From NCBI GenBank assembly GCA_030064915.1, contig JASJEK010000080.1, positions 1 to 32,288 on the forward strand: a DNA stretch of 32,288 bases. The letters are read 5' to 3'. Numbering within the stretch: the stretch's first letter is position 1; every line of letters begins with the position of its first letter. The notes below the pieces were generated by a model. It was not told the origin of the DNA, did no database searches, and was given only the letters and a program-made list of their open reading frames with translations. Origin of the DNA: Xenococcaceae cyanobacterium MO_234.B1. Its GTDB lineage: Bacteria > Cyanobacteriota > Cyanobacteriia > Cyanobacteriales > Xenococcaceae. The position numbers were made by a program, and so were the translations under genes. This document shows, in pieces, positions 1 through 32,288 of this stretch.

Positions 1-132
1 CTGTTAATTTATAGAAGAAACTAAATTGCAAATTATTAAAACCTTCTAATTTGACACAGATAGGGAATAGTAATTGACCAATTTAAAAATATATTTATCT
101 TCCACACACACTGGTTACACTGAGAAAAAATC

Positions 133-201
133 ATGAAAAAACTAATTTATCTTTCTATTGCTAGTTTAATTTTTGCCACTCAAGGAATTGCCATCGCATA
201 A
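133..201 (+). pseudogene. Orphan signal-peptide ORF (22 aa)
   Basis: The frame reads as a textbook Sec signal peptide: start MKKL, a hydrophobic core, and an end of GIAIA, followed at once by a TAA stop. Nothing resembling a mature protein follows; the next in-frame codons run only eight residues to another stop. I read it as the head of a decayed or truncated secreted-protein gene, though a tiny functional peptide is possible. There is no clear ribosome binding site. The rest of the stretch from 1 to 359 shows no other gene. Confidence 0.4.
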
Positions 202-359
202 GAATGCGATGGAACGGAAGACTAAGGTTACTTTGCAGCTATCTTGAGTAATTTGAGGACAAAAGCAAAGAGCAGCTATTACAAAAGTATTATCAGCAAC
301 AAAATTAATAATTAATTCTTTTAAAAGACAACGTTTTAAAGTAAATAAGGCAAAAAATA
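202..359. other. Spacer before the cadherin-like gene
   Basis: AT-rich DNA with no ORF of useful length. I see no strong Shine-Dalgarno sequence in front of the start at 360, and no convincing hairpin or promoter pair. Confidence 0.4.
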
Positions 360-2219
360 ATGCTTAAATTGATTAATCTTCAAAAACTTACAGCTAATTC
401 TCTGATTGGCGTTCTCTTAGCAGGAGGCTTAATAGTTGAATCAAGTAACAATAAAGGTCTTGCTGTTGCGGGATGCGATAATAATGGTCATGGGAACAAT
501 GCCCCAATGACTGTTTCTTTGAGTTCAGGAAATCTCACAATTGGTCATTTTGATCCTAGTAAATCTAATAATAATCAGAGAAATAAACTAATCGCAGATT
601 TAGATGCGGGCAACTTTGGCAATAACATACATCGAAATGCTGTATATTACATTAATTTTACTGGCACTTCCTATACTTTAAGTACTACTGAAGCTACTGA
701 TATTGTTAATAGCCTTCCTGACTGGGAAATGACAGGAAACGGAACGACGACTATATATGAGTGCAGTAACGATTACGACAACGATGGTATTAGCGATGCA
801 ATAGAACTCGGAAGCAATTTTAATAGTCCTCCAGATACCGATACTGATGGTGTTCCTGACTTTCAAGATAATACTAAGGCGGTAGATGATAGTGCAACAA
901 CTCCAATCAATCAAGGTATTACGTTTAGTGTCTTAAACAATGATCTTACTACTGATGGCGATTCATTAACAATTGATAGCTTTACCCCACCATCTAACGG
1001 AACAGTTATAAAAAATAGTGACAATACTTTCACCTACACTCCTAATCAGAATTACAGTGGACCAGATATTTTCACTTACACCATCTCTGATGTTAACAAT
1101 AATCTTGATGTTAACGATGATAAAGATACGGCGCGGGTTACTGTCACTGTACAACCTAATAACTTTCCTGCTGCGGTAAATGATAGTGAAACAACTAACC
1201 AGAATCAATCTTTGACGATTAATGTCTTAGGCAACGATAGCGATCCGGATAACCATACATTGACAATTGGTAGCTTTACCCAACCATCTAACGGAACAGT
1301 TACAAACAACAACGATGGTACTTTTACCTACACCCCTAATCAGGATTACATTGGACAAGATACTTTCACTTACACCATCTCTGATGGTAACGGTGGTACA
1401 GGTACGGCTATGGCTACGGTAACAGTAGAAGAATTAGCTCCTCTAATAACTACTCTTGCTCCTTCTAATAGTTGTCTAGATTGGAGTGCTGTATTAACAG
1501 CTAATCCCAGTGCCTGGGTTAATGACAGTGCAGAAGGAAATCATAACGACCTCTACGAAATATACTATCATCAAGGAGAAGCTGAAGATCTTACTGATGA
1601 TTTATACATTCGTGTTAAGGTCAATCAAAAATGGAATTGGCCCGCAGATCCAAATGCAGCTTATCAGTACACTCCCAGTATTGTTAACTATTCTCGATGG
1701 GGAACTGGTGGATTTACAACAGCAACCGATCTCTTGGGTTTGGCTCTTCACAAGGATAATGCTAATGGTTCTAATGGCATAACCTTAGAATTCTTTAAAG
1801 ATGGTGCACTGACTGAAAAAGCAGATGTAAAGTTAATTAACTTTACATTGACTGATATGGACTCAGGAAGCGATGTTATAGAGCAAATAGTTGTTAATGC
1901 TCAAAATTCCTCTGGAGAAGAGGTAGATGTAAGATTCGATCTTACGACAAATACCCAAATTACTGCCGATCTAATAGACGACGCTCAAAATATCGTGACT
2001 GGTTATGATGGAAATATTACTGGTTCTCAAGGGAATGTTGCTCCCACTGTTATGGGAAATGCTCACAAAGTTTCTCTGACTTTAAGAAACAAACCTGGCT
2101 CTGCTGGAATTCCAGGTTCAACTCGCAAGCGTTATAGTTATATGAGTGATCCTTGTTGGAACTTTGAAGCATCCAGCATCACAGAAGATGAACCAGTAAC
2201 TTTACCTTTCACTGACTAA
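360..2219 (+). CDS. Secreted protein with two tandem Ig-like/cadherin-like repeats
   Basis: The 619-residue product begins with a hydrophobic segment (about residues 10-27), suggesting export. Two acidic calcium-loop-like motifs follow, DYDNDGISD (about 138-146) and DTDTDGVPD (about 159-167), of the thrombospondin-3/EF-loop kind. Next come two Ig-like domains of the tandem-95/Big_9 cadherin-like type (about 174-264 and 272-356), each with the signatures FTYTPNQ.Y and D.FTYTISD. The last 260 residues form a domain I do not recognise, rich in Asn, Asp, Trp and Tyr. There is no LPXTG or C-terminal membrane anchor. Such domains usually serve in surface adhesion or matrix proteins; that role is inferred. 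The gene stands alone and ends before a strong terminator. Confidence 0.75.
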   Translation: MLKLINLQKLTANSLIGVLLAGGLIVESSNNKGLAVAGCDNNGHGNNAPMTVSLSSGNLTIGHFDPSKSNNNQRNKLIADLDAGNFGNNIHRNAVYYINFTGTSYTLSTTEATDIVNSLPDWEMTGNGTTTIYECSNDYDNDGISDAIELGSNFNSPPDTDTDGVPDFQDNTKAVDDSATTPINQGITFSVLNNDLTTDGDSLTIDSFTPPSNGTVIKNSDNTFTYTPNQNYSGPDIFTYTISDVNNNLDVNDDKDTARVTVTVQPNNFPAAVNDSETTNQNQSLTINVLGNDSDPDNHTLTIGSFTQPSNGTVTNNNDGTFTYTPNQDYIGQDTFTYTISDGNGGTGTAMATVTVEELAPLITTLAPSNSCLDWSAVLTANPSAWVNDSAEGNHNDLYEIYYHQGEAEDLTDDLYIRVKVNQKWNWPADPNAAYQYTPSIVNYSRWGTGGFTTATDLLGLALHKDNANGSNGITLEFFKDGALTEKADVKLINFTLTDMDSGSDVIEQIVVNAQNSSGEEVDVRFDLTTNTQITADLIDDAQNIVTGYDGNITGSQGNVAPTVMGNAHKVSLTLRNKPGSAGIPGSTRKRYSYMSDPCWNFEASSITEDEPVTLPFTD

Positions 2220-2258
2220 TACAGTTTTTATCTAGAATTCTAAATTTAACTTGATTAT

Positions 2259-2292
2259 AGCGATCGCACTTCCAACATGCGATCGCTTTTTT
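2259..2292 (+). terminator. Rho-independent terminator made of two HIP1 octamers
   Basis: A perfect 10-bp stem (2259-2268 with 2278-2287), each arm containing GCGATCGC, encloses a 9-nt loop and runs into a T tract. It lies 40 nt after the stop of the Ig-like-repeat gene and should end that transcript. Confidence 0.8.
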
Positions 2293-2347
2293 AAATATCT
2301 TTAGCGGTACTTAGTCCTTTTTTACAACATAGACGGGCAGTAGAAAG

Positions 2348-2368
2348 CCAACGAGGTTTACCCGTTGG
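2348..2368. repeat. Hairpin near the tnpA-side end of the IS element
   Basis: CCAACG (2348-2353) pairs with CGTTGG (2363-2368) around a 9-nt loop, and the flanking AAAG/CTTT extends it imperfectly. It may belong to the left end of the IS200/IS605 element, whose ends carry hairpins recognised by TnpA, but I cannot fix that boundary. Confidence 0.35.
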
Positions 2369-2382
2369 ACGGGGCTTTTAAA

Positions 2383-2445
2383 GTGCGGAAACGGCTCTCA
2401 AGGTGCGGAAGTAAATTCCGCACACGAGCCTCCTAAATTCCGCAC
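2383..2445. repeat. Three-tier nested palindrome
   Basis: GTGCGGAA occurs at 2383-2390 and 2403-2410, and its complement TTCCGCAC at 2416-2423 and 2438-2445. Between the tiers GGCTC (2393-2397) faces GAGCC (2426-2430). The whole folds as one long interrupted stem with a GTAAA loop. It lies between the Ig-like-repeat gene and tnpA and resembles a REP/MITE-type foldback unit or part of an IS end. Confidence 0.6.
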
Positions 2446-2467
2446 GCAGCCCCTCATGAATACTACT

Positions 2468-2486
2468 CGGATGCTTTGAGCATCCG
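2468..2486. repeat. Hairpin abutting the tnpA stop codon
   Basis: CGGATGC (2468-2474) pairs perfectly with GCATCCG (2480-2486) around TTTGA. It sits directly after the tnpA stop. It could be the subterminal hairpin of the IS left end or a tnpA transcript terminator. On the minus strand no T tract follows, which favours the IS-end reading. Confidence 0.45.
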
Positions 2487-2487
2487 T

Positions 2488-2883
2488 CTATTTTTTGCCT
2501 TGAGCAGCAATATACTTCTCAATTGTACTGCTAGAAACATTGCCAGCAGTAGAAACGAAATAACTTCTAGTCCACATCGAAGGCATTTTCTTGAGATGGG
2601 GAAATTCTTTTCTTAAAACATAGGATGAATACCCCTTAATACGGTGCATGATTTGTTTTGGAGCTAAGTCTGGCGGACAATTAAGGAATAAATGAATATG
2701 CTCTGGTTCAATAGCCAGACTGACGACTTTGCATTCTAGCTCTTGAGCTTTTTCATATATTAATTCGGTCACTCGTTTTTTAACATCTCCAACTAATACC
2801 TTGCGTCTTCGGCGAGGTATCCAAATGAAATGGTAGTTAATCAGAGATATTGATGTATTTTTATGTCTATAGGATTGACTCAT
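2488..2883 (-). CDS. tnpA: IS200/IS605-family Y1 transposase TnpA
   Basis: The 131-residue protein is a typical single-domain HUH transposase that cuts and rejoins single-stranded DNA at the hairpin ends of its element. The HUH pair is visible as EHIHLFL (His62, His64). The catalytic tyrosine lies in IEKYIAAQ (Tyr124) on the C-terminal helix. YHFIWIPRRRRKVL near the N terminus is also family-typical. Length is within the normal 130-150 residue range, so the protein looks intact. It is divergent from tnpB with only 28 bp between the starts, the IS605 arrangement. Confidence 0.92.
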   Translation of the reverse strand: MSQSYRHKNTSISLINYHFIWIPRRRRKVLVGDVKKRVTELIYEKAQELECKVVSLAIEPEHIHLFLNCPPDLAPKQIMHRIKGYSSYVLRKEFPHLKKMPSMWTRSYFVSTAGNVSSSTIEKYIAAQGKK

Positions 2884-2911
2884 AAACGATTATTATACTA
2901 GAGTTTGAGTT
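2884..2911. promoter_or_regulatory. Divergent tnpA/tnpB promoter spacer
   Basis: Only 28 bp separate the two start codons. The minus strand contains a perfect TATAAT (2892-2897), 8 nt before the tnpA ATG, which would give a nearly leaderless transcript. TATACT on the plus strand is a possible -10 for tnpB. Inference from sequence only. Confidence 0.35.
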
Positions 2912-4111
2912 ATGCAAGTAAGTCGAACCCTAAAACTTAAATTCCATAATCTCAATGTCGTCAAAGCACAATTATTTGCTGAGACGACAACAGCTTATAC
3001 TGAGTTGGCTAATGAACTTTTAAAGCTACCAATTAAAGAGAGAAAAAAGCTGACCACAGCTTCTGTAATCACTTCTTTAAAGTCAGCTTTAAGCAATCAA
3101 GTTATCCGTCAAGTTAAAGGAAAAGCAGGAAAAAGAACCAAAGAATTTAAGTTGCTACCGCCAGAAATTAATTATCAAAACTGGAGGTTGTTTAAAAAAG
3201 GAGGTACTTATTCAGTATCATTTCCTACGATACAAGGTGTTAAAAGAGTTCCAATAGAAATTAAATCTAATCATTGGCAATCATTATTGGATAGGTTGCT
3301 AGACAGAGATAAAACTATTTCTAAAGGTACGCTTAAACTGTATCAAAAAAAAGGCAAATGGTATGCTTTTGTGAGTTTAACTGAGGAAGTTCCTCTTGTT
3401 AAATCTAACAATCGAGTAGGTGTAGATCGGGGTCAAAATCAACTTGCTACAGCAGTTCCAAAACAAGGTTTTGGGCTGTTATTTTCAGGCAAAAATGTAA
3501 AGCATCGTCGTCGTTATTTTCAGAAGCGCAGACAGCAACTACAGAAAGTTAAAAAATATCGAGCTATTAAAAAATTAGAGCAAAAAGAACAGCGTTGGAT
3601 GAGGGCAGTTAACCATACTGTGTCTCGTCGCATTGTCAATTTTGCTGATTGGTTAGATGCCGACTTAGTATTAGAAGACCTATCTGGTTGCCGTCAGACT
3701 ATGAAGCAGAGTAGAAAACAACGCTCTGATAATAGTCAATCGCGTCATGCCTGGGCATACTACGATCTTCAATTGAAGACCGAATACAAGCAAGCCATGA
3801 ATGGACGACAAGTGCATTATCGACCACCATACTATACTTCCAAAACTTCATCAGTTAATGGGGTTATTGGCAAGCGTGATGGTAACTGGTTTAAGTGTAC
3901 ATCGGGTGCTATACTACAAAGCGACTTCAATAGTGGCAGAAACTTGGCTATCTGGGATAACAGAGTATGTCCTGTAGATTCTAGAAAAACTGAGCTTGTA
4001 ATGGGTTCAGTCAATCTACAGGATGGGGTCATTGGCAGTCCCCCGAACTTGATGAACGCAGTTCAAGGGAGAGTAGAATATGTACAACTATCTCTATTCG
4101 ATTGTACCTAG
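2912..4111 (+). CDS. tnpB: TnpB, RNA-guided nuclease of IS200/IS605 elements, with degenerate zinc ribbon
   Basis: The 399-residue protein has the helical N-terminal half and RuvC fold of TnpB, the ancestor-like relative of Cas12 that cuts DNA guided by an RNA from the element's right end. Putative RuvC residues are all present: Asp172 in VGVDRG, Glu255 in LVLEDLSG and Asp338 in LQSDFNSGRNLA. The zinc ribbon normally reads TSKxCSxCG...FxCxxCG. Here it reads TSKTSSVNG...FKCTSGA, so only Cys329 of four remains. Length is normal and the frame open, so the loss is substitution, not truncation. The ribbon may be structurally replaced, as in some TnpB branches, or the enzyme may be decaying. Transposition itself needs only TnpA. 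Confidence 0.9.
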   Translation: MQVSRTLKLKFHNLNVVKAQLFAETTTAYTELANELLKLPIKERKKLTTASVITSLKSALSNQVIRQVKGKAGKRTKEFKLLPPEINYQNWRLFKKGGTYSVSFPTIQGVKRVPIEIKSNHWQSLLDRLLDRDKTISKGTLKLYQKKGKWYAFVSLTEEVPLVKSNNRVGVDRGQNQLATAVPKQGFGLLFSGKNVKHRRRYFQKRRQQLQKVKKYRAIKKLEQKEQRWMRAVNHTVSRRIVNFADWLDADLVLEDLSGCRQTMKQSRKQRSDNSQSRHAWAYYDLQLKTEYKQAMNGRQVHYRPPYYTSKTSSVNGVIGKRDGNWFKCTSGAILQSDFNSGRNLAIWDNRVCPVDSRKTELVMGSVNLQDGVIGSPPNLMNAVQGRVEYVQLSLFDCT

Positions 4112-4183
4112 AACTGAGCTAGACGCAAGAATCCCACGTCTTTCTTGAGCGTCGTTCAGACGCGCTTACGTGCGGAGTGTCAA
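4000..4183 (+). ncRNA. Predicted omega RNA (reRNA) overlapping the tnpB 3' end and IS right end
   Basis: In this family the guide RNA derives from the 3' part of tnpB plus the right end, and the bases after the end act as guide. Here the non-coding tail holds a hairpin (GCGTC 4149-4153 with GACGC 4159-4163) inside a wider pairing of CCCACGT (4133-4139) with ACGTGCGG (4168-4175). The element probably ends at TCAA (4180-4183). The 5' limit is a guess. Confidence 0.35.
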
Positions 4184-4378
4184 CTCTTTAACCATTGCGG
4201 TAATTTCTGCCATAGTCGGTTCATCTTCATCTGTACCCAATTCATCTATCTTTTGCCATAGAGAAGATAGTCTATCTTTTGGTTCAATTTTCTTTAAAAT
4301 CATCATGGCAATTTCATCCTGTTGCGAATCTGGAAGCTGTTTGAGTTTTGCAATTGCGCGTTCTAATAATTCTGTCAT
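4166..4378 (-). pseudogene. Antitoxin-like small protein truncated by the IS element
   Basis: The 70-residue product (MTELLERAIAKLKQLPDSQQ...) resembles small cyanobacterial antitoxin-like proteins with a LPDSQQDEIA helix and a LWxKIDELG segment, usually encoded just before a PIN or RelE toxin. Its last residues (LTLRT and stop) are read from the IS right end: the IS appears to stop at 4183, inside the codons after MVKE. Downstream, where a toxin would be, lies the IS. I therefore infer a C-terminal truncation and loss or separation of the toxin. The assignment to an antitoxin family rests on sequence character only. A second, shorter remnant of the same gene lies at 5403-5450. Confidence 0.55.
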
Positions 4379-4483
4379 CCCATCATCATCCTTTGAATTC
4401 TAGTCGTATAATAGAAACTTTATATTTCTTCCCCTGCATTCCTCCATTTTAAACTGATACCATTTCTCAAAAGTGACAACACA

Positions 4484-4517
4484 AGCGATCGCACTTGAAA
4501 ATGCGATCGCTTTTTTT
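4484..4517 (+). terminator. Second HIP1-built terminator, plus strand
   Basis: The same 10-bp stem as at 2259 (4484-4493 with 4502-4511), loop CTTGAAAA, followed by seven Ts (4511-4517). It would stop a rightward transcript, for example one reading out of tnpB antisense to the antitoxin-like gene, or a leader of the gene at 4648. Confidence 0.75.
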
Positions 4518-4565
4518 CTTAAAACATAATCATTGCCTAAAATCTAGACAACTTTTTTTTCCTAA

Positions 4566-4599
4566 AATAAAAAGAGAGCCTACAAATGACAAAGCTCTC
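4566..4599 (-). terminator. Minus-strand terminator in the same spacer
   Basis: On the minus strand GAGAGC, a 14-nt loop and GCTCTC are followed by TTTTTATTTT, a good Rho-independent terminator. No annotated minus-strand gene lies just upstream of it, so its source transcript is unknown. Confidence 0.65.
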
Positions 4600-4620
4600 A
4601 TCCAGAATATAAAACTCAAA

Positions 4621-4644
4621 TAGGACTATAACTAGGACTATAAC
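4621..4644. repeat. 12-bp tandem duplication before the coiled-coil gene
   Basis: TAGGACTATAAC occurs twice in direct succession (4621-4632, 4633-4644), ending 3 nt before the start at 4648 and occupying the place of a ribosome binding site. GGAC is the nearest thing to a Shine-Dalgarno core. Confidence 0.7.
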
Positions 4645-4647
4645 TAA

Positions 4648-4938
4648 ATGTCTGACATAGATACAAGATGGGAACAAGCTCTATTAAATAAATTAACTAG
4701 CAATGGAGAAAGAATTGCTGTCATTGAAAGAGACATTAAAGACATTAAAAATGAAGTCTCAAACTTAAATACTAAAGTCTCCAATTTAGATGCTAAAGTC
4801 TCCAAGTTAGACAACAGATTATCTAATGTAGAGAAATTAATAGATGATGTCAGGAAAATTCTTAAGTGGCTTGTAGGAGGGATAGGTGCAATCATTCTCT
4901 CTTTAATCGCTAATTTTATCTATGCAAACTTCATTTAA
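4648..4938 (+). CDS. Small coiled-coil protein with C-terminal membrane anchor
   Basis: The 96-residue protein has a heptad region (about residues 20-67) with near repeats of the pattern VSNLNTKVSNLDAKVSKLDNRL, so a parallel coiled coil is very likely. A single membrane segment follows (about 73-93, WLVGGIGAIILSLIANFIYANF). Such tail-anchored coiled coils are common beside accessory genes in cyanobacteria and have no assigned role. The DUF29 gene follows after 19 nt on the same strand, suggesting co-transcription. I do not recognise a function. Confidence 0.7.
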   Translation: MSDIDTRWEQALLNKLTSNGERIAVIERDIKDIKNEVSNLNTKVSNLDAKVSKLDNRLSNVEKLIDDVRKILKWLVGGIGAIILSLIANFIYANFI

Positions 4939-4957
4939 TACTTACTGCTAATAAAAA

Positions 4958-5389
4958 ATGCAACAACTTCAAAAACTCCACAAAAAAGACTTTAACCTCT
5001 GGCTAAAACAAACAGCACTAGCAATCAGAAATAGAGATTTCACAAATATGGATTGGGATAATTTGCTAGAAGAGATTGAGGATATGGGAGCAAGCCAAAA
5101 AAGGGCTTTAAGAAGTTATACCAAAAGATTAATTGACCATATTCTCAAACTAAGATATTGGTATTCAGAAAAGGAATATAATGCTAAAGGCTGGAGAACA
5201 GAAATTATTAATTTTCGAGACGAAATAAAAGAAATTCTCCAAGAATCTCCTAGCCTCAAGAACTACTTAGAAGAAAACTATAAAACTTGGTACAACAAGT
5301 GTGTAAGAGCAATGAAAGAAGAATTTGATATTCCTAATAATAACTTTATTCCATTAGAAATAATTTTAAGAGACGATTTTTTTGAGTAA
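4958..5389 (+). CDS. DUF29 family protein (first copy)
   Basis: The 143-residue protein fits DUF29: an N-terminal DFNLWLKQTALAIRNRDF segment, the core MDWDNLLEEIEDMGASQKRAL, a helix ending HILKLRYW, a tryptophan-containing arm (GWRTEI), and SPSLKNYLEE before a tyrosine-rich end. DUF29 proteins are almost confined to cyanobacteria and a few proteobacteria, occur in many copies and have unknown function. It follows the coiled-coil gene after 19 nt. A second, diverged DUF29 gene lies at 6635-7060 on the other strand. Confidence 0.88.
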   Translation: MQQLQKLHKKDFNLWLKQTALAIRNRDFTNMDWDNLLEEIEDMGASQKRALRSYTKRLIDHILKLRYWYSEKEYNAKGWRTEIINFRDEIKEILQESPSLKNYLEENYKTWYNKCVRAMKEEFDIPNNNFIPLEIILRDDFFE

Positions 5390-5402
5390 ACAAGTGACAT
5401 CT

Positions 5403-5450
5403 TCATGGCAATTTAATCCTGTTGCGAATCTGGAAACTATTTGATTTTGG
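5403..5450 (-). pseudogene. Remnant of the antitoxin-like gene
   Basis: These 48 nt match 4303-4350, inside the antitoxin-like gene, in the same orientation with about five mismatches. No open frame survives and similarity stops on both sides. It is the scar of a duplicated or recombined antitoxin gene on the far side of the coiled-coil/DUF29 pair. The remainder of the spacer 5390-5612 shows nothing else I can name. Confidence 0.6.
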
Positions 5451-5612
5451 GTAACTGCCTAGTGCCCCTATGGGTCAGTCAGAAGTCGTGATGTCAGTCG
5501 TCAGAAGTATTGATGGGTAAGACTTTGAAGATTTTGCCACTGGTGAATTATTTCCGCCACGCTGCACTAGATAGAATGAATGCGGTAACTAATAACTGAT
5601 TACTGATTACTG

Positions 5613-6602
5613 TTAAATATTCTCTCGATGATGGGGTGCAGTAAATGATTTAAGATCAGGACTTACTGGGATAATTCCCCCAGGATTGAGAGGAAATAAA
5701 TTGCCATAATAATCTCTTTTCACACTTTCAATATCACAGGTGTTAGCAACTCCTGGTAATTGATACATATCCCGTAGATATCCCCCTAAGTGAGTGTAGT
5801 CTTGGATGCGTCGGCGACTACATTTAAAGAGTCCATAATAGACAATATCAAAGCGAAATAGAGTAGTAAATAAACGGACATCTGCTAGAGTTAGCCTATC
5901 TCCACATAGATAGTGATTAGTAGCTAATACTGCATCTATCTCATCTAGAGTTGTAAACAGTTCTTTACAAGCATTGTCATAAGCAGACTGAGTTTGAGCA
6001 AAACCTACTTTATACACTCCGTTGTTGACAGTATGATATATCTTTTCATTCCAGCGGTCTATTTCTGGTTGTAAGTCTGGGGGATAGAGATCGAGTTCTT
6101 TGTTAGTAGCAAATTCGTTAAACTGAGAGTTAAGAATAACTATAATCTGGGCACTTTCGTTATTAACTATAGTTTTAGTTTTACTATCCCAAAGAACAGG
6201 GACAGTACATCTCCCTTGATATCCAGGTTTAGCTAATTGATAGAGTTGGGGTAAATTGTTGCAACCTTCCGTTGCTGTTTCCATTACCCAGATACCCTCA
6301 TCGCTGGAAGGATAAACTATTGAGACGGGAATAGCACTTTCTAACCCTTTTAATACCCTAACCACCAAAGTGCGATGCGCCCAAGGACAACCCATTCCGA
6401 CAAAAAGCTGATAACGTCCTGTTTCTGGGGGATAATTACTATCTGGTTCACTAGATATAGTATTTCTAAATTGGCTTTGGGGGCGAATATACTCGCCAGA
6501 CTTATTGGATGGCGCAAGTTGAGACATCATAGTGCGCCACATGGTTGTCCAGACAAATTTACCTAGTTGGACTATATATTTAGATGGGAGAGATTTAGAC
6601 AT
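5613..6602 (-). CDS. Glutathionyl-hydroquinone reductase (Xi-class GST)
   Basis: The 329-residue protein has the layout of S-glutathionyl-hydroquinone reductases (ECM4/YqjG/PcpF type): a thioredoxin-fold half with the catalytic Cys72 in GMGCPWAHRTLVVR, and a helical C-terminal half with the characteristic YHTVNNGVYKVGFAQTQ and LADVRLFTTLFRFDIVY segments. The family uses glutathione to free hydroquinones from glutathionyl adducts, probably a quinone-repair role in the cytoplasm. Length is normal and the start at 6602 is the only sensible one. It stands alone between the two DUF29 genes. Confidence 0.9.
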   Translation of the reverse strand: MSKSLPSKYIVQLGKFVWTTMWRTMMSQLAPSNKSGEYIRPQSQFRNTISSEPDSNYPPETGRYQLFVGMGCPWAHRTLVVRVLKGLESAIPVSIVYPSSDEGIWVMETATEGCNNLPQLYQLAKPGYQGRCTVPVLWDSKTKTIVNNESAQIIVILNSQFNEFATNKELDLYPPDLQPEIDRWNEKIYHTVNNGVYKVGFAQTQSAYDNACKELFTTLDEIDAVLATNHYLCGDRLTLADVRLFTTLFRFDIVYYGLFKCSRRRIQDYTHLGGYLRDMYQLPGVANTCDIESVKRDYYGNLFPLNPGGIIPVSPDLKSFTAPHHRENI

Positions 6603-6611
6603 CTAATTTTT

Positions 6612-6630
6612 GTGAAGTAGCAAGTAGCAA
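6612..6630. repeat. Heptamer tandem repeat between the GHR gene and DUF29
   Basis: AAGTAGC is repeated in the 32-nt spacer (…AAGTAGCAAGTAGCAAGTAA). It is one of several 7-bp short tandem repeats of this window, a repeat type frequent in cyanobacteria. Confidence 0.55.
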
Positions 6631-6634
6631 GTAA

Positions 6635-7060
6635 TTAATCTGGCAAAAATTCGGAGGAAAGTATATCTGTTAATTCATAATGGCAAGTTTCAGGAAATAA
6701 AGATAATCCTGTTTCTTTTTCTGCACCAATAACTGCTAAAGGATAGATTTTTTCTTGAACATCAGCAAGACTAGATTTAAGACTGGGATTTTCTTTGAGT
6801 AATTTTTCTAGACGCAGACGTTGCTCTTTAATGGTTAATTGCCAACTACGAGAACGTAAATTAGGTTGAAACTGCCATTTGAGTAAGTGCATGATTAATA
6901 CTTCTAATCTACTCTCTAATTGCCTTTTCTCAGAACGTCCCATGTCTGCAATTTCTTCAGCAATATTTTCCCAATCTATATTTTCAATTTGTTTATTTCT
7001 TAAAAAATTGGCTTGCTGTTGTGTCCATTGATAAAAATCAAAATTATAATCAACATTCAT
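6635..7060 (-). CDS. DUF29 family protein (second copy)
   Basis: The 141-residue protein is a more canonical DUF29 member than the copy at 4958: FDFYQWTQQQANFLRNKQ, then IDWENIAEEIADMGRSEKRQLESRL, then LLKWQFQP and a RSRSWQLTIKEQR arm, then NPSLKSSL. The two copies are clearly homologous but diverged, so not a recent duplication. It lies 32 nt upstream of the glutathionyl-hydroquinone reductase gene on the same strand and may be co-transcribed with it. Function unknown. Confidence 0.9.
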   Translation of the reverse strand: MNVDYNFDFYQWTQQQANFLRNKQIENIDWENIAEEIADMGRSEKRQLESRLEVLIMHLLKWQFQPNLRSRSWQLTIKEQRLRLEKLLKENPSLKSSLADVQEKIYPLAVIGAEKETGLSLFPETCHYELTDILSSEFLPD

Positions 7061-7085
7061 TGCCTTTTTGATTCATTAGATTTGA

Positions 7086-7122
7086 GATTGTTGGGTTTCT
7101 TCCATCAACCCAACCTACAATC
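7086..7122. repeat. Palindromic hairpin upstream of DUF29
   Basis: GATTGT plus TGGGTT (7086-7097) pairs with AACCCA (7107-7112) and ACAATC (7117-7122), with a 4-nt bulge. It belongs to the class of short dispersed cyanobacterial palindromes containing TTGGGTT/AACCCAA. Confidence 0.5.
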
Positions 7123-7157
7123 TTACTGGCGAATAGAATTCGCTCCTACATAAACGA

Positions 7158-7212
7158 AGTCTGCCTACGCAGACTAAAAAATTGAGGATCGTAAAAATCC
7201 GTGAAGGCGGAT
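7158..7212. repeat. Two further short hairpins
   Basis: AGTCTGC (7158-7164) pairs with GCAGACT (7169-7175) around CTAC, and AATCCG pairs with CGGATT near 7196-7213. They lie in the 244-nt spacer 7061-7304, which has no gene. They look like pieces of dispersed palindromic repeats. Confidence 0.5.
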
Positions 7213-7304
7213 TTTGTCTGTATAGCAGAGGACACTAGTTTTGAGTTTGACTTCATATTGTAAGATGTCCCTGTGGTTTCAACCGCCAATATTCTCAAGA
7301 TTTA

Positions 7305-7838
7305 TTAATTATCAGAAGTTACTAGACGCTTCTTGAGAGACTCGGCACGACGTTTGGCAATTTTATTATCTGGTTCAGATTTTAGTGCTGCTTCGTAACA
7401 TTCTACGGCTTGAGGAATCATTTGTTTTTTTTCATAGACATTGCCCAAATTATTAAAAGCAGTCACATATTCGGGATAGAGTTTTAAAGCTTCTTTGTAT
7501 TGACGAATGGCAATATCATATTGTTCTTGAGCAAAGTAAGAGTAACCCATAGCATTGTGAATTAAAGCTTGGTTTTCTGGTTCGATATTCTTATCTGCTT
7601 TGAGGGCTTTTTGAAAGAGGCTAATGGATTGAACAAAGAGTTTTTTATCTAAGTAAAGACTGCCTAATTCATAATATTCCTTGGATGTGCCTTTTTCTTT
7701 CTTGAGTTTCTTTTGTAATTTAGAAAAGAGATTTTCCGAACGACGAGTTTTAATTACTTCTCGCAAGATAAAGATAACAGCAAAAATTAAAATAATTAGT
7801 AAAGCTGATATATATATTACAGGTAGTTGTTCTTTCAT
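7305..7838 (-). CDS. ycf37: Ycf37-like TPR protein (photosystem I assembly/stability)
   Basis: The 177-residue product has one N-terminal membrane segment (about 7-26), a basic linker with LQKKLKKEKGTSKEYYELGSLYLDKKLF, and three TPR units (about 53-86, 90-124 and 125-158), ending in AKRRAESLKKRL. This layout and size match cyanobacterial Ycf37, a thylakoid-anchored TPR protein that supports photosystem I assembly. I recognise the family from architecture and the shared linker; other membrane-anchored TPR proteins cannot be fully excluded. Transcribed leftwards, 67 nt after the solute-binding-protein gene. Confidence 0.65.
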   Translation of the reverse strand: MKEQLPVIYISALLIILIFAVIFILREVIKTRRSENLFSKLQKKLKKEKGTSKEYYELGSLYLDKKLFVQSISLFQKALKADKNIEPENQALIHNAMGYSYFAQEQYDIAIRQYKEALKLYPEYVTAFNNLGNVYEKKQMIPQAVECYEAALKSEPDNKIAKRRAESLKKRLVTSDN

Positions 7839-7905
7839 GTTCTGTTAGCAGAGTTTGATTATGGAGTTTCTTGTTATGGTTTGATTTTAGATTATTCTGC
7901 AAGCA

Positions 7906-8682
7906 CTAAGGCAAACGGTAGTAGGTAATTCGTTCTTGCAGCCATCCCGATTTTCGCCAACTCAGTAGGGCTTGATAAACTTTGCTTCGTAATTCTTCAT
8001 ATTGCAAGCCCTTGGGCATTACGATACAAAGAGGTTCTCCTGAGAGTCTTTCGGGTAGTAGTTTATATGATGGATATTCCTGTATCCAACCTGTGAGAGT
8101 AGTTATATCTCCTGTAAAAGCTGCTGCTTCTGCTGCTTCGAGGAGTTGTAGTGCTTCTTGATAAGAATTTACTCCTACAAGTTGGGCTTGGGGTAAGCGA
8201 TCGCGTATCACAGCAATAGTGGCAGAATCGTAGAGTACGGCAATTTTGGCTTTGGCTAAGTCATAGACAGAGGTAATGTTGTTGTTTTTAGTAATAACTC
8301 CTGTGCCATCTAGATAATAGTGGTAACTAAAATTAACAATGCGTCTTCGGGGAGCAGTATTGGTAACTTTTGCGATCGCAATATCTGCTTGATGGTCTAA
8401 AATTACCTTAAGTCTTGCTTCGTTACTGACTGGTTTAAAGACAATAGCATCAGCATCTCCTAATAACTCTGCTGCTAACTGACGGGCAATATCTATTTCT
8501 AATCCTACTAAATTACCTTCCTTATCCCTATAACCCAAAGGGCGTAAATTGTCTTTTACCGCAACAATGAGATATCCTCGCTGCTTAATTTTGTCTAATG
8601 CTGCTGCTTGAGTGGGAAAGGAGATTATTAGCTTGATAATTAAACTAATGGCTAGGGATAAAATAAACCATCTTCGTTTCAT
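7906..8682 (-). CDS. Family-3 extracellular solute-binding protein (amino-acid type)
   Basis: The 258-residue protein opens with a signal peptide (MKRRWFILSLAISLIIKLII..., cleavage near TQA-A about residue 26). The SBP family 3 fold follows: LDKIKQRGYLIVAVKDNLRPLGYRD, then GLEIDIARQLAAELLG, then VSNEARLKVILDHQADIAIA and RRRIVNFSYHYYLDG. These periplasmic proteins bind polar amino acids or similar small molecules. No permease or ATPase gene adjoins, so it is an orphan receptor or works with a transporter elsewhere. Ligand unknown. Confidence 0.85.
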   Translation of the reverse strand: MKRRWFILSLAISLIIKLIISFPTQAAALDKIKQRGYLIVAVKDNLRPLGYRDKEGNLVGLEIDIARQLAAELLGDADAIVFKPVSNEARLKVILDHQADIAIAKVTNTAPRRRIVNFSYHYYLDGTGVITKNNNITSVYDLAKAKIAVLYDSATIAVIRDRLPQAQLVGVNSYQEALQLLEAAEAAAFTGDITTLTGWIQEYPSYKLLPERLSGEPLCIVMPKGLQYEELRSKVYQALLSWRKSGWLQERITYYRLP

Positions 8683-8730
8683 AAATCTTGTTAATTGATA
8701 AAATTAGCAATCTAACAATAATATCTAAAC

Positions 8731-9078
8731 TTATTCTTCTCCTCGTTCCAAAATTCGATCTACTTTGTTTTCTATTGCCATCAGTCTTCTAAGAATGGTT
8801 GGACGATCTTCATCATAGTTAATCAAAATTCTGGTCAAACCACTTTGAGTCTCTACTACTCTTTTCATAATGTCTCGCATTTGTGCCATTGCTTCTTCAT
8901 GTTTAAGGCGATCTGTGGCTTGCTGCTCCATCATCGCTTGAATAGCGCGAGAATTAGAGTTAACAATTGCTTTTGTTTCCTGCCATTCGGTACTTAATCT
9001 ATCTATGTTGGCTGAAGTTACTTCTAAAATTGCTTCTATTCTATCCAAGCGATCCCTACTGTTATTTCCGTTAGTCAT
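8731..9078 (-). CDS. Small soluble coiled-coil protein
   Basis: This 115-residue protein lacks signal peptide and membrane segment. It is helical throughout, with hydrophobic heptads in RLDRIEAILEVTSANIDRL and again in LRRLMAIENKVDRILERGE. The middle contains AIQAMMEQQATDRLKHEEAMAQM. Proteins of this kind are frequent in cyanobacteria and functionally uncharacterised. Its start at 9078 faces a large divergent spacer holding an orphan terminator. Confidence 0.65.
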   Translation of the reverse strand: MTNGNNSRDRLDRIEAILEVTSANIDRLSTEWQETKAIVNSNSRAIQAMMEQQATDRLKHEEAMAQMRDIMKRVVETQSGLTRILINYDEDRPTILRRLMAIENKVDRILERGEE

Positions 9079-9111
9079 AAATGTTATACTCCAACTAATT
9101 TTTTAATGTTT

Positions 9112-9154
9112 AAGGAAGCCTTTAATGATCATTATTCCTAAAGCTTCCTTTTTT
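9112..9154 (+). terminator. Orphan plus-strand terminator in a divergent spacer
   Basis: AAGGAAGC...TTTA (9112-9124) pairs with TAAA GCTTCCTT (9139-9150) with one bulged base, followed by a T tract to 9154. No plus-strand gene lies immediately before it; the neighbour to the left runs the other way. It implies a short or antisense transcript. Confidence 0.65.
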
Positions 9155-9390
9155 CATTTTACAGGAGATTTTATAGTTGGCGATCGCTATATAAGTAGCG
9201 AGGCAAAATTATTTACCTACACCCTACCCCCAAACATCAACCAAGTCAGAGAGTAACTTTTGATAATTGGTATTACCTACTTAGTTGCAAAAATGCGATC
9301 GCTGAAATCTTGGGAAACATTGGTTAAAAATATACCCTTGTGAGGGTAATATTATTGGCATATAAAAAACTGAAAGACTTAATATTGATT
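9155..9390. other. Spacer before the aminotransferase gene
   Basis: Two HIP1 sites (about 9180 and 9294) are visible, but no ORF, tRNA or clear promoter pair. A GTG at 9340 is in frame with the aminotransferase but is probably not its start. Confidence 0.4.
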
Positions 9391-10647
9391 ATGAATTTGC
9401 CACTCTCTCAATTCGGTCAACAAATGTCCCAACTGACAGGGGTTAGGGCAATTATGAAAGATATTATCGAGACATTGAGAAGTAGTGCAGGAAGAGAATT
9501 TATTAATCTTAGTGCAGGGAATCCTGTAATTTTACCTGAAGTAGAACAGTTGTGGCGAGACTGTACCGCAGATTTATTGGCTAGTAAGGAATATGGAGAG
9601 GTGGTGTGTAGGTATGGCTCTTCTCAAGGCTATACACCTCTGATCGAAGCAGTAGTAAAAGATTTTAACAGCCGTTATGGATTAAGCTTAAGCGATCGCA
9701 ATATTTTAATTACTCCTGGCTCTCAGTCTCTCTATTTCTATGGTGCAAATGCTTTTGGAGGATACACAACACAAGGAAAATTAAGACAGATTGTCTTACC
9801 CCTTAGTCCCGACTATACAGGTTATGGGGGAGTTAGCTTAACCCCTGAAGCTTTAGTAGCTTATAAACCTACATTAGATATAGATACAGCCAACCATCGT
9901 TTTAAATATCGTCCCGATTTCAGTCAACTACAGATTACAGAGTCAACAGGATGTGTAATTTTTTCTCGCCCTTGCAATCCTACTGGTAATGTTTTGAGCG
10001 ATGATGAAGTAAGTAAAATTACTGCCTTAGCTAGAGTTTATGATGTTCCAGTTTTAATTGACTCTGCTTATGCGCCTCCTTTTCCTGCTCTCAACTTTAC
10101 TACTATGACTCCTCAGTTTGGAGATAATATTATTCATTGTATGAGTTTATCTAAAGCAGGATTACCAGGAGAAAGAATCGGTATTGCTATCGGCGATCCC
10201 AAATTTATTAATATTTTAGAATCTTTCCAAACTAACGCTGCAATTCATTCTTCCCGTTACGGACAAGCGATCGCAGCTAGAGCAATTAATTCGGGCAGAA
10301 TAGGGGAAATTTCTACCAATATTATTCGTCCCCACTATCAAAAGAAATTGGAAATTTTAGCAGCAACTTTAGATGCTGAAATGCCCAAGGATTTTGCTTG
10401 GTTTTTACATCAAGGAGAAGGAGCAATCTTTGCTTGGTTGTGGTTAAAAGATTTATCTATAACAGATTGGCAATTCTATCAGAAATTAAAACAAGTAGGG
10501 GTTATCGTTGTTCCTGGTAGCACTTTTTTCCCTGGCTTAAGAGAAGATTGGCAACATAAACAACAATGTCTTCGCATTAGTTTAACCGCAACAGAATCAG
10601 AAATTGCTGAAGCAATGAAACGTCTGGCAAAAACAATTGATAATTGA
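9391..10647 (+). CDS. avtA: Valine-pyruvate aminotransferase (class I/II, PLP)
   Basis: From ATG 9391 the product is 418 residues and begins as this family does (MNLPLSQFGQQMSQLTGVRAIMKDI). PLP-enzyme landmarks: ITPGSQSLYFYGANAF (about 107-122), SRPCNPTGNVLSDDE (about 192-206), DSAYAPPFPAL, and the Schiff-base lysine in MSLSKAGLPGERIG (Lys255, with Arg262). It should move amino groups between valine or alanine and their keto acids in the cytoplasm; exact donor specificity is inferred. An upstream in-frame GTG at 9340 would add 17 residues unlike the family. rimM starts 2 nt after its stop, suggesting a shared transcript. Confidence 0.88.
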   Translation: MNLPLSQFGQQMSQLTGVRAIMKDIIETLRSSAGREFINLSAGNPVILPEVEQLWRDCTADLLASKEYGEVVCRYGSSQGYTPLIEAVVKDFNSRYGLSLSDRNILITPGSQSLYFYGANAFGGYTTQGKLRQIVLPLSPDYTGYGGVSLTPEALVAYKPTLDIDTANHRFKYRPDFSQLQITESTGCVIFSRPCNPTGNVLSDDEVSKITALARVYDVPVLIDSAYAPPFPALNFTTMTPQFGDNIIHCMSLSKAGLPGERIGIAIGDPKFINILESFQTNAAIHSSRYGQAIAARAINSGRIGEISTNIIRPHYQKKLEILAATLDAEMPKDFAWFLHQGEGAIFAWLWLKDLSITDWQFYQKLKQVGVIVVPGSTFFPGLREDWQHKQQCLRISLTATESEIAEAMKRLAKTIDN

Positions 10648-10649
10648 TA

Positions 10650-11303
10650 ATGAACAATCAACAAATAGCAATTAGTGAGCAACAAGATTGGATTGAAATT
10701 GGTACGATAGTAGCACCTCAAGGATTACGAGGAGAATTAAGAGTTTATCCTGATTCCGATTTCCCCGAGAGATTTCTTGAGCCAGGAACTAGATGGTTAC
10801 AGCACCCAAAGACGGGGGAAATCGAAGAAGTAGAATTACTAGGAGGACGTTATATTCCTGGGAAAAACCTTTATGTAATAGTCCTCGAAGGAGTAGAATA
10901 TCGAGATCGAGCAGAAGCTTTAAGAGACTACAAAATATTAGTTGAAAACAGCGATCGCCCTGAATTAACAGAAGATGAATATCATGTTTTAGATTTAATA
11001 AATCTAGAAGTATTTCATCAACAAACAGGAGAAAAAATCGGAATAGTAACTAATCTTTTTTATGCAGGTAATGATCTATTAGAAGTCACTCTAGATAAAC
11101 AACCTATTGTCGAACCTAATACTAGTCCTGATTTATCTCAAATTAGTAGAAGAAGTAAACGCAGGAAATTTAAAAAGCCTACCTCAAAACCAGCGACAAT
11201 TTTAATTCCCTTTGTCAAAGAGATTGTTCCGGTTATAGATACAGATCAGGGAAGGATTGAAATTAGTCCCCCTGATGGATTGTTAGATATTAATGAAAAT
11301 TAA
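10650..11303 (+). CDS. rimM: Ribosome maturation factor RimM
   Basis: The 217-residue product carries the RimM N-terminal barrel (WIEIGTIVAPQGLRGELRVYPDSDFPERF) and the C-terminal PRC-barrel part (DEYHVLDLINLEVF, ending AILIPFVKEIVPVID-type strand and GRIEISPPDGLLDI). RimM assists 16S processing and 30S head assembly with S19. A basic insertion (about residues 150-178, SRRSKRRKFKKPTSK) precedes the last strands and makes it longer than E. coli RimM. I prefer ATG 10650 over the in-frame TTG at 10644. It begins 2 nt after the aminotransferase stop. Confidence 0.93.
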   Translation: MNNQQIAISEQQDWIEIGTIVAPQGLRGELRVYPDSDFPERFLEPGTRWLQHPKTGEIEEVELLGGRYIPGKNLYVIVLEGVEYRDRAEALRDYKILVENSDRPELTEDEYHVLDLINLEVFHQQTGEKIGIVTNLFYAGNDLLEVTLDKQPIVEPNTSPDLSQISRRSKRRKFKKPTSKPATILIPFVKEIVPVIDTDQGRIEISPPDGLLDINEN

Positions 11304-11462
11304 AGATATAGGGTTTCTCCTTCCTAATGATAGTACAGTTGAGTATCCTGGTCTTTGTTGATTGTTGATAGTTAATTGTTGATAAAATTCGCAGTTATGC
11401 AACCATAAAATACCTGAAAGCTGAAGATTAAGATATAGATTGCATCTGTAGTTTTATTGATT

Positions 11463-12224
11463 ATGACAACTAATCCCAATTTCCCAAACCTTGAACCGAT
11501 ACTTCAATTAGTCCAAGTTAGTCTCCAATCTTCTCTAGACTCTAGTTATTTGTTACAAGACATTTCTTGTGAATTGTCTCAAGGAGATAAATTGGCTATT
11601 GTCGGGGCTTCTGGTGCGGGGAAAACCTCTCTATTGCGTTTGTTGAATCGCCTCATTTCTCCCACAGAAGGAAAGATTTATTTTGCAACAACTCCATTTC
11701 AAGATTATTCACCAGTAAAACTCCGCCAGCAAATTGTTTTAGTACCCCAAGAACCCAAATTGTTAGGGATGACGGTAAAAGAAGCCTTAGCCTATCCTTT
11801 AAAGCTACAGCGATTACCAGAAAACCAAATTCGCCAGCGGATAGAAACCTGGAGTAAGGCGTTACGAATTCCTGAAGCATGGTTTTATCGCAATGAATTA
11901 CAGCTATCTCTGGGACAAAGACAATTAGTTGCGATCGCCCGGGCCTTAGTTATGCAACCAAAAATTCTGCTTTTGGATGAACCAACATCAGCTTTAGATA
12001 TGGGTACTGCTACTCATGTTCTCAACATTCTCAATGATTTAGGAACAGAAACTACAATCGCGATCGTAACTCACCAACTAGAGTTAGTAGAAAAATTTGC
12101 CAGTCGTATCTTATATCTACAACAAGGAAAACTCTTACAAGATATTCCTGCAACTACAGCTAATTGGCAATTAATCAGAGAAAAAATCTTACAGATTGAA
12201 ACAGAGAACGCTCAAGAATGGTGA
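11463..12224 (+). CDS. ABC transporter ATP-binding protein
   Basis: From ATG 11463 the protein is 253 residues with a complete ATPase: Walker A GASGAGKTS (about 48-56), Q-loop VPQEPKLLG, signature LSLGQRQ, Walker B ILLLDEPTSALD and H-loop VTHQLELV. The signature starts LSLGQ rather than LSGGQ, and the compact length resembles YbbL/FetA or phosphate-type ATPases. No membrane partner is adjacent, so substrate cannot be told. An in-frame TTG 6 nt earlier is an unlikely start. A short spacer with TGTTGAT-type repeats (about 11355-11385) separates it from rimM. Confidence 0.85.
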   Translation: MTTNPNFPNLEPILQLVQVSLQSSLDSSYLLQDISCELSQGDKLAIVGASGAGKTSLLRLLNRLISPTEGKIYFATTPFQDYSPVKLRQQIVLVPQEPKLLGMTVKEALAYPLKLQRLPENQIRQRIETWSKALRIPEAWFYRNELQLSLGQRQLVAIARALVMQPKILLLDEPTSALDMGTATHVLNILNDLGTETTIAIVTHQLELVEKFASRILYLQQGKLLQDIPATTANWQLIREKILQIETENAQEW

Positions 12225-12304
12225 ATTAACCCTTTCTTTGCCTAGAAGTCATAAAATAGAGTGTGAGTAAAATTTCTTAATGTAAGTAAATAAGTAAAAG
12301 CAAT

Positions 12305-12781
12305 ATGGGACTCATTGTTACTGGTAAATCATTTATTCGCGACCTAGAAAAACATGGTGCTTTAGGGGTCTATGTCCCATTAGAAGGAGGAATTGAAGGG
12401 CGCTATCAACGGCGCGTGAGGGCTGCTGGCTACCAAACTCTTAATATAACTGCTAGAGGTTTGGGTGATTTAGCTGCTTATCTCACTACAGTACATGGAG
12501 TTCGCCCTCCTCACCTTGGCAAGAAAACAATTGGTCAAGATGCAGCAGTAGGCGATGTGTATTTTGTTCCTCCCATTGCTACCTATGAATTGGAAACTCT
12601 ACCAGCTAACTCTAAGGGTTTAGTTTTGTGGATTATAGAAGGAAATATTTTATCTCGTCAGGAAAAAGAATATCTAATTAATTTACCGAAAAGCGAACCT
12701 CGAATTAAAGTAGTTTTAGAAGTGGGTGGCGATCGCTATATTCACTGGCAATCTTTAGCAGATACCTTAGTCGCAGCGTGA
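12305..12781 (+). CDS. ndhN: NAD(P)H-quinone oxidoreductase subunit N
   Basis: The 158-residue protein matches NdhN along its whole length: MGLIVTGKSFIRDLEKHGALGVYVPLEGG, then GRYQRRVRAAGYQTLNITARGLGD, VHGVRPPHLGKKTIG, and KGLVLWIIEGNILS near the end. NdhN is a stromal/cytoplasmic-side subunit specific to the oxygenic-photosynthesis NDH-1 complex, which drives cyclic electron flow and respiration. This gene is strong evidence for a cyanobacterial source. It stands as a single gene 80 nt after the ABC ATPase. Confidence 0.97.
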   Translation: MGLIVTGKSFIRDLEKHGALGVYVPLEGGIEGRYQRRVRAAGYQTLNITARGLGDLAAYLTTVHGVRPPHLGKKTIGQDAAVGDVYFVPPIATYELETLPANSKGLVLWIIEGNILSRQEKEYLINLPKSEPRIKVVLEVGGDRYIHWQSLADTLVAA

Positions 12782-12785
12782 CATT

Positions 12786-12810
12786 CTCCCAAAGCGCAAG
12801 CTGGGGGACT
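12786..12810. repeat. Hairpin after ndhN
   Basis: CTCCC and AGC (12786-12795) pair with GCT and GGGGG (about 12800-12807) around a GCAA tetraloop. No T tract follows, so it is not a simple terminator. It may stabilise the ndhN mRNA or be a fragment of a dispersed element. Confidence 0.4.
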
Positions 12811-12871
12811 TCTCACGGAAGAAAGTTAAAATGGGAAATAGCTGAACAGTAAGTGAGAGGTAATATGGGCT

Positions 12872-13411
12872 ATGGGAGAAATAGATGAGCTATTAAAAGA
12901 GGTAAAAGCAGAATTTACCACTGAAAAAAAACCTCAACCCCAGTCATCTCCCAAAAAGGTTAGCCCATCCTCTTCATCATCCCACCCTAAGATTCCATCA
13001 GCTTCTTCTAAAGCTCCTTTAGATAGTCTCATAGCAGAGGTAAAAAAAGAATTTGAGTCGGGAAAAACTTCACCATCATCAAAATCCCATAACTTTCTCA
13101 AAAATTCTAAAACTTTTACGAAGTCGAAGGAAGCTCCCTTGTTTGATGGGGGAGTCTCTTCGACCAAGAGCAGTAAAAGTAATCTAATCAAAGAATTACA
13201 GCAAGAATACCAAGAAAAAGCGCAAATAGAGCAAGAACAGCAGCAACAAGAAAAACAGCGTCGTCGAGAAGCTTTAAGACAAAAGGCGCAACAGTGGTTA
13301 AATAATTTAGACCTCAATACAGATGAAGGATTGTGGTTTGAAGAATTTTCCTATTCTTACGATTCCAAATTAGCAGCAGCAATGGATTATTTAGCAGCAA
13401 TGAGAGAGTGA
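12872..13411 (+). CDS. Slr1339-family (salt-stress-annotated) protein
   Basis: The 179-residue protein is low in complexity, with three copies of a short helix motif: IDELLKEVKAEF (4-15), LDSLIAEVKKEF (about 50-61) and NLIKELQQEY (about 104-113), separated by Ser/Pro/Lys linkers. It ends in a charged helix and a conserved tail, AQQWLNNLDLNTDEGLWFEEFSYSYDSKLAAAMDYL. This matches a cyanobacterial family named after Slr1339 and often labelled salt-stress protein. Molecular function is unknown; the motifs look like binding sites for a partner. An upstream ATG at 12864 runs into a stop after seven codons. Confidence 0.75.
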   Translation: MGEIDELLKEVKAEFTTEKKPQPQSSPKKVSPSSSSSHPKIPSASSKAPLDSLIAEVKKEFESGKTSPSSKSHNFLKNSKTFTKSKEAPLFDGGVSSTKSSKSNLIKELQQEYQEKAQIEQEQQQQEKQRRREALRQKAQQWLNNLDLNTDEGLWFEEFSYSYDSKLAAAMDYLAAMRE

Positions 13412-13450
13412 AAAGCTATTTGTCAAAAAAAAGCAAGGAAAAGAACGAAT

Positions 13451-14080
13451 ATGACTTACACCATTGATCTTAAAGCTCTTGCTGACCCTATAAGCGATCG
13501 CCAGTTTCAACAGCTATGCGTCCAAAATCCAGAGCTAAAGTTTGAAACTAATGCTAAGGGAGAATTAATCGTAATGTCGCCAACGGGTAGTGAAACTGGA
13601 GAAAGGAATGCAGATTTAGTGATTCAGTTGGGAATATGGAATCGTAAGTACAAGTTGGGTAAAGTATTTGATTCTTCCACAGGCTTTAAGTTACCCAACG
13701 GTGCTAAACGCTCTCCTGATGTAAGTTGGATAGCAAACATTCGCTGGAATGCTCTAACCAAAGAACAGAAACGTGGTTTTGCACCTATTGCTCCTGATTT
13801 CGTAATCGAGTGTCTTGGTGCGCGTTCCCAATCGGAGGAAACCTCCGAGGGGTCGCACCGCTTAATGTCCCCTACCGATAACCTGTTAGATGTGCAGCAG
13901 AAGATGGAAGAGTATATGAGTTGTGGAGTGAAGTTGGGTTGGCTAATTAATCCTGATGAGCTACAGGTAGAGATTTATCGCTTGGGACAAGAAAAAGAAG
14001 TATTGAATAATCCTAGTAATTTATCTGGAGAAGATATCTTACCTAATTTAATTGTAGATTTATCAGATATTTTTGACTGA
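13451..14080 (+). CDS. Uma2-family (DUF820) endonuclease-like protein with an in-frame insertion
   Basis: The 209-residue product has the Uma2/DUF820 restriction-endonuclease-like fold: ELKFETNAKGELIVMSPTGSETGERN, then STGFKLPNGAKRSPDVSW (acidic residue Asp90), FVIE (Glu120), and SPTDNLLDVQQKMEEYMSCGVKLGWLI. In normal members the glutamate runs directly into a VRSPTDNL- or LMSPTDNL-like stretch. Here 17 residues (121-137) encoded by a palindromic repeat separate them. Uma2 genes are numerous in cyanobacteria and of unknown role. The insertion directly follows a presumed active-site residue, so activity is doubtful although the frame is intact. AAGGAA before the ATG may be the ribosome binding site. 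Confidence 0.88.
   Translation: MTYTIDLKALADPISDRQFQQLCVQNPELKFETNAKGELIVMSPTGSETGERNADLVIQLGIWNRKYKLGKVFDSSTGFKLPNGAKRSPDVSWIANIRWNALTKEQKRGFAPIAPDFVIECLGARSQSEETSEGSHRLMSPTDNLLDVQQKMEEYMSCGVKLGWLINPDELQVEIYRLGQEKEVLNNPSNLSGEDILPNLIVDLSDIFD
13811..13861. repeat. Palindromic repeat inserted in the Uma2 gene
   Basis: This 51-nt segment has GGTGCG (13817-13822) paired with CGCACC (13854-13859) and an inner hairpin CGGAGG-AAA-CCTCCG (13833-13847). It is more GC-rich than its surroundings and its length is a multiple of three, keeping the frame. It interrupts an otherwise conserved motif exactly. Confidence 0.8.
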
Positions 14081-14145
14081 AATCACAACATTTAGAATTT
14101 TGGGAATATACACTAGACCCTTTTGCATAAGTCTGATAAATCTCG

Positions 14146-14173
14146 GTAGGGACGTAGCATGCTACGTCCCTAC
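14146..14173. repeat. Perfect 28-bp palindrome upstream of hisG
   Basis: Two 14-nt arms beginning GTAGGGACG are perfect reverse complements without spacer. The motif GTAGGGACGTAGCATGCTAC is of a type dispersed in many cyanobacterial genomes. It lies between the Uma2 stop and the hisG start and could act as a bidirectional terminator or a mobile REP-like unit. Confidence 0.75.
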
Positions 14174-14177
14174 AGTA

Positions 14178-14203
14178 CAATTAGCAATTAGCAATTAGCA
14201 ATT
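14178..14203. repeat. CAATTAG heptamer tandem repeat
   Basis: Three and a half copies of a 7-bp unit (14178-14184, 14185-14191, 14192-14198, then CAATT) follow the palindrome and end about 53 nt before hisG. Confidence 0.7.
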
Positions 14204-14256
14204 CCCCATACTGTGAGAAAATCTGTTAGAAAGGCGCAAAGACTGATTACTTATTT

Positions 14257-14892
14257 ATGATTACTATTGCTTTACCCAAAGGCGCACTTCTCAAAGACAG
14301 CATCGAATTATTCAAACAGGTAGGTTTAGATTTTAGTCTGTTTCTTGATAAAAGCAATCGTCAATTACAAATTACTGACCCTACTAATACTGCTAAAGCT
14401 TTATTGGTGAGGGCGCAGGATGTTCCTGTATATGTGGAATATGGTCAAGCCCAATTAGGGGTTGTGGGTTATGATGTGTTGCGAGAAAAACGACCTAATG
14501 TGGCAAATTTAACTGATCTGAAGTTTGGTTACTGTCGGTTGTCTGTTGCTGTACCAAAATCTAGTGCTTACAGGCGATCGCAAGAGTTACCGCCTCATGG
14601 TAGAGTAGCATCTAAGTTTGTTAATTGTGCCAAAGAGCATTTTCGTAATATTGATTTACCTATAGAAATTGTACCCCTATCGGGTTCAGTAGAATTAGGT
14701 CCGATTACGGGAATGTCAGAAGCAATTGTAGATTTGGTTTCTACAGGGCGCACTCTCAAAGAAAATGGTTTGCTCGAAATTGATGTACTGTACGAAAGTA
14801 CTGCTAGATTAATCGCCCATCCCTTAAGTTATCGTCTGAAGCGAGATAATCTGGATGATTTGGTAGCTAAAGTGCATAGTTTGGTTAGTTAG
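14257..14892 (+). CDS. hisG: ATP phosphoribosyltransferase, short form
   Basis: The 211-residue protein is the short HisG type, which lacks the C-terminal regulatory domain and works with HisZ: it joins ATP and PRPP in the first step of histidine synthesis. Landmarks are [47 protein letters not shown], and the PRPP-binding stretch [36 protein letters not shown]. No other his gene is adjacent, typical of the scattered his genes in cyanobacteria. The next gene begins directly after its stop codon, so the two are translated in tandem. Confidence 0.95.
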
Positions 14893-15318
14893 ATGAATTA
14901 TTGGCTATTTCAGGGGAATCCTAATTTTTACAGGCTATTAGATGCTATTCGCGACCTAGACGAAATGTTCTGGTTAGTCACTCGCTATGCCAAACAAATT
15001 CAAGTAGGAGACGGGGTATTAATCTGGATGTCGGGACAAGACGCAGGTATCTATGCAGTTGCAGAAGTTATTGAACTCCCTCAGATTTTAACAGAATTAC
15101 CAGAAGCTGAATATTGGTTAGACAGCGATCGCTTTCGCCAAGATAAACCCCATGTCAAAATTCGGTTTCTGCGTAAATTACTGGGTCAACCTTTGAGACG
15201 TTTTGAACTGAAATACGATCAGATACTAAGAGATTTATTAGTGATTCGTGTTCCCAACAGTACTAACTTTAAGGTGACTGCTGAACAATGGCAACGAGTG
15301 TATCAGTTTAAAGGTTAA
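14893..15318 (+). CDS. EVE-domain protein
   Basis: The 141-residue protein is a single EVE domain, a PUA-like fold thought to read modified bases. It shows the family features: YWLFQGNP at the start, FWLVTRYAKQIQVGDGVLIWMSGQDAGIYAVAEVIE in the middle, and VKIRFLRKLLGQPL later. The ATG follows the hisG stop with no gap, implying coupled translation. EVE proteins occur both as solo housekeeping-like genes and fused to defence nucleases; the solo form here gives no indication of defence. Target modification unknown. Confidence 0.88.
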   Translation: MNYWLFQGNPNFYRLLDAIRDLDEMFWLVTRYAKQIQVGDGVLIWMSGQDAGIYAVAEVIELPQILTELPEAEYWLDSDRFRQDKPHVKIRFLRKLLGQPLRRFELKYDQILRDLLVIRVPNSTNFKVTAEQWQRVYQFKG

Positions 15319-15333
15319 ATTAGGAATCATGCA

Positions 15334-15375
15334 TTACTACTCAACCGTTACTACTCAACCGTTACTACTCAACCG
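15334..15375. repeat. Three perfect 14-bp tandem repeats
   Basis: TTACTACTCAACCG is repeated three times without change (15334-15347, 15348-15361, 15362-15375). The third copy and part of the second encode the last residues and stop codon of the convergent permease gene. Confidence 0.9.
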
Positions 15376-16233
15376 TATATTGATAATTGATAACCCTAAG
15401 ATCCCCACAAACAATACTAAGCCAATAGTGCAAGCATAGCTGATATCTAAATCTTGAAAAGCTCTTTCATATAGATAATACACTACAGTTTTAGAACTAT
15501 TGCGAGGTCCTCCTTGGGTCATTACATAAATCTCTTCAAATACTTTAGTAGCAGAAATAGCGGAAATTACTGCGACAAGAAATAAATAGGGACCCATTAA
15601 GGGTAGGGTAATATCTAAGTGTCTGCGCCATCCATCGGAACCATCAATTGCTGCTGCTTCGTACAATTCGGGAGATATTCCTTGTAAACCGGCAAGATAA
15701 ATCACCATATAGTAACCCAATCCTTTCCAGATTGTGACTAATATCACACTCCAAAGAGCTAAATCAGGACTGGTTAACCAGGGAATTCCCGACTCAAAAC
15801 CCCAAGCTTTGAGAAACTGATTAATTAAACCATTGCTGGTATAGAAAGCTTTCCAAGCAATACCTGCTACCACCATCGAGATTACTACAGGGGTATAAAA
15901 AGCAGTCCGAAACCAATAGATACCTTTTAATTTTTGATTTACTAGAATCGCTAATATTAAGGGTACTATCACTAGAACAGGAACAGCACCCACTAAATAT
16001 AACAGAGTATTACCGACAGTCTGCCAAAAAACCCGATCGCTTGCTAGTCGCTGGAAATTAGACCATCCTATCCATTGAGGCGGTTGGGTGAGGTCGTATT
16101 CGTATTGGGTAAAACTTAGGGAAAAAGCTGATATCGCAGGTAAAAAAACTGTCAGAGTTAGAATTGCGATCGCAGGAAATAAGAAAAGATAGGGAATTAA
16201 CTTTCTTTGATTAATCGGTAGAGACTTGAGCAA
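15355..16233 (-). CDS. Sugar-type ABC transporter permease (MalF/UgpA family)
   Basis: The 292-residue protein has six hydrophobic segments and the family EAA loop, here ELYEAAAIDGSDGWRRHLDITLPL, which contacts the ATPase. The start PYLFLFPAIAILTLTVFLPAISAF is typical of MalF-like permeases for sugars or glycerol derivatives. The only possible start is a TTG at 16233, directly preceded in frame by a TAA; no early ATG exists. The final residues (about RLSSNG and stop) are read from a tandem repeat. No partner permease, ATPase or binding protein is nearby, so it is an orphan subunit and may be decaying at the edges. Substrate unknown. Confidence 0.85.
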   Translation of the reverse strand: MLKSLPINQRKLIPYLFLFPAIAILTLTVFLPAISAFSLSFTQYEYDLTQPPQWIGWSNFQRLASDRVFWQTVGNTLLYLVGAVPVLVIVPLILAILVNQKLKGIYWFRTAFYTPVVISMVVAGIAWKAFYTSNGLINQFLKAWGFESGIPWLTSPDLALWSVILVTIWKGLGYYMVIYLAGLQGISPELYEAAAIDGSDGWRRHLDITLPLMGPYLFLVAVISAISATKVFEEIYVMTQGGPRNSSKTVVYYLYERAFQDLDISYACTIGLVLFVGILGLSIINIRLSSNG

Positions 16234-16730
16234 TTAACTATTAATAATTAGCTTTCTAATACTATAACAAATAGCACCACTCAATCGCTCCATAACCCAA
16301 ACTTTCTTCTTATCAATAGAGACTAAATGGATTTGGTAAAAAAGCAATCTACCAATTTATCCCAGATTAAACATCTACAGAAAGCAGGCTACTCCGCTTT
16401 GAACGGTGCTATTTGGCGTTAGACAGATGATATAATGAAACAGCTTTTTTTCCTCTTAATTATCTAATGTGTACTTGGCTGTTTGATCTGCCATGAAGGT
16501 TATTTCAACCTTCAATAATCAATATACTCAATTATTCTTTTGGGGTCTAGTTCTTGTAATCAAAGTTCATATTTTTGGAGTAAAAGCTACTATTTAGATT
16601 AAGCAAAATGAACAAAAAGACCAATTGCTCCGTCTATACTAGTTGGTCAGAGAGACAACTGTCCCTAGTACTGCCCATCCTTGATTACTTGGATTACTTA
16701 AGCGTCCCGCCTTCCCTTGAAGTTGATAGT
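16234..16730. other. Long spacer before the DUF1800 gene
   Basis: Divergent spacer of about 500 nt. A hairpin GAAGGTT-ATTTC-AACCTTC lies at 16495-16513, and AAAGC (16381-16385) faces GCTTT (16396-16400). An open frame from ATG 16608 continues into the DUF1800 gene but is probably leader. No tRNA or known riboswitch is recognised. Confidence 0.45.
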
Positions 16731-18227
16731 ATGAAGAAAAGTTTACAAAACTGGTGTATTTTATTGGTCTCCATTGCCTTGCTTTGGTTGGGGATATTGC
16801 CTTATCCCCAGGCTATGGGTGCAGAAAATCAAGATAAAGTGCTGCACTATATTTCCCGTTTGAGTTTTGGCGTAACCCCAGGACAAATCCAACAAGTGCA
16901 AGCTAGTGGGATAGAAAATTATCTCCAAGCACAGCTTAACCCCGAATCTATCCCAGAATCTCCTGTTTTAGAACGTCGTTTAGGACAATTAGACACTCTG
17001 AAGATGGGTCCTCCCGATTTGTTTAAATCTTTCCAGAAATATAATATTCAACTTCAACCTAATAAGGGAAGAAATTTATCAATAGCAGAAAAAAAAGAAT
17101 TACAACAAAAAAGAAATCAATTCCGCCAAAAAGCGATCAAACAAGCGCAAAAAGCTCATTTATTGCGCGGTGTTTTGTCTGAGCGTCAGTTACAAGAGGT
17201 GATGGTTGACTTCTGGTTCAACCATTTTAATGTTGTTTTTAGTAAAAAAGTCATTCCCTTTTGGCTAGCAGATTATGAAAATGATATCCGAACTCACGCC
17301 TTGGGTAACTTTCGGGATTTATTAGCTACCACGGCACATCATCCAGCAATGTTAATTTATCTGGATAACGATTTAAATGTTGCTCCCAATGACAAAGCCA
17401 AGGGTAATCTCAAAGGGATTAACGAAAACTATGCTCGGGAACTGATGGAGTTACACACTCTAGGAGTTGATGGAGGCTATACCCAACAAGATGTCATTGC
17501 CCTAGCTCGGATTTTAACAGGATGGGGAGTGGATCGTAAGGGTGGTTTAGGAGATGAAAATAGTTTTAAGTTTTATGAGCGACGTCATGACTACTCTGAT
17601 AAAGTGTTTCTGGGTCACACTATTCCAGGAACAGGTATAGAAGAAGGGGAAAAAGCTCTAGATATCTTAGCTAGTCATCCTGCAACGGCTCGTTTTATTA
17701 GTTATAAGCTGGCACAATATTTTGTCGCAGACCAACCACCAACCAGTTTAGTCGATCGCCTAGGGGATAAGTTTCTCGATAGTAATGGCAATATCAAAGT
17801 CGTATTAGATACTTTGTTCCATTCCCCAGAATTTAACGACCCTCAGTATTACCATAATAAGTTCAAGACTCCTTATCAGTATCTAGTTTCGATCTTGCGA
17901 GCTAGTAACATCAACAATCCCAACTTTCAGCGATTGAGGGGAATGTTTGCTCAGTTATCAATGCCAATATACGGTTGTGCAACCCCAGATGGTTATAAAA
18001 ATACCCAAGATGCTTGGTTAAATCCTGAAGGGATGTTGCGACGAGTCAGTTTGGCTAATGCGATCGCCAATGGAGCAGTAAGCAACAAGCAACCTGTTAA
18101 TGCTCAACAACTGCAAAAAACTTTAGGGAATAAATTTTCTCCTACTACTAAAAATGCGATCGCTCAAAGTCCTCCTCGTCTTCGTTCTACGTTGATTTTG
18201 GGTAGTCCCGAAATGATGAATAGGTAA
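16731..18227 (+). CDS. DUF1800 family exported protein
   Basis: From ATG 16731 the product is 498 residues and begins with a good Sec signal peptide (MKKSLQNWCILLVSIALLWL..., cleavage near AMG-A about residue 30). The DUF1800 body follows: HYISRLSFGVTPGQIQQVQASGIENYLQAQL, then QEVMVDFWFNHFNVVF, then NENYARELMELHTLGVDGGYTQQDVIALARILTGW, and HPATARFISYKLAQYFVAD. An in-frame ATG at 16608 would place 41 non-hydrophobic residues ahead of the signal peptide, so I prefer 16731. DUF1800 genes are nearly always followed by DUF1501, as here. Function unknown; extracytoplasmic location is inferred. Confidence 0.88.
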   Translation: MKKSLQNWCILLVSIALLWLGILPYPQAMGAENQDKVLHYISRLSFGVTPGQIQQVQASGIENYLQAQLNPESIPESPVLERRLGQLDTLKMGPPDLFKSFQKYNIQLQPNKGRNLSIAEKKELQQKRNQFRQKAIKQAQKAHLLRGVLSERQLQEVMVDFWFNHFNVVFSKKVIPFWLADYENDIRTHALGNFRDLLATTAHHPAMLIYLDNDLNVAPNDKAKGNLKGINENYARELMELHTLGVDGGYTQQDVIALARILTGWGVDRKGGLGDENSFKFYERRHDYSDKVFLGHTIPGTGIEEGEKALDILASHPATARFISYKLAQYFVADQPPTSLVDRLGDKFLDSNGNIKVVLDTLFHSPEFNDPQYYHNKFKTPYQYLVSILRASNINNPNFQRLRGMFAQLSMPIYGCATPDGYKNTQDAWLNPEGMLRRVSLANAIANGAVSNKQPVNAQQLQKTLGNKFSPTTKNAIAQSPPRLRSTLILGSPEMMNR

Positions 18228-18277
18228 TAAGTAATAAGTAATAAGTAATAAGTAATAAGTAATAAGTAATAAGTAAT
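18225..18277. repeat. TAATAAG heptamer array between DUF1800 and DUF1501
   Basis: Seven perfect copies of a 7-bp unit plus four bases. The array starts with the TAA stop of the upstream gene and ends one base before the ATG of the downstream gene. It fills the whole intercistronic space, so no canonical Shine-Dalgarno is present. Confidence 0.95.
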
Positions 18278-18278
18278 C

Positions 18279-19499
18279 ATGAAAAGAAGAAAGTTATTAC
18301 AAACTCTAGCTTTAGCTAGTGGCTCAATGTTACTTCCTGTAGGCTGTAATAGTTGGGTAGCCAAAGAAGTCAAGGGACTCAGTAACCGCAAACGCCTGAT
18401 TACGATCTTTCTTCGGGGTGCAATTGATGGTTTAAATGTAGTAGTTCCCCACCAGGAATCAGACTACTACGAAGCACGACCCACTATTGCTATTCCCTAC
18501 CCTGGAGAAAAAGCAGGCGCAATTGATCTTGATGGCTTTTTTGGGTTACATCCTGCTCTAGCTGATATCTTACCTTTATGGAAACAGAAAACCCTCGCTT
18601 TTATTTATAATTCTGGCTCTCCTGATGGTACTCGCTCTCATTTCGATGCTCAAGATTACATGGAAAGCGGAACACCAGGAATTAAAAGTACTTCTGATGG
18701 TTGGATGAATCGACTTTTAGCCAGACTTCCTCAAGACCGACCGACTCAAGCAGTTAATGTGGGTAATACCACTCCTAAAATCTTACAGGGTAAAATGCCC
18801 ATAGCTAATTTAAGTCCTGGTGCCAACTCTACTCGTCCCATATCTATAGACCGACCCCGAATTAGTAGTGCTTTTGAGCTAATGTATGGTGGTCAAGATA
18901 GTCTAAGTAAAGCTTATCAAGAAGGTATTAAAGCTAGAAGTATCATTCTTGAAGAACTAAAACAAGAAATGATGTCAGCAAACCGCAATGCTGGAACAGT
19001 CAATCAATTTGTTGATGACGCAGCAGAAGTGGCTCAATTAATAGTTAGCGATGCGAGGACTCAATTAGCCTTTATGGAAGTTGGAGGTTGGGACACTCAC
19101 ATTGCCCAGAAGCAAGTATTTAACCGTTCTCTACCTAATTTAGGAAAAGGTCTAGCTACCTTAGTACAAGGTTTAGGTTCTGTCTATTCTGATACGGTGA
19201 TTGTAGTGATTTCAGAGTTTGGTCGTACTGTTAAAGAAAATGGTAATAATGGAACAGACCACGGACACGGTAATGTGATGTGGCTTTTAGGTGGTGGAGT
19301 TCGTGGAGGTAAAGTTTATCATCAGTGGTCAGGTCTAACAGAGTCAGAACTCTATGAAGGGAGAGATTTACCTGTGAATATAGATTTTCGAGATGCGATC
19401 GCTCATGTTCTCCAAGAACATCTTTCAATTTCTAATCAAGATTTGGGTTACATTTTCCCCCAATATCAATTAGCAAGTAATCTTAATTTTTTAAGATAG
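18279..19499 (+). CDS. DUF1501 family exported protein
   Basis: The 406-residue protein starts with a twin-arginine (Tat) signal, MKRRKLLQTLALASGS, followed by LLPVGC at residues 18-23 that could be a weak lipobox. The DUF1501 body is complete: LITIFLRGAIDGLNVVVPH, RPTIAIPYPGE, FGLHPALADILPLW, SHFDAQDYMESGTPG, MEVGGWDTHIAQKQ, and VISEFGRTVKENGNNGTDHGHGNVMWLLGGGV. The family is related to alkaline-phosphatase-like/sulfatase folds, with conserved His and Asp residues visible in NGTDHGHG. It pairs with DUF1800, and the two are separated only by a heptamer array. Function unknown; Tat export suggests cofactor-bound folding in the cytoplasm. Confidence 0.9.
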   Translation: MKRRKLLQTLALASGSMLLPVGCNSWVAKEVKGLSNRKRLITIFLRGAIDGLNVVVPHQESDYYEARPTIAIPYPGEKAGAIDLDGFFGLHPALADILPLWKQKTLAFIYNSGSPDGTRSHFDAQDYMESGTPGIKSTSDGWMNRLLARLPQDRPTQAVNVGNTTPKILQGKMPIANLSPGANSTRPISIDRPRISSAFELMYGGQDSLSKAYQEGIKARSIILEELKQEMMSANRNAGTVNQFVDDAAEVAQLIVSDARTQLAFMEVGGWDTHIAQKQVFNRSLPNLGKGLATLVQGLGSVYSDTVIVVISEFGRTVKENGNNGTDHGHGNVMWLLGGGVRGGKVYHQWSGLTESELYEGRDLPVNIDFRDAIAHVLQEHLSISNQDLGYIFPQYQLASNLNFLR

Positions 19500-19540
19500 A
19501 ATTTTAAGATAGAAATTTTTAAGATAGACAAGGGAGTTTT

Positions 19541-20161
19541 TTAGAGCAAATCGTCCGTCCAAATACTTTTATCTTCATCTTTGTAGAAGCGATAGAATAA
19601 AGGTTCATCTTTAAAATTGTGTTCATCTGTCACATGATGAATAATTTTTTTGTCAATTAGTTTTTGACCAATTTTAATAGCTTTGGATCGAGTCAAGTTA
19701 AGATTTTCTACTAGCCAATCTATCGCTTCATTTCCTAAAAAACAACGGTGGTATAATTTTAATTTATAACGGCGAGTTTTAATTTTTAAACCATCTTTTT
19801 CTCGCATTCTAGCAACTAAATCTCGTATTTTTAAAGTTGAAGCACTATCAGCACTGGGAGAAGCAAGGGAAGTCTTAGATGATTTCTGGGGGGCATTAAT
19901 TGGTTTATAACGATCATCTTGAAGCCAAATACTAACACTATCTGGCTCTTTAAGCATTAAAGTGGCAACTTGTATTTCTTCATTATCTAAAAAATTTTCC
20001 CGACAGTCTTTAATTGCAGCTTCATATTCATCAACACTGTAGTGTTTAACTTTGATAAATACATTATCGCGATAGATAAATCCAGAAGAATTTTTGGGCT
20101 GACCATTGATTAATGCAGCTACCTCACAATATTCTCCATTATTTTTAGTTAAAATTAGCAT
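19541..20161 (-). CDS. DEP-domain protein
   Basis: The 206-residue protein has an unrecognised N-terminal part of about 90 residues (MLILTKNNGEYCEVAALING...), a Ser/Ala-rich linker (about 91-108), and a C-terminal DEP domain (about 112-192) with MREKDGLKIKTRRYKLKLYHRCFLGNEAIDWLVENL and IIHHVTDEHNFKDEPLFYRFY. DEP domains bind membranes or signalling partners and are rare in bacteria outside cyanobacteria and some others. It lies 122 nt downstream of the ATPase gene on the same strand. Role not known. Confidence 0.85.
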   Translation of the reverse strand: MLILTKNNGEYCEVAALINGQPKNSSGFIYRDNVFIKVKHYSVDEYEAAIKDCRENFLDNEEIQVATLMLKEPDSVSIWLQDDRYKPINAPQKSSKTSLASPSADSASTLKIRDLVARMREKDGLKIKTRRYKLKLYHRCFLGNEAIDWLVENLNLTRSKAIKIGQKLIDKKIIHHVTDEHNFKDEPLFYRFYKDEDKSIWTDDLL

Positions 20162-20283
20162 CTATAATTATTCTCCTAATCCGTAATATAATCCGTAATC
20201 AGTAAATTTATTGCTATTGTTAAATTTTTTTATCGGCGATATCTTGCTCATTTATCTAGTTAGTTACTTTATACAATCAGATG

Positions 20284-22371
20284 CTAAATAGAGCTTCGTT
20301 GTTTTTCGATTTGCTTTACTGCTACAACCTCAGTATATTCAAACTGATTTTCACTTTGGCAGACTAAGGGATAGTCATTTCCATACAATCTTAACCAATC
20401 TTTTTGGCAATCAGGTTTAGGAGAATGATAAACCAGTACATATTCTTGACCAACCAAACTACCGATTTCTGTTTCCACTTCTTGTCTCCATTGAGTCTTC
20501 GTAACTAGAATAACCAACTGATTCGCCAATTGGGGAATTGCTTTGGCTACTTGTCTTCTATATATTTCATCTAAACTACCGAAAGGAGAATCCATGACAA
20601 TGGGAAAGGTGCTACTATCAGGGCCCATAAGGGTATTACGTTGACTCCATTCTCGAACTCGATCTATAATCGCCCCAATGAATGATAAGCTTAGTATCTG
20701 GTTTTCTCCAGTGGAAGCTGCGACGGGTACTGGTTGACCAGATGTTTTTTCTATCAGAGTTAACTCGTAATTCTGGCTAAGTTGGGGGATATAGGGAGTA
20801 AAAGAAATAGAATCGAAGATTTCCCTAACTTTTGTCACTAAGGACTCACGAAACTGATGCTCTAAACGATTTTTGACTTCGATAATTATTTTTATTGATT
20901 CCTGAGTTGCTCTGATACGCTTTTGAGTAACTATTTGTTTTGCTTCTTGGAGTTGCTGTTTATCTATTTGTTGGGATAATTTATTAGTTGCTTGCTGGTA
21001 AGTACTTAATTGTTGTTGGGTAATTCCTTGCTCTAAGATTAACTCTTTGAGTTTTTCGTCGATAGTATCCAATTGAGCTTGTAATTGTTGAATATTACGG
21101 TCAGGATAACTACGTAACTTACTATTAATTTTTTCTAATTCCTGTTCAATTTTATGAAGTTCTAGATGTTGACGGTTTATCTCAGCTTGTTTGCGGTCTA
21201 GTTCTTGCCAAAATTCGCTTAATCTAGTGTCAGAGTTATTAATATCAGCTTCTAAATGAATAGTGGCTACTTCTACACTATTGCTCTCTAGTTGACTAAG
21301 TAAAGCAGCTACTTTTTGATAAGTAGTTGTCTCTGGTAATAAAGGATTACCACATAAGCACTGATTTTGATTTAGGAGATGTTGGATAAATTCTTTTTTA
21401 ACTCCAGCAGATAACAAGTTTTGCTGACGAGAAGTATTGATTGTCTCTAAAGTTTGTGAAGTGATGCTTGATAAAAAAACTAGATAACTATGTCGGGATA
21501 ATAACTGTTTTAATTCACTTCTAATGGTGACTAAATTTTTTCTGAGGGAGCTTTCTTGTTGAGTTAATTTAGTTTTTAGCTGCTGTAGTTGAGCAGATCC
21601 ACTTAAGTCTTGTAGTTGGGAAACTAAATATTTTTTTTCTGCTTCTAATGTCTTAACTTGATTCAGAATTGCTATGATTTGATTTTGCGATCGCTCTATA
21701 GATAATTCTATTTCTTGTTGTTGGGCAAGTAATTTTTTAGTCTGGGGATCGCCAATAGCTTGTAATTCTTCTCTGAGACTTCTTTCTGCTTTCTTTAAAT
21801 GCTCAATCGCTCGGTCTAAAACTTTAACTCCCAATAACTCCTTAGTATCTTCAGCGATAGTATTATTTTTATTGTTGCGAAAAAAGTTATCAATTCTTTC
21901 TCCATCAAAAAAGAAATATTGATGCAAACTTAGAGGTAAAATCTGTTCAATAATATCTTCTGATGCTTCTAGAGGTGGATACCATTTTCCGTCGTCGGCT
22001 GAGACTAAGATAAATAATTTTGCCTTACTATATTCGATAGTATTATCTTGGTTTCTAGTAGCGTAACATTTACGTTTGAGTTGATAGCGTTTGCGATCTC
22101 GTTCAAATTGTAATTCTACCCAACATTCTACAGCTACTCCTAGATTGGCTTCTTGAATAGCTCGTTGATTAATTAATAATTCAGGAGCAGCAAAAGCAGC
22201 GGTAAATTGCTCATATAAAACCCAAGTAAAAGCATTTAAAATTGCAGTTTTTCCTGCACCATTATTCCCATGAATTACCGTACTATTAGCTTTACCACTG
22301 GCAAACTTAATAGGGATGGTTATACCATAAAATTGTCTAAAATTACATAATTGTAAAGAAATTAATCTCAT
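20284..22371 (-). CDS. SMC/DndD-like AAA ATPase with coiled coil and CxC hook
   Basis: From ATG 22371 the product is 695 residues. It has split ABC-type ATPase halves around a long coiled coil. Walker A is HGNNGAGKT (about 35-42), followed by LHQYFFFDGERID (about 149-161), the hallmark shared with DndD. The coil is broken midway by a cysteine hook, NQCLCGNPL (about 336-344). Signature STGENQILSLSFIGA and Walker B FPIVMDSPFGSLDE (about 589-602) close the site. DndD belongs to the phosphorothioation machinery, but no dndB, C or E is nearby, so this is a stand-alone relative. An upstream TTG at 22377 is unlikely as start. It follows a 65-residue gene after 38 nt. Confidence 0.85.
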   Translation of the reverse strand: MRLISLQLCNFRQFYGITIPIKFASGKANSTVIHGNNGAGKTAILNAFTWVLYEQFTAAFAAPELLINQRAIQEANLGVAVECWVELQFERDRKRYQLKRKCYATRNQDNTIEYSKAKLFILVSADDGKWYPPLEASEDIIEQILPLSLHQYFFFDGERIDNFFRNNKNNTIAEDTKELLGVKVLDRAIEHLKKAERSLREELQAIGDPQTKKLLAQQQEIELSIERSQNQIIAILNQVKTLEAEKKYLVSQLQDLSGSAQLQQLKTKLTQQESSLRKNLVTIRSELKQLLSRHSYLVFLSSITSQTLETINTSRQQNLLSAGVKKEFIQHLLNQNQCLCGNPLLPETTTYQKVAALLSQLESNSVEVATIHLEADINNSDTRLSEFWQELDRKQAEINRQHLELHKIEQELEKINSKLRSYPDRNIQQLQAQLDTIDEKLKELILEQGITQQQLSTYQQATNKLSQQIDKQQLQEAKQIVTQKRIRATQESIKIIIEVKNRLEHQFRESLVTKVREIFDSISFTPYIPQLSQNYELTLIEKTSGQPVPVAASTGENQILSLSFIGAIIDRVREWSQRNTLMGPDSSTFPIVMDSPFGSLDEIYRRQVAKAIPQLANQLVILVTKTQWRQEVETEIGSLVGQEYVLVYHSPKPDCQKDWLRLYGNDYPLVCQSENQFEYTEVVAVKQIEKQRSSI

Positions 22372-22409
22372 TTTCAATTAACCAATGGTTATGGAAGTTA
22401 GGCAAAAGT

Positions 22410-22607
22410 TTATTTAATTACATCTTTGATGATTTGTAAAATTTCCTCATTGATGTTACGAGGACTTTTGAGATATAGTTTGGCTTTTTCTAAGTTTAAA
22501 ACCTGTTGAATAATAGTTTTAACTTCTGGAGGCGCATTAGTTATTGGCTCTTGGATAGCGTCTAATGCAGAATGTGTAGTTTGATTATTTTCGTAACTGG
22601 GACTCAT
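22410..22607 (-). CDS. 65-residue protein upstream of the DndD-like ATPase
   Basis: This small acidic-to-neutral protein (MSPSYENNQTTHSALDAIQE...) has a polar N terminus and a predicted helical C half, VKTIIQQVLNLEKAKLYLK and INEEILQIIKDVIK. No membrane segment or known motif is visible. It lies 38 nt after the deaminase-like gene and 38 nt before the ATPase, on the same strand, so the three may be one operon. By size and position it could be an accessory or regulatory subunit of the ATPase; this is inference only. Confidence 0.65.
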   Translation of the reverse strand: MSPSYENNQTTHSALDAIQEPITNAPPEVKTIIQQVLNLEKAKLYLKSPRNINEEILQIIKDVIK

Positions 22608-22645
22608 TAAATTAAGAACAATTCAATAATAAAAATAATCACATT

Positions 22646-23983
22646 TTATCTAATATTGAAAACTAAATCATCTAGTTCTGAGTAATCAGGTAATGTTGTA
22701 TCTATAGGTTTCCCATTCCGTAAGACTATTCTGTCATGTTGCGATCGCGATAACAATTCACTAAAGTAACGACCTGGAAAAATAATTAAATCTGCTGGTA
22801 TATCCTCAGCGATTATCCCACTATCCTTTAACCCCATAATTTCTCCAGGGATTTTAGTAAAACTATCAATCCAATTACTATAGGGAATATCAAGATGGGC
22901 AATTCTCACCGCTTGTTCCAAAACCTCTAACATATCGAGATCACCAAAACCATAAAAGGGGTCGCGAGTATTATCGCTCGCAAAAGCTACGGGAATACCT
23001 TGTTGTTTCAACTCATGTACCCTCGTAACTCCGCGCCAAGTAGGAGTTAAATAATTTTCTGTTTGACGGTCTTGCAGATAAAGATTACACATCGGTAGAC
23101 TAACCACTGCTATTCCTGCTTCTTTGACTAATGCCAGGGTTTTATTGACTATTTCTGGTGGTTGTACGGCAAGACTACAGCAATGTCCGCAGAGTATCTT
23201 TCCTGTAAAGTTATTTCTGATAGCTGCTGCTGCAATTTTTTGTAAGCCAATAGACTCCACATCGCCATTTTCGTCTGTGTGTAAGTCTAAATCAAGGTTT
23301 CTGGCTTTAGCAATAGTAAATAGATGATCTAACTGGGAATCTAAATCAGGGTTTAGATAAGCGACACCCCCCAGAATACCACCTACTTCCTCTATCTTAC
23401 CAGCTAAATTGCTCCCTTGCTCAGTTTGATAGTAATCTATAGTCACTAAACTAACAGCTTGTAGGGTAATTTTATCTTGCCATTGTTGTTGTAAATCCTG
23501 AAAAACTTTCAGGCTAATATCTGCTTGTTCATCATAAGAATCGAGGTGAGTACGTATGGCTTTTGTTCCATGAGCATAAGCACATTTCAAACTAAAGTCC
23601 ATCCGACGCAATACATCTTGTGCTTGCCAATATTTTTTGCCGTCAGCAATAGCTGTATCTAAAGCCACCTCAAAAGTTCCCTCAAGATTTGGCGATCTTT
23701 CCCAAATATGACCTTTATCTAAATGAGTGTGCAAATCAATAAAGCAAGGCAAGACAATTTGTTGCTGTAAATCTATAGCATAATCATGATTTATTTTGAC
23801 AGAATTACTAGGAACAATTTGCTTAATTTTACCTTTTTCTATCTCAATATCAGCTAAAACTAATCTTTCTTTTGTTACTTCAGTAAAAAAATTTACGGAA
23901 TCTATTAAACTTATTGGTACATGGCTATGAGTTAGCCAATAATAATCTAGCTGATTAATATTATTCTTAATTTGTTGTATCAT
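22646..23983 (-). CDS. Cytosine-deaminase-like amidohydrolase
   Basis: The 445-residue protein is an amidohydrolase-superfamily member closest in motifs to CodA, which converts cytosine to uracil plus ammonia. Metal and catalytic residues are present: HTHLDKG (His85, His87), HTDENGD (His235, Glu238), CGHCCSL (His267) and ASDNTRDPFYGFGDLDML (Asp337). The segment that in E. coli CodA supplies the base-contacting glutamine (VAFPQ) reads VSLVTIDYY here, so the substrate may be another cyclic amidine or ring amide. An N-terminal beta-sandwich (LADIEIEKGKIKQIVPSN) precedes the barrel. It is the first gene of a tight leftward cluster with the 65-residue protein and the ATPase. Confidence 0.82.
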   Translation of the reverse strand: MIQQIKNNINQLDYYWLTHSHVPISLIDSVNFFTEVTKERLVLADIEIEKGKIKQIVPSNSVKINHDYAIDLQQQIVLPCFIDLHTHLDKGHIWERSPNLEGTFEVALDTAIADGKKYWQAQDVLRRMDFSLKCAYAHGTKAIRTHLDSYDEQADISLKVFQDLQQQWQDKITLQAVSLVTIDYYQTEQGSNLAGKIEEVGGILGGVAYLNPDLDSQLDHLFTIAKARNLDLDLHTDENGDVESIGLQKIAAAAIRNNFTGKILCGHCCSLAVQPPEIVNKTLALVKEAGIAVVSLPMCNLYLQDRQTENYLTPTWRGVTRVHELKQQGIPVAFASDNTRDPFYGFGDLDMLEVLEQAVRIAHLDIPYSNWIDSFTKIPGEIMGLKDSGIIAEDIPADLIIFPGRYFSELLSRSQHDRIVLRNGKPIDTTLPDYSELDDLVFNIR

Positions 23984-24057
23984 AGTATATTTGAATTTAA
24001 AACTTATAATTTATCTTTTTTGTAAAGTTTATCCTAAAAGATAAAAATCAGATATAG

Positions 24058-24122
24058 CGGTTCTCAGAAAGCCTGAGCTTCATAGGCAGTAGATATTTAC
24101 TTGCTTGCTACTTGCTACTTCA
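24058..24122. repeat. Short repeats upstream of the Tic20 gene
   Basis: CTCAG-AAAGC-CTGAG forms a small hairpin near 24064-24078, and CTTGCTA-type heptamers are repeated at 24101-24120. They lie in the 192-nt divergent spacer between the deaminase-like gene and the Tic20 gene. Confidence 0.45.
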
Positions 24123-24162
24123 TACCTGAGACTGCGCTATGTTATAAACATCAACAATAATT

Positions 24163-24167
24163 AGGAG
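24163..24167 (+). promoter_or_regulatory. Shine-Dalgarno site of the Tic20 gene
   Basis: AGGAG lies 8 nt before the ATG at 24176, a well-placed ribosome binding site that supports this start. Confidence 0.7.
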
Positions 24168-24175
24168 ATCAAGCA

Positions 24176-24646
24176 ATGGTATGGCGTGGTTCAATAGATA
24201 TTAAGGATCGTATTTTTGCAGCGTTAGTCTATTCTCTACCCCTGTATTACAGCCTTTCTTTTGGTCAGTTCGCTGTCAATTATCTACCTCAACCCTTGAT
24301 AGTTTTGATCAATATCTTTTTAACTCCTTTAAGCATCCTATACAGCATTATCCCTTTGGCAGACTTCGTGCTCTTTTTGGCTCTCTTTATCTTGGTAGTA
24401 AGAAATGACAAGATCAAGCATTTTGTCAGATTCAACACCATGCAAGCATTACTAATAGATATTGCCCTTGTCTTGATCAATATGGGAATGAGAATTTTAG
24501 GCTTGGGTTTAATGACTAGTGTCTTGACTTCAATAATCTTTATCTTGACCCTAGCAGTTTGTATTTATAGTGTTATCCAATGCTCTTTAGGGAAATACCC
24601 AGAAATTCCGTCTATTTCGGATGCTGTTTATTCCCAAGTTCCTTAA
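24176..24646 (+). CDS. Tic20-family membrane protein
   Basis: The 156-residue protein has four hydrophobic segments and the Tic20/Ycf60 signature: KDRIFAALVYSLPLYYSL near the start, then a loop and NDKIKHFVRFNTMQALLIDIAL in the middle. The plastid relative is a channel-like subunit of the inner-envelope import machinery; the cyanobacterial role is unknown. A good Shine-Dalgarno supports the start. Its stop overlaps by 4 nt with the stop of the convergent FAH-family gene. Confidence 0.9.
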   Translation: MVWRGSIDIKDRIFAALVYSLPLYYSLSFGQFAVNYLPQPLIVLINIFLTPLSILYSIIPLADFVLFLALFILVVRNDKIKHFVRFNTMQALLIDIALVLINMGMRILGLGLMTSVLTSIIFILTLAVCIYSVIQCSLGKYPEIPSISDAVYSQVP

Positions 24647-25440
24647 GCTGTTACATAATTCGATAAGCTACCAATTCCTTCGATTTCTACAGTAACGCGA
24701 TCGCCGATAGACAAAGAGCCAATTCCTTCAGGAGTACCAGTTAAAATTACATCTCCTGGATTAAGAGTCATAATTTGGGAGATGTAGGAAACCAGAACTT
24801 CAGGAGGAAATACCATTTCACTGATGGATGCAGACTGACTAGGAGTATCATTCTCGTTGAGAAAAGTTTTTAATTGAGCTTCTGAAGCTAATTCTCGCAC
24901 AATCCAAGGACCGAGAGGGCAAAAAGTATCAAATCCTTTGGCTCTTGTCCATTGACCGTCTTTTTTTTGTAAATCCCTAGCTGTAACATCGTTAGCGATG
25001 GTATAACCCCAAATTACTTGACGAGCTAACTCTGGAGACAAATCTTTACAGCGAGCGCGCAGTGCCTCACCTTTGGCAAGACCACCAATAATTAGAGCTA
25101 ACTCCCCTTCATAATCTACTCTGATACTTTGTTTCGGATACTTAATTGCTTCTTCATCCGCAATAATAGTCGTAGGAGGCTTCAGAAACAAAAGAGGTTC
25201 ACGAGGAACAGGAGTTCCCATTTCTACAGCGTGTTTCAGGTAATTTTTTCCTACTGCGACAATCTTGGAAGGAGCGCAGGGAGCCAGTAAACTATAGGTA
25301 TCAGGTTTAAGGTCAATGTCAGTCAGTTGTCCTCCCAACCAAGGGGGAGCATTGAAAACTCCCACACTTCTATCAAGTTGCAACAAGCCATAATAGACTT
25401 GCTCCTGATTAGTTTTAACTCGAACATAGCGTTGTGCCAT
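24643..25440 (-). CDS. Fumarylacetoacetate hydrolase (FAH) family protein
   Basis: From ATG 25440 the protein is 265 residues. FAH-fold landmarks: SKIVAVGKNYLKHAVEMG, then VDYEGELALIIG with metal-binding glutamates, GYTIANDVTARDLQKKDGQWTRAKGFDTFCPLGPW, and NPGDVILTGTPEGIGSLSIGDRV. Members cleave or hydrate 2-keto acids and related diketones, such as acylpyruvates or 2-hydroxyhepta-diene-dioates; the exact substrate is not predictable. A GTG one codon earlier could also serve as start. It is convergent with the Tic20 gene with a 4-nt overlap and divergent from rpsF. Confidence 0.9.
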   Translation of the reverse strand: MAQRYVRVKTNQEQVYYGLLQLDRSVGVFNAPPWLGGQLTDIDLKPDTYSLLAPCAPSKIVAVGKNYLKHAVEMGTPVPREPLLFLKPPTTIIADEEAIKYPKQSIRVDYEGELALIIGGLAKGEALRARCKDLSPELARQVIWGYTIANDVTARDLQKKDGQWTRAKGFDTFCPLGPWIVRELASEAQLKTFLNENDTPSQSASISEMVFPPEVLVSYISQIMTLNPGDVILTGTPEGIGSLSIGDRVTVEIEGIGSLSNYVTA

Positions 25441-25519
25441 CACAAAACATTAAAGCAAAAAACTAGCTATATTTGATTAACAGTAGCTTAATCGAACCCA
25501 CAGCACAAGCTGCACTAAT

Positions 25520-25567
25520 TTTTATGATATTGTTTTCACAACATTTTATGATATTGTTTTCACAACA
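25520..25567. repeat. Perfect 24-bp tandem duplication between FAH gene and rpsF
   Basis: Two identical 24-nt copies (25520-25543 and 25544-25567), each starting TTTTATGATATTG and containing the inverted repeat TTGT-TTTC-ACAA. They lie about 80 nt from both divergent start codons, the position of a promoter or operator. Confidence 0.9.
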
Positions 25568-25633
25568 GTAGTAAAATAGGAAATCCTTGCTTATAAGTGT
25601 TATCTAGTTAACCTAATAAGCCACATTGTCCAC

Positions 25634-25639
25634 AAGGAG
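25634..25639 (+). promoter_or_regulatory. Shine-Dalgarno site of rpsF
   Basis: AAGGAG lies 10 nt before the ATG at 25650, the strongest ribosome binding site in the window, as expected for a ribosomal protein. Confidence 0.8.
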
Positions 25640-25649
25640 TAATTAAGCC

Positions 25650-26009
25650 ATGAGCAAATACTATGAAATGATGTATATTCTGCGTCCTGATTTGTCTGAC
25701 GAACAGGTAACAGAAGCAATCAATAAATATCAACAATTCTTAAGTGATCATGGTGAGACAAACATCACCATTCAAAATCGAGGTAAAAAACGATTAGCCT
25801 ATCCCATCAAAAAATATTTAGATGGTATTTATATCCAAATGAATTGGCAAGGTACCGGACAAGCTAATGCTTCCCTAGAAAGAGCGATGCGTTTAGGTGA
25901 AGAGGTAATTCGTTATCTAACTTTAAAACTAGATAAACCTCCTGTTGCTGTTGCCGAAGAAGCATCAGAATCGGTAGCAACTGAAACAGAAGAAATAGTA
26001 GAAGCGTAG
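25650..26009 (+). CDS. rpsF: 30S ribosomal protein S6
   Basis: The 119-residue protein is bS6: [44 protein letters not shown] and [20 protein letters not shown] strand are all present (here [16 protein letters not shown]). S6 binds S18 on the 30S platform. The C terminus has an acidic tail ([17 protein letters not shown]), common in cyanobacterial S6. It stands as a single gene without the usual rpsR/ssb neighbours, which is normal in cyanobacteria. Confidence 0.97.
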
Positions 26010-26011
26010 AA

Positions 26012-26036
26012 ATCATTTATCATTTATCATTTATCA
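26012..26036. repeat. ATCATTT heptamer repeat after rpsF
   Basis: Three copies plus four bases follow the rpsF stop by 2 nt. Its complement TAAATGATAAA returns at 26120-26130, so the spacer can fold back on itself with a loop of about 90 nt. This may mark the end of the rpsF transcript. Confidence 0.65.
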
Positions 26037-26138
26037 GTTTCTTCTAGTTGGAAGGTATTGGTTACAAGGATGTCTCAGTCCAACCCGTCAATGTTCAACA
26101 AGTGATAAATGTTCAACGGTAAATGATAAAGCTTGCTA

Positions 26139-26984
26139 TTATCCGCGAACTGCGAGAATTTGTAGCTTATCTCCTACATTAACTATTCCCGTATTTTGGG
26201 GAATCATATTTTCCCCAAACATAACCCCCTGTTCTCCAAACTGACGAAAAGTTCCCAGAGTTCTTAAAGGTTCTTTGAGTCTGTTAACATTGCCTGTTTG
26301 TTGATCTACTGTGGTGATGATGCAACGACTAGAGGGTTTAACCACAGCAAATTTAATTTCTCCTACCTGAACTAACTTCCAGTTATCCTCATCGAAGGGT
26401 AGCTCAGTTTCCACTACAATATTGGGTCGAAAGCGATTCATGGGAACAATCAGTTCTGGGTCTTGATAAGTTTCTGTAATACGACGATTCAATTCTTTAA
26501 GGGAAGCTGTTGTAGTTATTAAAACAGGATAACCATCGGCAAAACTGACTGGAGTTGGGTCAGGAGCAATTTTGGGATTAACAGGACGAATGTATTGGGG
26601 AGATTGGCGTACTAGACGACATTGTTTCTCTGGTTGAAGTTCTAATACTTGATGAAACCACTCTGCTACTTGATCTCCTTGGTCGATCGCGATAGTATGA
26701 TCGCGCCAGATTTCTACTTCGGTTTCTTGTCCTTGCAGAGTTGGGATAAAGGTAATTGGTTCAATACTATTATCTTGTAGAGATAGGGATATAGTATTTT
26801 CGGCAATTGCCACTTGCACTTTAGCTAATTGAGGGAATTGTCTTTGGGTCAAAAATTTTCCTCTCTGGCTAATTACCATCATTTCTCGATCCCAAACAAA
26901 ACCCTTAGAGGTAACTTCTGCTTGTTGCAGTTTAATTCCTTGACAGGATTTAATAGGATAAATCCAAAGTTCAGAGACAATCAT
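26139..26984 (-). CDS. MOSC-domain molybdenum-cofactor protein (mARC/YcbX type)
   Basis: The 281-residue protein has an N-terminal MOSC beta-barrel (IVSELWIYPIKSCQGIKL, GFVWDREMMVI, GKFLTQRQFPQLA) and a C-terminal MOSC domain (PMNRFRPNIVVE, KPSSRCIITTVDQQTG). Cys221 in the SSRC motif is the expected molybdenum ligand. Relatives reduce N-hydroxylated compounds with an electron partner; E. coli YcbX carries an extra ferredoxin domain absent here. No reductase gene adjoins. Substrate not known. Confidence 0.9.
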   Translation of the reverse strand: MIVSELWIYPIKSCQGIKLQQAEVTSKGFVWDREMMVISQRGKFLTQRQFPQLAKVQVAIAENTISLSLQDNSIEPITFIPTLQGQETEVEIWRDHTIAIDQGDQVAEWFHQVLELQPEKQCRLVRQSPQYIRPVNPKIAPDPTPVSFADGYPVLITTTASLKELNRRITETYQDPELIVPMNRFRPNIVVETELPFDEDNWKLVQVGEIKFAVVKPSSRCIITTVDQQTGNVNRLKEPLRTLGTFRQFGEQGVMFGENMIPQNTGIVNVGDKLQILAVRG

Positions 26985-27187
26985 AGAATTTAGCTAAAGT
27001 TCGCAGACAACAAAGATTGATGATTATTGATTTTGCTTTGATAACTGTTAATCAACCTTTTAGATTGGAAGATTAATAACAAAATCTAAATTACTAGTGG
27101 TTACAACATAAGGTTTACTCTATCGTTTTATAGAGCAAAATTTATAATTCGTCCACTTGGTTAACAAATCTCGAATCGACCTTAGCA

Positions 27188-28558
27188 TTATTTAATAATT
27201 TGTGCCTCTAAAAAGTCTGCAATCCGAAAGATTGATAATTCTTGGTAGGGTGCAGCAATAATTTGGACTCCCAAGGGTAATGTAGTAGATTGCTTTACAG
27301 GAATAGATAGTACAGGCAATCCGATAAATGAGAGAGGTTGAGTAAAACGACCCAAATTAGGACGAACTAATATTTCTTCTTCTGCAATTTTCAGAGTTGT
27401 TTGACCCAACTTAGGAGCCACACAAGGGGTAGTAGGAGCCAGGATAATATCTACTTGTTGAAAAATGTCCTGTACTTGACGACGATACCAACTGCGGAAT
27501 TTTTGCGCTTGGGTGTACCAAGAAGCAGGAATTAACGCTCCTGCGAGAAAGCGATCGCGGGTTGCCTGGTCAAAGTCTTGAGGACGAGATTGTAAATTCT
27601 TCAGATGTAAGTTAGCTCCTTCTACTGCCGTAATTATATAGGCTGCTGCTCTGGCTCGGTGACTTTCGGGAATGGTAATAGATTGGGTGACATTGAGAGT
27701 TTTGGCAACTTTGGCTACTGGGTCTAAGGCTTCTGGGGTTGCACCTTCACTAAAGTAACCATCTGCTACAGCAATACGTAAATCGGCAATATTATTTCCT
27801 ATTACAGAGAAATTAGATTCAGGTGGTTTTTTTGTACAAACAGGGTCTTGAGGGTCGTTTCCTTGTAATACAGCAAATATCTTAACTAGATCTCGAACTG
27901 AATTAGCAAAAGCTCCAATATGATCCAAACTACTAGAGAATAAAAATGCACCCTTGCGAGATAAACGACCATAAGTCGGTTTTAAGCCATATACCCCACA
28001 TAAAGCTGCTGGAACCCGAACTGAACCATTAGTATCAGAACCCAGGCTAAAAGGGACTAATTTTGCCGCTACTGTTGCTGCTGAACCTCCCGAAGAACCC
28101 CCTGAGATGCGAGTTAGATCGTGAGGGTTAGGTGTCGCACCATAATGGCTATTTTCTGTTACGAAACCATAAGCATATTCATCCATATTTAATGCTCCCA
28201 CTAAAATTGCTCCTGCTTGCTGGAGCTTAGTAATAGGGGTAGCATCTTGTGGCGCTGGAGGCTGTTCTCGATTAATTTTAGAACCAGCTAGAGTAGTAAT
28301 TCCTGCAATATCAAAGAGATTTTTGACAGCAAAAGGAACTCCTGCCAGAAGTCCTGGGTCATGACCAAGAGATACCTTATTATCTATATGTTTGGCTTGT
28401 GCTAAAGCTCTTTCGGTTGTGATAGCAGTAAAGCAGTTGAGTTCTTGATTACGGTTGTGAATATCCTTGAGAGTTTCTTCAATAACACTTTCTGCTGATA
28501 TTCTTCCGCTACGAATTTGTGCTGCTAATTCCGTAGCATCTTGATATTGCTGATTCAT
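27188..28558 (-). CDS. AtzE-like amidase
   Basis: The 456-residue protein is an amidase-signature enzyme with the Ser-cisSer-Lys triad: Lys79 in GVPFAVKN, Ser155 in SGGSSGGSAA and Ser179 in GSDTNGSVRVPAALCG. The DTNGS motif and the size match the AtzE branch (1-carboxybiuret hydrolase and relatives), which differs from GatA. It overlaps the start-coupled upstream small gene by 4 nt (ATGA), the AtzG-AtzE arrangement. AtzE releases an amide group from small nitrogen compounds; the native substrate outside s-triazine degraders is unknown. The gene looks intact. Confidence 0.87.
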   Translation of the reverse strand: MNQQYQDATELAAQIRSGRISAESVIEETLKDIHNRNQELNCFTAITTERALAQAKHIDNKVSLGHDPGLLAGVPFAVKNLFDIAGITTLAGSKINREQPPAPQDATPITKLQQAGAILVGALNMDEYAYGFVTENSHYGATPNPHDLTRISGGSSGGSAATVAAKLVPFSLGSDTNGSVRVPAALCGVYGLKPTYGRLSRKGAFLFSSSLDHIGAFANSVRDLVKIFAVLQGNDPQDPVCTKKPPESNFSVIGNNIADLRIAVADGYFSEGATPEALDPVAKVAKTLNVTQSITIPESHRARAAAYIITAVEGANLHLKNLQSRPQDFDQATRDRFLAGALIPASWYTQAQKFRSWYRRQVQDIFQQVDIILAPTTPCVAPKLGQTTLKIAEEEILVRPNLGRFTQPLSFIGLPVLSIPVKQSTTLPLGVQIIAAPYQELSIFRIADFLEAQIIK

Positions 28559-28743
28559 GGTTCAAAGATTGGTGCAACTTCTATATCTTCAGGTAATTCA
28601 AACTCCATAACAATAGATGCAATATTGGCGATCGCCACAAAATTATCTGTCACTCCTGGTAAATATTCTTCAGTTAGGTTTAAATCCATTAACTTTGCCG
28701 TTTGTTTTATATATTCAGTCCAATCCTCTTTTGGTTGTTCCAT
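28555..28743 (-). CDS. AtzG-like (DUF4089) small subunit
   Basis: The 62-residue protein (MEQPKEDWTEYIKQTAKLMDL...) has the helical DUF4089 pattern: a YLPGV segment, then a helix NFVAIANIASIVMEFELPED and the tail APIFEP. DUF4089 proteins are the AtzG partner that packs against AtzE in a complex resembling GatC-GatA. Its stop overlaps the AtzE-like start by 4 nt, implying coupled translation and a 1:1 complex. The assignment rests on position and the short conserved pattern. Confidence 0.75.
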   Translation of the reverse strand: MEQPKEDWTEYIKQTAKLMDLNLTEEYLPGVTDNFVAIANIASIVMEFELPEDIEVAPIFEP

Positions 28744-28811
28744 TGGTTATATCCACTGTGGTGATGACAATTATCAGATTGTTAAGATTTGAAAAAAACT
28801 ATTTAGTCTCA

Positions 28812-29393
28812 ATGGCAATAAAAGTCGGTAAATTAAAGTTTATTCTTCTATTACTGTTTGGGTTCTTGCTGACTATTGTAATTACTATTCCTTTAAAAAT
28901 TGCGATCGCTAGGTTGCAAGTTACCGAACCTCAAGTCATCTTTGTCCTGGGAGGGGATCACAAGAGAGAAATTTTCGCTGCTCAATTTGCCCAGAAATAC
29001 CCTTCTTTACCAATTTGGATTTCATCTGGTAGCGAAGATCAAAAAGTTGGGAAAATTTTTGCCAAGACTTCAGTTGAGCCAGAAAGATTATCTATAGACC
29101 GTCGTGCTAAAGATACTGTTACTAACTTTACTAGCTTAGTTAAAGACTTTCAAAAACAAAAAATTCGCCATCTTTATCTTATTACTTCTGATTACCATAT
29201 GTTAAGAGCTTCTGCTATTGCTACAGTAGTTTTGGGGAGTAGAGGTATCGCATTTAGTCCTATTACTGTTCCTGGTAACAGACCAAAAGAATCTCAACTT
29301 CGAGTTTTAAGAGATACAGGAAGAGCCTTAGTTTGGGTTGTCACAGGACGCACAGGAGCAAGTTTAAAAGCACATTTGGCAATGAAAAAATAA
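28812..29393 (+). CDS. YdcF/DUF218-family membrane protein
   Basis: From ATG 28812 the protein is 193 residues, with one N-terminal membrane segment (about 8-29, KFILLLLFGFLLTIVITIPL) and a DUF218 domain: PQVIFVLGGDHKREIFAAQFA, then DRRAKDTVTNFTSLVKDF, and LYLITSDYHMLRASAIATVVL. The family includes SanA/YdcF proteins linked to envelope integrity; the fold is Rossmann-like. The open frame extends upstream to 28617 but that part runs antisense to the AtzG-like gene and is not expected to be coding; ATG 28764 is an alternative. Confidence 0.85.
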   Translation: MAIKVGKLKFILLLLFGFLLTIVITIPLKIAIARLQVTEPQVIFVLGGDHKREIFAAQFAQKYPSLPIWISSGSEDQKVGKIFAKTSVEPERLSIDRRAKDTVTNFTSLVKDFQKQKIRHLYLITSDYHMLRASAIATVVLGSRGIAFSPITVPGNRPKESQLRVLRDTGRALVWVVTGRTGASLKAHLAMKK

Positions 29394-29437
29394 TATATTT
29401 TGCAAATATAGTTGACTTTCTGGGGTCAAATAGCCTC

Positions 29438-29443
29438 TAATAT
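29438..29443 (+). promoter_or_regulatory. Possible -10 element of lexA
   Basis: TAATAT is a plausible -10; TTGACT at 29412-29417 is a good -35 but the spacing is 20 nt, longer than ideal. The LexA box lies just downstream, where bound repressor would block the polymerase. Confidence 0.3.
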
Positions 29444-29453
29444 TTTAATATTC

Positions 29454-29467
29454 AGTACCTATGTTCT
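29454..29467. promoter_or_regulatory. LexA box upstream of lexA
   Basis: AGTACCTATGTTCT fits the cyanobacterial LexA-box consensus RGTACNNNDGTWCB at every defined position. It ends 23 nt before the lexA start, implying autorepression. Confidence 0.8.
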
Positions 29468-29490
29468 GAGAAATACCCCTAGAAATAATT

Positions 29491-30108
29491 ATGGAAACTT
29501 TAACTCCAGCCCAACAAGAATTATTTGACTGGTTAGTTGAGTATATTCGCACGACTCAACACGCACCTTCGATTAGACAAATGATGAAAGCGATGAATTT
29601 AAAGTCGCCAGCACCAGTACAAAGTCGTCTAGAAAGATTGCGGAATAAAGGATATATTGACTGGACAGACGGGAAAGCTCGTACCTTAAGGATTTTGCGT
29701 CAACCCGAAAAAGGGTTACAAATTTTAGGTGCGATCGCAGCAGGAGGGTTAGTTGAACCCTTTACGGAGGACAAAACTCGACTTGATTTGAGTGACTTGT
29801 TTGCTCAGTCCGATCATTATGTATTGAGGGTTACAGGAGACAGTATGATCGAAGATTCTATTGTTGAAGGAGATTTAGCGATCATGCGATCGGTTGAATC
29901 TGTTGATAATGCTAAAAGTGGGGATATTGTCGCTGCTAGAGTGCCTGGCTATGGTACAACTCTCAAGCGATTTTATCGCAATAAAAATCAAATTACCCTC
30001 AAACCAGCTAATGGGAAATACGAACCTATTGAAGTAGAAGCTAGTACAGTAGAAGTTCAAGGAATTCTGATTGGTATCTGGCGAGATGTAGCCACTAATA
30101 ATATCTGA
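29491..30108 (+). CDS. lexA: SOS transcriptional repressor LexA
   Basis: The 205-residue protein has a winged helix-turn-helix N half (METLTPAQQELFDWLVEYI, APSIRQMMKAMNLKSPAPVQSRLERLRNKGYI) and an S24 peptidase C half. All self-cleavage features are present: Ala84-Gly85 in AIAAGGLVEPF, the nucleophile Ser118 in TGDSMIEDSI, and Lys159 in GTTLKRFYR. It should therefore be inactivated by RecA-stimulated autocleavage after DNA damage, unlike some cyanobacterial LexA proteins that lost these residues. A matching LexA box in front supports a classical SOS role. A terminator follows. Confidence 0.96.
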   Translation: METLTPAQQELFDWLVEYIRTTQHAPSIRQMMKAMNLKSPAPVQSRLERLRNKGYIDWTDGKARTLRILRQPEKGLQILGAIAAGGLVEPFTEDKTRLDLSDLFAQSDHYVLRVTGDSMIEDSIVEGDLAIMRSVESVDNAKSGDIVAARVPGYGTTLKRFYRNKNQITLKPANGKYEPIEVEASTVEVQGILIGIWRDVATNNI

Positions 30109-30118
30109 AATACTGAAT

Positions 30119-30172
30119 AAGATGAGCTACTGATATTCTCCTTATGTCCAGTTTATTTTGGCTCATCTTTTT
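30119..30172 (+). terminator. Terminator after lexA
   Basis: AAGATGAGC (30119-30127) pairs perfectly with GCTCATCTT (30161-30169) followed by Ts to 30172. The 33-nt loop is long. It lies 11 nt after the lexA stop and overlaps the leader of the next gene. Confidence 0.6.
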
Positions 30173-30199
30173 CTAGTTGATTGTATTTTAAATCTATTC

Positions 30200-31213
30200 A
30201 TGTCACTACCTCCTAGTCTTCAAGCCCGACTATCTCAACCCTTAAAAATTGGCTCTGTAACTCTCAAGAGTCGGGTACTACAATCTCCCTTGTCTGGAGT
30301 CACTGATTTAGTATTTCGCAGATTGGTTAGAAGATATGCCCCACAATCCATGATCTATACGGAAATGGTAAGTGCCAAAGAGATTTACCATTTACAAGAA
30401 TTACCTAAGATTATGGAAATTGCTCCTAACGAACAACCAATTAGTATTCAATTATTCGATTGTCGTCCTGATTTTATGGCAGAAGCAGCCCAAAAAGCAG
30501 TTGCTGAAGGAGCGCAGACCATTGATATCAATATGGGTTGTCCTGTTAATAAAATTACTAAAAAAGGGGGTGGTTCTTCTCTATTGCGTCAACCTCAAGT
30601 AGCTGAAGCCATCGTTAAAACAGTGGTAGAAGCTGTAGATGTACCAGTTACGGTAAAAACCCGTATCGGTTGGAATGACGCAGAAATTAATATTCTCGAC
30701 TTTGCCTGTCGCATGGAAGATGCTGGCGCAAAAATGTTAACTCTCCACGCTCGTACTCGCTCCCAGGGCTACAATGGGAAAGCTCGCTGGGAATGGATTA
30801 AAAAAGTCAAACAAGTTTTGGGAATTCCTGTTATTGCTAATGGAGATATCTTTTCGACAGAAGCAGCTATTAAATGTCTAGAACAAACTGGTGCAGACGG
30901 GGTAATGTGTTCTAGAGGAACTCTTGGTTATCCTTTTCTAGTAGGAGAAATAGATCATTTTCTCGCAACAGGTTGTTTGTTATCCCCTCCCACCATTCAA
31001 GAAAAATTACAATGCGCCAAGGAACATTTACAAGGGTTATGGGAATATAAAGGGCAAAGAGGAATTCTGCAATCTCGCAAGCATCTAGCTTGGTATTGTA
31101 AAGGTTTTAATGGTGCAGCAGAATTAAGAGATCAATTAGCTCGTATTGAAACCTTGGAACAGGGTTTGGCACTCTTAGAACAGGCGATTACCAAAAGTCG
31201 CCAAGGAAATTAA
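30200..31213 (+). CDS. dusB: tRNA-dihydrouridine synthase
   Basis: From ATG 30200 the protein is 337 residues: a TIM barrel binding FMN with SRVLQSPLSGVTDLVFRRLVRRY, EMVSAKEI, QLFDCRPDFMAEAA, the catalytic-cysteine motif INMGCPVNKITKKGGGSSLL, VKTRIGWND, HARTRSQGYNGKARWEWI and VIANGDIFS. It reduces uridine in the tRNA D-loop. The closest pattern is DusB; subtype is not certain. A TTG upstream at 30158 gives an unlikely hydrophobic extension that crosses the lexA terminator. Confidence 0.93.
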   Translation: MSLPPSLQARLSQPLKIGSVTLKSRVLQSPLSGVTDLVFRRLVRRYAPQSMIYTEMVSAKEIYHLQELPKIMEIAPNEQPISIQLFDCRPDFMAEAAQKAVAEGAQTIDINMGCPVNKITKKGGGSSLLRQPQVAEAIVKTVVEAVDVPVTVKTRIGWNDAEINILDFACRMEDAGAKMLTLHARTRSQGYNGKARWEWIKKVKQVLGIPVIANGDIFSTEAAIKCLEQTGADGVMCSRGTLGYPFLVGEIDHFLATGCLLSPPTIQEKLQCAKEHLQGLWEYKGQRGILQSRKHLAWYCKGFNGAAELRDQLARIETLEQGLALLEQAITKSRQGN

Positions 31214-31231
31214 TTAAGGGAAGCTAGTAAT

Positions 31232-31825
31232 TTACTCTGATTTTGCAGGTCTAACTCGAATTATTACATCATTTTCACCTTGACGAATCATCTGAATGAA
31301 ATCTCTGGAGGTATTCCACTCAAGTAGTACTCCTATGTCTTTGTCAGAACTCTCAAGTCTCTCAGTTTGATTACGCCAAACAGTTTCTGTTTCTGGCACG
31401 GCAAAGTTATCTCTGTCAACTAGTCTAAAACCTCGAATATCAGCATCTTTTTTGGATAGACGACCTTGTGCTCTACTTGGAAGCCCAAACTCTTCGATCA
31501 TGGCAAGTCCTAAATCTTCATTCTTACCAGTAGACTTAAGGATTACTTCTGATAACTTGGAATCACTGACGCTAAAGTTGAAAAATACATCAAATGAGTA
31601 ACCTTTTGTTGACCACTTACTTTTGAGTAAGGTTTGCTGAGAATCATCTTTTAATAAGATTTGCTCAGAGGGATTTACAGGTATTGCCAACCCTTCAGAA
31701 GCTGTAACCACTTGCTCCATACTCATCCCCCAGCGAGTATACTCCCATTCTGCTTGCGCAGGTAAGCTAATCATACTGACAAAAATAGTTGTGCTTACTA
31801 GATTAAAAAAAAATTGTTGGCTCAT
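31232..31825 (-). CDS. Small exported protein of unknown function
   Basis: From ATG 31825 the protein is 197 residues with a clear Sec signal peptide (MSQQFFFNLVSTTIFVSMISL..., cleavage after PAQA about residue 25). AAAAGGG just before this ATG serves as ribosome binding site. The mature part starts EWEYTRWGMSMEQVVTAS, a W-x-x-WGM opening found in uncharacterised exported proteins, and is otherwise mixed alpha/beta. An upstream in-frame ATG at 31924 adds 33 residues and would bury the signal peptide. Function not recognised. Confidence 0.75.
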   Translation of the reverse strand: MSQQFFFNLVSTTIFVSMISLPAQAEWEYTRWGMSMEQVVTASEGLAIPVNPSEQILLKDDSQQTLLKSKWSTKGYSFDVFFNFSVSDSKLSEVILKSTGKNEDLGLAMIEEFGLPSRAQGRLSKKDADIRGFRLVDRDNFAVPETETVWRNQTERLESSDKDIGVLLEWNTSRDFIQMIRQGENDVIIRVRPAKSE

Positions 31826-31970
31826 CCCTTTTTTGGTAAGTCTTTTAACAAATGCTTGATTGCTTTGGGAAAATTTGATGCAAACTTTAATACAAACATT
31901 AATAGCTATTTTTGAGGTAATCAATCAGACTGATTTTACTATTGTTTGCGTCTGTTTATTACCTTTTTTG

Positions 31971-32180
31971 TTAACAGTCAACACTTGTGTGATTCACTAT
32001 TACCATGATTCGTCGTCTTAAAGATGGTGCTAGCCACCCAGAGGGTTTTGAACGATTGAATCTTTTCTTTCTATATCTGGTTTTGCGATTCCGACGAGAA
32101 CGCCTGAAGCCAGCCCGCTTGGTTAGAGATTCTGAGATTTGTTGTCCCCTATGTTCTAACTCCATGCCCCAGACTAGCAA
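31971..32180 (-). pseudogene. Relic of an IscB-type (RRXRR) RNA-guided nuclease gene
   Basis: About 58 residues (32180 to 32007) match the arginine-rich bridge-helix region of IscB/RRXRR proteins: MELEHRGQQI, then RRSRRNRKTRYRKKRF and GWLAPSLRRR. IscB is the transposon-encoded ancestor of Cas9. The flanks do not continue: the frame upstream is closed by a TAA just before 32180, and downstream the residues turn unrelated and stop after ten codons. Two residues appear to be missing between RF and NR. No RuvC start or HNH domain is visible, so this is a decayed fragment. Confidence 0.7.
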
Positions 32181-32259
32181 TGAGTTTTAAGTATCACGTA
32201 TTATGGTATAATACCCACAAATTTAGAAAAAATTCAATGTATGGTTGTCAGCAAGTTTT

Positions 32260-32285
32260 AGCTTTGTCGGCGTGAAGCCGAAGCT
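32260..32285. repeat. Hairpin at the right edge, 5' of the IscB relic
   Basis: CGGC and flanks (32267-32271) pair with GCCGA (32277-32281), extended by AGCT (32260-32263) with AGCT (32282-32285). It lies on the 5' side of the relic, where IscB loci encode their guide RNA. It may be a remnant of that RNA, but the window ends here. Confidence 0.35.
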
Positions 32286-32288
32286 CCC

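Follow-up and report, generated by a model that had tools for sequence, protein, structure and literature searches.

A copy of a dispersed cyanobacterial 51-bp hairpin repeat in a uma2 gene, where it has likely inserted precisely and in frame

In the uma2 gene of Xenococcaceae cyanobacterium MO_234.B1, 51 bp directly behind the codon of a conserved glutamate are a member of a dispersed cyanobacterial hairpin repeat family; with a probability of roughly 0.8, this copy has jumped precisely into the gene and is predicted to be translated there as a 17-residue loop. The gene lies in a stretch of 32,288 nt (contig JASJEK010000080.1), referred to here as the window. The Pfam Uma2 match of its 209-aa product covers residues 18-203 (139 bits) and spans the element, which reads TGTCTTGGTGCGCG...TCGCACCGC, codes for CLGARSQSEETSEGSHR and stands directly after GAG (Glu120), whereupon the family motif LMSPTD resumes (Table 1). 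An earlier note on this DNA had described a 51-nt sequence with an outer and an inner stem that keeps the frame and adds 17 residues right after Glu120, and both the letters of the stems and the reading frame were found as described.

Table 1. Features of the uma2 gene and of the inserted element (positions in the window)
Feature	Position	Strand	Remark
uma2 gene carrying the element	13451..14080	+	ORF, 209 aa; Pfam Uma2
codon of Asp90	13718..13720	+	invariant in 44 aligned homologues
codon of Glu120, directly before the insert	13808..13810	+	conserved in at least 90% of 44 aligned homologues
inserted 51-nt hairpin element, 17 codons, CLGARSQSEETSEGSHR	13811..13861	+	empty site in syntenic L032; identical second copy
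outer arm GGTGCG	13817..13822	+	pairs with 13854-13859
inner arm CGGAGG	13833..13838	+	pairs with 13842-13847
inner arm CCTCCG	13842..13847	+	pairs with 13833-13838; loop between inner arms is AAA
outer arm CGCACC	13854..13859	+	pairs with 13817-13822
flank TTAAT, CCGC side	13862..13866	+	TTNTT preferred by the family; this copy fits in part only
codon of Lys151	13901..13903	+	invariant in 44 aligned homologues

The repeat family and its hairpin

In a BLAST search of the strain's own genome, 43 matches were obtained at E<=10 (the element itself included), and one other copy, on another contig, is identical at 51/51 positions (G000:C436:6262-6312, E 3.6e-20), by which a chance palindrome is rejected. 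A model built from 15 aligned full-length own-genome copies, R1, gave 80 matches in the same genome at E<=10 and at least 49 at E<=0.01. The genome search proposed in the earlier note has thus returned a repeat, with an identical copy at home and many family members elsewhere, rather than a sequence confined to uma2. Matches to R1 at E<=0.01 were present in 29 of the 40 genomes searched, namely the own genome, 24/24 others of the family and 4/15 others of the order, with the highest copy count in G013 (at least 132); 145-150 candidates were scored per genome, so that all per-genome counts are minimum values. When named genomes were scanned with an exact pattern, at least 111 stretches were obtained, and all 111 record titles listed are cyanobacterial, the genera among the pattern matches listed being Okeania, Baaleninema, Xenococcus, Hyella, Spirulina, Crocosphaera, Lyngbya, Moorena, Leptolyngbya, Hydrocoleum and Waterburya. 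The plasmid and phage collections gave no match to the element at E<=0.001, and the covariance models of Rfam 15, run over positions 13400-14300, gave two chance-level matches, neither over the element, with no described RNA family of Rfam 15 matched there.

The RNA of the element folds into one imperfect hairpin (-27.3 kcal/mol, z -3.53; 2/200 shuffles equally good), in which a seventh inner-stem pair is formed in the model by positions 13832 and 13848, and the framework pattern occurs once in the window vs 0/100 shuffles. Throughout the family the outer stem and its neighbours are nearly constant, and the inner seven-pair stem varies by compensatory pairs. The six outer pairs are invariant in 15/15 own-genome copies, and 4/6 show compensatory changes among 50 distinct rows from relatives. 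For the inner stem, 31 double-change cells were counted in the 15 own-genome copies vs 9.2 in shuffles, and 117 vs 35.0 in the 50 rows from relatives; in this latter alignment, which is biased towards the model because it was fitted to it, the score was 0.419 vs 0.110 when shuffled (0/500 shuffles as high; sliding controls 0.025-0.143).

Lengths were compared in two sets of copies. The first comprises 67 copies distinct by their flanks, for which 21/62 and 52/61 rows, full-length and stronger, were kept after removal of duplicates and of rows that were partial, long or weak; 61 of these copies measure 51 nt and six measure 52 nt. The second, named set comprises 112 distinct copies among the matches listed, viral-contig units included, and overlaps the first at least partly; here 97 copies are 51 nt long, 12 are 53, two are 52 and one is 48. 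The unit length is supported independently of any empty site by a 99.9-kb IMG/VR viral contig (L385), where units lie exactly 51 nt apart in two tandem arrays inside open frames (1403-1502 and 12720-12870, with 2 and 3 pattern matches), one of them close to the N-terminal end of a protein whose DHHA1 match, at 24.1 bits, stays below the cut-off of 25.9. Any mechanism has to account for the prevailing length of 51 nt and for the compensatory exchange of the inner stem.

Two groups of deviating copies were also observed. In the own genome, L015, L019 and L010 share the left framework and have a different, G-rich right part, and may be mosaics or a sister element, and in G004 there are model matches of 98 nt (L171, L173, L175, L177, L179, L181) that apparently form a sister family of greater length, in which the inner arm is extended.

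Empty sites and mobilisation

Evidence for insertion is provided by empty sites. In the syntenic uma2 gene of a genome of the same genus (G002, L032), ATTGAG is followed at once by TTAATG, with matching DNA on both sides, and the window has exactly 51 nt more; when these are taken out, the two genes align without gaps over 198 nt at 86%, except that a single T could be assigned to either end of the element (13811-13861 or 13812-13862). The Uma2 protein of G002 looks the same, in a comparison by eye, as P0005 from Xenococcaceae cyanobacterium MO_167.B27. In pyrF, removal of 51 nt likewise gives gap-free alignments with L241 (200 nt, 83%) and L242 (198 nt, 80%), as it does in the tnpB gene L160 against its paralogue L235 (200 nt, 93%) and, across the site, in the tnpB genes L115, L009 and L164 against relatives, whereas gaps were needed to align the IscB copies L016 and L088 with an empty site, the length of L088 being read as 52 nt. 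At the gap-free empty sites, where exactly 51 nt are taken out (uma2, pyrF, tnpB), no target-site duplication is present; some other sites are gapped. Near-identical alleles with and without the insert also exist, as the Uma2 homologues P0003 (with) and P0004 (without) differ, the insert aside, at 3/193 residues. Taken with the dispersed family, the empty sites support the mobility implied when the element was called a mobile palindrome.

It is proposed that the element jumps precisely into a gene without target duplication, and that a Y1 (HUH) transposase of the IS200/IS605 type, acting in trans, would mobilise it as a hairpin of single-stranded DNA and place it next to the A-rich pentanucleotide AANAA on the other strand. 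Insertions into genes might then persist as translated passengers, since a unit of 51 nt amounts to 17 codons and no stop codon lies in the constant framework, and copies in tnpB or iscB transposon genes could be carried further by those transposons. A Y1 transposase acting in trans is proposed because the insertion is precise and without duplication, one side is T-rich, the unit is a hairpin and the association with IS605-type genes is frequent. IS200/IS605 elements have hairpins, make no target duplication and show a short sequence preference on one side. Non-autonomous elements derived from them would share the first two of these features, and perhaps the third, with the present repeat, which differs in consisting of one hairpin only and in that no parent with matching ends was found. 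The Y1 step beside AANAA is put forward with reserve, its chances being judged close to, but short of, even.

The flanks bear on this step. On the CCGC side of the 67 distinct copies, T stands at +1 in 50, at +2 in 40, at +4 in 41 and at +5 in 51, and the resulting TTNTT reads AANAA on the other strand, followed directly by GCGG. Among the 112 named copies listed, T is found at +1 in 89 and at +5 in 67, but TTNTT is strict in only 28 and is imperfect at the window's own site, which is a point against the proposal. Association with transposon genes is seen in the own genome, where 8 of the 21 copies kept lie in tnpB/iscB ORFs vs about 1.7% of the genome (88 kb) taken up by the 85 such frames listed (binomial P ~1e-9); this comparison was made after the pattern had been seen, with L009 assigned via its paralogue L231 and L003 through a motif and a TNB match next to it. 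In five Okeania tnpB-like genes, of which L307 was Pfam-scanned, the element occupies apparently the same site, which suggests that it also rides on tnpB-type transposons.

Only slightly less likely is that the same element is moved by something other than Y1, either by a DDE transposase that uses the outer inverted ends or by template switching of replication at A/T runs. Among 20 Y1 loci of the own genome, 7 R1 matches were found in 5 loci at E<=10, none of them as an end pair, so that a parent Y1 transposon with matching ends was not found there, and copy number is uncorrelated with Y1 gene number in 25 genomes (Spearman 0.16, p 0.45, the copy numbers being lower bounds); the T-rich flank could, moreover, reflect slippage-prone runs. 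Most DDE transposition, however, duplicates its target, and the gap-free empty sites without duplication are unlike it, just as a precise unit of mostly 51 nt is unlike template switching.

A role of the element as the end of an insertion sequence was considered and rejected, as the identical copy on G000:C436 lies between divergent tnpB and tnpA genes and not at an element end. This copy (G000:C436:6262-6317, L074 1398-1453) stands a few bases before the tnpA start codon and could affect expression of tnpA.

Reading frame, carrier genes and the Uma2 protein

The earlier note had asked how many other copies lie in frame: among the named copies listed, 34 lie in long ORFs and all are a multiple of three in length (33 of 51 nt and one of 48), four of the 34 rows being units of the L385 arrays. 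Outside long ORFs this holds for 64/78 (Fisher p 0.005 for the named copies listed), a comparison that is in part circular, since any copy that broke the frame would also terminate the ORF. The element is open in frame in 22/25 copies located in empty-site ORFs of at least 150 aa vs 307/402 frames open generally, a difference that does not decide on selection, and all six frames are open in 25/67 copies vs 12% of plain shuffles, a weak control, as shuffling destroys the palindrome. An association of a TG start with insertion into genes, suggested by visual inspection of the first set, was abandoned when TC was found in 17/34 in-ORF copies of the second.

A Pfam scan was made of 50 proteins with an open frame spanning a copy, the window's included. 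One domain match runs across the element in 10/50, namely in Uma2, the RRXRR domain of IscB (L088), orotidine 5'-phosphate decarboxylase (L123), DUF29 (L166), Anticodon_1 of valyl-tRNA synthetase (L330), TnpB (L115, L306, L333, L382) and a DDE_5 transposase (L325). In 13 more there are matches on both sides, in TnpB (L004, L005, L104, L117, L164, L307, L313, L334, L348), IscB (L317, and L121, for which the place of the second RRXRR stretch was not printed), a polyketide synthase (L318) and an alpha/beta hydrolase (L125); the remaining 27/50 show neither arrangement, and many have no Pfam match at all. In alignments, exactly 17 extra residues are present in valyl-tRNA synthetase (ValRS) vs six relatives and in PyrF vs three. 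The element lies in frame in the only ValRS found in the genome of Lyngbya aestuarii BL J, where the search for a second ValRS gave a next-best match of 29% identity (completeness of the genome is not stated). Other copies break their genes: L124 has an in-frame stop, and L159 and L157/L130 resume in another frame, the identity of all of these as transposases being a reading of motifs. Blocks of 17 residues such as SLGARSL...GSHR or RCDPA...ERAPR in cyanobacterial proteins should be interpreted as insertions of a mobile element and not as loops native to the protein.

Carriage by essential enzymes such as ValRS, together with the stability of the hairpin, would also be expected if the element were left untranslated, its RNA being removed or its hairpin bypassed by ribosomes in the manner of the mitochondrial byp elements, so that the protein sequence is unchanged. 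Such an element would need neither a length divisible by three nor an open frame, yet all of the in-ORF copies counted above have such a length (with the circularity mentioned), and this explanation is considered very unlikely.

As for Uma2 itself, translation of the insert would place new residues close to the presumed active site. Asp90, Glu120 and Lys151, which we take to be a site of the PD-(D/E)xK type, are likely catalytic, as judged by their conservation in 44 homologues and by the fold match. The AlphaFold2 model of the insert-free homologue P0004 (mean pLDDT 87) has its best PDB match in 1wdj (TM 0.90), with the conserved Glu in a strand (118-122) followed by a helix (129-141) that holds the invariant Lys. 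The model that includes the insert has a mean pLDDT of 79.9; its strand stops at 121 and residues 126-142 score under 50, by which the insert is predicted to be a disordered loop right behind the Glu120 strand. In P0002, which has the same insert, Val replaces Glu120, and catalysis is therefore probably gone in at least one carrier, to judge from its sequence. The earlier claim of new protein sequence at the active site can be kept as anatomy, with a predicted loop behind the strand of the conserved Glu, but not as a gained function, given the Glu-to-Val change in P0002.

Compared with the insert-free G002 orthologue, the uma2 gene of the window has a dN/dS of 0.148 (0.238 before the insert, 0.055 after), with values of 0.068 for hisG and 0.321 for the ORF at 12872 as comparators; this value is mainly a record of the time before insertion and is no evidence of a dead gene. 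It is highly improbable that the insert confers a new, selected property on Uma2: three uma2 alleles have it in common, the gene is still open and the dN/dS against the orthologue, given above, could be cited in its favour, but P0002 lacks the conserved Glu, the same kind of block occurs in many unrelated proteins and the loop is predicted to be disordered. The insertion has probably resulted in a paralogue that is tolerated but weakened or dead in catalysis, and not in a new function.

Comparison with Uma2 homologues that lack the insert, which had been proposed, was made with the best 120 of 7,980, the window's own protein included, 18 and 44 of which were aligned in two separate alignments. 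The insert is present at the site in three of the 120 (P0001, which is the window's, P0002 and P0003), 115 have none (106 by script pattern, nine by eye), and two (P0101 and P0098) have something else nearby, so that homologues do not generally carry unrelated loops here. P0098 is longer by 8 residues in the next loop. The extra stretch in P0101, 17 residues that are unrelated to the element, lies three residues upstream of the point where the window's protein has its insert, and may stem from another small mobile element. The reading as a chance palindrome, or as a loop native to this Uma2 subfamily, for which the odd-length loops near the site in these 2/120 could be cited, deserves almost no credence in view of the identical DNA on another contig, the many family members and the empty orthologue.

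Related systems and other features of the window

The SDR repeats of Nostoc, which Elhai et al. reportedly described in 2008, are said to be very small mobile repeats; the present element resembles them as a tiny mobile repeat of cyanobacteria and differs, by description, in that SDR are reportedly shorter. Palindromes that lie in frame within protein genes are known chiefly from Rickettsia. The likeness to rickettsial repeats drawn in the earlier note extends to behaviour: the Rickettsia palindromic elements (RPEs) are, in the available parts of two sources, small palindromic repeats of which many lie in frame in unrelated protein genes (PMC10969869, PMC3733652), and the Pfam matches across or on both sides of the element, together with the empty sites, fit this feature. 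It is meant as an analogy and not as membership; RPEs are given as about 150 bp long, in ten families and from Rickettsia (PMC10969869, available in part), a size not reached by the 51-nt element, which is 51 nt in 97/112 named copies listed, is cyanobacterial and has a nearly constant outer framework with an exchanged inner stem; the two are set apart by description. By analogy, the element works like the Rickettsia elements.

A further resemblance is to REPs, which are also short, dispersed and hairpin-forming, and of which GTAG families are reported from cyanobacteria (PMC3733652, available in part). REPs are, however, extragenic by name, and the tags GTAG and CGTC that define them in that part of the source (PMC3733652) are unlike the ends of the element, which are TGTC or TCTC in 54/67 distinct copies (TG 41, TC 13) and CCGC; CG before TC, giving a CGTC start, was found in only 4/67. 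In the literature searched, as far as its text was available, neither the 51-nt family nor its framework letters GGTGCGCGTTCC are described, and an earlier description may exist.

A 2024 review, in the part available, describes in-frame palindromes as unusually frequent in Rickettsia and what they contribute to protein evolution as unexplored (PMC10969869). A smaller in-frame palindrome in free-living cyanobacteria, named strains included, would make translation, the tolerance of enzymes and the mover testable. Tentatively, and with the odds somewhat against it, the element may be seen as a cyanobacteria-wide hairpin built for life in genes by its 17 codons, its stop-free framework and its lack of target duplication; it would be a translated passenger even in essential enzymes such as ValRS, and its inner stem, rewritten again and again within a conserved outer framework, would write many peptides into many proteins.

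Several other features were observed in the window. Downstream of uma2, positions 14146-14173 form a perfect 28-nt palindrome that starts with GTAG and looks like a GTAG-tagged REP, as far as these are described in the available part of the source (PMC3733652). A Y1 transposase gene (2500-2850, minus strand) and a TnpB-type TNB domain (3758-3946, plus strand) form an IS605-type pair, and a partial IscB-type RRXRR match lies in a 71-aa open frame at 31992-32183 (minus strand). Short tandem repeats are present at 18219-18277 (7 nt), 15334-15376 (14 nt) and 25520-25567 (24 nt).
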